A DNA stretch of 64,000 nt from contig JAISED010000063.1 in assembly GCA_031264295.1 (NCBI GenBank), positions 18,909 through 82,908 of the forward strand, in the 5' to 3' direction. Under the pieces are notes generated by a model that worked only from the letters and a program-made list of their open reading frames with translations, had not been told where the DNA came from and searched no databases. Below, piece by piece: positions 1 to 64,000 of this stretch. Within the stretch, counting starts at the first letter, position 1; every line of letters starts with the position of its first letter. The DNA comes from Eubacteriales Family XIII. Incertae Sedis bacterium. Its GTDB lineage: Bacteria > Bacillota > Clostridia > Peptostreptococcales > Anaerovoracaceae. The position numbers were made by a program, and so were the translations under genes.

Positions 1-120
1 TTCCTCACCTGTCTTCGCGGTTCGCACAGTAAACTCTGGAGAAAGAATCTTGTTCAGCACCGCCAGATTGGACGTTTCGTCGTCTACAATCAAGATGCTG
101 TATCTCACATTTCCCTCCAT
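1..120 (-). CDS. Response regulator receiver domain protein, N-terminal part (runs off the window start)
   Basis: Reverse strand reads MEGNVRYSILIVDDETSNLAVLNKILSPEFTVRTAKTGEE, a typical REC N-terminus (ILIVDDE). GGAGG precedes the ATG; an alternative in-frame ATG lies at 132. Confidence 0.8.
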   Translation of the reverse strand, partial: MEGNVRYSILIVDDETSNLAVLNKILSPEFTVRTAKTGEE

Positions 121-149
121 CTTTGCCTCCATTCAGCTCACTTACCATT

Positions 150-2597
150 CTAGCGCTGCATCAACGCCGCTGTTTCGCGGCATACAGACGCAACAATATC
201 CGGGACATCACCATTCATGATGTCCTCGCCTATTTCACACAGCACAGCATCCATGCTGACGCCCAAATCCACAAGTTCAGTCATCGCGGCGTCTATATCC
301 CCCTCCGCCAACGCCTTTTCCGTTTTTAAGGCAATCTTGCTGAGTCCATCCGCTCCCAGCACTGCCGCGCTGCTTTTCAGCGTATGCGCCTTCCTATGCG
401 CCGTCTTAATGTCTCCGCTCTCAATGGCGTCTTTGATCAATGCCGGATCTGAACCATGCTGTTTAGGGAAATCCCCCAGCAACTGCATATACAATTCCTC
501 ACTGCCTGCCGAGTACTCTATGCCTGCTTCCCTGTTCAGCACCCGCCCCTCTATGTGCTCAGCTTCATCAGTAAAACCGGCAGCAGCTTTCATCTTGTTC
601 GCCGGAAGCCATCTGACCAGCGCCTTATTCAGCGCTATCGGGTCGATGGGTTTAGATATGAAGTCTTTCATACCCGCTTCGAGAAATGTTTCCCGCGCTC
701 CTGAAACGGCATTGGCGCTCAGAGCTATAATAGGCGTATCCGCATACTCGCCGCCCATTTCTAATATTCGCCTGGCGGTCTCCAGCCCATCCATTTCGGG
801 CATCATATGATCCATGAATATAAGGTCGTATTTTCCGTCTTTGATCCTCCTGAGGGCAGCGGCGCCGCTCTCAGCAGTATCGGCCTTTATGCCATGCCGC
901 GCCAGATACGCCGCGGCGATCTTCAGATTTATTGAATTATCATCCACCACCAGCACCCGAACGTCGCCGTCGGCCACTGAAATATTCTCCGCCTGCTCTC
1001 TTTCGATCTTATTATAATCGCCCTTTGGCAGCGGCAGCAGCACATTAAACCGAGTTCCCTTGCCGTATTCACTCCATACGTCTATTCTGCCGCCCATCAT
1101 TTCCACAATGGTCTTGGTTATAGAAAGCCCCAGTCCCGTGCCTATTATACCATGATTTATCTCGCTGTCGAATTGTTGAAACGCATCGAATAACCTTGGA
1201 AAGTTTTCACTTTTTATTCCTATCCCCGTATCTTCCACCACGAAGGCTATATATTCGGCGCCATCGCTAAAGGCTCTTTCAATCCGCAATATGACATGCC
1301 CTTTACGCGTATATTTAATGGCGTTATTGACTATGTTGACGATTACCTGTCTTACACGCAGTTCGTCGCCGTAGACTACGGCCGGTATGTCCTCAGAAAA
1401 AGAACTCACAAACTCCAGCTCTTTCTCTTCCGCCTGAAAGCGGCTCATAGAGCATATATTATCATACATCTCCACAAGGCTGAAATGTCCGGGAACCAGT
1501 TCCATTCTGCCCGCGTCGATCTTTGAAAAATCAAGAATGTCATTGATAATCTGTAAGAGCGTCCTTGAAATGATCTTTATATCGCTGAAGAATTCCTTCT
1601 GTCCCTCGTCGAGATTGTCTGTACGCATGAGGTCGGTCATGCCTATTATCACATTCATGGGCGTGCGTATCTCATGACTCATCGACGCCAAAAACCGGCT
1701 CTTGGACTCGATCGCCACCTGAGCCGCGCGGGTTTGCACTTCCAGTTCCCTGTTGCGTTCGTCGGCCTCGTGAACCTTTTTCTCCGCCGCGATCTTCTGA
1801 CGAAGATCGACAGCAAAGGCCGCAAGCCTGTATCCGTTTTCCCACGGCACCCGAACAAAAGTCGTCTCGACGGGCAGTGCCTCGCCGGACGCGGTCTTGT
1901 GCATCCATTCGAATTGCTGGTAACCTGTTTCAAATGCCAGCTTATCATATTCCAACATTTTTTCAAGGCTTTTGGAACCATCGGGTTGAAACTCAGGACT
2001 CATCTCGCTGAAACGCCTTAGATATTCATCCTTGTCCTTAATTTCAAACATAGAAAGCGCGGCGTCGTTACAGAACAGTATATTTCCGTCCTCGTCCCAC
2101 ATTGAACACGCGTAGGGCGTCGCAGACAGCATGAGACGCGCGCTGGAACCCGCCTCCTGATTTCGCAGCTCGGTAGTGTCATAATACACTACCAAAGCAC
2201 CGTCAAAGCTGCCGTCTTCGTCCGTCATCGGTGTGGTTCGCACCGTGTACCTGCGGACGCCGCCGCCTGCCGTAAAGTCGATCATCACGTCTGAAGCGAT
2301 CATTTTGCCTGCTGTTTTTGCTCCTTCGAACCGATATTCCGCACCATTTACAAAATCATCGTCGCTAACGCGCCGATATAGTTCTTTATACGTCAAGCCC
2401 GTTATTTCGCCCATATCGCTCATACCGAGCAATCTGAGCAATGTATCGGTACAGTACGTGATCCGTCCTTCCCGATCCAGAAGCATCATAATCTCCGGAC
2501 TGCTGGCTAAAAGCAAGCGTAGATATTTCTCCTGCTTCAGCAGCTCCGCCAAACGCGATTCCGTCAAAGAATCATCACAAAGTAAGCCTCTATTCAT
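150..2597 (-). CDS. Hybrid sensor histidine kinase (PAS domains, HisKA, HATPase, REC, Hpt)
   Basis: H-box FLASMSHEIRTPMN, ATP-binding motifs VEDTGIGI and GTGLGLSI, REC VLVVDDNSINLKIA...DLIFMDHMMPEMDGLE, Hpt AHTLKSSAAVLGA. Confidence 0.95.
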   Translation of the reverse strand: MNRGLLCDDSLTESRLAELLKQEKYLRLLLASSPEIMMLLDREGRITYCTDTLLRLLGMSDMGEITGLTYKELYRRVSDDDFVNGAEYRFEGAKTAGKMIASDVMIDFTAGGGVRRYTVRTTPMTDEDGSFDGALVVYYDTTELRNQEAGSSARLMLSATPYACSMWDEDGNILFCNDAALSMFEIKDKDEYLRRFSEMSPEFQPDGSKSLEKMLEYDKLAFETGYQQFEWMHKTASGEALPVETTFVRVPWENGYRLAAFAVDLRQKIAAEKKVHEADERNRELEVQTRAAQVAIESKSRFLASMSHEIRTPMNVIIGMTDLMRTDNLDEGQKEFFSDIKIISRTLLQIINDILDFSKIDAGRMELVPGHFSLVEMYDNICSMSRFQAEEKELEFVSSFSEDIPAVVYGDELRVRQVIVNIVNNAIKYTRKGHVILRIERAFSDGAEYIAFVVEDTGIGIKSENFPRLFDAFQQFDSEINHGIIGTGLGLSITKTIVEMMGGRIDVWSEYGKGTRFNVLLPLPKGDYNKIEREQAENISVADGDVRVLVVDDNSINLKIAAAYLARHGIKADTAESGAAALRRIKDGKYDLIFMDHMMPEMDGLETARRILEMGGEYADTPIIALSANAVSGARETFLEAGMKDFISKPIDPIALNKALVRWLPANKMKAAAGFTDEAEHIEGRVLNREAGIEYSAGSEELYMQLLGDFPKQHGSDPALIKDAIESGDIKTAHRKAHTLKSSAAVLGADGLSKIALKTEKALAEGDIDAAMTELVDLGVSMDAVLCEIGEDIMNGDVPDIVASVCRETAALMQR

Positions 2598-2774
2598 CCC
2601 ATACCCCCCTAGATATAGTTCAATATATCACGCGGCCAAAGCCGCGCGCCCCCAATCATGCCCCTTAGAGAACCTTCAAACTCTATATTACATTTTACGT
2701 TAATTTTTTCAAATATTCAATAGTATTATTACTATAAAGGTAAATTAAAATTAATTTATAGCAAAAAATCAAGT

Positions 2775-2934
2775 CGCCGCCGGATTCTAGTCATAAAACC
2801 CCGCAACGGATTCGCGCCATAAAAAACCCGGACGGATTTGCGTCATAAAAAACCGCAACGGATTCGCGTCATAAAAACTGCCTGCCGGATTTTGCGTCAT
2901 AAAAAACCGCCCGCCGGATTTCGCAATCCGGCGG
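2775..2934. repeat. Degenerate tandem array of about 24-29-bp units related to (C)GGATTYGCGTCATAAAAAACCGC, ending in a perfect hairpin
   Basis: Units start near 2775, 2803, 2830, 2854, 2880 and 2909. The last unit is the hairpin CCGCCGGATT-TCGC-AATCCGGCGG. Confidence 0.8.
2901..2934 (-). terminator. Rho-independent terminator of the APC permease gene
   Basis: 10-bp perfect stem 2911-2920/2925-2934 with a 4-nt loop. The minus-strand product is followed by GGCGGTTTTTT. Confidence 0.8.
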
Positions 2935-2976
2935 ACAGTAATAAGGCTTTAGTTATTAATTATCAGGTATTATTTA

Positions 2977-4425
2977 TTAAGCGTTCTTTTTAGCATTCAT
3001 AATGTGCTTACGTGAGTAATCCTTACCGAACATGAGGTACTCGTACTCTGCTTCCTTTACATTCTTGTACTTGGCCTTCGCCCAGATGTAGAATACCACG
3101 CCGAGCAAGACCCAAATTCCCACCAAAGCCCACTCTACGGGGATCAGACCCGCGGGGCCGATGGGCAGATAAGTCCATAGGAAGAAGAGCGCAACGGCTA
3201 CGGCCACGACGCCGACGAAGGGACCCGCCGGAGCCTTATACGGCCGCGCGAGTTCCGGCTCCTTGAAGCGCACGAGCAGGAAGGACAGCGCCACCATGAA
3301 GTAAGCGACGACCGTTCCGAACGCGCTCGCATCAATGAGCCATACGAGAGCCGAACGGCCGAGGAATACTGCCAAGCTTACGATCACGCCGATGAATATA
3401 ACGGAAAATGACGGAGTACCGTACTTCGGATGTACCTTGCCGAAGATCTCGGGGATCATCTTGGCGCGAGCCATCGCGAAAAGGACGCGCGAACCGCCGA
3501 TGATGAAGCCATTCCAACTCGTCACTATGCCTAGTAGGGCGGCTATGATCATGATCTTGCCGAAAGCCCAGTGACCCATGACATAGGCGAAGGCGTCCGG
3601 AACGGGGATATCCGCAGCAGCGCGCACGCTCTCCGGCGCCGACATGCCGAGACCGAAGATCATGGCGATATACCAGACTGCCGCCATCAGGATCGATATG
3701 ATCAAAATCTTAGAGATGTTCTTAAGCGGAATACTCATTTCCTCCGCCGCCTGCGGTATCACGTCGAAGCCGACGAACATGGCGGGGACGACGAGCATAA
3801 CTGTCAGGATGCCGTGACCGGATGTGATGAGCGGCTCCATGTTCGAGACGCTGCCTTGTGTCGCACTGCCGAAGACCAACACCAGACCGCCTATGATGAT
3901 CCCGCCCGAGGCCAGTGTCTGGAAGACCGTGGCCGACTTAATGCCGATGTAGTTCAGGTAGGTCAGTATGAGCGACATGATGATGCCGACGGCCATCCAT
4001 GACACATATACGTCAAAACCGGCGATCGTCCACAAGTAGCCTACCTTGGGAATCTCAACCAAGTAGTTAACAGCCGTAGCGAAAGACGGTCCCTCGAAGG
4101 CCGCCACGCCGACATAGGCGAAGGTTATCATCCAGCCCGTGATCCACGAACCGGTATAGCCAAAGCCGCGATAAGCGAAAACGAGTTCGCCGCCTGAGAG
4201 CGGCAGCATCGGAGTCAGTTCCGCGTAGGTCAGACCGACGAAGATACAGAGTATAGCGCCGCCGACAAAGGCGATCATGGCGCCGAGCGTTCCGCCGTCG
4301 GCGACCCAGCCGCCGGCCAGCATAACCCAGCCCCATCCGATCATCGTACCGAAGCCAAAAGCCAGCACATCGATGTTGCCCATCGTGCGCTTCAGTACGT
4401 TTCTTTCAAAAGCATCGCTTCCCAT
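2977..4425 (-). CDS. APC-family amino acid permease
   Basis: ORF with about 12 hydrophobic segments, FGFGTMIGWGWVMLAGGW and AEEMSIPLKNISK motifs. Start chosen at MGSDAFERN because AGAAAGGAGAC lies just upstream. Confidence 0.9.
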   Translation of the reverse strand: MGSDAFERNVLKRTMGNIDVLAFGFGTMIGWGWVMLAGGWVADGGTLGAMIAFVGGAILCIFVGLTYAELTPMLPLSGGELVFAYRGFGYTGSWITGWMITFAYVGVAAFEGPSFATAVNYLVEIPKVGYLWTIAGFDVYVSWMAVGIIMSLILTYLNYIGIKSATVFQTLASGGIIIGGLVLVFGSATQGSVSNMEPLITSGHGILTVMLVVPAMFVGFDVIPQAAEEMSIPLKNISKILIISILMAAVWYIAMIFGLGMSAPESVRAAADIPVPDAFAYVMGHWAFGKIMIIAALLGIVTSWNGFIIGGSRVLFAMARAKMIPEIFGKVHPKYGTPSFSVIFIGVIVSLAVFLGRSALVWLIDASAFGTVVAYFMVALSFLLVRFKEPELARPYKAPAGPFVGVVAVAVALFFLWTYLPIGPAGLIPVEWALVGIWVLLGVVFYIWAKAKYKNVKEAEYEYLMFGKDYSRKHIMNAKKNA

Positions 4426-4443
4426 TTTGTCTCCTTTCTGTTC

Positions 4444-4490
4444 TCGATAACAGATTCGATAACAATTCGATAACAAATAAGTCGATAACA
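4444..4490. repeat. Four direct copies of TCGATAACA in the permease 5' leader
   Basis: TCGATAACA at 4444-4452, 4456-4464, 4467-4475 and 4482-4490. Confidence 0.85.
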
Positions 4491-4674
4491 AATAAGAATA
4501 ATCACATGTTCCGAACAAAGACAATATCCCCTAAGTTCACCGTGTACGCCAAAAGCTTAAGGCATATAGGCAAGCCGCAATTCCAAAACCCCGTTTTGCC
4601 GCACGCAACATAACTGCGGCCGATGCTTCACCTCCCTCCTGAACTGGATAGATATCCAATGGTTTATTGGCAAA

Positions 4675-4690
4675 CGCAAGAAATATACCA
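4675..4690 (-). promoter_or_regulatory. Candidate sigma-54 (-24/-12) promoter for the APC permease
   Basis: Reverse strand TGGTATATTTCTTGCG. GG and GC are separated by exactly 10 nt, matching TGGYRYR-N4-TTGC. The gene encoding a sigma-54 activator lies just upstream. Confidence 0.7.
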
Positions 4691-4795
4691 TTCTGAAAAT
4701 ATTGAAATTCCGCAATTTTGCGAAAATTCCTCACAATCCTCCTCCCTGTTTTAAGTCAAATGGCTTTAACAAGTCCGAGGAATCAGCTGATTTCA

Positions 4796-4823
4796 AAACC
4801 TTTCACGTAAGTTAAAAAGGTTT
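4796..4823. promoter_or_regulatory. Inverted repeat AAACCTTT-N12-AAAGGTTT, candidate activator-binding site
   Basis: Perfect 8-bp arms about 105-130 bp upstream of the sigma-54 promoter. Confidence 0.4.
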
Positions 4824-4963
4824 ATTTAATTCAACTCTACTTGTTTAATCTTGTTTATAGTACCATTCGCCTACCTTTCCTGTCAAATATTTTTTCTTGC
4901 GTCTCGCGTCGTTGTATTATTATGGCAATCTCCGGAAGCCCTCGTCACGCTCCCGAAGTCCCC

Positions 4964-6877
4964 TTAAGTTTCCGCTGTCATATATTTTTTTAGCTTTCTG
5001 TAAGCGTTCGCCTGACTTGTGCAAAGTATTCGGGCGATTTCATAAGAGCTGTGTCCGCTTTCCGCGGCTAAGGCAAAAAGTTGGCGCTCCGTCTCGTCCA
5101 GAGCATCCTGCAGCGGCATTATATTCCGCACGGTCACCGAAGTATCCCGCCGCGGATTGAACACCGCCGACGCGCGCACGCCGGATTCACGCCCCACGCT
5201 GCCATTCCTTTCTTCCGAGTCAAGATCAAGCCTTCCGATTTCGCCGTCGAACAATATGACCATGCGCTCCACGAAATACTCCAGCTGGCGCACATTTCCC
5301 GGCCATTCCCATGCGCACATATCGTCAATAGCGCTATCCGAAAAGAAGGTCTGCTTCCTGTGTTTTATGTTGAAAAGCCTTAAAAAGTGATCGATCAGCA
5401 TGGGTATATCATCCGCCCTTTCCCTCAGGGGCGCGATGTGTATGGGGAACAGATTCAGGCGATAGTACAGATCGGCGCGAAATGTCCCCGCGGCTATCCT
5501 GTCCGTTAAAGAATTATTCGTCGCGGCGATAATCCTCGCATCGACGTCTATCTCCTTGAATCCTCCGATCCGCGTTACCCGTTTATCCTGCAGGACTTTC
5601 AGCAATTTCGCCTGCAGGGGCAGCGCCATATCGCCGATCTCGTCCAAGAGCATGGAACCGCCGTGGGCGATTTCCAAAAGCCCGGGCTTACCTCCCGCCT
5701 TGGCGCCGGTAAACGCGCCCGACTCATAACCGAAAAACTCAGACTCAAACAGCATTTCCGGTATGCTGTTGCAGTTTACCTCTATCATGTTTTTCCCGGC
5801 GCGCGAGCTTTTTGCGTGAATATACCTGGCAAGCAGGCTCTTACCCGTCCCCGATTCCCCTGTGATCAGGACAGTACAGTCAGTCTCGGCGGCCTTTTCA
5901 GCTATCTCCACCACCGCCCGCATCTGCCCGCCGAAACAGATGATTTTGTCGTCGTCGCGCACCACCGGACGCGTAAATGTCTTGCCGCGCGTTTTTTCTA
6001 CATAGTGTTTAAGCTGCTCATATTCTTCTATACTCCTGGCGTTTGTCACTATCATCTCAATCGCGCCGTGATCGTTTAAGATCGGAACGCCCGTTACAAT
6101 CCATTGGGTAACACGCCCAAATCTGTTTAATACTTCCTGTAATATGGTAATGCTCTTGCCTTCGCGGATGATCATGGGCGTTAGAGACGGTTTTATATGT
6201 CCCTGCTTTTCCAATTCATCAGCGCGCACATTGATATACTTAGATCTATCCAGCCCCGCCGGTTTATCAAAGGCGTTATTCGCGAAAACCGCGACTCCCT
6301 TGCCATCGGCGACAAATATACTGTCAGCGGAATATTTCAATATCTTCAGCAGCTTTGCGTTATTGTCGGAGATAGCGTCTATCAAGCGGCTCATCTCGTC
6401 CGATGTATGATAAGCCGGAAGGCGAAAAATCCAGTTGCCCGCGTATTCATCCCCTCCCAAAGGCTCTATCTGCTTTGCCGCCGCTGACAAACGCCTTATC
6501 ACATCTTCAAAGAGAGCCTGCACGGCAGCGACCCTTCTCACTGAACCGCATGGTCTTCCCTCGTCGTCAACGATCAAGAGCGTATCCGCGTGTTCGAAAT
6601 CCCGCATATCGACGACGTCCTCGCTCTTACGCGACTCGACGGCGCCTACAGAGGCGGCGCGCAGCGCTTCAACGAGGTTCTTGGCGTTCGCCGCAACAGC
6701 CAGAATCAGCGAACGCGCCGTCAGGAATCCGCCAATCTCACCGCGCGCCGTACGCACCCACAGAACCCCGAAGGCATCGCTCATCCCAGCTAAGACCGCT
6801 ACAGCAGCATCAAGTGTATCTTCTTCATCAAGAACCGTCGCGTCCCTCAAAGGTTTTGCAATTTCTTTATATCTCAT
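4964..6877 (-). CDS. Sigma-54-dependent transcriptional activator (CBS-like N-terminus, PAS, AAA+, HTH)
   Basis: GESGTGKSLLARYIH (Walker A), ESEFFGYESGAFTGA (GAFTGA motif), GSMLLDEIGDM, WPGNVRQLEYFVER, C-terminal HTH SSYEIARILCTSQANAYRKLKKY. Confidence 0.95.
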   Translation of the reverse strand: MRYKEIAKPLRDATVLDEEDTLDAAVAVLAGMSDAFGVLWVRTARGEIGGFLTARSLILAVAANAKNLVEALRAASVGAVESRKSEDVVDMRDFEHADTLLIVDDEGRPCGSVRRVAAVQALFEDVIRRLSAAAKQIEPLGGDEYAGNWIFRLPAYHTSDEMSRLIDAISDNNAKLLKILKYSADSIFVADGKGVAVFANNAFDKPAGLDRSKYINVRADELEKQGHIKPSLTPMIIREGKSITILQEVLNRFGRVTQWIVTGVPILNDHGAIEMIVTNARSIEEYEQLKHYVEKTRGKTFTRPVVRDDDKIICFGGQMRAVVEIAEKAAETDCTVLITGESGTGKSLLARYIHAKSSRAGKNMIEVNCNSIPEMLFESEFFGYESGAFTGAKAGGKPGLLEIAHGGSMLLDEIGDMALPLQAKLLKVLQDKRVTRIGGFKEIDVDARIIAATNNSLTDRIAAGTFRADLYYRLNLFPIHIAPLRERADDIPMLIDHFLRLFNIKHRKQTFFSDSAIDDMCAWEWPGNVRQLEYFVERMVILFDGEIGRLDLDSEERNGSVGRESGVRASAVFNPRRDTSVTVRNIMPLQDALDETERQLFALAAESGHSSYEIARILCTSQANAYRKLKKYMTAET

Positions 6878-6977
6878 AGCCCTTCTCCATTTGCTAATCA
6901 GACTCATTGAATAAATCATACCATATCAAGAGGGATAATGCCACAATGTTTTTTTGATTGTTTTTATGTTAACCGAT

Positions 6978-6991
6978 GTTTGCCGGCAAAC
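6978..6991. promoter_or_regulatory. Perfect 14-bp palindrome GTTTGCCGGCAAAC
   Basis: Read directly; intergenic, flanked by GATTGTTTTTATG / GATTGTTTTTGTA direct repeats. Confidence 0.5.
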
Positions 6992-7042
6992 GATTGTTTT
7001 TGTACCGCCTGGAAATGGCTTAATAGTATCACTTTAAGTTGT

Positions 7043-7175
7043 TTATCCACAGTTTTCATTTTGAGAACGGGCAACTTTATCCAAAGGCGCCTGTGGATAA
7101 ATTCACTGGGGATATTCCTTGAAATTATAAGGGTTTCTCTGTTTTACATTCAAATACTCGTAAATTTTATCCACA
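7043..7175. promoter_or_regulatory. Cluster of DnaA-box-like 9-mers
   Basis: Perfect TTATCCACA at 7043-7051 (+), 7092-7100 (- orientation, TGTGGATAA) and 7167-7175 (+). A near match, TTATCCAAA, is at 7077-7085. Confidence 0.65.
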
Positions 7176-7244
7176 GAAATGGTTTTATTATATCCACGTA
7201 TGTTCATGTCAAAAATGCATTTTATTGGAAGTGCTTAAAATACA

Positions 7245-7284
7245 AAAAACGCCTGTTGGATATATTCTCCAACGGGCGTTTTTC
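7245..7284 (-). terminator. Rho-independent terminator (possibly bidirectional) after the crotonase gene
   Basis: AAAAAACGCCTGTTGGA-TATATTC-TCCAACGGGCGTTTTT. Confidence 0.85.
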
Positions 7285-7303
7285 CTCGCCGCACAATCTC
7301 GGT

Positions 7304-8086
7304 TTATTTATTCGTAAAATTCGCCGGTCTCTTATCCAAGAAGGCTTGCATGCCTTCGATACGATCTTCGGAGGCGAACGAACCGGCGAAGGCTTCCGCT
7401 TCAAAGGCAACCCCCAACTCCAGATCCAGTCCGATCCCCTTGTTGATAGCCAGCTTTGCCATCTTTATCGCAATGGGCGCTTTGGATATTATCGTCTTTG
7501 CCAATTTTTCAGCCTCCGCCATCAGTTCTTCAGGCGGGAACACCTTTTCGACAAGACCGATCCGCAAAGCCTCCGCCGCTTTAAGGGTTTCCGCACTCAT
7601 AATCAGGTACTTCGCCATGCCCTTGCCCACAAGCCTCGACAAACGCTGAGTTCCGCCAAAACCCGGTATTATCCCGAGATTCACCTCCGGCTGTCCGAAC
7701 AAGGCCTTTTCCGAAGCCAGTCTAATATCACAGGCCATAGCCAGCTCACAACCGCCGCCCAGGGCGAAACCGTTCACCGCCGCTATCACGGGCTTGTCAA
7801 TATTCTCAATAAGCGACATGACTTTCTGACCCTTTATGATCAGCGCGCGGCCTTCGAAGGCTGTAAGCGTTCTCATATGCGCGATGTCCGCACCGGCTAC
7901 AAAAGCCCTGCCCGTTCCTGTGAGTATTACCGCCCTGACTTCATCTGCCTTATCAATATATCCGAAAACACCGGCAAGTTCGTCCAGAACCTCGCCGTTC
8001 AGCGCATTCATAGCTTCCGGTCTGTTGATAGTCACATACCCTATGCCATCCTTTACCTCGAACAAAATTGTCTTGTAATCACCCAT
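7304..8086 (-). CDS. crt: Enoyl-CoA hydratase / crotonase (3-hydroxybutyryl-CoA dehydratase type)
   Basis: AGADIAHM, ALGGGCELAMACDIRLAS, PEVNLGIIPGFGGTQRL motifs. Confidence 0.9.
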   Translation of the reverse strand: MGDYKTILFEVKDGIGYVTINRPEAMNALNGEVLDELAGVFGYIDKADEVRAVILTGTGRAFVAGADIAHMRTLTAFEGRALIIKGQKVMSLIENIDKPVIAAVNGFALGGGCELAMACDIRLASEKALFGQPEVNLGIIPGFGGTQRLSRLVGKGMAKYLIMSAETLKAAEALRIGLVEKVFPPEELMAEAEKLAKTIISKAPIAIKMAKLAINKGIGLDLELGVAFEAEAFAGSFASEDRIEGMQAFLDKRPANFTNK

Positions 8087-8167
8087 TGCTTCCATCCTCA
8101 CTCTCTTTTATTTTTTGCTTTATACTGCACTGCTTTCTTCGTTTTCCCGCCTTTTCAACCACTGCCG

Positions 8168-8264
8168 CTATCGTTCTCCCGCATCACTGTCCAACCGGGT
8201 GGCTGCGCCTATGGTGGTGAATATGTTAGACGGCTATCTTTCTCCCGCATCGCTGTCCGCCCGG
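8168..8264. repeat. Imperfect 31-bp direct repeat at the 3' end of the glycosyltransferase gene
   Basis: CTATCGTTCTCCCGCATCACTGTCCAACCGG (8168-8198) versus CTATCTTTCTCCCGCATCGCTGTCCGCCCGG (8234-8264), 27/31 identical. Confidence 0.75.
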
Positions 8265-9385
8265 CTCTGTTTCTCATCCACACGGGCTATGAGAAACTCG
8301 CAAAGGTCTTTAGCCGCCGTCCTCTTCGCATACGGCTCTATCGTCTTGCGCAGATCATCAAGCCTGCCCTGATGCTTCAGAAGGGAGAATACGGCCTCCT
8401 CCAGCGGGAACGATTTGGTGACGTAAAGCGCGATACCGTTATTGAGCATGAATTCCGCGTTGCGCATCTCATGTCCCGGTATGGGATTCAACATGATCAT
8501 CGGCAGACCCTTTGCGAGAGCCTCAGAGGACGTAATGCCTCCGGGCTTCGTTACGATACAATCAGCCGCATCCATCATCAAGTCGATATTGTTCACATAT
8601 CTGTAAACATCCATCTTCTTCCGGAATTTCATGCGTTTGATGCGCTTATACATATCGGCGTTGTTTCCGCAGACCGTGATTATTTGAATGTCAAAAGGCA
8701 GTGTATCGATCTTGCTCAGAGCAACATCGATCTTGCCGTAACCCATGCTGCCGCTCATGACTAGAATAGTCATCTTATCGGGAGCCAGCCCAAGTCTCCG
8801 CCTTGCCTCCGTTTTCTCCGTTCTGACCGCGAACTGCGGTCTTATGGGAATGCCGAAGGGAAGAACCTTCCTGACGTCAAGCCCCTTCCTCATCATCTGA
8901 AACTCAAGTAGTTCATTCGGCGTTACGTAATAATCTATTCCGCCCGTTTCTTCCCACAGCGGATGCACCGTGAAGTCGGTCACTATCCCCGCCGTCACCG
9001 CGTCCGTCCACGCGTGATATTTCATCTCGCTCGCCAAAATAGACGATAAAACATGCGTACAGACGATAATATCCGGTGTATTCTGTTGGATGTGCTTTTT
9101 CAGATCCCACGCGAGATAAGTGTTCGTCATTTTAGGAACCGAGAACTTTCTTGATGGCGAGTTCCTCTTCACAAGTGAGTTGTACACCATGGCGGCAAGC
9201 CTCGGCGCATGAGCTGTCGACAGCAAATATCCCTTTGATACAAGGCTTGATAATTTTGGTTCGATATACTCGTAAGCGTCGATCGTCACACATTGCACGC
9301 CGAGATTTTCAAAAGCGTCCGCTACGGCGACACCCGTAGCGTGATGACCCTGCCCTGTTGAAATGCTTAGTATTAACGCGTTCAT
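8234..9385 (-). CDS. Glycosyltransferase of the MGDG synthase / processive diacylglycerol glucosyltransferase type
   Basis: MNALILSISTGQGHHATG N-terminus, GIVTDFTVHPLW, ADCIVTKPGGITSSEALAKGLPMI. Confidence 0.88.
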   Translation of the reverse strand: MNALILSISTGQGHHATGVAVADAFENLGVQCVTIDAYEYIEPKLSSLVSKGYLLSTAHAPRLAAMVYNSLVKRNSPSRKFSVPKMTNTYLAWDLKKHIQQNTPDIIVCTHVLSSILASEMKYHAWTDAVTAGIVTDFTVHPLWEETGGIDYYVTPNELLEFQMMRKGLDVRKVLPFGIPIRPQFAVRTEKTEARRRLGLAPDKMTILVMSGSMGYGKIDVALSKIDTLPFDIQIITVCGNNADMYKRIKRMKFRKKMDVYRYVNNIDLMMDAADCIVTKPGGITSSEALAKGLPMIMLNPIPGHEMRNAEFMLNNGIALYVTKSFPLEEAVFSLLKHQGRLDDLRKTIEPYAKRTAAKDLCEFLIARVDEKQSRADSDAGER

Positions 9386-9466
9386 TTGACCCCTCCTGCA
9401 ATAATTGTATGATTTTCATATATACTTGTCAAGTGAAATTCAGGTGAAATTATGGGAATAATCTAT

Positions 9467-9495
9467 TTGTGCACCGCCGGAAAAGATGCTATAAT
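9467..9495 (+). promoter_or_regulatory. Sigma-70/A-type promoter of the CoA-transferase gene
   Basis: TTGTGC-N17-TATAAT. Confidence 0.6.
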
Positions 9496-9542
9496 AAGGC
9501 ACAGCAATATCATATATTAGAGAATGAGAGGTGATTTAAAAA

Positions 9543-10877
9543 ATGAGAATAACGGATGAGTACAAGCAAAAATGTGTATCCGCCGACGAAGCGGTCAAAT
9601 CGATCCGCAGCGGCGACTGGGTTGAATTCGCTTGGGGCGCCAGTTGTGCGGGACTTATCGGCGAAGCACTGGCCAAACGCAAGGACGAGCTTACGGACGT
9701 AAATCTGCGAGGCGGCGTCATTATAAGCCCTCTGCCCTTCATAGAGGCCGATCCCGCCGGTGAGCACTTCACATGGAATAGTATGCATATGGGCGGTTCC
9801 GAGCGCAAGCTTGCTCAGAAAAATCTTGCCTACTACCTGCCGATCAAGTATTCCGAACTGCCGCGCTATATCCGCGAGAATTGCACGACTGACGTTGTAG
9901 CCATTCAGGTCTCGCCTATGGACAGCCACGGGTATTTCAGTTTCGGCGTTTCTATCACGCACTACGCTGCGGCTCTCGAAAATGCCCGCACTATTATTGT
10001 CGAGGTAAACGAGGATATGCCCAGGGTGCACGGCGGCTATGATCATGTCATCCATATTTCTAAAGTGAACTACATCGTTGAAGGCGGACACAGTGGTCTT
10101 CCCGTCCTGCCATCGGCGGCGCCGTCCGATATAGACAAGAAGATCGCGGGTTTTGTTCTCCCCGAGATCGAAGACGGCTCGTGTATACAGCTCGGCATCG
10201 GCGGTATGCCGAACGCGCTGGGAATGATGCTCGCGGAATCTGACCTTAAGGATCTGGGCATACATACCGAAATGCTGGTTGACGGATTCGTCGACATGGT
10301 CGAAGCAGGCAGGGTTACAGGCGCCCGCAAGAACATCGACAGGGGTCGTATGGCCTACTCTTTCGCCGCCGGAACCCAGAAACTCTACGACTTCATGCAT
10401 GACAATCCCTCCATAGCGGCTTATCCTGTGGACTATACCAATCATCCGTTCATAGCTTCCCAGATCGACAAACTCATATCGATCAACAGCGCCGTGGAGA
10501 TCGATCTCTCCGGGCAGGTGTGTTCCGAGAGCGCCGGTCCTTATATCATCAGCGGCGCGGGCGGCCAACTTGATTTCGTGGAGGGCGCTTACAACTCGAA
10601 AGGCGGTAAGACCTTCATCTGCCTGCCGTCTACATTCAAGGATAAATCAGGCGCGGTGAAATCCCGTATACGTCCGATGGTCACGGAAGGCGCTATCATC
10701 ACCGACACCCGGCCTTGTGTGCAGTACGTCGTTACCGAGTACGGCAAGGTGAACCTGAAGGGCATGTCGTCCTGGCAGCGCGCGGAGGCTCTGATTTCGA
10801 TAGCCCATCCTGATTTCCAGGACGAACTCATCGCCGAAGCGAAAGAACTCAGAATCTGGCGTAAAAAGACTAATTAA
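9543..10877 (+). CDS. Acetyl-CoA hydrolase/transferase family: butyryl-CoA:acetate or 4-hydroxybutyrate CoA-transferase
   Basis: [47 protein letters not shown] motifs. Confidence 0.9.
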
Positions 10878-10890
10878 TATTGTTTTTCTG

Positions 10891-10928
10891 CAAGACCGTA
10901 CACCCTCGGCTGGACGGTCTTGCTTTTT
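10891..10928 (+). terminator. Rho-independent terminator
   Basis: CAAGACCGT...ACGGTCTTG followed by CTTTTTT. Confidence 0.85.
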
Positions 10929-11066
10929 TATAGCGTATAAGCAAATATTCGATATTTTCAAAATATTAAAACATTGTTTTTGACTTAGTTTGCGTATTGA
11001 CACGCATTATAAAGCTGTGTTATCTTTTCATTATAGTGTAATATATCAGATTCAGGAGAGCGTACT

Positions 11067-11186
11067 ATGTCGATTTTTTTCGGAATTTCACAGAACCAAT
11101 CCGCCCGTACTCTTCCCCTAGAGCATTCTTTCCTACGTTCTTTCAAATTGTTGCCTCTACCCGGGTTCATACCCTGGCAGACATAA
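11067..11186 (+). CDS. Possible 39-aa small ORF upstream of the aldehyde dehydrogenase operon
   Basis: MSIFFGISQNQSARTLPLEHSFLRSFKLLPLPGFIPWQT*, with CAGGAGAG 6-7 nt upstream of the ATG. No recognisable homology. Confidence 0.3.
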   Translation: MSIFFGISQNQSARTLPLEHSFLRSFKLLPLPGFIPWQT

Positions 11187-11255
11187 TAATCCAATATTGT
11201 ATTTATTTAGCCGTTTTCTATTCATCAAATTCAACAAATTAAGGAGGGATGTACC

Positions 11256-12620
11256 ATGAACGCACAAGAACATGTATCCGAGCTGATTCAAAAAGCGAGA
11301 GCCGCTCAGAAAATCTTCGAGGAATACACACAAGAACAGGTTGACACAGCTGTCCGCGCCATAGGCAAGGCTGTGTACGACAACGCTGAGATGCTCGCAC
11401 GCCTAGCCGTTGACGAGACCGGTATGGGTAACTACGACGACAAGGTTATGAAGAACAAGGGCAAACCCAAGGTGACTTGGCAGAAGCTCAAGGGCGTCAA
11501 GAGCCGCGGAGTGCTGCGCTACATTGAGGAAAGCGGCCTTGTAGAAGTGGCGAAACCGATGGGAGTTATCGGCGCTATCACACCTGTGACCAACCCTGTC
11601 ATGACCCCTGTTCATAACGCCATGATCGCACTGAAGGGCGGCAACGCCATCATCCTTTGCTCTCATCCTAAAGGCGACGCTTCCGGCAAAAAGACTGTCG
11701 CTATCATGCGTGACGCGCTTAAAGCTATCGGAGCTCCCGAGGATCTGATCCAGGTCGTCGAAGAATCCACCGTGGAAACATCCGGCCTCATCATGCAACT
11801 AGCCGACGCCTGTATCTCCACCGGCGGTCCCGGAATGGTCAAAGCAGCCTACTCCAGCGGCAAACCCGCATTCGGCGTAGGTCCCGGCAATGTTCAGGTA
11901 CTCATCGATCGTGACGCCGACATAAACGACGCCGTGGCCAAGATCATCCGCGGCAGAACCTATGACAACGGCGTGCTTTGCACATGCGAGCAGTCCGCCT
12001 TCATGCCTAAAGAGAAGGAAGCTGACGTCATTGCCGCATTCAAGGCTCAGGGCGCTTATTACGCCGACGATGCCGAGACTGTCGACAAGTTCCGCAAGGC
12101 TGTATTCACAGACGGCGCCATCACGAAATCACTGGTAGGCGCGAAACCCTATATCATCGCCAAGGCGGCGGGTCTTGACATCAGCGAGGACACCAAGGTC
12201 ATCGTTCTCAGAATCGAAAAAACAGGCAAGGACGAGCTGCTCGCCAAAGAGAAGCTTCTCCCTGTGTTAAGCGTATATGTGTATGACTCTTGGGAAGAAG
12301 GCGTCGCGAAAGCCGCAGCCAACATCGAGAGCGAAGGCACGGGACACAGCTGTGTTATTCACTCATTCACGAAAGAACACATTGAGTACGCGGCGACCCG
12401 CATAAAGGTATCGCGTTTCTCGATCAACCAGATAGGTTCTAACAGCCTCGGCGGAACGCTTACAAACGGTCTTAACCCGACGGCTACTCTCGGTTGCGGT
12501 ACATGGGGCAACAACAGCTTGAGTGAGAACCTTTGGTTCCATCACTTGATCAATGTAAGCCGCATCGCTTATGAGATACCAAACGCTCCAAACTATACCG
12601 ACGAAGAAATATGGGGGTAA
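11256..12620 (+). CDS. CoA-acylating aldehyde dehydrogenase (succinate/glutarate-semialdehyde or similar)
   Basis: VIGAITPVTNPVMTP, ISTGGPGMVKAAYSSGKPAFGVGPGN, catalytic Cys in YDNGVLCTCEQSAF; AAGGAGG RBS. Confidence 0.92.
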   Translation: MNAQEHVSELIQKARAAQKIFEEYTQEQVDTAVRAIGKAVYDNAEMLARLAVDETGMGNYDDKVMKNKGKPKVTWQKLKGVKSRGVLRYIEESGLVEVAKPMGVIGAITPVTNPVMTPVHNAMIALKGGNAIILCSHPKGDASGKKTVAIMRDALKAIGAPEDLIQVVEESTVETSGLIMQLADACISTGGPGMVKAAYSSGKPAFGVGPGNVQVLIDRDADINDAVAKIIRGRTYDNGVLCTCEQSAFMPKEKEADVIAAFKAQGAYYADDAETVDKFRKAVFTDGAITKSLVGAKPYIIAKAAGLDISEDTKVIVLRIEKTGKDELLAKEKLLPVLSVYVYDSWEEGVAKAAANIESEGTGHSCVIHSFTKEHIEYAATRIKVSRFSINQIGSNSLGGTLTNGLNPTATLGCGTWGNNSLSENLWFHHLINVSRIAYEIPNAPNYTDEEIWG

Positions 12621-12791
12621 CTTAAGTTTTGCAATGCCCGGCTAGTGAGGGAATATCCGGACACAGGTCTATGCTGACGCGGCGATATATAAGAATGGCT
12701 ATTTGTTCTTCTCCTTTACTTTCGGCATCTCCCAAGTATTAACTAGTTAAGCAATCTGTCTTTGCCGTAGTATTCACAAGGAGGGGTAATA

Positions 12792-14261
12792 ATGGCACAT
12801 CAAGATTTGCAGAAGACTATCAAACTAAAAGATTATTTCATGCTCGGGTTTGGCTCTATCGTCGGCGTCGGCTGGGCGGTTTCGCTGAACGCGTGGATCG
12901 GCAACGGAGGCGGCGCCGTACCTGCATTGATAGGTTACGCCATCGCCACGCTTATAATGATTCCCATCGGTCTTTGCTATGCTGAGATGACTCCGGCGAT
13001 GCCGGTGGCGGGCGGCGTCGTTGCATTTACAACAAGGGCGTTCGGCACTTTGCCCTCATTCATAGCAGGTTGGTTCGTCGTACTGGCTTACATCAACATC
13101 CTCCCTTGGGAGGCCATCTACATTAACGACGTTCTCAGCCTGTTATTCCCCGTTTTGAAGAGCGGTGAGCCGCTCTACGTACTGGGCGGCGCGGGCATTT
13201 ACCCTAAGGCGGTCATTGTCGGAATTATCCTGTCCTGCATCGTCATAGGTGTGAACTGGGTGGGCGCGCAGCTCGCAGTTAAGGTTCAGACCTTCTGTAC
13301 TACACTGATATTGGTCGCGGGACTTTTTGTTATAATATTCGGACTGCTGAAGCTGGATCTCATGAACTTTCTCCCCTTGCATAACGACGTCATGAACAAG
13401 GGGCACAGTAACTTCGGCGGAGGTCTGTTGACTGTCCTTGCGATGGCGCCGTTCTTTCTGGCAGGTTTCGATACTATCCCGCAGGGCGCGGAAGAGGGTT
13501 CCAGCGGGTTGAATTTCAAAAACCTGGGCAAGGTTTTGCTTGGTTCTGTACTGTCGGCAGGTCTTTTCTACTGTCTCATCATCTTCTCCGTGGGAGGCGC
13601 AATGCCCTGGGTTGAGTTCGCGGGACTTGAAAGACCAGCCGTTTCCCTTATGTTCCAACAGCTCTATCCGGGAATGATGGGCGAGTTCATGTACTGGCTT
13701 ACTATGATAGGCGCTCTTGCGGGTCTTTTTACCACATGGAACGGCTTTTTCATAGCCGGTTCACGGCTGGTACTGGGAATGTCCAGGGCGCGGCTGCTAC
13801 CCGCGTTCTTCGGCAAGATACATCCCAAGTACGGCACGCCGATGGGCGGCAATATACTCTGCGCCATCGCTACATTTGCGGGGCCGTTCATAGGCATAGG
13901 ACTCATCGACCCGCTGACCATCATCGGATCGTCCGCATTTATTATCGGTTGGCTGTTTACCGCGCTTTCCTGCTGGAAGCTGCGCGCGTCGGAGCCGGAT
14001 ATGATCAGACCGTTTAAGATGCCCGGCGGCGTCGGCATGGCGATAATAGCGGTAGTGATCTCAATGACCTTGTTCCTAATCACCGTCATCCCGTCCTCGC
14101 CCGGATATATGGGCAACGTAGGCATGGCTTACCTGATAGGATGGATAGTACTGGGCGCGTTACTCTACATCGGTTCAAAAAAATATCGCGATTCCATCTC
14201 CGCAGAACAGCGGATAGGGTACTTGTTCAGAGCCATGAGGGCTGAAGGCGAAGAGGCGTAA
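12792..14261 (+). CDS. APC-family amino acid permease (second copy)
   Basis: About 12 hydrophobic segments, MLGFGSIVGVGWAVSLNAWIGNGGG, GFDTIPQGAEEGS; paralogous in layout to the 2977-4425 product. Confidence 0.9.
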   Translation: MAHQDLQKTIKLKDYFMLGFGSIVGVGWAVSLNAWIGNGGGAVPALIGYAIATLIMIPIGLCYAEMTPAMPVAGGVVAFTTRAFGTLPSFIAGWFVVLAYINILPWEAIYINDVLSLLFPVLKSGEPLYVLGGAGIYPKAVIVGIILSCIVIGVNWVGAQLAVKVQTFCTTLILVAGLFVIIFGLLKLDLMNFLPLHNDVMNKGHSNFGGGLLTVLAMAPFFLAGFDTIPQGAEEGSSGLNFKNLGKVLLGSVLSAGLFYCLIIFSVGGAMPWVEFAGLERPAVSLMFQQLYPGMMGEFMYWLTMIGALAGLFTTWNGFFIAGSRLVLGMSRARLLPAFFGKIHPKYGTPMGGNILCAIATFAGPFIGIGLIDPLTIIGSSAFIIGWLFTALSCWKLRASEPDMIRPFKMPGGVGMAIIAVVISMTLFLITVIPSSPGYMGNVGMAYLIGWIVLGALLYIGSKKYRDSISAEQRIGYLFRAMRAEGEEA

Positions 14262-14299
14262 ATAAAATTATACATTGTGAAATGAAGGAGGATTGAAAA

Positions 14300-15508
14300 A
14301 TGTTACTCAAAGATGTTAATCTCACACCGGAAGAGGTTAAAGAACTAGCGAAGAAGTACATGGTCGAAACATATGAAAGGTTTCCTTTTGTAGCGTGTAA
14401 GGCCAAGGGTATGTATCTGTATGATGAGAACGGCGTTCCCTATCTTGACTTTTATGGCGGCATAGCCGTTAACAGCGCAGGAAGCTGTAACGACAAGGTA
14501 GTCGCGGCTGTTCAGGATCAGGTCGCTGATATCATGCACACCTTCAACTATCCCTACACGATTCCGCAGGCGATACTTGCCAAGCTCATCTGCGAAACCG
14601 TCGGAATGGATAAGATATTCTATCAGAACTCGGGTACTGAATCCAACGAAGCCATGATCAAGATGGCAAGAAAATACGGCGTTGACAATTATGGTCCCAA
14701 CAGATATCACATAGTAACCGCCAAGGCGGGCTTCCACGGCAGAAGCTACGGCGCTCTGTCCGCCACCGGTCAGCCTGACAACGCCTGTCAGCTCGGCTTC
14801 AAGCCCATGCTTCCGGGCTTCACATACGCCGACTATAATGATCTCGACTCATTCAAGGCCGCAGTGACAGACGACACCATCGCCATCATGCTTGAGCCGA
14901 TTCAGGGCGAAGGCGGCGTCATCCCCGGAACCAAGGAATTCTTCCAGGGAATCGAAAAGCTCTGCCGTGAGAAGGGTATGCTCCTGCTCATCGACGAGAT
15001 TCAGACAGGTTGGTATCGTACCGGTCCCGCTATGGCATTCATGAACTTTGGCATCAAACCTGATATCTTCTCGATGGCAAAGGCCATGGGCGGCGGTATG
15101 CCCATAGGCGCCATCTGCGCTACGGAAAAGGTAACCAAGGCCTTCAATCCCGGTTCCCACGGCACCACTTACGGCGGCAACCCCGTGTGCTGCGCCGCCG
15201 CTTATGCGCAGATCAGCTACATGATCGAGAATAAACTCGGCGAAAACGCCACGGAAGTAGGCAATTACTTCATGGATAAGCTTCGCGCTCTGCCCCATGT
15301 CACAGAAGTCCGCGGCGCGGGTCTGCTTGTAGGCGCTGTGCTCGACATCCCCAAAGCGCTTGACGTGAAGCATGGCTGTATCGACAGGAAACTGCTGGTC
15401 ACCTCCATCGGCGCCAACGTTGTGCGTATGGTTCCGCCGCTTATCGCGACTAAGGAAGACTGCGACAAGGCCGCCGCGATCATCAAGGAGTCGATCGAGG
15501 CTCTGTAG
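14300..15508 (+). CDS. Class III PLP-dependent aminotransferase (acetylornithine/GABA/omega-amino-acid type)
   Basis: NSGTESNEAMIKMAR, GFHGRSYGALSATG, LLIDEIQTGWYRTG, DIFSMAKAMGGGMPIGA (PLP Lys), HGTTYGGNPVCCAAA. Confidence 0.92.
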   Translation: MLLKDVNLTPEEVKELAKKYMVETYERFPFVACKAKGMYLYDENGVPYLDFYGGIAVNSAGSCNDKVVAAVQDQVADIMHTFNYPYTIPQAILAKLICETVGMDKIFYQNSGTESNEAMIKMARKYGVDNYGPNRYHIVTAKAGFHGRSYGALSATGQPDNACQLGFKPMLPGFTYADYNDLDSFKAAVTDDTIAIMLEPIQGEGGVIPGTKEFFQGIEKLCREKGMLLLIDEIQTGWYRTGPAMAFMNFGIKPDIFSMAKAMGGGMPIGAICATEKVTKAFNPGSHGTTYGGNPVCCAAAYAQISYMIENKLGENATEVGNYFMDKLRALPHVTEVRGAGLLVGAVLDIPKALDVKHGCIDRKLLVTSIGANVVRMVPPLIATKEDCDKAAAIIKESIEAL

Positions 15509-15557
15509 GCCGCTGCATCCATCCTACATACGATCCGACATACGATCTAAAAATCGT

Positions 15558-15591
15558 AAAGCCCGGGATTTATGATTCATCCCGGGCTTTT
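15558..15591 (+). terminator. Rho-independent terminator after the aminotransferase gene
   Basis: AAAGCCCGGGATttatgattcATCCCGGGCTTTT. Confidence 0.9.
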
Positions 15592-15627
15592 GTATTGTCG
15601 GCAGACCATTGTTCACGGCAGCCTCGT

Positions 15628-15725
15628 ATTACTCTCGTTAATCGTACCTGCCGCCCGCAGCGCGCTCATATATGACACCGACGGCAGGCAGAATTACTCT
15701 CGTTACTCGCACCTGCCGCCCGCAG
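15628..15725. repeat. 33-bp direct repeat pair
   Basis: ATTACTCTCGTTAATCGTACCTGCCGCCCGCAG (15628-15660) and ATTACTCTCGTTACTCGCACCTGCCGCCCGCAG (15693-15725), 31/33 identical. Confidence 0.85.
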
Positions 15726-15741
15726 CCGCTATGCGGCGGTT

Positions 15742-16554
15742 CTACGACCGTGAGTCTATTACAGCCGCGGTCAAGCCGCCGAGCGCGTCATAGGCTGTCG
15801 CTTGTTCCGCTCCTATTTTAAAAAGATCTCCGTTCAGTATAAACTGCACAAAGCGCGCGCCGCCGTCGTCGCACACATAAACGTCCACGCCGTTTACATC
15901 CGACTTTATAGCACCGGCGCCGCCTGAAATCCCGATATCATAGACATCTCCCTGGATTTTCACGCATGATATATACACCTTCCCGTTGTCGGTATTTTTG
16001 TATCTGTATTTGTATACATACTCCACGGAATATCCGCCGTCGTCGCTTTTCTCTACAGTGAGCGATTCCAACTCGAATCCTGTCGGCGTAGGCTCAGGCA
16101 CCAGCAAGTCGGGAAGGAATTCTTTAGCTATATTGATCTCACCCATAGAGCCTATGGTCAGCGTAGCGGCGCCGTCAAGTACGACGTAATTCGCCGCGTC
16201 GGGATGCTTTCCTATTTCTGCCAAAATCGCTTTCGCACTGTCCCATACATTTGCGGTCTTGAGTTTCAGCCCTTGAATAGCCTCTGCATTAGCGAAAACG
16301 CTAAAGACGCTTAAAATCATAAGAGTAGCAACGAACGCGGCTATCGCATCGCCAATCAGCGGGTTTTTCTTCTTGCCCGCGTCCTGCATAGCAAACCCAC
16401 CGCTTCGGCTTGCTCCTTCATCATTACGATTCTCGTGTATCCGCTCAACGCTGAAAAAGCTCGGATCCATTTCACGGATCTTGTTCACGATTCCAGCCAC
16501 CTTGATGTCGGTGTCAGTTCGTTCGGAACTCACTATATTCCTGCCGCCGTTCAT
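15742..16554 (-). CDS. Membrane-anchored protein, DUF4367-like extracytoplasmic domain
   Basis: Single TM segment (IAAFVATLMILSVFSVFA) after a charged cytoplasmic N-terminus. The C-terminal part resembles DUF4367/anti-sigma-type ectodomains. Family assignment tentative. Confidence 0.55.
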   Translation of the reverse strand: MNGGRNIVSSERTDTDIKVAGIVNKIREMDPSFFSVERIHENRNDEGASRSGGFAMQDAGKKKNPLIGDAIAAFVATLMILSVFSVFANAEAIQGLKLKTANVWDSAKAILAEIGKHPDAANYVVLDGAATLTIGSMGEINIAKEFLPDLLVPEPTPTGFELESLTVEKSDDGGYSVEYVYKYRYKNTDNGKVYISCVKIQGDVYDIGISGGAGAIKSDVNGVDVYVCDDGGARFVQFILNGDLFKIGAEQATAYDALGGLTAAVIDSRS

Positions 16555-16681
16555 CTCAGTCCATCTCCACCCGCGTTAATACTTTGATATCTTATGCGAA
16601 TAGTATATCATGCAAGACGCCAATCCGCAATGTTTTTTGCGGCAAAAGTAAAATTTGAAATTAAGGCAAGGTCAGGAACGG

Positions 16682-17848
16682 TCATGATACGCGCTGCCGT
16701 TTCTGCATTACTTCCCCCAGCATTTCTATCCGCTTGCAGAGCGCATCGCAAAGAATATCACACCGGGCTTGGTCGATGAAAAGAGAATCCCCGACGATTT
16801 CACGGAATTCCTCATCAATGCCATCCAGCGCCGTCAGGTCAATCCAATCAAGCGAGAACGCCGGCTTGATCTGTTCACTGTGTCTGGTTCGAAATGGTTT
16901 ACACGGCGATTTCAACGCGTCGGCGTGAATCATGCTCAGAGGCGCTGAAAACCAAAAGGATGTGCCGTTGTCATAGATCGGCGCAGACCCAATCCACTCC
17001 AGCGTGTCGGCATTGCGCAAGACCCCAAAATTGTTTTGATGCCTGTCTTCATTGACAATCAGATAGTCCAGCGCTATCATTCGGTCAAGCTCTTCACGTA
17101 CGTCCGGAATGCCCAAAGCCTCGCAGCAATTCAAGTAATGCCTGTAAACCGACACATGGTTTTCCTTTTTCTGCGTCTGCATGATATTCCATGCACTGAT
17201 GAGTTCAGTTTGGGGCGTCACAAAATTCTCACATACGCTGAACGGGTATTCGTCCTGCATCATCAGTTTATAGGAAACATGCGGAATGCCCAAGCGCCGC
17301 ATTATGGCGCTCGCCAAAACTTCGTTGTAGGGTTCTTGTTGTGTAGCGCCGCTGCCTCCCTTAACAAGGCAGCGCTTACCATTCATGATAAGCCACTTCT
17401 TACGCAACCACCCATCTGAAGTATTATCCGGAGACATCAAGCTGATCTCCGCGCCGTTTGTTCCTTTTCCAAGCAGGATGTCGCCAAGATCCTCGGAAAA
17501 ATGGTTCCCAAAGAAATTGACATTTGCCCATTTCAGAGAGGCGCGCGCCGGACATATCCAATATTGGTCGGACAAGCTTAATCCGAAGCACTTATCCAGT
17601 AAGTTTTGAGTAGACGACAACTCCAGTAGTTGCAAAGCATCTCCGATACCCTGGCGGTTTGCGGGAATAGCGCGCTTCTTCCACCACTCATTCAGAGCGG
17701 CGCGGTCAATTTCGCTTTTTTTGACTGCAACACCTATAGGCACATGATCCGCAGCATAAACGCTCCCTATCTTCGCAATAAAACATGCCGCGTCGTCAAG
17801 CGCCAAATCGGTTACATGAGTATCTTTGTGCATCAATTTGTAATCCAA
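16682..17848 (-). CDS. HipA-like kinase domain protein
   Basis: Motif LIVNEDRHQNNFGVLRN and downstream PIYDNGTSFW are typical of HipA-like kinases. Confidence 0.75.
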   Translation of the reverse strand: MDYKLMHKDTHVTDLALDDAACFIAKIGSVYAADHVPIGVAVKKSEIDRAALNEWWKKRAIPANRQGIGDALQLLELSSTQNLLDKCFGLSLSDQYWICPARASLKWANVNFFGNHFSEDLGDILLGKGTNGAEISLMSPDNTSDGWLRKKWLIMNGKRCLVKGGSGATQQEPYNEVLASAIMRRLGIPHVSYKLMMQDEYPFSVCENFVTPQTELISAWNIMQTQKKENHVSVYRHYLNCCEALGIPDVREELDRMIALDYLIVNEDRHQNNFGVLRNADTLEWIGSAPIYDNGTSFWFSAPLSMIHADALKSPCKPFRTRHSEQIKPAFSLDWIDLTALDGIDEEFREIVGDSLFIDQARCDILCDALCKRIEMLGEVMQKRQRVS

Positions 17849-17998
17849 CGCGTTATTCCGCCTCTCATCAGATACGATCTGTCAAAATTATATCATAAAC
17901 TTGCTGACCCATCAATTATATTGTGTCAGGCGCGATCCATACGGGAGCGGCTTTTTCGCGTGCGGTTCGTAGCGTGCCGGGCGCTGCTTTCAAGAGTT

Positions 17999-18346
17999 CG
18001 AAATTAGCGCCCGCCCGAAGGGATTGATCACAACGCCGCAAAGCCTTGAGTCATCCACGACGATATGCTGGAGCATGTCAAATGGCAATGAAGACGCGCC
18101 GCCATTGGGAGACGTCCACTTACCGAATTCATCCTCCGATGTAAACGCAGGCAGGAAGAGTTCGTTTTTCTGCGTCGCAAGCAGTGAAAAACCCTTAGCT
18201 TCCGGCGAACGCGGCACAAAGTAAGACGATGAGCGCATACGCCTTGTGAAGAATGCCCTTACATCTCGTCCTCCCGCGCGCATATACCCTAACTGTTCGT
18301 CCCAATCTTTAAAATCTTCGTGATCCTTGTGTTCTTCGCCGTTCAT
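17999..18346 (-). CDS. SseB-like N-terminal domain protein
   Basis: ATQKNELFLPAFTSEDEFGKWTSP...DMLQHIVVDDSRLCGVVINPFG, typical SseB_N layout. Start taken at MNGEEHKD; the exact stop lies at about 17990-18000. Confidence 0.6.
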
Positions 18347-18369
18347 ATGTGCGCCTTTCCGCCATAGCT

Positions 18370-21300
18370 TTATTCTGCGCGTTCCAAATACCGTTGCAGC
18401 AGCGTCGCGGCCTCGGCGCGCGTCGCCGTACCCTCGGGCGCCAGCGTCGTCTTCGTGCGGCCTGTGAGAAGCCCGCCGTTGACCGCCCATGTCATCGCTT
18501 CCTCCGCCCAGCTTGATATCTTCTCCGCGTCGGTGTAGTCACTTGTACCGCCCTCCGTCTTCGGGCTGCCTGAGTAACGGTATAGCATGGCTGCGAACTG
18601 CTCGCGCGTGATCTCTCCGTTAGGGTTTGTGCCGTCTGTTATGCGGTTCGTTATGCCCCATTCGACCGCTTTTGAGTACCACGTCTCGCCGCCGTTCGTG
18701 TCTATACCGGCCTCCCGCGCCAGTATGGTTATGAGCATGGCGCGTGTTAGCGCCGTCTGCGGCGCATAGGCCGAGTCGCCTGTGCCGTTCATGAGACCCT
18801 TTGCGTAAACGTAACGTATGGCCTTGTAGTACCAGTCTCCCCTCTTGATGTCCTCAAACGGGCTGATCCATTCACTGACGAAGTATTCTCCTGTCTCGGA
18901 GGTCGTAAACACCATCTTGCCTGTCGCTGCGTCGTATTTTGCATCCTTGATCTCTGTATAATCTCCGTTCGCGCCGAGTTTGTAGACTGTAAGCAGCTCT
19001 GCGTCATCGTCCGTATTCTTTGTGTATGGAAGCGATACGGCGACGCTTCCTCCTAGCTCTGATATCTCTGCGCCTCCTACCTTGACGGTCAATGAAAACG
19101 CCTTGTTGCTCGTCTTAAGGGTCTCTGTTTTACCCTGATCTGCTATGATCACTTCGAGCGTGTCGCCTGTCTTGGCCGCTATTGCGGTCAAGGCTTCTTT
19201 GCTGAAGCTCATGTCTCCTACGGGTGATTTGACGACTAATTCGAATCCGTTGTCTGCAATCTCCTTTGCGGAGGATTTGGGCAGTGTCACATCGGCGATC
19301 TTTGTACTCTCGTTGCCCTTTACTGTGATCGACACGGCTGTGGATTTGTCTTTCTTGGCCTTGTCTACGGCTGCTTTGACGTCTTCGCTCTTGACTACGA
19401 CTTTCGCTGTGCCGCCTCCGAGGCTTTCTTCGGCCTTGATTTCACTTGTTGATGCAGTCCCTGAAGTCCCGCCCGGCGTTTTCGCATCCGCTGAGGTAGG
19501 CAGGCGATCAGGCGCGTTAAGCCATTTGTTGTACTGTGAACCGTCGCCGAGCGTGGGGTATTGCAGATCGCTGAACCAGTCGCCCACCTCGTGGCGATAG
19601 TCATTCACGTAGTGCCATACCACCTTATCGCCGTCGTGTAATGTCTGTTCCTTGATCCCGTAACCGGGGTGGCTGCCGTTTACTGTGTACATCCACCCTG
19701 AATAAGAGCCGTTTGTGAACTCGGACAGACGGTAGGCGCCGAGAACGGTAGGCGCTGTGATTGTTTTGACGTAGTTGCTCTCCGCTCCTGTCTGTGAAAG
19801 CCCCGCGCCCTGAATCGCCAGCATGAACAGGTCATACATAGTAGCGCCCCTGTTTAGTGTGTAGCTGCTTGTCGGTATCCATGTTACGTATTCGGAATCG
19901 TTTACGCCCGCGCTGAGGTTTACGTCCTTGCTCGCCCGTGTAGCGCCTATCAGGCGAAAGCTGACAGATATCCCGCTGTCACCTGTAGAGCCGCCTGTCG
20001 TTTCAAGCTTGGCTATGGCTTCAGACAGCGCGGTCTTCGCCGCGTCTACTTCTTCTTGCGTGGCTGACGGCTTCGCTTCTATGGTCTTGGCTGCCGCAAG
20101 CACGTTTTTCAGATTATTGAGGCTTGACGCGGTATAGGACGCCGGGCTTTGCACAGCGGCTTCCGCCTTCGCTATCAGTGCGGAAAGTAGGGTCTTGTCA
20201 ACGGCGGGCGTGGTGTCTGTAATCAGAAGCTTCGCATCGCTCATGTCGTAGAGCGCCGGTAGCTTCTTCACGAAACGCTCATAGGCTACAAGTGCGTATG
20301 CGGCCTGATCCGTGGCCATACCGTCGACTGCTCCGTCCCATGTGTGTTTGAATCCTCCGTTCGCGTCCGCGAAGCTCAGCAAAAAGTCGATCGGACTCTT
20401 GCCGTTCTTGATAAAGTTCGTATCCGTGTCGGCATCTATGCCCAGCGCGGAAAGCGCGACGATAAGCTGTGATATGTTTTCTGAGGATTTATCGCCCCAG
20501 GCTATAAACGTGCCGTCGTCCTGCTGCGCGTTTGACAACCAAGTTATCGCTCTGCTTATAGCCTCTTCGACCTCGGCTTGTGTTCTGTACGGCGCAAGCG
20601 CCTGTAGGCACATCGCTGTGATATCGGGATCGGGATTAGCGCCGCCGAGCGACCAACCGCCCCCGCTGATTTCAGCCTCCAGTATCGCGTTAACCAAGGC
20701 TTCGCGCGCGCCTGTGAGTTCATATCCGCCCGAATCAATGGCGAGCAGCGCATATATTGCGCCGTTGATTCCCTGTCTGTTCACCCACGTCATATCCGCT
20801 AACGGTGCGACAAGATTATTGCCTTCGACATTTGCCGCGTTTAGACCGATCGCCGTCAGGCCGAGTATGGCGCGGGAATTCTCCGTGGATCTGTTCTCGT
20901 CTATCTTCGCCTTGCCGTTTATCTCCGCGAACACGCGGCTGTAGTAGCCATCGTAGTAAGCGGCTTCTGTATATCCGCTGCGGGCTAGGGCTAGTATCGT
21001 CCATTCCCCTCCGCCCGTGCCGAATACGGGCGTCGGCACGCTTGTACGCAGATACGTGAGTGCGCTTGCAAGCGCTGTCTCGTAGGGAATATCCGGGGTA
21101 TCCGGCGGGATCAGCCAGCCGTTCGGGTACTGCGGCGTACCGCCGTCCATATCTGTTTCCAAGTAAAAGTCGTCCACATAGTGCCAGATAATCTCATCGC
21201 CCGCTTTGACTTGCTGCGCGCGCAAACCCTGCGACGTATGTACGCCGTTCACCGTGTACATCCAACCTGAGTTCGAGCCGTTGTCCGCTTGCGTGAGCAT

Positions 21301-24300
21301 TCCGCCACCGTATTTTGCGGGGATTGCAATTGCGCTTATGTAGTTTTGCTGTCCCTCGGTGTAGGAGAGTCCGGCATTACCGAGCGCCCAATCGAATACA
21401 TCGAACACGGTAGCGCTCGTTTTGCCTGCCATGGAATATTCCACGGGGTTGATCCAGTTCTGATATTCGGTCTGCGCGCCGTAGCCCGGCTTGTCCGCAT
21501 GCTTAGCCGCGCCCACAAGACGGAATGTAACGACATTTTTAAGCTCGTCTGACGGCGTCACCGTTAGGACTGCCCGCGCATATGTGAGTTTGTTCGGGCT
21601 GCCTAGCTTGGCCGATATTATGTGCGCGCCCAGGGCAAGGTCTCCGGTATGAATGGTCACGTTTCCGTTTTCATCAGTTACGAGATCGCTTGCGCCGGTC
21701 ATGACGCTCTGTGCGGGATTGCCGTCTATGTAAATCTGCGCGTTTTCAATCGCAGCGCCCACCGTACCGTCTGTACCGACAGGCTTGCCGCGCAGTGTAA
21801 ATGCAATGCTTCCACCTTTAGCAACGCTGATTTCTTCGTTCGTAAACCACGCGCGTTGTTGTCCGCTGTTGTTTTCGTTGTAGTACAATACGATCTCATC
21901 ATTCGGTTTAACAAGTGTTTTCCAGTAATCCGCCGTGACAAGTCCGTTAGCCTCTAAGACCCAAGCCGCGCCCGCAAGCGGCTCACCGTTTATCGTAACG
22001 TTCGGCGTCAGCTTCCCCTGATAGGCGGTGAAATCGATCTGCGGCTGTCTGCCGCTCAGCGCGTCGATCAGCGCGTGGAGCACGGTGTAACCGCCTGGGT
22101 TGTATTCGACATAGCCCTGCCGCGCCAGATCCGCCGGGGTTTTGCCCGCGTCGTATTCAATCACTCCGTCGTATAGCACGGTGTTTTGCGATATGATCTT
22201 AAGCTTTGCCGCTCCTGACGCTTGGTTCAACTTGTCGGCATCAGTGAACGCGGGGATGAATACACTCTCTGTATCCTTCTTTACGTCGAAGGCGCCTGTC
22301 TTGGTCACATAGCCTGATTTTTCAACATAATATCTGTAACCATCCGCGACTGGCAGCGGCCATGCGCCGTCTTCATCTTGTGTGACCCTCGCGCCGTCCG
22401 GCTTACGGATGGTAAGCGTTGCGCCTTCGTCGACTGCTATCGTGAAAGCCGGCGGCGCCGCGCCGCGTTTCACCTTGATGGTATATGTAACTGTATTTTT
22501 CGTTCCTGTATCTGTGTCATTGTCCGCCGCTATTCCGACAACGGTGATAATCGTTTCATCACCGGTGAGCGCAATAGGAGATGACTCTCCATCGCTTACG
22601 GGCATACCGTTTACCGTTACACTTGTAACTTTACCGTTCGGCTCAGTAAACGGGCGAACATTTACCCTTACATTGTTTACATTATATGGAACTTCTGCGA
22701 TGTAGCTGCTGCGCGTGGCGAGGAAACCGTAGCCGAGTGAAAGAACGGGTTTGTCCCCATCGCCCGACAACTCCGCGCTTGTATCCACTGCGGCGGGGCT
22801 GCCGTCCGCGTCCGCCGCGAACAGACGTCCGCTGTAATAGTCTGCATCCGCTTTGTTGTCGAGATTCAGCTGTACATCTTGGATATAGGGGTATCTCCCC
22901 CTGTCTTCCTCAAGTATTCGGCGAAATGTATATGCCACCGGATTGCCGGCGTTCAAATCGTCGGGTGTGATAATCGCTTCAAGAAATCCTTGATTCGTAC
23001 TGCCCCAGTCGGAAACGGAAATGCTGTCCATTACAGCCCTATCACTATAAAACCATCTAGCGGCTATGCTATCTGGATGTGTAGAAACCCAATTTCGGTA
23101 ATATCCCTTCCCGTTTACCGCATAAAAGTGTAATGCGGTCGATACGTAAATATTGCCATTTTCCGCACGGGCAAGGGGGACGTCGAAATTCCTGAAACGC
23201 CCGATGTCAGGCAGACGTGTTTCCGCTTCAACCGAAGTAGTATAATAACTAATGCCACTGGGCAAGGCATATTCATTTTTCTCCTTCTCACGTGCAAAGA
23301 CATCATCCTCCACGTAAAAAGAGATATCTGGTAATATAGAGAAATCGCCTGAAACTGCGTCTGCGTTCAAATTCGCCTTAACGCCGTTTTCCCCGATACT
23401 GTGATGCGCTCCCGATGCGCTTCCCCAACCTGATGACGTTGCAACGCCTTTGCTTAAGGTAGCGGCGCCCGGTTCTATGAATGTTAGATTAAGCAAATTT
23501 TTATTCGCAAAATCATAGCCGACGTCGCTGACACCTCGCATGGTTGCTCCCCACGAAGTCTCATATACAGCGTGCATACTGCCGGAATTATAGATTCCAG
23601 CCAGCTTTATCGGCGCGGACTCAACCCCGTCAAAGAATATCTGTACGGTGTCGCCGAGAGCTGCATTGTCCCCTTTTTTCCAATCAGGATTGCTGAGGTT
23701 TGTAATATTTACGGTCACGCCCTTGGCCTTGATCACGTGGTATTGTTTGAAATCCTGCGAACTTGCCGCCACTTCAACGATATTCCGCCCTTCTTTGAGG
23801 TTGATAGTATAGCTGCCGTCCGCATTTGGTCTGTATGTCGTCCATTTGTCCGCCTTATTCCATTCGTCGGCGAGGCCGCCATTGTGCAGCGGGTCGTGAA
23901 CGCGCACGGAAATATAGCCGTTGTCGACAGCGGGCGTGAATGTGTACTCCGCATAGTCGGAGACATCGCGGTCGAAATAATACGTGTTGGTTTCCTGCGC
24001 TTTTATGTTGGTCTGAAGATTTGTGGGATTTGCCGCAGCAGGATTTGAAACAGTATTCACGATGAAAATACCTTCGTGAACAGGATCGGTTTCAGGATAG
24101 AACACATCGGTTTGTGTGGGAGTAAAGCATCCGCTTTCATCAACGCTTGCCTTGCCCTCAGTATATGTCTTATACCACTGCAAGGGATCATACGTCACCT
24201 TAACAACGCTCAGACCGGCATTACCCGATGATATGATGAAGGAATCCCGCCCCGGATTGTTTTTAGACGCGGCACTTACTTGCCCGCTTAGATTGAGCAC

Positions 24301-25551
24301 CTCAACGCGGTAGTCGGGATTTACGAAAAAGTTCGCCATTGTATCGTCTAACGCCAATCCCTGCCAAACCCGCAGCGGCACCAGTTCAAATGTAGAATTT
24401 TCCGGCATCACAAGATGCTGGGCGTCATTTATATTCAAATAAAGGTCATTCGATCTGTGCCCTTGCCGCGTTCGTGTGACCTCACCAATTGTTTGCAAAT
24501 TCAGGTTTACTGACTTTATTTCTTTTTCAGTATTTTGCGCTCTACCGATATTTTGTAGTTCAACGGCTGTTTTCACAAACGGGCTGCTCCCACCGCCGGC
24601 AAGAACAGTACAGTAATACGGTAATCTAGCCTTGTATATATCGTAACCGTCCACATTTTCACTTTCGAGTGTCACTGTATTAAGAATGCGAAATGGTGTA
24701 AAATGTGCGCCAACTTTATTGAAGAACATTATCGGAGCGCCGTGTGTGACCTTTACTTCTATTTCTGTTAGCGCCGCACCTCTTTGGTTCGGGAAGTGGT
24801 TTGAACCTGGTGTAAACAACATCAGATCAGTAATCTGATTCTTTACTTGCAGGCTGTAATCATTTATGGCATAATCAGGATTTGACGGATCCACCCGAAA
24901 ATCCACATACTTATTTAGCTGTGTGCAAATCAAATATTCTACAACTGTCATTAATCCTATGGTGTCTGATGCATCCCCAACTGTAACGGGATCGTGAATT
25001 GGCTTTACTTCATTCTGAAGCATGTCAAACATTGTTATCTTGACATCGTAGACCTCTTCCGTTTCATCAATGTAAACACATCCATATTCGGCCACGGCGA
25101 ACTTCACAGGTAAGAGATAGAATACCTGTACTGCGGTGCCGTCGACATCCACCAGGAACACACCGTCCGCCGTCTGCTTGCGTGAATCTCCGCCGCCGGC
25201 AAATGTACGCCAATAATAGTAGCCGGGTTCGCATTGGAATGTGACATGTGACCTGTTAGCGGTGTCTATTGTTGCATTGCCAATGTCTACCTTGCTGTCA
25301 GCCGAAAAATCTTCAGTTCTGTATACTTCAAGCTGGTCGCCGGTTATAGCCGTAACTGCTGAAATGCCTTGAGCCGGAACAGCTGCGATAGATCTTAGGC
25401 TGTAATTTATGGTTATAGTGCGCAGATCAGCCGAACTGACTGCCTCGGCCGATTCGGCCGCAAAGGCGGAACCTATGGCAGGCGACAATCCAAACGACAT
25501 TGCCGCGATCAGAATTGCCGCTATAATAGATTTGAATTTATGTAACTTCAC
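18370..25551 (-). CDS. Giant secreted surface protein: signal peptide, cadherin-like beta-sandwich, DUF4430 repeats, terpenoid-cyclase-like alpha/alpha barrel, three SLH domains
   Basis: Signal peptide MKLHKFKSIIAAILIAAMSFGLSPAIGSAFA. DUF4430-like blocks with NSGWMYTVNG...VKAGDEIIWHYVDDF and YSGWMYTVNGSHPGYGIKEQTLHDGDKVVWHYVNDY. Repeats GGGWSLGGANPDPDITAMCLQAL. C-terminal SLH (FEDIKRGDWYYKAIRYVYAKGLMNGTGDSAYAPQTALTRAM). Confidence 0.9.
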   Translation of the reverse strand: MKLHKFKSIIAAILIAAMSFGLSPAIGSAFAAESAEAVSSADLRTITINYSLRSIAAVPAQGISAVTAITGDQLEVYRTEDFSADSKVDIGNATIDTANRSHVTFQCEPGYYYWRTFAGGGDSRKQTADGVFLVDVDGTAVQVFYLLPVKFAVAEYGCVYIDETEEVYDVKITMFDMLQNEVKPIHDPVTVGDASDTIGLMTVVEYLICTQLNKYVDFRVDPSNPDYAINDYSLQVKNQITDLMLFTPGSNHFPNQRGAALTEIEVKVTHGAPIMFFNKVGAHFTPFRILNTVTLESENVDGYDIYKARLPYYCTVLAGGGSSPFVKTAVELQNIGRAQNTEKEIKSVNLNLQTIGEVTRTRQGHRSNDLYLNINDAQHLVMPENSTFELVPLRVWQGLALDDTMANFFVNPDYRVEVLNLSGQVSAASKNNPGRDSFIISSGNAGLSVVKVTYDPLQWYKTYTEGKASVDESGCFTPTQTDVFYPETDPVHEGIFIVNTVSNPAAANPTNLQTNIKAQETNTYYFDRDVSDYAEYTFTPAVDNGYISVRVHDPLHNGGLADEWNKADKWTTYRPNADGSYTINLKEGRNIVEVAASSQDFKQYHVIKAKGVTVNITNLSNPDWKKGDNAALGDTVQIFFDGVESAPIKLAGIYNSGSMHAVYETSWGATMRGVSDVGYDFANKNLLNLTFIEPGAATLSKGVATSSGWGSASGAHHSIGENGVKANLNADAVSGDFSILPDISFYVEDDVFAREKEKNEYALPSGISYYTTSVEAETRLPDIGRFRNFDVPLARAENGNIYVSTALHFYAVNGKGYYRNWVSTHPDSIAARWFYSDRAVMDSISVSDWGSTNQGFLEAIITPDDLNAGNPVAYTFRRILEEDRGRYPYIQDVQLNLDNKADADYYSGRLFAADADGSPAAVDTSAELSGDGDKPVLSLGYGFLATRSSYIAEVPYNVNNVRVNVRPFTEPNGKVTSVTVNGMPVSDGESSPIALTGDETIITVVGIAADNDTDTGTKNTVTYTIKVKRGAAPPAFTIAVDEGATLTIRKPDGARVTQDEDGAWPLPVADGYRYYVEKSGYVTKTGAFDVKKDTESVFIPAFTDADKLNQASGAAKLKIISQNTVLYDGVIEYDAGKTPADLARQGYVEYNPGGYTVLHALIDALSGRQPQIDFTAYQGKLTPNVTINGEPLAGAAWVLEANGLVTADYWKTLVKPNDEIVLYYNENNSGQQRAWFTNEEISVAKGGSIAFTLRGKPVGTDGTVGAAIENAQIYIDGNPAQSVMTGASDLVTDENGNVTIHTGDLALGAHIISAKLGSPNKLTYARAVLTVTPSDELKNVVTFRLVGAAKHADKPGYGAQTEYQNWINPVEYSMAGKTSATVFDVFDWALGNAGLSYTEGQQNYISAIAIPAKYGGGMLTQADNGSNSGWMYTVNGVHTSQGLRAQQVKAGDEIIWHYVDDFYLETDMDGGTPQYPNGWLIPPDTPDIPYETALASALTYLRTSVPTPVFGTGGGEWTILALARSGYTEAAYYDGYYSRVFAEINGKAKIDENRSTENSRAILGLTAIGLNAANVEGNNLVAPLADMTWVNRQGINGAIYALLAIDSGGYELTGAREALVNAILEAEISGGGWSLGGANPDPDITAMCLQALAPYRTQAEVEEAISRAITWLSNAQQDDGTFIAWGDKSSENISQLIVALSALGIDADTDTNFIKNGKSPIDFLLSFADANGGFKHTWDGAVDGMATDQAAYALVAYERFVKKLPALYDMSDAKLLITDTTPAVDKTLLSALIAKAEAAVQSPASYTASSLNNLKNVLAAAKTIEAKPSATQEEVDAAKTALSEAIAKLETTGGSTGDSGISVSFRLIGATRASKDVNLSAGVNDSEYVTWIPTSSYTLNRGATMYDLFMLAIQGAGLSQTGAESNYVKTITAPTVLGAYRLSEFTNGSYSGWMYTVNGSHPGYGIKEQTLHDGDKVVWHYVNDYRHEVGDWFSDLQYPTLGDGSQYNKWLNAPDRLPTSADAKTPGGTSGTASTSEIKAEESLGGGTAKVVVKSEDVKAAVDKAKKDKSTAVSITVKGNESTKIADVTLPKSSAKEIADNGFELVVKSPVGDMSFSKEALTAIAAKTGDTLEVIIADQGKTETLKTSNKAFSLTVKVGGAEISELGGSVAVSLPYTKNTDDDAELLTVYKLGANGDYTEIKDAKYDAATGKMVFTTSETGEYFVSEWISPFEDIKRGDWYYKAIRYVYAKGLMNGTGDSAYAPQTALTRAMLITILAREAGIDTNGGETWYSKAVEWGITNRITDGTNPNGEITREQFAAMLYRYSGSPKTEGGTSDYTDAEKISSWAEEAMTWAVNGGLLTGRTKTTLAPEGTATRAEAATLLQRYLERAE

Positions 25552-25649
25552 GAAAAATGCATCCTTTCTTAAAACGCTTATTAACGAAAAATCGCGGGGA
25601 GGCGTGAAAGTTCACCGCTCCCCGCGCTATTAAACTATGCAGCGATCAC

Positions 25650-26615
25650 CTAGGGATTGATGATATCCGGGAATAATTCATCATCATAGTAGTCGCCGAA
25701 TTTCAGTACAACATAGTCTCCCTCGGATAACTTGTAATCATCCATGGTGATTATTTTAGACATGGGATCTACATTATACTGGCCGGGTATCCTCGGATCC
25801 GCTTTATAAACGCGGTACAACCAGCCGTCAGGAAGGGTTGTTGGGTGCGGCACGCCATTGATCGTGATGGATTCGATGCCGTCAAATCCCCGTGCCGACG
25901 TCCAACTGTCCGCTGCTTTTTGAAAATATACCGCATTGGCAAATCCATCCAAAGCCGTCACATAGGAACGCCCTATATGCGCTCCGCTGTAATAATCATT
26001 CCCAGATGCGCTGAATGGTCTAGGCGTTACTGACGGCAGACCTGTGTCCGGATCGTAAATCGCATATATCAATCCGCCCACGATCACGTTAGGGTCGTCC
26101 TGTACCCTCTCATTCGTTACAACAAAGGTGAAATCAGCTCCGGGCAGATCAACGTCGGCAGTATACGTCGCCTTTACGCTGTACGGACCTGTATCCGGAG
26201 CATTGGCATAGTACGATGAAAAGTACGCCTCATATGCCGGTGCTTCGCCAATAACGGAACCGAAATCATAGTCGAATTCACTTTCAAAATCCAGTGAAGC
26301 TATGTTGCTCAGCGTGCCTGGCGTATTATCCGACCAGCTTATGTCCGCCGCGCTGAATCCTGATGGGAACGGCGCTAAAAAATAGATACCTGAAGCCGAT
26401 ACGCCAAGCGCGAACTCCGTGTATGCGTCAATAAATTGCGACTGTGTAACATCGAAGGTAAACGCCGGATATTCCGGAACTGTCGCCAATATCTCCGGCG
26501 GAGCGGCCGTCGCCGTAGGCGCGGCTGCGAACGCCTGAGCGCCGATCAGTGAAAACATCATCGTTGCCGCGAGCAGCGCGGTCAAGATTCTCTTATGGGA
26601 TTTTGTGGCTTTCAT
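25650..26615 (-). CDS. Secreted protein with DUF4430-like C-terminal domain
   Basis: Signal peptide MKATKSHKRILTALLAATMMFSLIGAQAFA. C-terminal GWLYRVYKADPRIPGQYNVDPMSKIITMDDYKLSEGDYVVLKFGDYYDDE aligns with the DUF4430 blocks of the neighbouring gene. Confidence 0.75.
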   Translation of the reverse strand: MKATKSHKRILTALLAATMMFSLIGAQAFAAAPTATAAPPEILATVPEYPAFTFDVTQSQFIDAYTEFALGVSASGIYFLAPFPSGFSAADISWSDNTPGTLSNIASLDFESEFDYDFGSVIGEAPAYEAYFSSYYANAPDTGPYSVKATYTADVDLPGADFTFVVTNERVQDDPNVIVGGLIYAIYDPDTGLPSVTPRPFSASGNDYYSGAHIGRSYVTALDGFANAVYFQKAADSWTSARGFDGIESITINGVPHPTTLPDGWLYRVYKADPRIPGQYNVDPMSKIITMDDYKLSEGDYVVLKFGDYYDDELFPDIINP

Positions 26616-26979
26616 CTTAAAACCTGTCCTTTCTTTCTAATTTTGTTCAATTTTCATTGAACTGATTTTCTTGAATTTAATTTTGGACTTTGCTTCAGCG
26701 AGGGCGAACGCGCGTATATCATGCGCCGCTCCGCCGGGTCGTCCCTTTCGGTGTAATGCTGAATCAAGTAAGTAGATGCATTCGGCAAGCGGCGGCGCGG
26801 ACGGCCTCTTCGTCTCGCTTGCCGCAGCAAACTCCCGACCTGATTCTGCAAGGTGTCTTTAACACTGCGTCCCCCTTTCGCATTGTCATTGTTAAGCGCA
26901 TTACGCGCTGCGGATTCAATCTCTAGCCCCACACTGCCCCGTCATGCGGAATCGTTCCGCCTTCAATCTTGCACAAAAC

Positions 26980-27021
26980 AAAAAGACCGCGACAACCCAA
27001 ATTCTTGGAATTGTCACGGCC
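26980..27021 (-). terminator. Intrinsic terminator in the cobalamin riboswitch expression platform
   Basis: RNA GGCCGUGACAA...UUGUCGCGGUC (11 bp including G-U pairs) followed by UUUUUGUUUUG. Confidence 0.7.
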
Positions 27022-27039
27022 GTTATTCCCGTGATCCCC

Positions 27040-27300
27040 ACAAGTACTCGCTGCGCGCGCGAAAATACCTGCCATAAAGCCTTCTTGCAGGTCTCCCGGC
27101 TCGCGCATCTGAAGCTTGTGCAATAGACACAGTCCCTCTCGTCTGTTTCAAGCCTTCCCTTTCGGTGGCCGGCTTTCGCCTGAAGAAACAGACTCCGCGC
27201 ATACGGTAGCGGTTCGCTTATTTCCCGAAAATATCAAGATTTAAGCCTGCTCAGGATTCTCACCTGATTCCCTATTCTCCCTGCCGCGCATCTCGAAAAG
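27040..27300 (-). ncRNA. Cobalamin riboswitch (aptamer; boundaries approximate)
   Basis: Reverse strand contains GGGAATCAGGTGAGAATCCTGAGCAGG...ACCGCTACCGTA...GCCACCGAAAGGGAAGGC...GAGCCGGGAGACCTGC (B12 box at 27087-27103). Confidence 0.9.
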
Positions 27301-27614
27301 AGGAAGCGCGCCAAGACACAAAAATCGTATTTGGAGGCTTCTAAGACCTCCCTTTTGTTTTCAAACTAATGACGCGGAAGAAAATATGTTTTCGCGCCAA
27401 ACTCTTTCTCACAAGTAAAAGTGTACCATGTGCGGAAACATTGGTCAAGAGGCTTTCCGTAAATTCCCCCCGAACTTTTCGTAAACTTTTCGTAAAGATT
27501 TTCGACAGGCACATGTAAATTTCTGTAAATATCATTGTCGGAATTTTCGCCGCATTCCGTCAACTTTTTGTCATTTTTATCCACGTGAATCGCAACTCAT
27601 AATCGCACAAATCC

Positions 27615-27643
27615 TTGACATTTAAGCGCGGAAATCTTATAAT
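27615..27643 (+). promoter_or_regulatory. Consensus housekeeping promoter for the biotin ligase / activator pair
   Basis: TTGACA-N17-TATAAT, exact consensus hexamers. Confidence 0.85.
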
Positions 27644-27703
27644 TGATTTCAAGAGTATCACTATACGCGCCTTGTTTTTAAATGAAATGGAGGTTGGGGG
27701 TAA

Positions 27704-28534
27704 ATGAGCGAAGGGGGTTCCACCCCCCGCAGGCGGTTTCGCCTGTCGGGAAAGGATGTTTATATCTATAGGGAAGTGTCTTCTACTAATCTTGTCGCCC
27801 GCTCGATGGCCGCAGACGGCGCGCACAGCGACACCGTAATTATGGCCGCGTTTCAAAACGCCGGCGTCGGTCGTATGCAGCGCCCTTGGGTCTGTCCCGC
27901 CGGAAGCGGAATCACCATGTCTATGATACTAAATCCCGATATAAACCTGAGTTCTATCCCGCTGCTCTCTTTACTGTGCGGCGCGGTCGTAGCCGAAACC
28001 GTAAGGGATCTCACGGGATGCCCTGCAGGTCTCAAATGGCCTAATGACGTTCTTGTGGACGGCAAGAAAATCTGCGGTATCCTCGCTCAAGGCGGCGTTC
28101 GTAAAAATGCCTGCAGCTACGTCATACTCGGCGTCGGCCTGAATGTAAATCAATCCCCTGACGAGTTCCCGCCTGAATTCCGAGATTTCAGCACATCCCT
28201 CAGAATGGAACTCGGTGAACGTGTTTCCCGCATCCGCGCTCTGAAACGCTTCTTCGAGCTGTGGGACATGCATTACGCGGAATTTTCAAGATCGGGTTCC
28301 GCTTATATTCGTGAACGATGGCTGGAAAACAATGTGACTTTAGGACATACAGTAAGGCTGCACGGCGATGCGCCGGACTCGCCTATCCAGGATGGCGTCG
28401 CTGTTGATATAAGTGAAAGAGGCGGTCTCATGCTTCGCCTGCCGAGCGGGGACATCAAGGAATTTTTAGCCGAAGAACTCAGTTTAGGCCGTTCGCATTA
28501 CGCACCGCGCAAGGTCGAAAGGAATACTAAATGA
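27704..28534 (+). CDS. birA: Biotin--[biotin carboxyl-carrier protein] ligase, without N-terminal HTH
   Basis: SGITMSMIL, LKWPNDVLVDGKKICGILAQG, VILGVGLNVNQ motifs. Confidence 0.92.
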   Translation: MSEGGSTPRRRFRLSGKDVYIYREVSSTNLVARSMAADGAHSDTVIMAAFQNAGVGRMQRPWVCPAGSGITMSMILNPDINLSSIPLLSLLCGAVVAETVRDLTGCPAGLKWPNDVLVDGKKICGILAQGGVRKNACSYVILGVGLNVNQSPDEFPPEFRDFSTSLRMELGERVSRIRALKRFFELWDMHYAEFSRSGSAYIRERWLENNVTLGHTVRLHGDAPDSPIQDGVAVDISERGGLMLRLPSGDIKEFLAEELSLGRSHYAPRKVERNTK

Positions 28535-30648
28535 ACGTCCCCAAGAATCTCAATCTCGTCGAGCACATGCCCGTCAGAGAGATGATGAATACCAATTTCA
28601 AGCCTCTGCTCCCCGGCGATACCCTCCGGACAGTTCTTGAGTATTATCAGGATAACAAGGTAAATCTCCTGCCGGTGCTTGACGCGCACAGAAAGCTGGT
28701 CGGCGTATTCCCTAAGAAACGCCTTTTCAGAGCCTTGCTTGAAGGCGCCGATATAGACGCGCCCTGCGAGGTCTTTATGATAAAAAATCCCGTATGCATC
28801 AGCGCCGACTTATCATACGATGAATTTTCATTAGTCTCCAGGGTCAGGAAAAGCCGCGTAGATACCGTCATCGTTCTGGATGGTGATGAGGTAGTGGGCA
28901 CTATGGGCACGGCGGAGTATCTGATCGCCAGTCAAAACCTCGTTACGGCTTCCTCCGCCCTTTTAGAATCCCTGTTTCGCGTTAACCAGGAAGGCATCGT
29001 CATCGTAGACACCGACGAACGCATCATTAAAGCAAATCCCGCCGCGGAGAGAATGTTCAATCTGAACGTGTCCGACGTCCTCGGCAAGAAGATGGGCTTT
29101 GTATTCCCCGAGGTTGAATTTCAAGATCGTTTCAGCGGCATCTATAAACGCACCGTGCGCTCCCTCCCCGTTATGATAAACTGCACTCCTATAGTTGAAA
29201 ACGACGTGCCTATCGGGGCAAGCTACGCCTTCAGGGATCTCTCTGAACTCGAGAAGATCGCCCATGAACTTGAGATAGTGCGCACATTGCAAACGACGAT
29301 CAACGGCGTACTCAACTCCTCTTCGGACGGCGTGTTCGTTTCCGACACAAGCGGCGCGATCAAATATGTGAACAATAAAGCCTGTAATCTGTTCTCCAAG
29401 ACCTTCGATCAGATCACAGATCAGCCCGTTCAGCGTCTGTTCAAGACCGACACCCCGTTTAGAGTGGCTCGTTCAGGCTCTGTGGAGGTGGATAACTGCG
29501 ATATAAACGGTAAAAAATGCCTGGTATCCCACGCCCCGCTGAAAAACAGCGAGCGCGATGAGATCACCGGCATCGTGAGTACCGTATACCTTAACGACAA
29601 CGCCATTGCCGAAGAGCTGTTTCGCAAGTGGTCGTTTCTCAACCAAGAGATGGAATATTACAGGGAGAAGCTGGAAAAGCGCGACGGCGTAAGGAGCAGC
29701 TTTGACAATATCATAGCCCATGACGTGGGATTCAGCAAGATCAAACAAGACGCCCAACGTATCGCGCGAAGCAGCTCTACTGTACTGCTGACGGGCGAAA
29801 GCGGCGTGGGCAAAGGCATGTTCGCACGCGGCATTCATGATTTCAGCCCGCGAGCGGAGCATCCCTTCGTGATCGTCAACTGCGTATCTATACCCGAGAC
29901 ATTGTTTGAATCCGAGCTGTTCGGCTACGCGCCCGGTTCATTCACAGGCGCATTGAAGAGCGGAAAGCCGGGCTTCTTTGAAAGGGCGCAGCACGGAACC
30001 GTCTTCCTGGATGAGATAGGCGATATCCCCCTATCCACTCAGGTCAAGCTTCTTCAGGTACTTCAGGAAAAAGAATTTATACGGGTAGGCGGCAGCAGTA
30101 AGCAAAACGTCGACGTCCGCATTATTGCCGCAACCAACCGCAATCTCATGGAAGCCGTAGCAAATAAAACCTTCCGCGAGGATCTTTATTATCGGCTCAA
30201 TGTCATAGAATTTCATATACCGCCCCTGCGCGAACGTACCGACGATATCATCCCGCTGGCGGAGTCCTTCATACAAAAATCCAACCACATCCTGGGCACA
30301 AAGATAACGGGACTGGACAGACGCGCCAGAACCGCCCTGCTTGAACACCCATGGCCCGGCAATATAAGAGAACTTGAAAATGCCATCGAACGGGCGGCAA
30401 ACTACGTCTGGGAAGGCGATATAGGCGTTGACGACCTGCCTTCGCAGATATCGCTGCAGTCAAACGCCTCCTATTCACAGATACACGCATCCTATCACAG
30501 TGCCCACGTGAATTTCGAACGCGAAATGCTCATGGACGCGCTGCGCAGGGCAAAGGGTAACAAGAGCGCCGCGGCTAAGCTTCTCAATCTCAGCCGTTCC
30601 GCGTTCTACGAAAGGCTTTCAAAATACGGCGTAACACGCGCCGAATAA
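28531..30648 (+). CDS. Sigma-54-dependent transcriptional activator (CBS, PAS, AAA+, Fis-type HTH)
   Basis: N-terminal CBS-like pair, GESGVGKGMFARGIH, ELFGYAPGSFTGA (GSFTGA variant), GTVFLDEIGDIPL, C-terminal GNKSAAAKLLNLSRSAFYERL. ATGA overlap with birA. Confidence 0.95.
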   Translation: MNVPKNLNLVEHMPVREMMNTNFKPLLPGDTLRTVLEYYQDNKVNLLPVLDAHRKLVGVFPKKRLFRALLEGADIDAPCEVFMIKNPVCISADLSYDEFSLVSRVRKSRVDTVIVLDGDEVVGTMGTAEYLIASQNLVTASSALLESLFRVNQEGIVIVDTDERIIKANPAAERMFNLNVSDVLGKKMGFVFPEVEFQDRFSGIYKRTVRSLPVMINCTPIVENDVPIGASYAFRDLSELEKIAHELEIVRTLQTTINGVLNSSSDGVFVSDTSGAIKYVNNKACNLFSKTFDQITDQPVQRLFKTDTPFRVARSGSVEVDNCDINGKKCLVSHAPLKNSERDEITGIVSTVYLNDNAIAEELFRKWSFLNQEMEYYREKLEKRDGVRSSFDNIIAHDVGFSKIKQDAQRIARSSSTVLLTGESGVGKGMFARGIHDFSPRAEHPFVIVNCVSIPETLFESELFGYAPGSFTGALKSGKPGFFERAQHGTVFLDEIGDIPLSTQVKLLQVLQEKEFIRVGGSSKQNVDVRIIAATNRNLMEAVANKTFREDLYYRLNVIEFHIPPLRERTDDIIPLAESFIQKSNHILGTKITGLDRRARTALLEHPWPGNIRELENAIERAANYVWEGDIGVDDLPSQISLQSNASYSQIHASYHSAHVNFEREMLMDALRRAKGNKSAAAKLLNLSRSAFYERLSKYGVTRAE

Positions 30649-30658
30649 TTTTGTATCG

Positions 30659-30699
30659 AAAACCGTACAGTTATCGTAATATGTATGCAAAACCGTACA
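30659..30699 (+). promoter_or_regulatory. Two AAAACCGTACA direct repeats, candidate enhancer (UAS) for the activator
   Basis: AAAACCGTACA at 30659-30669 and 30689-30699, exactly 30 bp apart and 120-160 bp upstream of the -24 element. Confidence 0.6.
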
Positions 30700-30818
30700 C
30701 TACGGCAGAGAATGTCGTTTACATATATTACTATTTTAGAATCAGCATATTGATTTCGAAGCAGGCGCCGCCTTATTCGGCGGGTTTATTATAACCGTTA
30801 CTTCGCTGCCAGACACCA

Positions 30819-30834
30819 TGGCACAGTTCTTGCT
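30819..30834 (+). promoter_or_regulatory. Sigma-54 (-24/-12) promoter of the decarboxylase/Etf operon
   Basis: TGGCACAGTTCTTGCT against TGGCACG-N4-TTGCW; 10 nt between GG and GC. Confidence 0.85.
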
Positions 30835-30905
30835 TTTTACATTTATGAGTTGCCGGTTTCATGGCGAGCAGGTTTGCCGACGGCTCATTACACCGCTCCT
30901 CTTAA

Positions 30906-30946
30906 CCGCAAAGCGGGCAGCCGGCCTCGCTGCCCGCCCGTTGCGG
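30906..30946 (+). other. Long GC-rich hairpin in the 5' leader of the operon
   Basis: CCGCAA-aGCGGGCAGC-cggcctc-GCTGCCCGC-ccg-TTGCGG. Confidence 0.6.
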
Positions 30947-31091
30947 TACGGCAGTCTTTACGCGTGAAAGTGAAGCTCCGTTCCCGTTTCGAGAGGGATA
31001 ACGCCTGCCTGAGCGGTGAGTAATAACAGGCGAATTAAACGGTTTAACCTTTTAACAGTTATAGTTTTTGAATGTCAAGGAGGTATCACCA

Positions 31092-31301
31092 ATGGCAGAA
31101 ATCATCAGTACCATTGCGGGTAAGATCAAGGAGATTAACATCAGTGTCGGACAGGCAGTTACCGAAGACGACGAAGCTTTCATCATTGAGGCTATGAAGA
31201 TGGAAAATGTTGTTTACGGCGAGGATGGCTCTGTAAAAGAGATCCTTGTAAAGGTCGGTGATCTGGTACAGGAAGGCGACACATTGGCAAATGTTGAGTA
31301 A
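31092..31301 (+). CDS. Minimal biotin carrier (biotinyl domain), decarboxylase gamma-subunit-like
   Basis: FIIEAMKMENVVYG biotinylation motif; AAGGAGG RBS before MAEIIST. Confidence 0.92.
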   Translation: MAEIISTIAGKIKEINISVGQAVTEDDEAFIIEAMKMENVVYGEDGSVKEILVKVGDLVQEGDTLANVE

Positions 31302-31321
31302 GAAAAAGAGGAGGTGACGTA

Positions 31322-32467
31322 ATGAATTTTGAGCTGAATGAAGACCATGTAATGATGCGTAAGATGGTTCGCGATTTCGCAGAGGCGGAGGCCGCGCCTG
31401 GTGCGGAAGAACGTGACGAAAAGGAAGAATTTCCTGTTGAACTCTGGAAGAAATGCGGCGAGTTAGGTCTCGCGGGCGTAACATTCCCCGAAGAGTACAA
31501 CGGCGTTGGAGCGGACTATATTTCCTACGCGATCACAGTAGAGGAACTGTCGCGTGTGGATCCGTCGCTGGGTGTAACTGTTTCTGCGCACTCCAGCCTT
31601 TGCGCGAATCCGATCTATCTGTTCGGAACCGAAGAACAGAAGCAAAAGTATCTTTCCCCGCTTGCAAGCGGCGAGAAGATGGGCGCTTTCGGGCTTACCG
31701 AGCCGATGGCCGGTTCGGACGCTTCAGGAACACGCACGACTGCTGTGAAACAGGGCAACGAGTACATTCTCAATGGTACTAAACTTTTCATCACGAACGG
31801 CTACTATGCAGACACATATGTAGTAACCGCTCAGATGGACAAGAGCAAGGGCAACAGAGGTATAGCCGCCTTCATTGTTGAGAAGGGCACACCGGGTTTC
31901 AGTTTCGGTAAGAAGGAAAAGAAGATGGGTATCCGTTCTTCCGCCACTTATGAGCTGATCCTGGAAGATGTACATATCCCTGTCGAGAACCTGCTCAGTG
32001 AGGAAGGCAAAGGCTTCAAGGTAGCGATGACGACTCTTGACTACGGCAGAATCGGTATCGCGTCTCAGGCGCTTGGTATAGCACAGGGCGCTTATGAGCA
32101 GGCTTTGAAGTATTCCAAGGAAAGATCCCAGTTTGGTAAGACGCTTTCCGAGTTCCAGGTCACACAGTTCAAGCTCGCAGATATGGCTATTCAGATCGAG
32201 GCGGCAAGGCTTCTGGTCTACCAGGCGGCTGCAATCGCTACCGCGCATAATGTTCCTGTCTCGAAGTATTCCGCTATGGCTAAGGTGTTTGCCTCGGAAA
32301 CCGCGAACAAGGTCGCCACTCAGGCGGTTCAAATCCTGGGCGGTTACGGCTATACCCGCGATTACCCGGCGGAGCGTTTCATGCGTGACGCTAAAATCAC
32401 CGAGATATACGAAGGCACAAGCGAGATTCAACGCATAGTCGTCGCGGCATCCATCCTGAAAGACTGA
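31322..32467 (+). CDS. Acyl-CoA dehydrogenase (butyryl-CoA dehydrogenase-like)
   Basis: GAFGLTEPMAGSDASG, LQILGGYGYTRDYPAERFMRDAKITEIYEGTSEIQRIVVA. Confidence 0.92.
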   Translation: MNFELNEDHVMMRKMVRDFAEAEAAPGAEERDEKEEFPVELWKKCGELGLAGVTFPEEYNGVGADYISYAITVEELSRVDPSLGVTVSAHSSLCANPIYLFGTEEQKQKYLSPLASGEKMGAFGLTEPMAGSDASGTRTTAVKQGNEYILNGTKLFITNGYYADTYVVTAQMDKSKGNRGIAAFIVEKGTPGFSFGKKEKKMGIRSSATYELILEDVHIPVENLLSEEGKGFKVAMTTLDYGRIGIASQALGIAQGAYEQALKYSKERSQFGKTLSEFQVTQFKLADMAIQIEAARLLVYQAAAIATAHNVPVSKYSAMAKVFASETANKVATQAVQILGGYGYTRDYPAERFMRDAKITEIYEGTSEIQRIVVAASILKD

Positions 32468-32509
32468 TGAGACCCGCGCGAAAATAAAACGATCGAGGAG
32501 GAAGTATTT

Positions 32510-33277
32510 ATGAATATTCTGGTTTGTATGAAACAGACTTTTGACACAGAAGCAAAAATTGCGCTCGACGCTTCCGGCAAAATCGACAAAACCGGTGTGA
32601 ACCTCGTCATCAACCCATATGACGAGTTCGCTATAGAAGAAGGACTGAGACTCAAAGAGAAGTTCGGCGGCGAAGTCGTTCTGCTGAGTCTCGGCGGTCA
32701 GAGTGTCGAAACTTCATTGCGCACAGGCTTGGCGATGGGCGCCGACAGAGCCGTTCTTGTGAACGATCCGGCTCTCGCAGACGCGGATGAATGCGTGGCT
32801 GCCGACGTACTGGCGAAAGCCGTCGCCGACATCCCGTATGACATTATATTGGCGGGGCGCATAGCTGTTGACGATGGTTCCGCCCAGGTCTCCGTACGTT
32901 TGGCTGAAGCGCTGCAGATCCCTTCGGTAAGCAGCATACTCAAGCTTGACGTCGAAGGCGAAACTGCAACTGTCACCCGTGAGATCGACGGCGGAACCGA
33001 GCTGATCGAAGTCAGCCTTCCCGCTGTATTCACCGCTCAGAAGGGTCTGAACGAGGCGCGCTATCCTTCCATGGCAGGTATTATGAAGGCCAAAAAGAAG
33101 GAAATTAAGCCGCTGACCCTCGCTGATCTCGGATTAGACGTACCGGCGGCCAAGGCGACCGTCGCGAAGTACAGCCTTCCCAGCCCCCGTTCGGGCGGAA
33201 AGGTCATCCCCGGCGAACCCGCCGACGCTGCGAAAGAACTCGCGCGGCTCCTGCGGGAAGAAGCGAAAGCTCTATAG
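32510..33277 (+). CDS. etfB: Electron transfer flavoprotein beta subunit
   Basis: MNILVCMKQTFDTE, INPYDEFAIEEGLRLKE, MGADRAVLV, ILAGRIAVDDGSAQV. Confidence 0.93.
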   Translation: MNILVCMKQTFDTEAKIALDASGKIDKTGVNLVINPYDEFAIEEGLRLKEKFGGEVVLLSLGGQSVETSLRTGLAMGADRAVLVNDPALADADECVAADVLAKAVADIPYDIILAGRIAVDDGSAQVSVRLAEALQIPSVSSILKLDVEGETATVTREIDGGTELIEVSLPAVFTAQKGLNEARYPSMAGIMKAKKKEIKPLTLADLGLDVPAAKATVAKYSLPSPRSGGKVIPGEPADAAKELARLLREEAKAL

Positions 33278-33292
33278 AAAGGAGAGATTGGC

Positions 33293-34279
33293 ATGGCAAA
33301 AGGAATTTGGATTATAATCGAACAAAGCGACCTGGCGATCCGCAAAGTCTCACTTGAGCTTCTGAGCCAGGGCAGAAAAATCGCCGATAAACTGGGCGAA
33401 CCGCTTGTGGCTGTCATCCCCGGAAAGGGCGTCGCGGATCTCGCGAAGGCAGTCGCCCCTTACGGCGCTGATAAGGTCATCGTCATCGACGACGACAAGC
33501 TCGAAAAATACACCACAGGCGCGTACACATCCGCCCTGAACAAGGTTATCAAAGGCGGCGATCCTCGCGCGGTACTGATCGGCAACACCGCTATCGGCAA
33601 GGACTTGGCGCCCAGACTCGCTCAGCGCCTCGGCGTCGGCATGGCGTCCGACAGCACGGGTGTTGAACTCGGAGACGACGGCGCATTCACATTTAAGCGC
33701 CCGATCTACGGCGGAAAAGCATTCGCGGATGTAGTGCTCAGCGCGGCGCCGATCCTGGCGACTATTCGTCCGAACACATTCCCCGTAGCGGAACCCGACG
33801 CTTCCAAGCAGCCTGAAGTTGTGAACGAAAGCGCCGACATCGACGCGGCGGATCTGAAGGCCATCGTAAAGGATATCGCTATAGCGGTTTCCCTCCGTCC
33901 GGAACTGATCGAAGCCAACATCATCATCTCCGGCGGCCGCGGCATGAAGGGTCCCGAGAACTATGTCATACTTGAGGAATGCGCGGACGTCATAGGCGCG
34001 GCTGTGGGCGCGTCCCGTGCGGCTGTTGACGCGGGCTGGAGAGATGTGAAGTTCCAGGTCGGTCAGACAGGAAAGACTGTCTCCCCCACCCTCTATATTG
34101 CCTGCGGTATATCAGGCGCCATCCAGCATTTAGCCGGCATGGGTTCGTCGAAGGTCATAGTCGCGATCAACAAGGATCCCGACGCCAACATCTTCACGGT
34201 CGCAGACTATGGAATCGTGGGAGATCTGTTTGAAATCGTTCCCCTTCTCACCGAGGAATTCAAAAAACTCGTCTCGTAG
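33293..34279 (+). CDS. etfA: Electron transfer flavoprotein alpha subunit
   Basis: IISGGRGMKGPENY, GASRAAVDAGW, VGQTGKTVSPTLYIACGISGAIQHLAGM, INKDPDANIFTVADYGIVGD. Confidence 0.95.
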   Translation: MAKGIWIIIEQSDLAIRKVSLELLSQGRKIADKLGEPLVAVIPGKGVADLAKAVAPYGADKVIVIDDDKLEKYTTGAYTSALNKVIKGGDPRAVLIGNTAIGKDLAPRLAQRLGVGMASDSTGVELGDDGAFTFKRPIYGGKAFADVVLSAAPILATIRPNTFPVAEPDASKQPEVVNESADIDAADLKAIVKDIAIAVSLRPELIEANIIISGGRGMKGPENYVILEECADVIGAAVGASRAAVDAGWRDVKFQVGQTGKTVSPTLYIACGISGAIQHLAGMGSSKVIVAINKDPDANIFTVADYGIVGDLFEIVPLLTEEFKKLVS

Positions 34280-34333
34280 CTTAGAAGACCGGCACACTTA
34301 ACAGAGACGGGCAAGGCGGTAAAGGAGAAATAA

Positions 34334-35083
34334 ATGAGCTATGATGAAGGTTTCGAGGGCTTCGGTCAAAAGGAGCTGGCCGCTCTGGCTGTGGATATGT
34401 TCCACAGAGCGGTCGTGCACCATGTCTTCTGGTTTAAAGAGGTGGAACACCAGATGGGCTTTGACAGAGCACTCGAAGTAATGGAGTCGGCGTATGAGAA
34501 GAGCAGAGGGATTCAGCTTAAACGTTTGGGGAAAGTTTTAGACTTTTCCCTGACGGACGGCATTCCCGACCCTCTCCTAAATATGCCGGAAGAGAAGCTT
34601 AGGGAACTGATCGGCGCCATCGGCGTAAACTGGCTTGCCGGCGACGGTGTTTGGTTCCAGGCGGTTGAGTTAGAACAGGGCATGTTCGAAGCCAAGCGGT
34701 GCAACGATACCTGCTGGGCGTGGTTCTCGCCTTTCGAGGCGTGGTCTATAAAGCGTCTGCTGGGTTTGCCCCGCAAGGCCGGCATTGAGGGTCTTAAAAA
34801 GGCTCTCGGAATGCGTATGTATGCCTTCATAAATGAACAGGAGATAATCGACGAGGGTTCCGACAGCATTTTGTTTTGCATGAACAATTGCCGCGTACAA
34901 GCGGCAAGGAAGAGCAAGGGGATGGACGATTACCCGTGCAAATCAGCCGGTGTCGTTGAGTACACCAACTTTGCACGGGCGATCGACCCCGACATAAAGA
35001 CAGAATGCGTGGGATGCCCGCCTGATGAACATCCTGACGAGTGGTTCTGCGCCTGGCGTTTTCGCCTTGAAGCGCAGGATTAA
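34334..35083 (+). CDS. DUF6125-like Cys-rich protein of unknown function
   Basis: MNNCRVQAARKSKGMDDYPCKSAG...ECVGCPPDEHPDEWFCAWRF; operon position after etfA. Family name from memory, tentative. Confidence 0.6.
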   Translation: MSYDEGFEGFGQKELAALAVDMFHRAVVHHVFWFKEVEHQMGFDRALEVMESAYEKSRGIQLKRLGKVLDFSLTDGIPDPLLNMPEEKLRELIGAIGVNWLAGDGVWFQAVELEQGMFEAKRCNDTCWAWFSPFEAWSIKRLLGLPRKAGIEGLKKALGMRMYAFINEQEIIDEGSDSILFCMNNCRVQAARKSKGMDDYPCKSAGVVEYTNFARAIDPDIKTECVGCPPDEHPDEWFCAWRFRLEAQD

Positions 35084-35095
35084 CCCAATTAGGGT

Positions 35096-35144
35096 AACTT
35101 CTAAAACCTACCGCCGGCATATGCTGCGGAGGTTTTTAGAAGTT
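35096..35144 (+). other. Intra-operonic hairpin
   Basis: AACTTCTAAAACCT...AGGTTTTTAGAAGTT arms; no downstream U-tract. Confidence 0.6.
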
Positions 35145-35167
35145 GCCATAAGTAAGGAGAATGGGCA

Positions 35168-35275
35168 ATGTTAATTTTAAATAGCCCTATAGGCATCGCG
35201 GCCGCAGTTGTTGTAACGGCGGTTATCGCAGTGATATTTATTTACAATATTCGAAAAGAACTGATAAGAGACTAA
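35168..35275 (+). CDS. 35-aa single-TM small membrane protein
   Basis: MLILNSPIGIAAAVVVTAVIAVIFIYNIRKELIRD*; AAGGAG RBS 8 nt upstream. Confidence 0.55.
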   Translation: MLILNSPIGIAAAVVVTAVIAVIFIYNIRKELIRD

Positions 35276-35355
35276 TTATACTGATGGGCGATAATGACGC
35301 TGTTACCGGGATTGCGTCTTCAGAAACGGCGCCACCGAATTAAAATACTTGAGTT

Positions 35356-35416
35356 ATACTCGTGTTCGATTGGAAATTCCGACCGCAATTTGCGGCCGGA
35401 CAGCGGAAACGAGTAT
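35356..35416 (+). other. Nested hairpin in an operon intergenic region
   Basis: Outer arms ATACTCGT/ACGAGTAT, inner arms CCGaCCGCA/TGCGGcCGG. Confidence 0.5.
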
Positions 35417-35492
35417 TACTGACTCGCGTGTATGGTAAATTCAAATGCTTGTCAGTATAAAACACTTTTTGGAAAACCAACTAATTAGAAAA

Positions 35493-35518
35493 GTTAATCC
35501 CTTAGATAAGGGATTAAC
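35493..35518 (+). promoter_or_regulatory. Near-perfect palindrome GTTAATCCCTTA-GA-TAAGGGATTAAC
   Basis: 12-bp perfect arms, 2-nt centre, just upstream of the OadG-like RBS. Confidence 0.65.
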
Positions 35519-35541
35519 AAGGAAGAAAGGAGGTGGGAAGC

Positions 35542-35712
35542 ATGATTGACGTTTTATTCGCCTTAGAAATATACTTCCTAGCCTTTGTTATCGGACTTCT
35601 GATCGCGATCATCATCAAGGTGATGCTGATCGTCATACGCCGGCTCTCTCCCAATGAGGATGGAGACGTTTCAAAAGCGGGCAAGCCTGGAAAAGGAGGA
35701 GATGCGGTATGA
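35542..35712 (+). CDS. OadG/GcdD-like small membrane subunit of a Na+-pumping decarboxylase
   Basis: 56-aa MIDVLFALEIYFLAFVIGLLIAIIIKVMLIVIRRLSPNEDGDVSKAGKPGKGGDAV*. One TM plus polar tail, AAAGGAGG RBS, ATGA overlap with the beta-subunit gene. Confidence 0.7.
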   Translation: MIDVLFALEIYFLAFVIGLLIAIIIKVMLIVIRRLSPNEDGDVSKAGKPGKGGDAV

Positions 35713-36914
35713 ATTTGATGACTCTGTTTCAGGGCGTCGGAACCCTCTTCGTCCAGGAGCCAAAGATTGTGATTGCTCGAATCGCACTCATACTTCTTGG
35801 TATTATACTTGTTTATTTGGGGAAAAAGGGGACTTTAGAACCTCTAATTATGATTCCGATGGGTTTCGGAATGTCGGCTGTAAACGCAGGCGTACTCTTC
35901 CTGTCCGCCGACAAGATCGGAACGCTCTTTATGGATCCTATGGTCACAGATACGGATGAACTTGTGAACATTCTGCAGATAGATTTCCTGCAGCCGATCT
36001 ATACATTTGCGTTCAGCAACGGCTTGATCGCTTGTCTGGTATTTATGGGCATCGGTGTAATCTCCGATATGGGCAATGTTTTGAGGTTTCCGTTTACCAG
36101 CATGCTTATCGCTCTGTTCGCCGAACTGGGCACAGTGGCGACCTTCCCGATAGCGCGGGCGATGGGTCTCACCGCAGGCGAAGCTGCGGCGGTATCCATA
36201 GTAGGCGGCGCCGACGGACCGATGGTGCTCTTTGCGTCATTGATTCTCGCAAATGATCTATTCGTCCCCATCACCATAGTGGCCTATCTCTACTTGAGCC
36301 TCTGCTATGGCGGATATCCCTATCTGATTCGTCTTATGATCCCCAAGGATATGCGCGGAATGGTTGTAAAGGCCGCTAAGACGACTACTATCACAAGTAA
36401 GGAAAAGATCATCTTTGACATCATAGCCTGTACGCTTCTCTGTTTGCTGTTCCCCATGGGAGCGCCGCTGTTCGTAAGTTTCTTCCTCGGAAACGCCATA
36501 AAGGAATCCGGCGTTGTGAAATACATAAATCTGCTAGATGATGTGATTCTCTACTTTGCTACATTCTTCCTGGGACTGCTCCTCGGCGTACTCTGCGAGG
36601 CGAGTACCCTTTTAGACGCAAGAATTCTGCCGCTTCTCGTTCTCGGTATACTTTCACTGGCGCTTTCGGGAGTCGGCGGTGTTATAGGCGGTTATGTGGT
36701 CTACCTGATCAACGGCAAGAAGTTCAACCCTGTCATCGGCATAGCGGGCGTTTCATGCGTACCGTCTACGGCTAAGGTTGCCCAAAAAGAGGTTTACAAG
36801 GTCAACAAGCGCGTCACCATTTTGCAATACGCTATGGGCGCTTCGATCTGCGGTGTGATCACTACTGCTATACTTACAGGACTTTACGTTACTATGGTTC
36901 CATTGTTCGAATGA
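35709..36914 (+). CDS. Na+-translocating decarboxylase beta subunit (GcdB/OadB/MmdB family)
   Basis: FMGIGVISDMGNVLRFPFTSML, VSIVGGADGPMVLFAS, GIAGVSCVPSTAKVAQKEV; about 10 TM. Confidence 0.93.
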   Translation: MNLMTLFQGVGTLFVQEPKIVIARIALILLGIILVYLGKKGTLEPLIMIPMGFGMSAVNAGVLFLSADKIGTLFMDPMVTDTDELVNILQIDFLQPIYTFAFSNGLIACLVFMGIGVISDMGNVLRFPFTSMLIALFAELGTVATFPIARAMGLTAGEAAAVSIVGGADGPMVLFASLILANDLFVPITIVAYLYLSLCYGGYPYLIRLMIPKDMRGMVVKAAKTTTITSKEKIIFDIIACTLLCLLFPMGAPLFVSFFLGNAIKESGVVKYINLLDDVILYFATFFLGLLLGVLCEASTLLDARILPLLVLGILSLALSGVGGVIGGYVVYLINGKKFNPVIGIAGVSCVPSTAKVAQKEVYKVNKRVTILQYAMGASICGVITTAILTGLYVTMVPLFE

Positions 36915-36937
36915 TCGATTGTTTGATGAACCGGCCG

Positions 36938-37003
36938 GTCAGATTCGCCCCAGCTTATTAGAAGTATCGTTGTTAGAAGTATCTCTGACCGGTTTTGTTT
37001 AAT
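36938..37003 (+). terminator. Terminator-like hairpin between gcdB-like and the second acyl-CoA dehydrogenase
   Basis: CCGGTCAGA ... TCTGACCGG followed by TTTTGTTT; loop long and containing TTAGAAGTATC twice. Confidence 0.6.
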
Positions 37004-37052
37004 CATATAGATAATTATAATTGTATTCGTTTTAATGAAGGGAGGGTGTCTG

Positions 37053-38210
37053 ATGGATTTCGGATTGACTGAAGAGCAACAAATGGTTCAAGAGATGGCA
37101 CGTAATTTTGCGGAAAAAGAAATCGCGCCGTATATTGAAGAGGATGAAGAGAATCATCATTATCGCAGAGAAATTTTAACAAAAATGGGCGAGCTTGGTC
37201 TTTTAGGCTGGAGCATACCCGAAGAGTACGGCGGCAATGGCATGGGCTGGATGGAGGCCGTCACCGCGCTTTATGAAATCGCCAAGGTGCACACGTCATG
37301 GCGTCTGAGCATAAGCGGCAACTGCTGGGGACCGGCTATGACCATCAACCATTGGGGTACGAAAGAACAGAAGGAGAAGTATATTCCGGATCTCGTCAGC
37401 GGTAAGGCTGTAGGCAGCTTTGCGTTGACCGAGGCGAATTCCGGCTCCGACGTAGGAAGCATGAAGACCTTCGCTGCCGATAAGGGCGATCATTGGCTCA
37501 TCAACGGTTCGAAGATGTGGATCTCGGGAGGTCACACTTCTGACACAGGTCTGCTCTATGCCGTCACTACGGAAGGCGGCGGTCCCAGGGGACTGTCCTG
37601 CTTTATCATCGATTATAACAACACGCCGGGCATCGAACGCATTCCGATCCACAAGAAGGTCGGCATGTGGCCTGCGCCCACCTCCGAGCTGGTCTTTGAG
37701 AACGCTGTCATTCCGAAGGAGAATCTTCTGGGCGAGGTCAACAAGGGATTCCAGCTCTGCATGTGGATGCTGAACAACACGCGCATGGGCTGTGCCACCG
37801 GTTCTGCGGCTCTCGGCGCCGCCTGTCTCGAAGGCGCCGTAAACTATGCCAACGAGCGTACTCAGTTCGGACAGCCTATCGGAAAATTCCAAATGATCCA
37901 GCAGCAGCTCGCGGAAATGAAGCTTGAAGACGAGGCGGCTAAGTACCTCGTATACAGAGCGGCTTGGCTGAAGGAGAACGGATTACCCAGTCAGCAGGCT
38001 ACCTCAATGGCAAAACTCGCTGGATGTAACGCAGCGGTTCACGGGGCGAACATGGCTATGAAGATCTACGGCTCTTACGGTTATTCTACAGAATATCCGT
38101 GCGGCAGATGGCTTCGCGACGCCAAGCAGTTCGAAACGCTGGAAGGTACATCTAACATTCACATGGGTATTGTGGCGGGCATAGAACTCGGTTATCAGCC
38201 GAACAGATAG
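37053..38210 (+). CDS. Acyl-CoA dehydrogenase (candidate glutaryl-CoA dehydrogenase)
   Basis: GSFALTEANSGSDVGSMKT, IYGSYGYSTEYPCGRWLRDAKQFETLEGTSNIHMGIVAG; GGGAGG RBS before MDFGLTEEQQ. Confidence 0.9.
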   Translation: MDFGLTEEQQMVQEMARNFAEKEIAPYIEEDEENHHYRREILTKMGELGLLGWSIPEEYGGNGMGWMEAVTALYEIAKVHTSWRLSISGNCWGPAMTINHWGTKEQKEKYIPDLVSGKAVGSFALTEANSGSDVGSMKTFAADKGDHWLINGSKMWISGGHTSDTGLLYAVTTEGGGPRGLSCFIIDYNNTPGIERIPIHKKVGMWPAPTSELVFENAVIPKENLLGEVNKGFQLCMWMLNNTRMGCATGSAALGAACLEGAVNYANERTQFGQPIGKFQMIQQQLAEMKLEDEAAKYLVYRAAWLKENGLPSQQATSMAKLAGCNAAVHGANMAMKIYGSYGYSTEYPCGRWLRDAKQFETLEGTSNIHMGIVAGIELGYQPNR

Positions 38211-38237
38211 TCTCCCGCCTTGGAAAGGAGCATTAAA

Positions 38238-39980
38238 ATGATAAACAGCGGTTATCCTTTGCATCCATATTTTAAGGAAATGCCGAGCATAGGGAGAGCA
38301 CTGACCCGGACGCTTAAGCAAAATGTCGAGGAGTTGAAGCAACAGGAAGAACTCATCGCGAAAGAGGTTGAGCGAGTAAGGAACAACGGTAAGGCCACGG
38401 AGCTTATGAACGAAAAAGGCGAGTGGACCGCATGGCAGCGCTTGGAATACCTCGTTGATCCGGGCACATGGTGTCCCCTGCACACGATCTATGATCCCCT
38501 TGAAAATGCCGAGGGCAATACCGGCGTCATAGACGGTCTCGGTAAAATCGCGGGCAAATGGGCGATAATCATAGCGTCCAACAACAAGGTTATGGCGGGC
38601 GCCTGGCTCTCCGGTCAGGCGGACAACGTCTTACGCGTTACCGATATCGCGAAGACCTTGCACCTGCCCCTTGTCTGGGTTCTGAACTGCAGCGGCGCTA
38701 AGCTGATGGAGCAGGAAAGGCTCTACCCGAACCGCAGAGGAAGCGGAACCCCCTTCTTCCGGCATGCTGAGCTTCAGAAACTCGGTATTCCGATCATCGT
38801 CGGCATATACGGAACCAACCCGGCAGGCGGCGGCTATCACGCCATCAGCCCGTCGATCCTGATCGGGCATCAGAAATGTAATATGGCGGTTGGCGGCGCC
38901 GGCATCGTAAGCGGCATGTCCCCTAAGGGCTACATTGACGACGAAGTCGCCGAAGGTTTGATAGAACAGACAAGAATGTTCAAGGCTACGCCGCCGGGAC
39001 GCGTAGAAATACACCAGGGGGGAACGGGCTTCATAAGGGACGTATGCGACACCGAAGAAGACGTTCTCAATGACATCAGGAGCTATATGGCTACATTACC
39101 GGCATATGACCCGAAATTCTTCCGTGTCGCGCCGTCTGTTGAGCCGAAATACCCTGCTGATGACCTCTACAGTCTGGTTCCCATGAACCAGAAGCGCACC
39201 TATTCCATGCCTGAAGTCCTCGCCCGCCTGTTTGATAACAGCGAACATATGGAATTCAGACCGGATTACGGTCCCGAGATGTACTGCGGGCTTGCGAAGA
39301 TCGATGGTTTTGTCTGCGGTTTCGTGGCGAACAATCAGGGACTTATGGCGGACGGCTATCCAAAGTATGCTGAATATAAGGCTATCGGAGGCAAACTGTA
39401 CCGCGAAGGTCTGATCAAGATGAACGAGTTCGTTACTCTCTGCGGCCGCGATCGCGTACCTATGATCTGGGTTCAAGACACCACCGGCATAGATGTGGGA
39501 GACATAGCGGAACAGGCAGAGATGCTGGGTCTGGGCATGTCGCTGATCTACTCTATAGAACAGTCCGACGTACCGATGATGACCATCGTCCTGCGCAAGG
39601 GCACTGCCGCCGCTCACTATGTGCTCGGCGGGCCCCAGGCGAATAACAATAACGCGTTCACCATAGGCACCGCCGCCACTGAGATCTACGTCATGCACGG
39701 TGAAACGGCCGCGGCCGCTTCATACGCCCGCAGACTCGTCAAGGACCGCGACGACGGCAAGCCTCTGGACGGCACTATAGCCAAGATGAACGAGATCATC
39801 CAGATGTATAACGATAAATCAAGACCCGCCTACTGCGCGTCTCACGGGCTGGTCGATGAAATCGTAGATATGCCCTATCTCAGAAACTACTGCAAGGCCT
39901 TCGTGGGTTCGTATTATCAGAATCCCAAGTCCTTCTGCGCGACGCATCAGATGCTCACGCCGAGGATCATAAAGGGCTAA
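38238..39980 (+). CDS. gcdA: Acyl-CoA carboxyltransferase, glutaconyl-CoA decarboxylase alpha-subunit-like
   Basis: About 580 aa, two carboxyltransferase lobes. NPAGGGYHAISPSILIGHQKCNMAVGGAGIVSG, WVQDTTGIDVGDIAEQAEMLGLG, HYVLGGPQANNNNAFTIGTAATEIYVMHGETAAAASYARRL. Confidence 0.85.
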   Translation: MINSGYPLHPYFKEMPSIGRALTRTLKQNVEELKQQEELIAKEVERVRNNGKATELMNEKGEWTAWQRLEYLVDPGTWCPLHTIYDPLENAEGNTGVIDGLGKIAGKWAIIIASNNKVMAGAWLSGQADNVLRVTDIAKTLHLPLVWVLNCSGAKLMEQERLYPNRRGSGTPFFRHAELQKLGIPIIVGIYGTNPAGGGYHAISPSILIGHQKCNMAVGGAGIVSGMSPKGYIDDEVAEGLIEQTRMFKATPPGRVEIHQGGTGFIRDVCDTEEDVLNDIRSYMATLPAYDPKFFRVAPSVEPKYPADDLYSLVPMNQKRTYSMPEVLARLFDNSEHMEFRPDYGPEMYCGLAKIDGFVCGFVANNQGLMADGYPKYAEYKAIGGKLYREGLIKMNEFVTLCGRDRVPMIWVQDTTGIDVGDIAEQAEMLGLGMSLIYSIEQSDVPMMTIVLRKGTAAAHYVLGGPQANNNNAFTIGTAATEIYVMHGETAAAASYARRLVKDRDDGKPLDGTIAKMNEIIQMYNDKSRPAYCASHGLVDEIVDMPYLRNYCKAFVGSYYQNPKSFCATHQMLTPRIIKG

Positions 39981-39996
39981 TCCTTTCTTTTCAAGA

Positions 39997-40043
39997 AAAC
40001 ACTCCTGTGCATTCGCTTACAGCGGACGCACGGGAGTGTTTTA
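39997..40043. terminator. Rho-independent terminator
   Basis: AAAACACTCCTGTGC...GCACGGGAGTGTTTT. Confidence 0.85.
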
Positions 40044-40101
40044 TGTTTTTGATCATTGGCTGCCAATCGCCTGGGCGATCGCTCGACTAGTCATTCGGCG
40101 T

Positions 40102-40938
40102 TTATAACACTACCTCTGTGACATCTACCGGCGCCGCAAAGGCATCTTCCATACCGCAGACAGCCGCCCCGTATCCGGGTAATGTAAATTCATAAAAATA
40201 GTAAGCTGAATCCATATGTGCTTTATTGACTTGAGCAGCGTAACTCGTGACCCCTGCGCCGCTGTATACTTTAAAGATTTCTTCGCCCACGCTACTCTTG
40301 CCCTCTGCGGCGGCGTCCTTGTGCGCATTACGGATTTCTTCGGCAACCTCTTCTGTAAGAATCCGCAGGCGCGGCGTCTCTATCTTTGTTTCTCCTACCC
40401 CATCTGACGGCAGTATTTCATATCCATCCAGCGGCAAAGTAAGTCCAAAACCAAACATCTTTGAAAAGCTCTCTTTGAGACGCCACAGACGCATAAACGC
40501 CTCCGCTTGCTCAGACTCATCATGCCTGCTGATATAAGCGCACTCTCCCTCTGTAAAAAACCGTTCCGCCAATCCCAGGGACTCCTGCCTTCTAACTCCC
40601 CCGTCCGCGTTCTTCTCAATATCCGCTCCAACCGGCATCACAGAAAAAGCTGCAAGCGCATAATCCCCCGCATGTGATAGACTGAACTCGACCTGCCCCC
40701 CCGCCAATGCCGGTTTCTTACCGGTATCATAATGGATCATAGCGTCCTTTTCCCTTAAACCGATCTGCCGCAGCCCATAGTCCAGCAACAACCCGGCGCC
40801 CATACTCAGCATGCGATCATTTGAAAACCTGTAACTCATTATTCGCTCCCCGCGCGCGTGGGATAATCGCCCAAATCCTCTTTCGAACCTCTGTATATCG
40901 TCCAGTATTTTTACATTCATGTAATATATTTCAATCAT
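40102..40938 (-). CDS. Sfp-type 4'-phosphopantetheinyl transferase
   Basis: KPALAGGQVEFSLSHAGDYALAAFSVMPVGADIEK and MRLWRLKESFSKMFG. Confidence 0.9.
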   Translation of the reverse strand: MIEIYYMNVKILDDIQRFERGFGRLSHARGERIMSYRFSNDRMLSMGAGLLLDYGLRQIGLREKDAMIHYDTGKKPALAGGQVEFSLSHAGDYALAAFSVMPVGADIEKNADGGVRRQESLGLAERFFTEGECAYISRHDESEQAEAFMRLWRLKESFSKMFGFGLTLPLDGYEILPSDGVGETKIETPRLRILTEEVAEEIRNAHKDAAAEGKSSVGEEIFKVYSGAGVTSYAAQVNKAHMDSAYYFYEFTLPGYGAAVCGMEDAFAAPVDVTEVVL

Positions 40939-41037
40939 GCTTCCATTTTTTACCTTTAATTGTGCTTTCGTTTCCTCTCCGTTTGTGGTACACTATGTTT
41001 GCTGTCGAACCTCTTTCAGCAGAAAGGAGGTGAGTAG

Positions 41038-41133
41038 ATGTCGCTTTTTGTGAACTTTTTAATTTCAGTCATGGCGAACGTAATTAGCTACTATGTTTGC
41101 AAGCGGTTAGGCTGGAATGACATCGGCAGGTAG
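41038..41133 (+). CDS. 31-aa hydrophobic small protein, holin-like/type I toxin-like
   Basis: MSLFVNFLISVMANVISYYVCKRLGWNDIGR*; strong AGAAAGGAGGTGAG RBS; own terminator downstream. Confidence 0.6.
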   Translation: MSLFVNFLISVMANVISYYVCKRLGWNDIGR

Positions 41134-41143
41134 CCCAAAACTG

Positions 41144-41174
41144 AAAACCCGCAGGGTAAGCTCCTGCGGGTTTT
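41144..41174 (+). terminator. Rho-independent terminator (symmetrical)
   Basis: AAAACCCGCAGG-gtaagct-CCTGCGGGTTTT. Confidence 0.85.
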
Positions 41175-41307
41175 CGCGTTGAGTAGATGTCATTGTGAAC
41201 TTTTTTAGCTAAACCCATCATACCACCCGCAAGTGCTGTTGTCAATATTCTATTTTTCAAAACTAAGACGCCCTAACCACCTGAACCACATATGATTTTG
41301 TATTAAG

Positions 41308-43818
41308 TTACGGTGTAACGTTGACTGTAGCCGTAGAAACAAGTCCGCTGCCGTCTATAAGCTTGACGCTGATGATCGCGGTTCCGGCGCGAACAGGCGT
41401 GACAAGTCCGTTTTTATCCACGCGCGCTATGCCCGGATTTGATGATGTATACTCATACAGTCCGCCATCGGTAACAGTGTTAAGCTGATACGTGCTCCGC
41501 ATTTTGAGTGCAATACGCACAGACGGATTCACCTTAACGGTGGTTCCGCGTGTCCATATAGCATTCTCCGCATATGCGACCGCTTCGTCCCTGACGGAAT
41601 CGATCTGTTCCGCGTATTGGCTCTCCAGCGCCGCGTAGTCGTCTCCCTTTCCGCTGAGCAGGTATTGCGCGGGAGATGAAACGGCCTCTATATACCAGTC
41701 GCCCCACGCGTTTAACGCCTCGACCTCATTCGTGATCTCCGCATCTATCGGCTTACTGTTCCTGGTCGTATAGAGCCTGTGGTGATCTGTGTTCTCACGT
41801 TCCTTCGCGAAACGCTCTAACGCGGCGTCATATACGACCTGCATGAGCATTTCCGCGAGTTCCGGATTATCGTCTGTGGTATCGGCGATCAAATATGCGG
41901 TCGCAAATGTAACAATGTCGACATTGCGCATTTCACGGGCGCTCGACATGATCAGCGTATCCACAGATGAGTGATATGTATAGTCTGTAAAATGCCATGT
42001 CAGAAGCGCCGGGATGTTGGCACGCAGGAAGGTTGAATGGTCGCTGCCGCCTTCATAAGGGCATACTTCCACGCTGAATTCACCGTCCACTGTATTTATC
42101 ACTTCTTGCGTCACGGCCATATACAGATCATTCAGATAATGCCCGGATCTAAAGAGACCGTTCGTGCTGCCCGCTCCCCACAGCGTGTGAGAATCCGGCA
42201 GACGCACAAAGCTGTCTCTGCTGCCCGTGCGATGGTTATATGTTTCGTCATAATAAGGGACGCCGTCCGGGAGTACATCCAGGGTGTAATTGTAAGTTGC
42301 CGAAGGATCCGGCGTTTTCTCTATACGCATTACGCCGCCGGTCTTCGCCGGATCCTCGCCCACCATATCCATGTCGAGAACCGCAACAAGACCGGAGCGA
42401 TCATGATCGCTCATCCATAATGTCCCCATATTCATTTCATCGCCCCACAGGAAGGTTATAGTTCTCGCAGGTCTTTCAATCCTCCCCTCATCGATCAGCT
42501 TCTTGACGCGGGTCGCCATCTCCAGCAACGCCGCTACACCGGTTGCATTGTCATTGGAACCGGGTTCCTGCACGTGGGCGCAGATGAGTATGCGTTCGTC
42601 GGGCTTGCTTGCGCCTTTGATTTCAGCCATCCCGACCACCTGCCCCCTGGCTCTCGGATCGTCGCCGTTCATCGTGTAGATGTCGCCTATGCTGACGCTC
42701 TTTATCCTGACCGGCGTGCCTGTTATCACGGCTTTTTCCAACAATTCCTTGAGTGCGGCTTTCTGGTCATATGAACACTGCCACTCAACAATGGGCTTGC
42801 CGTTGTTCATCGCGGCGAGGGCGTTTGCTGAGCCGGTTCCCGAGGCGTATCTCGCCGAATACATAAACGGTTCCTGCAATACGCCGTCAATGCTTGGGAG
42901 ATTGTAGTCATTCAGTGAAGAAGATGACATAACCGCTATAGCGCCTACTTTCTGCGCAAAGGCAAATGTGTTGCTGAGTGAGGAATCTGAGAGCAGCACC
43001 TTGCCCGCCAGCGTAGCCTCGGCCTCGGCGCCCTGGAAAATGCTGCTGACACGACTGCCGCCTGAAGTAGAGATCACTCCTACATACACTGCCTCGCCTT
43101 CGAGTCCTGCGGCGTCTTCTGGCGCCGTGCCTCCGGGTTCAGTGAAACACGTCTGCCATGCCAGGTAAGTCCGTTTGCCCAGTTTGGCTTCTTCTCCGTT
43201 TAATACGTTGATTCTGTTACCCAAGTCGTCCTTTTCGGTTATCCAATCCCACATTTCGTCAATATCGCTAACGCCGTAGATGCTGTTATAATAGTCGATA
43301 TATGTGTCGGTGACGGGATTGAACGAGTAGGTTTCGACGTTCACCCGACTTATGAGGCTCTCACTGCCTGCGGGCGCCTGGGTTACTTCAAGTTTTGCGT
43401 ATTCGGGAGACCATACCCTGGCGCTTGAATCATAATAGGACAGCCACGCATAATCATCGTCGGCCGCCTCCGTCTTATCTACATTTGCAGAATATGTATA
43501 GCCCGCGTCCTTGAGTTGATCCATGACAAATTTCTCAATAACGTGGTTTTGCCATGTGCCGCCTGTAGTTCTCCATCCCAGAAATACATATGAAAGATAA
43601 TCGAAAGCTCTCTCTCCGTCGAGACCGGAGTTCGGGGCTGAAATAGAACTGACAATTTCCGATATAGCTTCATATGATGAGTCAGCTACAGGCGCCCCCG
43701 GCGCAACGCCGCCTCCCCCGCCGCCGCTTGCGCCGCCCCCCGCCGTATTGGAAAAAGCGACTCCGAAACAACTGAGAAATAATGATATGCTGAGAATTGC
43801 AGCGAATAATTTCTTCAT
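41308..43818 (-). CDS. Secreted M28-family metallopeptidase with PA-like and Big2-like domains
   Basis: Signal peptide, GSNDNATGVAALLEMATRVKK, FLWGDEMNMGTLW, EGGSDHSTFLRANIPALLTWHFTD, C-terminal Ig-like ARVDKNGLVTPVRAGTAIISVKL. Confidence 0.85.
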   Translation of the reverse strand: MKKLFAAILSISLFLSCFGVAFSNTAGGGASGGGGGGVAPGAPVADSSYEAISEIVSSISAPNSGLDGERAFDYLSYVFLGWRTTGGTWQNHVIEKFVMDQLKDAGYTYSANVDKTEAADDDYAWLSYYDSSARVWSPEYAKLEVTQAPAGSESLISRVNVETYSFNPVTDTYIDYYNSIYGVSDIDEMWDWITEKDDLGNRINVLNGEEAKLGKRTYLAWQTCFTEPGGTAPEDAAGLEGEAVYVGVISTSGGSRVSSIFQGAEAEATLAGKVLLSDSSLSNTFAFAQKVGAIAVMSSSSLNDYNLPSIDGVLQEPFMYSARYASGTGSANALAAMNNGKPIVEWQCSYDQKAALKELLEKAVITGTPVRIKSVSIGDIYTMNGDDPRARGQVVGMAEIKGASKPDERILICAHVQEPGSNDNATGVAALLEMATRVKKLIDEGRIERPARTITFLWGDEMNMGTLWMSDHDRSGLVAVLDMDMVGEDPAKTGGVMRIEKTPDPSATYNYTLDVLPDGVPYYDETYNHRTGSRDSFVRLPDSHTLWGAGSTNGLFRSGHYLNDLYMAVTQEVINTVDGEFSVEVCPYEGGSDHSTFLRANIPALLTWHFTDYTYHSSVDTLIMSSAREMRNVDIVTFATAYLIADTTDDNPELAEMLMQVVYDAALERFAKERENTDHHRLYTTRNSKPIDAEITNEVEALNAWGDWYIEAVSSPAQYLLSGKGDDYAALESQYAEQIDSVRDEAVAYAENAIWTRGTTVKVNPSVRIALKMRSTYQLNTVTDGGLYEYTSSNPGIARVDKNGLVTPVRAGTAIISVKLIDGSGLVSTATVNVTP

Positions 43819-43974
43819 TTCAAATACCTCCCGATTCATACTTCTAGAACTGGTTAAGATTGCGAGAACGCCGTTATTTAGCCTAGAATATACCCTTTGA
43901 GAGGATTTGTCAATGGGATTAACGAAGCCGACGCCGAGCCGACGCGATAGGCCGGGCGTGGTGGGATGTGGGTG

Positions 43975-44430
43975 TCACGGAAACGGCGGCAAAGCCCGAG
44001 GTAATGGAGGCTTCGGCGCGTGTTTTAGATATGCGCGGACGCGCTCGCAAGTATTAGTAGGAAGGAAGCTCGGATGAACGAAAAAAGTATGAGCGCGGGA
44101 AACCATCAAATTTTGCGAATAGCCCTTTTTAAGATATGTTTCTAAAGCGCGGTCAATCGTAAGTTCGGGATCGGCGGTTTCGTCTATGCGCTCGCTTCCT
44201 ACCTGAGCAAGCCACATCTTAAACGGCTCTGCTTTGGGCGATGGTATAGACTGTATGATGCGTAAAAGCTGTTCGGTGTTGGCTACGTCGGTTAAACGTT
44301 TTTTGCCGTCAGGCGCAGTCATTTTCAACTGTACGATTTTTTCGTACAGTTGGCTTCCCTCTGCTTTCAGCTTCCGTTTTAAGTCACTCCAATAGCGGCG
44401 CGGCCTTCTCGTCGATTGTAAAGCGTCTGT
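43975..44430 (-). pseudogene. Decayed DinD/BRO-N-like gene fragment
   Basis: Reads RRYWSDLKRKLKAEGSQLYEKIVQLKMTAPDGKKRLTDVANTEQLLRIIQSIPSPKAEPFKMWLAQVGSERIDETADPELTIDRALETYLKKGYS, then diverges into an unrelated tail. No start or full N-terminus in frame. Confidence 0.7.
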
Positions 44431-44603
44431 CCCCGTCTATGCGTAACCCATTATCATCATAGCATATTCAGAACATATGTTCAATGAGTTTGAAACAATT
44501 CCGCAATAACTGACGTCACTTTTTCTTCACTCCAAAAAACACAAAACCCGAATCCGTCACCGACCGGGACTATCCGGCCATACGGGTTCGAGTTTGGTGA
44601 TAA

Positions 44604-44679
44604 TGGTGGAGAATAGGGGGATCGAACCCCTGACCTCGTGATTGCGAACCACGCGCTCTCCCAGCTGAGCTAATTCCCC
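44604..44679 (-). tRNA. tRNA-Ala (anticodon CGC), CCA encoded
   Basis: Reverse strand GGGGAATTAGCTCAGCTGGGAGAGCGCGTGGTTCGCAATCACGAGGTCAGGGGTTCGATCCCCCTATTCTCCACCA folds as a full cloverleaf; anticodon loop TTCGCAA. Confidence 0.95.
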
Positions 44680-44833
44680 TCATATATAGTTATTTGATCC
44701 ACTGACGCTTATTATAACCCATGACCGGAGTTTAATGCAAGCATTTTTTTGGTTTGGGGCATTTTTTTGAAGATTTATGGATCGTAAAAACCTTGGCATA
44801 ATTTTGTTATCCGCTTGACGAACATGAACAGGT

Positions 44834-45376
44834 GTGATAATATATGGTGAATATTTACAGCCAATAAAACTGCAATATGTCAAACCACCGCAAAGCACCG
44901 CCATATCGCAGTTCGCTATATATAACATACAGCTTCCCCGTTTCAGGAAGGAAAAACCCGACTTTGACGACGCGCTGTATTGCTGGTTATACGCTATGGA
45001 TACGGCCGCACAGAAGAATTTGAACTTGGAGGAGGTAATCCAAATGACCCCACAACTACAAGATTTTAGAAACGCTGACGCAGGCTTTCAGCAGTTCTGC
45101 GACCTTTACAAACGCGCGGTTTCCGATCCCACTCTAATGCAGGAATATTATCAATGGTGCTTAGACCGAATGCGCGAAGAAGGTATGATAGCTGCTGCAA
45201 TAGATGGTAAGTTTGAAGAGGGGCGCGAAGAAGGACTTGAAATAGGGCGCGAAGAAGAACGCAAAAAAGGGCGCATAGATTTCGCTAAAAGTCTTATCGC
45301 CGAAGGACTTCCGAATGAATTTGTGGCGCGGCATACAAAGCTCACGATTGACGAAGTACAGGCTCTGCGCGGGTGA
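44834..45376 (+). pseudogene. C-terminal fragment of an Rpn-family / PD-(D/E)XK transposase-like nuclease
   Basis: FRKEKPDFDDALYCWLYAMDTA...GREEGLEIGREEERKKGRIDFAKSLIAEGLPNEFVARHTKLTIDEVQALR, typical C-terminal tail. Catalytic N-terminus absent. Confidence 0.7.
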
Positions 45377-45670
45377 CGCCCAAGCCTTTTCGTAGTTCTC
45401 GCTTAAGAAGTCCACCAATGCGCATATGTCGGCACCATTTTACACCGGAGGGCGAACCGAGCGGTCTTCGGGGTTTGGCGGGGAGAGCGATGCCGGGTGC
45501 GTCGTTCTTCTTAATAGCGAGCGCTCTCTCTGGAAAGCCAAAGCGATAAACTCCGGGTCGAGGCGACGGCGAAAACCATGCCCGGCAGAATGAATAGCTG
45601 CTTTATCCAGTGATCGAAGCGCGCTATGCGCGCATAATCTGCTATTGTTGCGTTTTTAGACATATGTACC

Positions 45671-46828
45671 TTACAATCCCGGCAATAAATTCGCCGCGTT
45701 AGCGCTGCGGTATATACTGTTCCCGTACCTTTCGTAAAATACGATATCCGGTTTAAAATACTCGTCAGCTTCCGGTATTATCTCAGACTCATTAATACGA
45801 ATCTGAATCACTTTCTTAAAATGCTCCGCAAAGTACGCTCCGATGTCATACGCCCTCCCGAAAAAAGAATCTCCGTACATCAACAGTGTACCATACTCCG
45901 CCTCCGGATTTTCATAAATATTGCAACTTGCGCTTATAATATTATACTTTTCTTCCAGCCTTTGCAGCTTGTCCCAATCAGCGCCGCTATTGTTCGTTTT
46001 TGACCTTTGATCCCACTTCGCGACAGGAACTATATCCGCTACAAAACCTTCATTCGTAAAAATCCCCGGAAGCCCCAAATTGTTAGTACCACTTTTTTCG
46101 GGAGCAACTTCTTCAACGAACTGAACATCAATAGGCCTTATGTCATACCCGTTCCCAGTGAGTTTGTCGACTATCGCCAGATAGCCGGCATATGAACCCA
46201 TACCCGACCAGTGATGATCACCTGCGGCGAATACCTTCCCCTTTGCCTTATACTCAAGAATTCTACTTTTCGTATTTACGCAGTTGACATCAGTTTCCCT
46301 GTCAAGCGCGGCAGAAATGCCGTCTATATCCGGTATCATTAGCGGGGTTATCGTCGGCGGCAAATATTCCGGATATACCTCGGATTTCGCCGGCGGCAGA
46401 ACAAAGTAATAGTCAATATTCCGGATGCTGTAATATTCTGCGACTTTTATTTGCGCCGATATAACTTCCGCCTCTTTTTCCGCATTGTATCTAAAACCCT
46501 TACTGAATGTCCAACCGTCCTTGCCAAGGACGGAACTTTTCCCTGATGCCCCGCCCAACAGACGTATTTTCGCAATGGCGGTCTTTTCCACACACCAGAG
46601 TCTGAAACCTATTCTGTCGTCAAAGAACCTTTGAAATTCAATCGCTCCCTCACGGAGCTTTTCATACGCTGTCTCTTCCGCCCGATTAAATATCTGCGGG
46701 AAATTTTGAAGCTTACGCTGTTCCATCTCGGATATTTTTCCCGGTGTGGGATCTATGAACGCCAGAGGTATAGCAATAATCAGAAAAAAAGCGGCAATGA
46801 ACGCGATCTTTATATTTCTCACATACAT
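45671..46828 (-). CDS. DHHW/AlgJ-AlgX-like SGNH protein (polysaccharide acetylation)
   Basis: N-terminal TM, FFDDRIGFRLWCVEKTAIAKIRLLG, GDHHWSGMGSYAGYLAI, MYGDSFFGRA. Confidence 0.85.
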   Translation of the reverse strand: MYVRNIKIAFIAAFFLIIAIPLAFIDPTPGKISEMEQRKLQNFPQIFNRAEETAYEKLREGAIEFQRFFDDRIGFRLWCVEKTAIAKIRLLGGASGKSSVLGKDGWTFSKGFRYNAEKEAEVISAQIKVAEYYSIRNIDYYFVLPPAKSEVYPEYLPPTITPLMIPDIDGISAALDRETDVNCVNTKSRILEYKAKGKVFAAGDHHWSGMGSYAGYLAIVDKLTGNGYDIRPIDVQFVEEVAPEKSGTNNLGLPGIFTNEGFVADIVPVAKWDQRSKTNNSGADWDKLQRLEEKYNIISASCNIYENPEAEYGTLLMYGDSFFGRAYDIGAYFAEHFKKVIQIRINESEIIPEADEYFKPDIVFYERYGNSIYRSANAANLLPGL

Positions 46829-46841
46829 TATCTATCGCCCC

Positions 46842-48242
46842 CTAAAAGTTGAAATATATAAACGGATTGTACCCGCCGGATATGATCAACATAACGCAGA
46901 CGGTGAAGAGCAACAGCAAACCGGCGTACTGCGCGGCAAGCCCGGCGGCGCCCGTTTCATCTCCATTTTTGATGAAACAGCTCTTCATGGCGGGAGTTGC
47001 GGCGAACACGCCTATAACAATGAGGCACAGAAACCCGATAGAAATGTTGCTCACGTCAGCGTGCGGAATGAACATAGACTGTACATACTTCAGCCCCGCG
47101 CGTAAACCGTTAGCCCTGAATATTACCCAACCGCACATTACCGCCAACAAAGTGCATACGCGGTAAATCATGGGGAAAAATCGCGACTCCGACGCCTCTA
47201 TTCTTTGAGGAATGCTAAGCAGTTTTTCAAATGTCAGCAGCCCAAAGTATAACATTCCCCAGGCGACAAATTGCCATCGCGCTCCGTGCCATATTCCCGT
47301 CAGTGTCCATACAACAAATAGATTGAATACAAGGCGCGATTTTGTCTTAACGCGCGAACCTCCGAGGGGGAAATAAACGTAATCTCTGAACCACGCGCCC
47401 AGCGATATATGCCATCTCCGCCAAAAGTCAGTCACACTCGACGCCATATAGGGATAGTTGAAATTTTCCTTGAATTTGAAACCCAACATTGCGCCCAAGC
47501 CTATCGCCATGTCGGAATACCCTGAAAAGTCAAAGTAAATTTGGAGCGTATAAGCAACAATACCGATCCAAGCCTCAAACGTACCGATTGTATACGCAGT
47601 GCCGAAGATACTGTCGGCGTAAATGGCAAAGGTGTTGGCAAGTATGAGCTTTTTAGAGAGGCCGAATATAAAACGCCGCAAACCATAGGAAAAATTATCA
47701 ATAGAACGTTCTTTCACCTTAAGTTGTGCAGCTATGTCGCCATAACGAACGATGGGTCCGGCTACGATCTGCGGGAACATCATAATGTACAGTGCGGTAT
47801 TAAGCGGATTCTTCTGCACCGGGGCGACTTTACGGTACACATCTATAGCGTATGACATAGCTTGAAATGTGTAGAATGAAATGCCTACCGGCAGCGCGAA
47901 TTTCGGCAGTCCGAGCCCTACTCCAAAGAAACGCTCTACATTATCTTCCACGAAGCCAAGATATTTATAGGTAAAAAGTATGGCTAAGTTAAAGAATACC
48001 ATAGCGGCTATCAGGACTTTACCGCTTAATTTGCCGCCCCGCGTTTCAAGCGCCAGCCCAAACGCCCAGTTGACAACGATCGACCCGAGCATTATCACAA
48101 CAAACTTGTGCTCCCCCCAAGCGTAAAACGCGATTGATGCGAGCAACAAGAAGCTATTTGCCAGCCTTTTCGGCATTAAGTAATACCCTGCCATGGCTAT
48201 TGGCAGAAATACAAATAGGAAAAACACACTTGAAAATACCAA
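46842..48242 (-). CDS. MBOAT-family O-acyltransferase (AlgI-like)
   Basis: MVFSSVFFLFVFLPI, YFDFSGYSDMAIGLGAMLGFKFKENFNYPYMASSVTDFWRRWHISLGAWFRDYVYFPLGGSR, WTLTGIWHGARW. Confidence 0.95.
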   Translation of the reverse strand: MVFSSVFFLFVFLPIAMAGYYLMPKRLANSFLLLASIAFYAWGEHKFVVIMLGSIVVNWAFGLALETRGGKLSGKVLIAAMVFFNLAILFTYKYLGFVEDNVERFFGVGLGLPKFALPVGISFYTFQAMSYAIDVYRKVAPVQKNPLNTALYIMMFPQIVAGPIVRYGDIAAQLKVKERSIDNFSYGLRRFIFGLSKKLILANTFAIYADSIFGTAYTIGTFEAWIGIVAYTLQIYFDFSGYSDMAIGLGAMLGFKFKENFNYPYMASSVTDFWRRWHISLGAWFRDYVYFPLGGSRVKTKSRLVFNLFVVWTLTGIWHGARWQFVAWGMLYFGLLTFEKLLSIPQRIEASESRFFPMIYRVCTLLAVMCGWVIFRANGLRAGLKYVQSMFIPHADVSNISIGFLCLIVIGVFAATPAMKSCFIKNGDETGAAGLAAQYAGLLLLFTVCVMLIISGGYNPFIYFNF

Positions 48243-48246
48243 TTAT

Positions 48247-49449
48247 CTACCTCTTTCTATTTCCAGCTACTATCGCAATTTTTAATATTCTTATAAATCG
48301 AACGATAGAACTGGGGATTATTGTTTTTATAGCTGATTTTATTCTGATCTTATAGGCTATTTTGAATAGGGGCGTATTGAAAATGTCCATGCCTCCAATC
48401 AACTTTTTCAGTGTATCCCTCGAATCAGGTCTAAGCGTTGGTGATTTAAGATTCCACTGCTTTAAAACAGCATTTGCCAACGAACTGTTGATCAGCTCGA
48501 AATTATTTCCTTTAGCGATCAGTTCCTCACCTTTTGTGGTATTCACAAGGCATAGCGATATTCCACGCTTGTCAAAAAACTGAGGGTGAGCTTGTTCGAT
48601 ACCCCAAAAGTCGCCGGTAGTAAGATCGGCGATTCTATTTGTATTTGCATATTTACAATAGTAGCAGCATTCACGATATGTGCTTCCTTTCAAAAAAGCT
48701 GAATAGTATGGGTCGTTCTCAGCAAATCCCGCCTTAGTTTTGATCTTTGTTCTCGCCTTGATCTTGGTCTTATATCCTAAACCCCAGCCGATTTTTTCCT
48801 TGCACCTGAAATTGTAATAGATTATTTTTCCATCGTATTTTTTGCCCAGCCAATCTAAGTAGCGTTTGAACAATAGCGGCGACGGGACTCCATGACAAAC
48901 TAAATCAATTGTAAAAAGTCTATCGTAATCTTTCCCCAAAAAAGCATATAATCCAGCAATCTGGCAAGGCGTTGCGGAAAATAATACGGTTTTACCCCTA
49001 TCAAGCAATAACTTTGCCTGAGAATAGGTATACCCAATGTCGCTTTGAACATATTTTGAACTCTGCAATGGCGCTATATCCTTAAAATCCATCACGCAGA
49101 TATGATGGGCGACAAAGTTCTCGTCAAAAGCGCATCCGAAAACCGCACCCTCTCCTTGCTCTAAAATCATCGTTGCTATTCCTATAAACACGCCTCCTGA
49201 GGCACTTTTGCTAAGCAAAGCGTCATCCTTGTAGCGGGCGCCCAGAACCTGTAGGACTTCATTTCGGCGGAATCTTGGCTTTTGGTTTTGCGGACACCTC
49301 TTTACGCATAGACCGCAATCTATGCAGAGTAACGCATTGATTATCGGAATGTAAAACCCCTCTTCGTCCTCGCCCATTGTAATCGCGTCTTGTGGGCAAA
49401 TCATCCGACAAGCATTGCAGCCTGTACATCTTTCAGTTATTGATTCCAT
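48247..49449 (-). CDS. 4Fe-4S / coenzyme F420 hydrogenase beta-subunit-like polysaccharide-locus protein
   Basis: CTGCNACRMICPQDAI and CIDCGLCVKRCPQ ferredoxin motifs; SASGGVF, FSATPCQIAGL, VCHGVPSP. Confidence 0.9.
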   Translation of the reverse strand: MESITERCTGCNACRMICPQDAITMGEDEEGFYIPIINALLCIDCGLCVKRCPQNQKPRFRRNEVLQVLGARYKDDALLSKSASGGVFIGIATMILEQGEGAVFGCAFDENFVAHHICVMDFKDIAPLQSSKYVQSDIGYTYSQAKLLLDRGKTVLFSATPCQIAGLYAFLGKDYDRLFTIDLVCHGVPSPLLFKRYLDWLGKKYDGKIIYYNFRCKEKIGWGLGYKTKIKARTKIKTKAGFAENDPYYSAFLKGSTYRECCYYCKYANTNRIADLTTGDFWGIEQAHPQFFDKRGISLCLVNTTKGEELIAKGNNFELINSSLANAVLKQWNLKSPTLRPDSRDTLKKLIGGMDIFNTPLFKIAYKIRIKSAIKTIIPSSIVRFIRILKIAIVAGNRKR

Positions 49450-51938
49450 TTTCCGCGCCTTATATTTTCTGATGTGATTTGTTCAAGGAATTTATCAGCC
49501 CTATGTCTTTCTTCATCTAAAATCATATTTACTCGTTCGAAATCAACATGTCGCTCAAGTACGTCAAAGTCCTCAAAACTCAATATGTGTCTTTGCCCTT
49601 CGCCCAGCAAATCCAAAAACTCCGAAATTCTTCCTGAATAGCAATCCGGATAGACGCATATAGGCTCAGTGTTCAGATTCATCGAAAACGCAGTAGCGTG
49701 GAAAGAATCGGTCAATACATATTTCGCGTTATCAATCAGTGTTACAAATTCGAAGATCTTTGGCATCATCAAGCTCTTACCATTACGCAAAACATGGTCA
49801 AATCTAGTGCAGAACCTATACAATTTCAACCCCGTGCGTCTTGATAATTCTGCGGCGTACTTGTCGAGCATATGGCTCCTGTAGAGATTATATATCAGAA
49901 TATAATCGTCATTTATCTTGCTCGGCAGTGCGACAGAACGCCAGAACGACGCCGGCATGCACAATGTGGGATCCACTATCCGCAGACAATTGTCGTATCC
50001 GTATTGCTCCTTGAGTACACTCACTCCACTCTCTTCGCGCACAGAGATGGCGCAAAATCTGTCAATGTATTTCTTAGACTGTGTAATCTCATCTTCTGTA
50101 AATCTGATTTTACCAAAGCTTGAAGCAAACGCAAACTTGGGTTTATCTTCAGGCGCAAAACTCAGGTAAAATGCTGGTATGACGCCCCCGTTCCAACCAG
50201 TATTCCAGATTTGATCACTTCCGGAAAAATAAACGTCGGCACAGTCGTCAAAACTGTCAAAATCCGCATCTTTCAAGTATACCTGTTTTGTAAGATGAAG
50301 ATACTTTTTTCTAAATCCGCCGAAAAGATACCACCAGTAAACCAACGTAGGCAGTATTATAGGTATTTTAAGCGGATTGCCTTTGGTGAATATACGCATA
50401 AGCCCTAAGCCATAAGTATCTCGTCTGCGATAGTCAATGAATACCACGTCGTCATAATACTGTTTTAACTTTTCTTGTGTGGCAAAAGCCTGAAGTTGTG
50501 TTCCGTAGTTGCACACGTGATGTACAGTAATTACAGCTGCCATATATTCTGCTTCTTTTCCCTGCACTCTATCGCCTCCCTTCTCTGTATCTATACGTAT
50601 TGGCGAAACAAGTAAATGCGATTTGTAATATGCCGAGTAGGTGATGGCGCATGCGATTATATACGGGATGAATGTATAATGTTCATAAAGCGGATTCCCT
50701 GTGAAGCAATAAAGCAAGAAGAATATCTGCATACAAAACGAAAACGAAAGATGCTGTTTTTTCACGGCCTGATCCTCACGAACCAATAATTGATAAGTGT
50801 TCACAAGGGTTCTTATGAAAAACAGCATGAATACAGAAAAGCCTACAATTCCTGTTTCACACAGCAACTGAAGGTATACATTATGTACGTCAAAATGCCT
50901 ATCATACGTTAACAAATCGTAGTATGCGCCCCATCCTGCACCAAAAACGGGATTCTGCAAGAAAAGCTCCCAAGCCAGTGTCCAGAGTCCAATTCTCCCG
51001 TTAGAAAATGAATTCAAACTCGTATGCCCAAAAGGTGAAAATCGTCCTAAGCTTACAAACACTTGATTTACGATATTAACATCTCTAAAAATAAAATACG
51101 CAATCAATAGCATAGCAACCGCGCCAACAGACAATTTCAAAATCTTCCCTAGAATATCTGCTTTAGAATAAAACCAAAAATATGTGATCAATACTGCTGC
51201 AGTCGCAAATAGTAGAATACCTCGCTTTCCAGTGAGAAATACGGAAAAAAGTGTAATACTTATAATCAAAATTCCCATGACATTAACTCTTTTCTCAGCA
51301 GAAAAAAGATGTTTTGCGCATACTAACACGAGAGCGGTGCCAACAATCATCCCCATTGAAGAATAGTGATTGAAAACCCCCATCATATAGCCGCTATCTA
51401 CCATATCCATGCATACATTAAAACTATGTTCATTCAGATCATATAAATAAATCAAGCTATTACGGATGATGTCCGGCTTGAACCACAGGAAATAACCCAG
51501 CGCTATGTGTATGTAGGCATACCACCTCATCACATTTAAAGAAATTCCTTGCCATCCTTTGAGTCGAATCAATATCATGAAAAAAGTGATACCCGCGATC
51601 ATTATCATCACTTCACCGATCTTATTTCTGTATGTGAACAGATTTATGAAAATGAAAATCATCATAACAGCACAGAGAATTTCATTTGTTGTAATAACAA
51701 TAACAAACCTAGACTTGCCATTATATTTCACAAATAAAATCACAAATACGCACCCTGGGATTATAAGGAACAGTATACCTCTCAAGGTATCTCCCAATAT
51801 GGCTGCGCCCAATGAACCCAAGCCATACACCGCCAGCCATAGCACAAAGCATATGTACAATGGAAATGCATGATTATCCTTTGTGGCTATTGAAAATTCT
51901 TCTTTTATATGATCACTATGTTCCATTAAATGGTTCAA
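49437..51938 (-). CDS. Fusion protein: O-antigen ligase/polymerase-like (N-terminal) and polysaccharide pyruvyl transferase (C-terminal)
   Basis: N-terminal about 440 aa multi-TM with WELFLQNPVFGAGWGAYYDLL...DVHNVYLQLLCETG. C-terminal about 380 aa with NYGTQLQAFATQ, FSGSDQIWNTG, AFASSFGK, ISVREESGV, VLTDSFHATAFSMN. Confidence 0.85.
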   Translation of the reverse strand: MNHLMEHSDHIKEEFSIATKDNHAFPLYICFVLWLAVYGLGSLGAAILGDTLRGILFLIIPGCVFVILFVKYNGKSRFVIVITTNEILCAVMMIFIFINLFTYRNKIGEVMIMIAGITFFMILIRLKGWQGISLNVMRWYAYIHIALGYFLWFKPDIIRNSLIYLYDLNEHSFNVCMDMVDSGYMMGVFNHYSSMGMIVGTALVLVCAKHLFSAEKRVNVMGILIISITLFSVFLTGKRGILLFATAAVLITYFWFYSKADILGKILKLSVGAVAMLLIAYFIFRDVNIVNQVFVSLGRFSPFGHTSLNSFSNGRIGLWTLAWELFLQNPVFGAGWGAYYDLLTYDRHFDVHNVYLQLLCETGIVGFSVFMLFFIRTLVNTYQLLVREDQAVKKQHLSFSFCMQIFFLLYCFTGNPLYEHYTFIPYIIACAITYSAYYKSHLLVSPIRIDTEKGGDRVQGKEAEYMAAVITVHHVCNYGTQLQAFATQEKLKQYYDDVVFIDYRRRDTYGLGLMRIFTKGNPLKIPIILPTLVYWWYLFGGFRKKYLHLTKQVYLKDADFDSFDDCADVYFSGSDQIWNTGWNGGVIPAFYLSFAPEDKPKFAFASSFGKIRFTEDEITQSKKYIDRFCAISVREESGVSVLKEQYGYDNCLRIVDPTLCMPASFWRSVALPSKINDDYILIYNLYRSHMLDKYAAELSRRTGLKLYRFCTRFDHVLRNGKSLMMPKIFEFVTLIDNAKYVLTDSFHATAFSMNLNTEPICVYPDCYSGRISEFLDLLGEGQRHILSFEDFDVLERHVDFERVNMILDEERHRADKFLEQITSENIRRGKWNQ

Positions 51939-51973
51939 GGATTTTCTCTCTTTCTGTCAATTCATTGGTTCCC

Positions 51974-53023
51974 TCAATGTATCAACCAATATCGGAGCTT
52001 ATACATAAAATTTAACATAAAAAAACAGTGTAACTTGATAAATATCAGTACAATGGCGTGAATGGGGCGTAGCTCACGCACTTTCACACTTTTTATGGAT
52101 TTTTTTATCCACGGCCTATTTTCTATATACTCAAAAAACTCATCTCGCCTTAATCTATATGGTTTGGGATTGTATGGATGGAAAAAATATATCCTATTGC
52201 AATCACTCTGTAATGAAGAAAGTGTGATTATGTCGAAATTCATTTCATTTCTCTTGATTTCATCACACAGACGAGACGAAATACGCTTATCAATATATGT
52301 TTTATACGTACTTACCCATTCAATAATCCTGGGATTATACATTTTGCTAACTGAAGCTATATGTATCCGATGGTGATAGTAGTATGTATCAAAACAGTCC
52401 ACATTGGGATATTTTACAAGCGCATCCAACATAAATAATCTATCTTCCGCCATCCATAATCGGGGTTCAAATCTCATTTTATGCCTAGCTATAAATTCTC
52501 TGGAGAATAGCTTTCCCCACGGAGAAGACATTTCGTTGGACTCTTTATATTTATTTGGCAGCAACAAGCGCCAGCATAGTTCTTCATAAGAAGCCGTCTG
52601 CAACACGCCTTTCAACCCCTTGCAAGCAACTTTTTTATTATTTTCATAATCGGCAAAAATTAACACATCATACAAGCTCTGCGTATACGGCGCCAACATC
52701 TCATAATAGTTCTTCTCGACCCAGTCGTCCGCGTCCACAAAACATAACCATTTACCCTTCGCCGCTGCAATGCCGTTATTCCTCGCCACAGACACACCCT
52801 GATTCTCCTGATGTATGACGCTAATCCTATCATCCCTGCTTGCGTATTCATCACAAATCACACCACAGTTATCCGGAGATCCATCGTCCACCAGTATAAT
52901 CTCAACAGGCGTATTCCGAACCGCAATGAGGCTTTCTATGCATATTCTGAGATAGTTTTCACTGATTTTATAAACCGGCACAATAACACTGATATCAACA
53001 GTTTTTGTTCCTTTTGTTTCCAT
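51974..53023 (-). CDS. Family 2 glycosyltransferase
   Basis: DISVIVPVYKISENYLRICIESL, VEIILVDDGSPDNCGVICDEYA, CFVDADDWV. Confidence 0.93.
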   Translation of the reverse strand: METKGTKTVDISVIVPVYKISENYLRICIESLIAVRNTPVEIILVDDGSPDNCGVICDEYASRDDRISVIHQENQGVSVARNNGIAAAKGKWLCFVDADDWVEKNYYEMLAPYTQSLYDVLIFADYENNKKVACKGLKGVLQTASYEELCWRLLLPNKYKESNEMSSPWGKLFSREFIARHKMRFEPRLWMAEDRLFMLDALVKYPNVDCFDTYYYHHRIHIASVSKMYNPRIIEWVSTYKTYIDKRISSRLCDEIKRNEMNFDIITLSSLQSDCNRIYFFHPYNPKPYRLRRDEFFEYIENRPWIKKSIKSVKVRELRPIHAIVLIFIKLHCFFMLNFMYKLRYWLIH

Positions 53024-53129
53024 ATACTAACCTGCTCACGCTCTCATTTGCACCATGAATCTGTTCTTATCAGTATTGTAATTTCACCGATAACTTCATC
53101 ATAAAAAATATTGTGTTCTTTTTCGCACA

Positions 53130-54179
53130 TCAATGCGCCAACCAATACCGAACCTTATACATAAAATTTAACATGAAGAACCAGCGCAGCTTAATAAGTA
53201 ACAGTATAAAGGTATGAGGGCAACGCAGTTCACGCACTTTTACATTTTTTATGGCTTTTTTCATTTGCGATTCTGTTATATGCTCCAAAAACTCATCTCG
53301 TCTTAGTTTATAAGACTTCGTATTATCTATGTGGAAAAAATATATCCTATTGCACTCGCTCTGCAATAATGAAAGAGTGAGTATATCGAAATTCAGCTCG
53401 TTTTTCTTGCTTTCATAAGGCGTATAAAGTGAAATACGCTTATATATATATGTTTTATATGCATTTGCCCATTCAAAGATGTCAGGATTATAACTTCTGC
53501 AGACTGAAAGCATATGTATTCGATAGTGATAATAGTATACATCAAAATGATCCATTTTTGGAGATTTTATAAACACATCTAACATAAACATACCATCTTC
53601 ACGCATCCATAATCCCGGTTCGAATCTGATTTTATGCTTTGCTATAAATTCTCTGGAAAACAATTTATAGCATTGCGCACATATCTGACCTGATACTTTA
53701 TACTTATTTAACAATACCCAGCGCCAGCATAAATCCTCATAAGAGACTGTCTGAAGCAGCGTTTTTAACTCCTCACTATGCACCTTTTTGTTATTCATAT
53801 AACAGCCAAACATTATCACATCACATAAGCTTTGTGTATACGGCGCCAACATTTCATAATAGTCCCATTCGACCCAATCGTCCGCATCCACAAAGCATAG
53901 CCATTTCCCTTTCGCCGCCGCCATACCGTTATTCCGCGCTGCGGATACGCCCATGTTCACTTGATGTATAACGCGGATCCTATCATCCCTGCCCGCATAT
54001 TCATCACAGATCTCACCACAGTTATCCGGCGAACCGTCGTCAACCAGTATGACCTCGACAGGCGTATCCTTAACTGCAATAAGGCTCTCTATGCATGTCC
54101 TGAGGTAATTTTCATTGATCATATAAATCGGTACAATGACGCTTATATCAGCGGTTTCTGTTCCCACAACATTGACCAT
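53130..54179 (-). CDS. Family 2 glycosyltransferase (tandem paralogue)
   Basis: DISVIVPIYMINENYLRTCIESLIAVKDTPVEVILVDDGSPDNCGEICDEYAGRDDRI; same 349-aa length as its neighbour. Confidence 0.93.
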   Translation of the reverse strand: MVNVVGTETADISVIVPIYMINENYLRTCIESLIAVKDTPVEVILVDDGSPDNCGEICDEYAGRDDRIRVIHQVNMGVSAARNNGMAAAKGKWLCFVDADDWVEWDYYEMLAPYTQSLCDVIMFGCYMNNKKVHSEELKTLLQTVSYEDLCWRWVLLNKYKVSGQICAQCYKLFSREFIAKHKIRFEPGLWMREDGMFMLDVFIKSPKMDHFDVYYYHYRIHMLSVCRSYNPDIFEWANAYKTYIYKRISLYTPYESKKNELNFDILTLSLLQSECNRIYFFHIDNTKSYKLRRDEFLEHITESQMKKAIKNVKVRELRCPHTFILLLIKLRWFFMLNFMYKVRYWLAH

Positions 54180-54210
54180 CCCTTCACTTTACCCATGAAT
54201 CAGATCTTAT

Positions 54211-55749
54211 TCAGCGGCTCATCTTCTTTTTCAATTCAACTACAACACCTGTAATAACTTTAACCTTCAACAACACTAAAAGCCCTCCATACAAAATCAC
54301 AGCAATGCCCACAATTATCACAGTCCAAAACAGGCACTGCATATAAGCTCCGTTCATGATCGGAGTATTACGGATCGCGAACCATACGAACACACCCATA
54401 GTTGCGCTCGCAAAAGTTATTTTTGCAAGCTCCGGAACTTGTTCGCGCAAGCCGAGCGCCCCTACTGTCTTGCGGAACATAATCACCAGTAATATAGTGT
54501 ATAGCATACTAGTAACACTGGTTCCAAGAGCAAGTCCTCTATGCTGAAATGTTCCGATGAGCGATAGTTTAAGCGCGATTCCTCCTGCTACGGATATAGC
54601 TGACAGGATCGCAGGAATCTTCGCTTGTTTCATAGCATGGAATCCCCTTATAAAAAGCGGCGAGAAATTAGTTGCTAAAATGCTCAGCGCGTACATTTGC
54701 AGGCATTCTGCAGTACGCTGGGTATCCTCCGGCTCAAAGGCGCCGCGTTCCAACAGGATTTGCACTATGGGCTTAGCTATCAGCACCATCCCGACAGTTA
54801 GCGGCAAAAGCATAGGCGTTAATGTTATCACCCATCTTATCAGATGCTTTTTCAAGGCTGAAATGTTATCTTCCGCCGCAAGTTCAGACATTCGCGGAAA
54901 TAATGCTATAGTCACCGCCGAACCGACAAGCTCGGTTACAACGTTGTTGAGTTTAGAAGAGTAACTGAGCGTAGCAACAGTACCGGAGACGAGCGATGCA
55001 GCGAGATTTTTGTCTATAATTTGATTAATCTCCAACACTGCAGCAGCGAGTGTGATCGGCAGCATCAATTTCAACATGTTTCTAATATGCTCATCGCGAA
55101 AATCAATACGCGGATAATATCGAAGACCCTTTTTTTTGCAAAATACAACTAATACTGCCATAGACGCAATATTACCAATCATGACGCCAATGCCCAGAAG
55201 GATCAAACTCTCAGTAAATTTGCCCAAAATTATCGAAATAACTGCACAGAAATTGATCAAAGCGTCGGATGCTATCGCAACAAAGAAAATTTTCTTAATC
55301 TGCAAATATGCCCTGAAAATCCCAATCAGTAACATCGGAATCGCCGACCAAACCATCACTTGCAATAATTTTGACGCTAGATCAAATGCGTCCGGAGCCA
55401 GTTTGGACGCAAATATGTATACCAAGGCTTGCGGGAACAGTGTGAATATGAACGCGAAAATAAATCCGACAATAAATAGCATTGTAAGCAAACTGCTTGT
55501 AAACTGGTTTTTATCGCCATTGTGACTGGCACACTGCGGAATATATGTCGCTGTTACCGCATTGCCGATAACCAGTAGTATGACACTTGGGACAGTCGTT
55601 GCAATGATGTAAGCATCGGATACTGTTCCGGCGCCGTACGCCGCCGCGAGGACAATTTCACGTATAAGACCCAGAATCCGCAGCAGTATCGTAGCGGCGG
55701 ACACCGCCATGGACGCGCGAAGTATATTGTATTTTACGGGCTTTGGCAT
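54211..55749 (-). CDS. MurJ/MviN-like lipid-linked oligosaccharide flippase
   Basis: LRILGLIREIVLAAAYGAGTVSDAYIIATTVPS, TYIPQCASHNGDKNQF, ALFPRMSELAAE. Confidence 0.92.
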   Translation of the reverse strand: MPKPVKYNILRASMAVSAATILLRILGLIREIVLAAAYGAGTVSDAYIIATTVPSVILLVIGNAVTATYIPQCASHNGDKNQFTSSLLTMLFIVGFIFAFIFTLFPQALVYIFASKLAPDAFDLASKLLQVMVWSAIPMLLIGIFRAYLQIKKIFFVAIASDALINFCAVISIILGKFTESLILLGIGVMIGNIASMAVLVVFCKKKGLRYYPRIDFRDEHIRNMLKLMLPITLAAAVLEINQIIDKNLAASLVSGTVATLSYSSKLNNVVTELVGSAVTIALFPRMSELAAEDNISALKKHLIRWVITLTPMLLPLTVGMVLIAKPIVQILLERGAFEPEDTQRTAECLQMYALSILATNFSPLFIRGFHAMKQAKIPAILSAISVAGGIALKLSLIGTFQHRGLALGTSVTSMLYTILLVIMFRKTVGALGLREQVPELAKITFASATMGVFVWFAIRNTPIMNGAYMQCLFWTVIIVGIAVILYGGLLVLLKVKVITGVVVELKKKMSR

Positions 55750-55751
55750 TA

Positions 55752-56852
55752 TTAAATACCTCTACTATTACCTTTAAATAATATCGCTGAAAAATAGGCA
55801 AGCGATATGTTCATCAGTATCGAGTCTGTATAGCTCTCTGAAAGCGAATAAACAGAATAGCAGATCATTATCAATGTTTCATGAGCCATTTTCATTTTAT
55901 TGAATCTATATAGTAATACTGTATTGAGCATGATGAACAGCAAAAAAAATATAGCGCCGTCAGTATATAATATATTAATGTAACCAAAGTCTGTCTCCAC
56001 GCCATAGTTCCCAAATAAGGATATATTTTGATCATTGATTACTGCGGCTGAAGTGATAAATCTAGACGACAAAGTTCCAAAGCTGCTTAACCACTCTATT
56101 TGATTTATCAAATAACAAATTACAATACTTACCAGTGATAAAATAAGAAACGCATTTTTCCCTATAATATCAACAAACCATCGCCAAATCATTTTAGTCC
56201 CTTTAAATTTCAGTAAGTACCCTATTATTATGACGCCGGTACACATTATAAACCCGGTTCGGGAATATGTAAAACCGTATAATAATGCATTCCCTAACAT
56301 TAAAAGCAGATAATGTAAAAACTTCAAGGCATCTTTATATGATAGTACACAAAAAACTATAATGCAAAATAAAGTGTAATGTGTACTATTTGGCTGTCCA
56401 TACCCTAACGCGTATCTGACAGTCATCTCGTCCGCTTCATATCTGATAATTTTCTCCATGTCTGTAATGCCCAAAAGCGACTTGGATATCGTATATATGA
56501 ATAAACCCAGTTTGATCCAAAAACTTCGCAGGAAAAGCGTATCCATGTCAATGTTCTTCATACATGAAATTGTAATAACGGTCAAGAGCGCTGTCGTCTC
56601 TTTTGTAAAAAGCATATTTATAATACCTAACATAAACAGTGGGATAACAATGCAAAGTTCCATTCTGCTCCACCTTGTTGATATAAGTTTCAATAATGCA
56701 AATGGAATAGCGCACCAGGTCATCATTCGCATGGCCGGAATCTTGGAGGTATACCCCAGGCCCTTCCCCAGCAATAAAATAAGCCAGAAGATGTAAAAAC
56801 ATGTATTCCCAACTACCACGCGCCTGCAAGGCAGTTTTATCATTGTATTCAT
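55752..56852 (-). CDS. Wzy-like oligosaccharide polymerase (multi-TM)
   Basis: Multi-TM. YGFTYSRTGFIMCTGVII and FGNYGVETDFGYINILYTDGAIFFLLF are typical of O-antigen polymerase-like proteins. Confidence 0.7.
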   Translation of the reverse strand: MNTMIKLPCRRVVVGNTCFYIFWLILLLGKGLGYTSKIPAMRMMTWCAIPFALLKLISTRWSRMELCIVIPLFMLGIINMLFTKETTALLTVITISCMKNIDMDTLFLRSFWIKLGLFIYTISKSLLGITDMEKIIRYEADEMTVRYALGYGQPNSTHYTLFCIIVFCVLSYKDALKFLHYLLLMLGNALLYGFTYSRTGFIMCTGVIIIGYLLKFKGTKMIWRWFVDIIGKNAFLILSLVSIVICYLINQIEWLSSFGTLSSRFITSAAVINDQNISLFGNYGVETDFGYINILYTDGAIFFLLFIMLNTVLLYRFNKMKMAHETLIMICYSVYSLSESYTDSILMNISLAYFSAILFKGNSRGI

Positions 56853-56874
56853 TACATCGCTTCCTTTACGATCA

Positions 56875-58023
56875 TTATGCTAAACTTGCGTATATATCAA
56901 TGAATTTTTCCGCCATCACGTCCCAGGTAAACTCTTCGCGAACTGTCTTGTTTGCATTCGTGGAAATCAATTCTCTCTTAGATTGATTATGTAACAGTTC
57001 CCATATAGCGTCTACCCATTCATCACAATCAAAGCTATCAATAACTATTCCATTCTCACCATTTGTTATCAGGATATCTGAGCCGCCGTTTCTAGTCGTC
57101 ACTACAGGTATGCCGAAATACATGGCTTCGAGCAACACCATGCCAAATATATCATAAATAGTTGGAAGTAAAAAAACATCACAAGCACAATATACGTCCT
57201 TTAGCTGACTTTGCTCCATCTTATCCACATAAAATATCGAATCACAGACGCCTGCCTTCTCCGCGTAATCAAAGCATTGTTTGACATAATCCACCTCGCC
57301 GCCGCCTATGATCACTAGACTGATATCCGGTTCTCTGTCACGGATATGGCTGAATATATCAAGCAAGAACAATATATTCCTACGCGGCTCCAATTTGCCG
57401 ATATATAGTAGTTTTCGTGTATCCAGATCAGCGATCATTGAAATAAATTCACACACAGTATTATTCGCTGTGTATGCGCCATGCAACTGCTCAAGATCTA
57501 GGCCCACCCCCATAGTATAGATTCGCGAAATACCTTTACTCTGCAGAAATTCCGTTGCGAGCTTGCTTTTAGTTATAAAAGGCGTGTTGTTTTGAATATA
57601 CGTTTTTAGGCATAAGAAGTCCGCCACTTTAGTCCTGAGATAATATCCTTTATTAAAATCACAGTGGTACGGGCCATGATAAACAAGCACCTTGCCGGGG
57701 AAGCGCCTAGCAAGCCGCCATGTTTCAATCTGATTATACTCCGCCGATTGAATAACATCATATCTCTCAGCAAGTGCGTTTAGCCCAATGAAAAATCCGT
57801 AGTCTAAAATATCAATGCCTCCAATGTAATAAACTTTAAAAGACTTACCTTCATCAAACCATATATCAGACACGCTATTTTTTTTGCCGCCAAAAAAAAC
57901 CACATCGCAGGTGCATCCCTTTTTATTCAATGCCTTTGCTAAACCGATCTCTTGGCTGTTATACGTATTTATCAATTGGCTGCTAACTCCAATGGCTGAC
58001 GTCCTTACAATCAGTATTTTCAT
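56875..58023 (-). CDS. Family 4 glycosyltransferase
   Basis: LLYIGKLEPRRNILFLLDIFSHI, CDVFLLPTIYDIFGMVLLEAMYFGIPVVTTRNGGSDILI. Confidence 0.92.
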   Translation of the reverse strand: MKILIVRTSAIGVSSQLINTYNSQEIGLAKALNKKGCTCDVVFFGGKKNSVSDIWFDEGKSFKVYYIGGIDILDYGFFIGLNALAERYDVIQSAEYNQIETWRLARRFPGKVLVYHGPYHCDFNKGYYLRTKVADFLCLKTYIQNNTPFITKSKLATEFLQSKGISRIYTMGVGLDLEQLHGAYTANNTVCEFISMIADLDTRKLLYIGKLEPRRNILFLLDIFSHIRDREPDISLVIIGGGEVDYVKQCFDYAEKAGVCDSIFYVDKMEQSQLKDVYCACDVFLLPTIYDIFGMVLLEAMYFGIPVVTTRNGGSDILITNGENGIVIDSFDCDEWVDAIWELLHNQSKRELISTNANKTVREEFTWDVMAEKFIDIYASLA

Positions 58024-58029
58024 ACACGC

Positions 58030-59109
58030 TTACTCCTGTTCGCACTGCATCTCACAGGTACTGCATCTATCCAACTCCGCCTTGCTGACCCTGCCGTCAC
58101 GAAAATCGCGTACAATGCGATTCTCGTACATCGAATATTTTTTGCTTTTCCAGAACCGCAAAAGCTTATGTCTGACAACCCACAAAGCGGGAATCCAGAT
58201 ATACTTTCTCATCGCCGGGGAAACCGAACCGATCATCCAGCAGTTACGCTCACATGTTCTGACATTCCTGCGAACAGATTCAGCCTGATCGCTGTTCCAA
58301 AGTTCATCCCATAACTGGGTATTCAGGTTGCCCATAATCTCTTTTTTTTCAGTCCCGTTGCAGGGCATCACATCGCTGTACGGGTCAACAAAGAATGTGT
58401 CAAATGCCATATTGCAAGGAAGCAACCGCTTCCGGCTGTAAATATAGTTAACCAATCCGTGGTTGAAGTACGCTCTAAACCACTTCTTGGGACTATTCGA
58501 CTTTAAAAGTTCATTTATTAGATCCTCAAAATGCCTGGCAACCATCGGACGATCATGTATGATATTTTTCGACTCCACAAAATAGAAACTGTTGTGCAAA
58601 GATGCAGTGGCAAACTCCATATTCAGTTCATCGGAAAGCCTGTACAGTGCGACAAGATCTTGAGCGTTCATATCCTGAACAGTCATACCAAATCCGACGT
58701 CTCTCATCCCCATTTCAACAAGCTTCTTCAGTGTGTCATACCCTCGCTTATAGCCGTCCTCAAGACCGCGAATCTTATTATTTGCCGCCTCTAAACCTTC
58801 AATAGAAATACGAATACCGACATCCGGAAACTCCTTGCATAAATCCACAATACGATCAGTAAAAAACCCGTTTGTAGAAATGACAATACGATCACTTTTC
58901 TTGTAAATCTCTCGAGTGATCTCTTTCATATCTTCTCTTATAAACGGCTCACCGCCTGTAATGTTTGTAAAATACATCCGCGGCAATTTCCTTATTGTCT
59001 CAACCGAAATCTCATCCTTTGGTTCAGACGGACGTTTATATCTGCTGCACATATTGCAACGCGCGTTGCACCGATATGTAACAATAACCGTACCATTTAA
59101 CTTCTTCAT
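58030..59109 (-). CDS. Radical SAM protein with SPASM-like C-terminus
   Basis: CNARCNMC (CxxxCxxC), NITGGEPFIRED, C-terminal Cys clusters CERNCW and CSTCEMQC. Confidence 0.92.
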   Translation of the reverse strand: MKKLNGTVIVTYRCNARCNMCSRYKRPSEPKDEISVETIRKLPRMYFTNITGGEPFIREDMKEITREIYKKSDRIVISTNGFFTDRIVDLCKEFPDVGIRISIEGLEAANNKIRGLEDGYKRGYDTLKKLVEMGMRDVGFGMTVQDMNAQDLVALYRLSDELNMEFATASLHNSFYFVESKNIIHDRPMVARHFEDLINELLKSNSPKKWFRAYFNHGLVNYIYSRKRLLPCNMAFDTFFVDPYSDVMPCNGTEKKEIMGNLNTQLWDELWNSDQAESVRRNVRTCERNCWMIGSVSPAMRKYIWIPALWVVRHKLLRFWKSKKYSMYENRIVRDFRDGRVSKAELDRCSTCEMQCEQE

Positions 59110-59122
59110 CTGTTGTTCTGCC

Positions 59123-59983
59123 TCAATCTATTTTATACATCTTCCCAAGTGTCATATTACCGTTTTCCGTGTAGTATTTCCCATGTCCGGCAGCCGGTGT
59201 AAAAGTCATCTCCCCAAAAACCGGCAGATCATTCACCGCATAAAGATCGACGCGGACGAATTGAAAATCTTTTGATAAATCCGTTGCACACCTTAACAAT
59301 TCTTGCATACACTTCGGCGGAGGGGGCAGTATATGCAAGTCGTCTCTAATAATATCAAACATGGGCGTAAAGGATGTGTCCACAACGCTTAGTTTCGCGC
59401 CAACATCACGATCAGTGACCACCAAAATCAGCTTCGGCTCGCCGCTGAAACAATACACCTTGTAATCCGGGGGCACGCCGCCCCCGGCATCTGCCAGATA
59501 CTTTTCGCAAATGATCTTTCTTGAAATTTCACTATAATGCGCTTCAATGTTATATACGCCATAATCGTCTTTTAGCCATCGTTTGAGTTCTTTTTTTACT
59601 TCTGCCTCGTCTATCTGGGATTTGTCATTACAAATAATATTATACCCGCATCCATGATTGCATTTTAAAACGAACTCTTGGGGCAACAGATTCCAGTCTA
59701 TCTCTTCGGGCGAGTCCCATACACCAAACAACTCATTGAGATACTTGCCATAACCCTTTGCCGATACATACTCACGAACAAGATATTTATCAGAGCATTT
59801 AATCATGAGTGGATTACGCGGCGCATCGTAAAGCGACTGCCATCTGAGCTTGTCATTGAATGTGGTGAGATTTTCCGGTTTCAGCCACTTGTGAAAGTTT
59901 TTAAAATATAAAATCTTTCCTGTCGTCTTTGGAAACAGCTTATATGGAACATATAGCCATTTCTTTCTGCTTGAATTTTTCAC
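59123..59983 (-). CDS. TupA-like ATP-grasp protein
   Basis: LTTFNDKLRWQSLYDAPRNPLMIKCSDKYLVREYV, FVLKCNHGCGYNIICNDKS, FQFVRVDLYAVNDLPVFGEMTFTPAAG. Confidence 0.85.
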   Translation of the reverse strand: MKNSSRKKWLYVPYKLFPKTTGKILYFKNFHKWLKPENLTTFNDKLRWQSLYDAPRNPLMIKCSDKYLVREYVSAKGYGKYLNELFGVWDSPEEIDWNLLPQEFVLKCNHGCGYNIICNDKSQIDEAEVKKELKRWLKDDYGVYNIEAHYSEISRKIICEKYLADAGGGVPPDYKVYCFSGEPKLILVVTDRDVGAKLSVVDTSFTPMFDIIRDDLHILPPPPKCMQELLRCATDLSKDFQFVRVDLYAVNDLPVFGEMTFTPAAGHGKYYTENGNMTLGKMYKID

Positions 59984-59984
59984 C

Positions 59985-61208
59985 TTACTCCTCCGATGAA
60001 TTCGCCTTCGCGAGATATATTCCCAAGAGTTTATCGCAGTACCTGTCTATTGTATCGAACGGTAATTCCGTGCAGTTCACGCTGTATCGCCCATTTTTTC
60101 CCTTGTCATAATAGAGCGCTATGATCTTTGCTTTCAGATCATTAAGGTCGCCGCTTTTAAACATTTCGCCGGTTCGCCCTACGTCTATCAATTCCGGTAT
60201 GCCGCCTATATCCGCGCCGAGAACAGGAGTCCCATACATCTGGCTTTCCATCACCGACAATGGGCAGTTTTCATACCATTCGGACGGATATATACTGAAT
60301 CTTGCCTCTCCGATGAGTTTTGCAAGCGGCGCCCCATGCTGAAATCCGACATTCCTTATGTTCGGTATATCCATTAATAATGTGTCAAGTGATCCTGAAC
60401 CTGCAAAAATAAATGGAATATCCGGTAGTTCGCGACACGCTTTTACTAAAGTGCGGATACCTTTTTCTTCAGAAAAACGTCCGAAGTACAGCACATACTC
60501 CTTCTTAAGCCACTCGCTGTGATGAATGCTATCAATAAAATTATGCAGCGCTATTGTCCTCGTCTTGAATATCGGGTTCATGTCCATTTTGTTCTTTAGA
60601 AATTCCGAACAGCAAATAATCGCGTCAATATGTTTATAAGCTCCGGTTTTGTTCCAAAACTGCGCCTCTGCTGACCCGATCAGGGATTTGGCTATCGAAC
60701 CATGAATACACCTACTTTTCGCACAATTGATGAAATGTCCGGAAATACATTTTTCACAGCATCCATGTGTTTTGGGATTATAGAGCAGGTGGTTCGGGCA
60801 AATCAACTGATAGTCATGTGCCGTGTAAAAAATGCCGCATTTTTTTTTATTCGTTTTACGCCATCTCACCACCTCCATAATCACGGATGGCGTTAACTGA
60901 TAGTTAAAATTATTTAAATGCACAATATCAGGCGCGAAATCATCTAACACCAGACGGGTTTTATTTCTTGCTTCGCTGGAGTAAATCGCCTTTATTGGAT
61001 AGCACAGCTTTTGCAGTTTACCGCCGCTATGAAAATCCATATCAGACGTGTACATGTTGAGCCTATTGCCAACACACCGTCCATCATGCTCCATCCCGAA
61101 ATATTGTACTTCATGTCCTGCAGATTGAAGATACGCCCCCAATTTGAGCATATAGGTCTCTGAACCGCCGTTAGGATAGAGGAATTTATTAACCATCAAT
61201 ATTTTCAT
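59985..61208 (-). CDS. Family 4 glycosyltransferase
   Basis: KFLYPNGGSETYMLKLGAYL, YFGRFSEEKGIRTLVKAC, YPSEWYENCPLSVMESQMYGTPVLGADIGGIPELI. Confidence 0.93.
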   Translation of the reverse strand: MKILMVNKFLYPNGGSETYMLKLGAYLQSAGHEVQYFGMEHDGRCVGNRLNMYTSDMDFHSGGKLQKLCYPIKAIYSSEARNKTRLVLDDFAPDIVHLNNFNYQLTPSVIMEVVRWRKTNKKKCGIFYTAHDYQLICPNHLLYNPKTHGCCEKCISGHFINCAKSRCIHGSIAKSLIGSAEAQFWNKTGAYKHIDAIICCSEFLKNKMDMNPIFKTRTIALHNFIDSIHHSEWLKKEYVLYFGRFSEEKGIRTLVKACRELPDIPFIFAGSGSLDTLLMDIPNIRNVGFQHGAPLAKLIGEARFSIYPSEWYENCPLSVMESQMYGTPVLGADIGGIPELIDVGRTGEMFKSGDLNDLKAKIIALYYDKGKNGRYSVNCTELPFDTIDRYCDKLLGIYLAKANSSEE

Positions 61209-62437
61209 ATAGTTGATCTCATTTCGGTCTTCTGTATCTGCGATGTGTTATGATATAACTCAAGAGTTTTCCACACAGCGTCGTCCCAACTGTGTCTGCG
61301 TAAAATAAAATCCGCCGCCGATTCTTTGTATTTATCCACTATTTCAGGACTATCGCAAAGCAACTGCAGTTTATCCCTCAGATCACTTACATTGCCTTTA
61401 CTGAATGCTAAAGCCATTTCTTCAACTACATCGGCGCATTCAGCGATATCCGAAACCAAGCAGCACCTGCCATAACTCATAGCTTCAAGTAAACTAAGCG
61501 GCATGCCCTCCAAGTCGGAAGGAAGCGTATAAATATATGCATTACTATACAACTCGTGCAGCAATTGGCCTTGGACAAATCCCGTAAAAACTATCCGCGC
61601 ATCGCCTCGGGATAATGCCTTAAGCACTGTGATAAATCTATCTGTATCAGAAGAGCCGCCTGCTATGACTAACTTTTTATCGGTTTTAACCTGTTTATAT
61701 GCTTCTATCAAATACTTCAAACCTTTTTCCGGAACAATTCGTCCCAGAAATAGGATGTAGCTGTCTTTTTCAAGAGCAAACTCCGTGTTGATCAAATCCG
61801 CCTCGGCTATATCAGGTCTAATAACTCCATTCGGTATATATTTCGTTTCTCTGCCATACACATCCTTAAAATACTGTTGAACACCCTTGCTCAAGACTAT
61901 TATCTCATCCGCGTATTTCGCGGCGCATTTTTCACCCCACATTATACATGCGCGGGCAAATCTCCCCCACTTTGCCCTTTTATGATCCAGACCGTGAATA
62001 GTGACGACACAGCGCTTGCCTAACAGCTTAGGTATCCACATCATGATGCATGATCCTTCGGCATGATAATGGGCAACATCGTATTCACCAAAAGCAATAC
62101 TTAAAGACGCGAAAAAAGAAGCAGTCATAGCCGCCAAGCCCTTTAAGTCAAATGTCATAACCCTTTTGAGTCGAATACCCTGATATTCCGACAAATTACG
62201 TTTGTCGAATCTCACGTCTATAACATGATGTCCTCTGCGGTTATAACAGACTACATCATGCCCCAGACCCACCATGCGCTTACTCAGTTCCTCAACAACA
62301 ACCTCTACTCCGCCCTCACGCGACGGTATGCGCTTATGGCCAAGCATCGCTATTCTTAACGGTCTTTCGATCATTCCAAACGGATCTATACTTCCGTTGC
62401 ACTTACTGTTATCCATTTTAAAACCAACTATATTCAC
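61205..62437 (-). CDS. Family 4 glycosyltransferase
   Basis: GGVEVVVEELSKRMVGLGHDVVCYNR, LFLGRIVPEKGLKYLIEAY, YTLPSDLEGMPLSLLEAMSYGRCCLVSDI; overlaps the upstream frame by 4 bp. Confidence 0.93.
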   Translation of the reverse strand: MNIVGFKMDNSKCNGSIDPFGMIERPLRIAMLGHKRIPSREGGVEVVVEELSKRMVGLGHDVVCYNRRGHHVIDVRFDKRNLSEYQGIRLKRVMTFDLKGLAAMTASFFASLSIAFGEYDVAHYHAEGSCIMMWIPKLLGKRCVVTIHGLDHKRAKWGRFARACIMWGEKCAAKYADEIIVLSKGVQQYFKDVYGRETKYIPNGVIRPDIAEADLINTEFALEKDSYILFLGRIVPEKGLKYLIEAYKQVKTDKKLVIAGGSSDTDRFITVLKALSRGDARIVFTGFVQGQLLHELYSNAYIYTLPSDLEGMPLSLLEAMSYGRCCLVSDIAECADVVEEMALAFSKGNVSDLRDKLQLLCDSPEIVDKYKESAADFILRRHSWDDAVWKTLELYHNTSQIQKTEMRSTI

Positions 62438-62632
62438 ATATTTAATTGTACTTTTTCTTCATTTGGAATATATCATAATAAGCCTGATAAAGCAAGTATT
62501 TCTCAATAATTCCTGAAATTCTATATGAATGGGGCGAACGGGGGTGCTACACCGCCGCAATTTAGCGACCGGGGGTGTTGGCAAATACATTACAGCGAAT
62601 CCGACATCGCCCAAAAATGTATTGAACAAATC

Positions 62633-63240
62633 ACATACCACCACTTCAAGTGGTGGTATGTACCGCGCCCTATAAGGGCGTCACTGCATGGCAGCGCCTA
62701 AAAGGCGCGGTTCCTTTGCCAAATACACCACTCGCGACCTCTGAAAGAGGTTTTCTTTTTTATTTCCCCAACTTGTCCGATTCCTCTTGGTCTTTTATGT
62801 ACTTCCGTATCTGTTCCTCGTTGCGTCCAACTGTATCAACGTAATATCCGCGTGCCCAGAAGTGTCTGTCGCCATACTTTTTAAATTCGGGATGCCTATC
62901 AAATATCATAAGCGCACTTTTCCCTTTCAGATACCCCATGAAGTCCGAAACGCTGAACTTTGGAGGAATTTTCAAGCACATGTGAACATGATCTGAGCAT
63001 ACTGCGCCTTCCAATATTTCTACGTTTTTATATTCGCAAAGCTTTCGCAATGCTTCCTGTACATCTCTTTTCACTTCCCCATACATGCTTTTGCGGCGGT
63101 ATTTGGGAATGAAAACAACATGGTAGATGCAATTCCACTTTGTATGTGCTAAGATATTATTGTCCATTTGGACTTCCCTCCTTTGATTCTTGACTTTGGC
63201 GTAGGAACCTCTGTCATTATATCAGCCCTAAAGTCGTGAA
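62633..63240 (-). mobile_element. IS200/IS605-type element (tnpA only), boundaries approximate
   Basis: TnpA ORF flanked by a perfect 14-bp-arm hairpin (62633-62661), hairpins at 62670-62750 and a possible left-end hairpin GACTTTGGCG...CCCTAAAGTC (63192-63234). Confidence 0.8.
62760..63167 (-). CDS. tnpA: IS200-family transposase TnpA (Y1 HUH)
   Basis: YHVVFIPKYRRKSMYGE, DHVHMCLKIPPKFSVSDFMGYLKGKSALMIF, FWARGYYVDTVGRNEEQIRKYIKDQEE. Confidence 0.97.
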   Translation of the reverse strand: MDNNILAHTKWNCIYHVVFIPKYRRKSMYGEVKRDVQEALRKLCEYKNVEILEGAVCSDHVHMCLKIPPKFSVSDFMGYLKGKSALMIFDRHPEFKKYGDRHFWARGYYVDTVGRNEEQIRKYIKDQEESDKLGK

Positions 63241-63377
63241 TTAGTTACTCAAAACGTTTTTTACTCAATATTTTGATTTAACTGATGGCGTAAATCTTTG
63301 AATTTACTGCATTTAGGTATTGCTTTTTATTTGAGTGTATGTTATAATATTATATACTCAAAACGAAAGGAGCAGCC

Positions 63378-64000
63378 ATGCCAGCGAAACCATCAGGACA
63401 GGTAAAAACTTCAACCATCATGGTCCCCCAGAAGAACGGCGATATCTACGTTATCGACCGCCAGACCATCTATGACCCGGAGAAAAAATATAACAAAGTG
63501 CTCAGCTCGAAGCTGACTGCTAAAATCCCAAAAGGCTCGGAAATTCCTGTGCCGACACGCCCGAAACACCACCAAAAGGCAATTCCGGAAGAAAAAACAG
63601 GAACTGTAGCCGCCAAAAGGAACCATGTCGGCATGATGGACATCATTGATCACATCGGCGCCGCATCAGGGATTGACAGCGCCATATACGGCTCGACCGA
63701 CGTCGGCGCCGCGCAGAAGATCATATCCCTCGCAAGGTATATGCTCGCCACCAACGGCCAGTCCCTCCCCGGCATACAGACCTGGCAGTTCAATCACCCC
63801 CTCCCCTACGAGGACGGCATTACGGAGGACATATACCATGACCTTTTCGTAAAGGTAGGAAGGGACGAAAGCCTCCAGCAGAACTTTTTCAAGCAACGCT
63901 GCGACCGGATGCCCGACGGCGACGCGCTTGCTTATGACTCGACGAGCATATCGACCTATTCCGAAATCCAGAACGAGGCGAGGTACGGATACAACAAGGC
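63378..64000 (+). CDS. IS1634/IS4-type DDE transposase, N-terminal part (runs off the window end)
   Basis: Open frame MPAKPSGQVKTSTIMVPQKNGDIYVIDRQTIYDPEKKYNKVLSSKLTAKIPKGSEIPVPTRPK...DALAYDSTSISTYSEIQNEARYGYNK. RBS AAAGGAG. Confidence 0.75.
   Translation, partial: MPAKPSGQVKTSTIMVPQKNGDIYVIDRQTIYDPEKKYNKVLSSKLTAKIPKGSEIPVPTRPKHHQKAIPEEKTGTVAAKRNHVGMMDIIDHIGAASGIDSAIYGSTDVGAAQKIISLARYMLATNGQSLPGIQTWQFNHPLPYEDGITEDIYHDLFVKVGRDESLQQNFFKQRCDRMPDGDALAYDSTSISTYSEIQNEARYGYNK

Follow-up and report, generated by a model that had tools for sequence, protein, structure and literature searches.

A riboswitch-linked, wall-anchored protein with the domain pairing of animal vitamin B12 carriers as a predicted corrinoid trap in an Anaerovoracaceae bacterium

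Surface capture of cobamides is already known; what the present locus brings to it is the architecture of the animal B12 carriers. The gene rtpR encodes an adenosylcobalamin-dependent ribonucleotide reductase. In Lacticaseibacillus, a DUF4430 gene lies beside rtpR and a protein is annotated as an 'additional lipoprotein component of putative cobalamin ECF transporter' (PMC9963975), and in Eubacterium siraeum a BtuH homologue is found near a predicted ECF cobamide transporter (PMC8941943). DUF4430 is also the name given to the C-terminal domain of the animal TCN proteins (PMC4350170), and the beta domain of human transcobalamin (TC), when isolated, binds corrinoids in crystals (PMC5599065). The vitamin B12 transporter of L. 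delbrueckii, ECF-CbrT (6FNP), has been characterised (PMC5997447). As the S subunits of ECF transporters sit fully within the membrane (PMC12075633), the question arises of how a thick-walled surface concentrates a scarce cobamide. A text search of the open literature, with most subscription papers and preprints outside its scope, returned no paper tying DUF4430, barrel and SLH proteins to B12 uptake, and does not establish priority.

We analysed a stretch of 64,000 nucleotides (the window; positions 18,909 to 82,908 of contig JAISED010000063.1, assembly GCA_031264295.1) from a bacterium of the family Anaerovoracaceae. A 2393-aa protein encoded in it very probably serves to trap B12-like vitamins at the cell surface, a prediction drawn from its transcobalamin/intrinsic-factor folds, the riboswitch at the locus and the presence of relatives in B12-importer operons across the phylum. 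In its full form, the reading that we consider likely is that a protein encoded in the window, repressed by B12 and anchored to the cell wall, captures a corrinoid by clamping it and passes it to a CbrT-type ECF transporter. An initial annotation of this DNA had already proposed corrinoid capture at the cell surface. The fold, the DUF4430 profile, the ECF operons and the riboswitch linkage discussed below speak for that proposal, whereas two of its elements, a 321-aa partner protein and the direct control of the large gene by the riboswitch, fare less well.

On the minus strand, positions 27069-27333 match the Rfam covariance model of the cobalamin riboswitch aptamer (RF00174) with 48.8 bits against a gathering score of 31.5. 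The match is full length (model positions 1-189), and the conserved core and the B12 box (AGGGAA..GGUG..AAUCC, GCGAGCCGGGAGACCUGC) are intact. A terminator-like hairpin and U-run after the aptamer is the expression platform usual in transcriptional OFF switches. Such a hairpin and U-run, resembling an intrinsic terminator, lies 3' of this aptamer at 27021-26976 (minus strand; fold energy -24.8 kcal/mol, z -4.8) and provides the RF00174 match with its expression platform. On the 5' side, a promoter-like site at 27420-27448 on the same strand (TTGACC-17-TACACT with an extended -10 TG, 9/12 matches) comes from a consensus scan alone and says nothing on function. The riboswitch precedes two secreted-protein genes on the minus strand, as had been claimed from the sequence, with the gene for the 321-aa protein first and that for the 2393-aa protein second after a gap of 98 nt.

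The larger gene (18370-25551, minus strand, GTG start) encodes a protein that begins with a hydrophobic, signal-peptide-like N-terminus, as read from the sequence, followed by a large N-terminal region, a DUF4430 domain, an alpha/alpha barrel, a FIVAR segment, a second DUF4430 domain and three SLH repeats. Only DUF4430, SLH and a cadherin-like domain score above the Pfam cut-offs. DUF4430 (PF14478) is matched twice (E 7e-22), at residues 1374-1465 (21157-21432) and residues 1890-1990 (19582-19884); profiles recover both copies, and the fold search adds to the second, which is of the transcobalamin beta-domain type. The cadherin-like beta-sandwich domain (PF12733, E 8e-13) occupies residues 942-1029 (22465-22728). 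The three SLH cell-wall-anchoring repeats (PF00395, E 2.9e-21) form the C-terminus, residues 2230-2393 (18373-18864), and match the SLH structure of the S-layer protein Sap; with the signal-peptide-like start, they mark the product as an SLH-anchored surface protein. Under the curated cut-offs are the FIVAR helical linker between the barrel and the second DUF4430 domain (residues 1785-1850, 20002-20199; PF07554, E 2.6e-6, just below cut-off) and the SQHop/prenyltransferase matches to the barrel. The barrel itself (residues 1483-1774, 20230-21105), of the terpenoid-cyclase/transcobalamin alpha-domain type, is called from these weak Pfam matches, from a discrete Emergencia barrel protein with which it shares 44% identity over 304 aa, and from a structure model that was searched with Foldseek. 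Thus, the combination of barrel, DUF4430 and SLH domains previously ascribed to the large product is upheld, the latter two by Pfam and the barrel by homology and modelling.

The same annotation had likened the pairing of barrel and DUF4430 domain to that of animal intrinsic factor and transcobalamin, and the structural comparison agrees, with the barrel preceding DUF4430 on one chain. An AF2 model of residues 1481-1990 (barrel-FIVAR-DUF4430), built on a shallow alignment with rows from the window and one homologous locus (L010), is of medium confidence (pLDDT 63.7, pTM 0.49). When this model was compared with 350,542 PDB chains using Foldseek, transcobalamin, haptocorrin and intrinsic factor made up the first 14 matches, among them 4zrp (4.1e-6), 2bb6, 4kki, 3kq4 and 2pmv, and only these 14 carrier chains (human, bovine, rat) reached E<=0.001. 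The alignments run over ~540 columns and therefore cover both domains. It should, however, be noted that the rmsd over both domains is about 23 A, so that the likeness to intrinsic factor holds for the two-domain fold and not for the placement of the domains relative to each other, which the model does not predict. For the DUF4430 part, a profile of 36 bacterial domains has transcobalamin-2 (5no0, the isolated human beta domain) as its best PDB match with a weak E of 0.033. Other transcobalamins and haptocorrin 4kki are also listed, and an invariant Trp as well as conserved Tyr and Gly positions align with 5no0.

The sequence profile of the barrel matches drimenyl diphosphate synthase and squalene cyclases with E down to 2e-22, and transcobalamin was found neither by this profile nor by a joint barrel+DUF4430 profile. 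The link between barrel and transcobalamin is consequently one of structure, both of these sequence profiles missing the carriers. The cyclase matches would suit a barrel that is a terpene-cyclase- or lyase-type enzyme, acting on the bound corrinoid, or on some other ligand, to modify or release it, and not a passive binder. We regard such an enzyme as very improbable here, since in Foldseek the transcobalamin family outranks every cyclase (terpene cyclases and glycoside hydrolases appear at 4e-3 and worse), and since the barrel is part of a secreted, wall-anchored protein with DUF4430 whose kind shares operons with a vitamin importer.

The host genome, assembled to 86% completeness in 88 contigs totalling 2.79 Mb, contains two cobalamin riboswitches only, one in the window and one on another contig (C38). 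The latter leads an operon encoding a barrel-SLH protein, a DUF4430 protein, a CbiQ-like EcfT and a fused EcfA-A'-S protein, which places an importer under the same riboswitch as the barrel and DUF4430 proteins; no ECF gene adjoins the window locus or lies elsewhere in the window. Both subunits of lysine 5,6-aminomutase score above curated cut-offs in this genome. It further encodes a MetH-like protein, in which pterin- and B12-binding domains are combined, as well as several radical SAM proteins of the B12-binding type. CobS and CbiC were searched in the same genome and not found, and the 86%-complete assembly could conceal either. With B12 enzymes present and CobS and CbiC not found, the host probably imports cobamides. 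Two further proteins combine barrel, DUF4430 and SLH domains, one of 2354 aa on contig C30 and one of 1414 aa on contig C43, and neither has a riboswitch. The C30 gene (L013; 7993-15057, minus strand) encodes two barrels, two DUF4430 domains and SLH repeats, and near it lies a gene whose sequence resembles a PLP enzyme of Cys/Met metabolism.

The linkage between DUF4430 genes and cobalamin riboswitches extends well beyond this genome. In a family sample of 61 genomes with 118 riboswitch matches, 44 of the 100 DUF4430 genes, distributed over 27 genomes, follow a riboswitch on the same strand at a distance of at most 10 kb, against 0.77 expected from uniform placement and genome size, a rough null for which the opposite-strand count (0 within 10 kb) serves as internal control. 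Across the phylum, at least 32 of 92 sampled DUF4430 genes are riboswitch-linked (0.29 expected by the same rough null; none on the opposite strand). Chance co-location was rejected on the numbers of the family sample (44 observed, 0.8 expected).

We inspected 37 loci, 36 of which were picked by riboswitch and DUF4430 only and one (L010) by homology to the window protein. Genes for EcfT and EcfA are also present in 24 of the 37, and in 11 of those 24 the operon includes a barrel+DUF4430+SLH protein of the window type, often in the leading position behind the riboswitch. Riboswitch operons elsewhere also encode an anchored DUF4430 protein, and in Emergencia sp. SUG182 (Anaerovoracaceae) two riboswitches surround the same set of barrel, DUF4430 and ECF genes. 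Discrete S subunits were taken from the operons of Emergencia and of two family genomes, three in all, and the S part of the C38 fusion is homologous to them. A profile built on these three has ECF-CbrT (6FNP) as its best PDB match with E 1.9e-16, compared with 0.0024 for a riboflavin S subunit. A CbrT-type S subunit with EcfT and EcfA/A' is thus present in the C38 operon and in the operons of relatives. On these two values, we rejected the idea that the linked ECF importer carries an unrelated substrate.

Some further loci deserve separate mention. In one genome of the family sample (G011, contigs C1 and C2), the cobalamin riboswitch is matched 15 times and several DUF4430 proteins reach ~1100-1200 aa; four of these large proteins have a riboswitch within 2.5 kb upstream, so that the system appears locally expanded. 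At another locus (L061; G054 contig C63, 454-3328, plus strand), three consecutive DUF4430 genes, two encoding ~140 aa with lipoprotein-like signal sequences and one encoding 392 aa, are interleaved with two cobalamin riboswitches. Viral contigs scanned with the barrel and DUF4430 alignments yielded no relatives.

By the same counts, no riboswitch was detected in the 10 kb upstream of the remaining 56 of the 100 family DUF4430 genes. Together with the riboswitch-less paralogues on C30 and C43, and with barrel and DUF4430 domains accounting for a minority of the 2393-aa protein and leaving most of it uncovered, they would agree with a general extracellular scaffold for ligand binding or adhesion, of which the B12-regulated copies have no corrinoid contact of their own and aid cobamide uptake only in an indirect way, such as adhesion or the binding of corrinoid-protein complexes. 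We hold such a scaffold to be quite unlikely, because the fold match is specific to the B12-carrier family in both domains, the linkage to a CbrT-like importer is phylum-wide, and crystals show corrinoids bound to the isolated human TC beta domain (PMC5599065).

The first gene behind the riboswitch (25650-26615, minus strand) encodes the 321-aa secreted protein, which has a signal-peptide-like N-terminus and had been put forward as a DUF4430 partner of the large protein. This part of the proposal is weak. Up to an E of 1, Pfam returns nothing for the protein, which does not reach the DUF4430 (PF14478) gathering score and is marginally DUF4430-like at its C-terminus (residues 262-313; hhalign probability 40%). 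Further, it is an orphan, homologues being absent from the 60 same-family genomes searched, and its AF2 model is uninformative (pLDDT 39.6); for these latter two reasons the partner idea was downgraded.

The region between the two genes complicates the regulation of the second. A terminator-like hairpin with a T-run, which the initial annotation had missed, is located at 25626-25587 on the minus strand (fold z -4.25), so that riboswitch control of the large gene needs read-through or a second promoter, and the 2393-aa gene may be only partly under such control. Hence, of the riboswitch control claimed for the locus, the position upstream of both genes stands, while control of the large gene is put in doubt by the intervening hairpin. 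If that hairpin were decisive, the riboswitch would govern the 321-aa gene only, and the 2393-aa gene would be a separate transcription unit with a function not necessarily related to B12. The strength of hairpin and T-run fits this arrangement, as does the lack of a homologue of the 321-aa protein in the 60 genomes. However, we think a separate unit unlikely, given that barrel+DUF4430+SLH homologues are riboswitch-led in many other genomes, that the consensus scan turned up no minus-strand promoter-like site in the intergenic gap and that this gap is so short. The question bears on regulation more than on function.

Elsewhere in the window, a 388-aa protein with a HipA-like kinase C-terminal domain (PF07804, E 5e-10) is encoded downstream of the large gene (16682-17848, minus strand), and two genes (28531-30648, plus strand; 4964-6919, minus strand) encode sigma-54-dependent activators with PrdR, below cut-off, as the best NCBIfam model. 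A gene of the biotin/lipoate ligase family (27704-28534, plus strand) runs divergently to the riboswitch locus, and further on, at 38220-39980 (plus strand), lies an MmdA-like carboxyltransferase gene that scores under its model's cut-off; the latter two may indicate biotin-dependent carboxylation in this region.

Returning to corrinoid capture, the mechanism that we propose would begin when cobamide is scarce and the riboswitch lets transcription run past its terminator. The 2393-aa protein would be secreted and then held in the wall through its SLH repeats, where the barrel and a DUF4430 beta-domain could close on a corrinoid in the manner of the alpha and beta domains of transcobalamin. From there, the corrinoid would reach a CbrT-type S subunit by way of small anchored, membrane-proximal DUF4430 proteins and barrel proteins. 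The receiving transporter would be the CbrT-type ECF transporter encoded in the C38 riboswitch operon of the same genome.

For the Clostridia at large, we see an even chance that a transcobalamin-type, S-layer-anchored corrinoid trap of barrel and DUF4430, as one chain or split over several, feeds a CbrT-type ECF importer phylum-wide. If true, such a trap would parallel the intrinsic factor system in Gram-positive cells, and the animal B12 carriers may have their bacterial root in it. A conserved, riboswitch-led operon with a CbrT-like importer and wall-anchored proteins of the intrinsic-factor type would offer a concrete, testable answer to how such a surface concentrates cobamides. It would also offer a function for bacterial DUF4430 proteins and raises the question of where the animal B12 carriers originated.

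The systems described to date each share a part of this arrangement. ECF-CbrT is the best profile match for the S subunits of the linked operons, to which the S part of the C38 fusion is homologous; the L. delbrueckii transporter was characterised as a membrane complex alone (PMC5997447), whereas the operons considered here add barrel, DUF4430 and SLH proteins. The Lacticaseibacillus case likewise ties an extracellular lipoprotein to a cobalamin ECF transporter, but does so by annotation alone, describes no barrel or SLH partner and does not relate the lipoprotein to DUF4430 (PMC9963975). BtuG and BtuH of Bacteroidetes resemble the proposed trap in capturing cobamides at the surface ahead of a transporter and in being encoded in riboswitch-bearing loci; unlike the window protein, they consist of a beta-propeller and BtuH domains, operate at a Gram-negative outer membrane with BtuB/BtuFCD and contain no barrel/DUF4430 pair (PMC8941943). 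Closest in architecture are animal intrinsic factor, transcobalamin and haptocorrin, in which, as in the window protein, an alpha/alpha barrel is followed by a DUF4430-type beta domain. The window protein differs from them in being bacterial, about 2400 aa long and anchored to the wall by SLH repeats, in carrying extra domains, a FIVAR linker and a second DUF4430 domain upstream of the barrel, and in having a barrel sequence nearer to the terpene cyclases.
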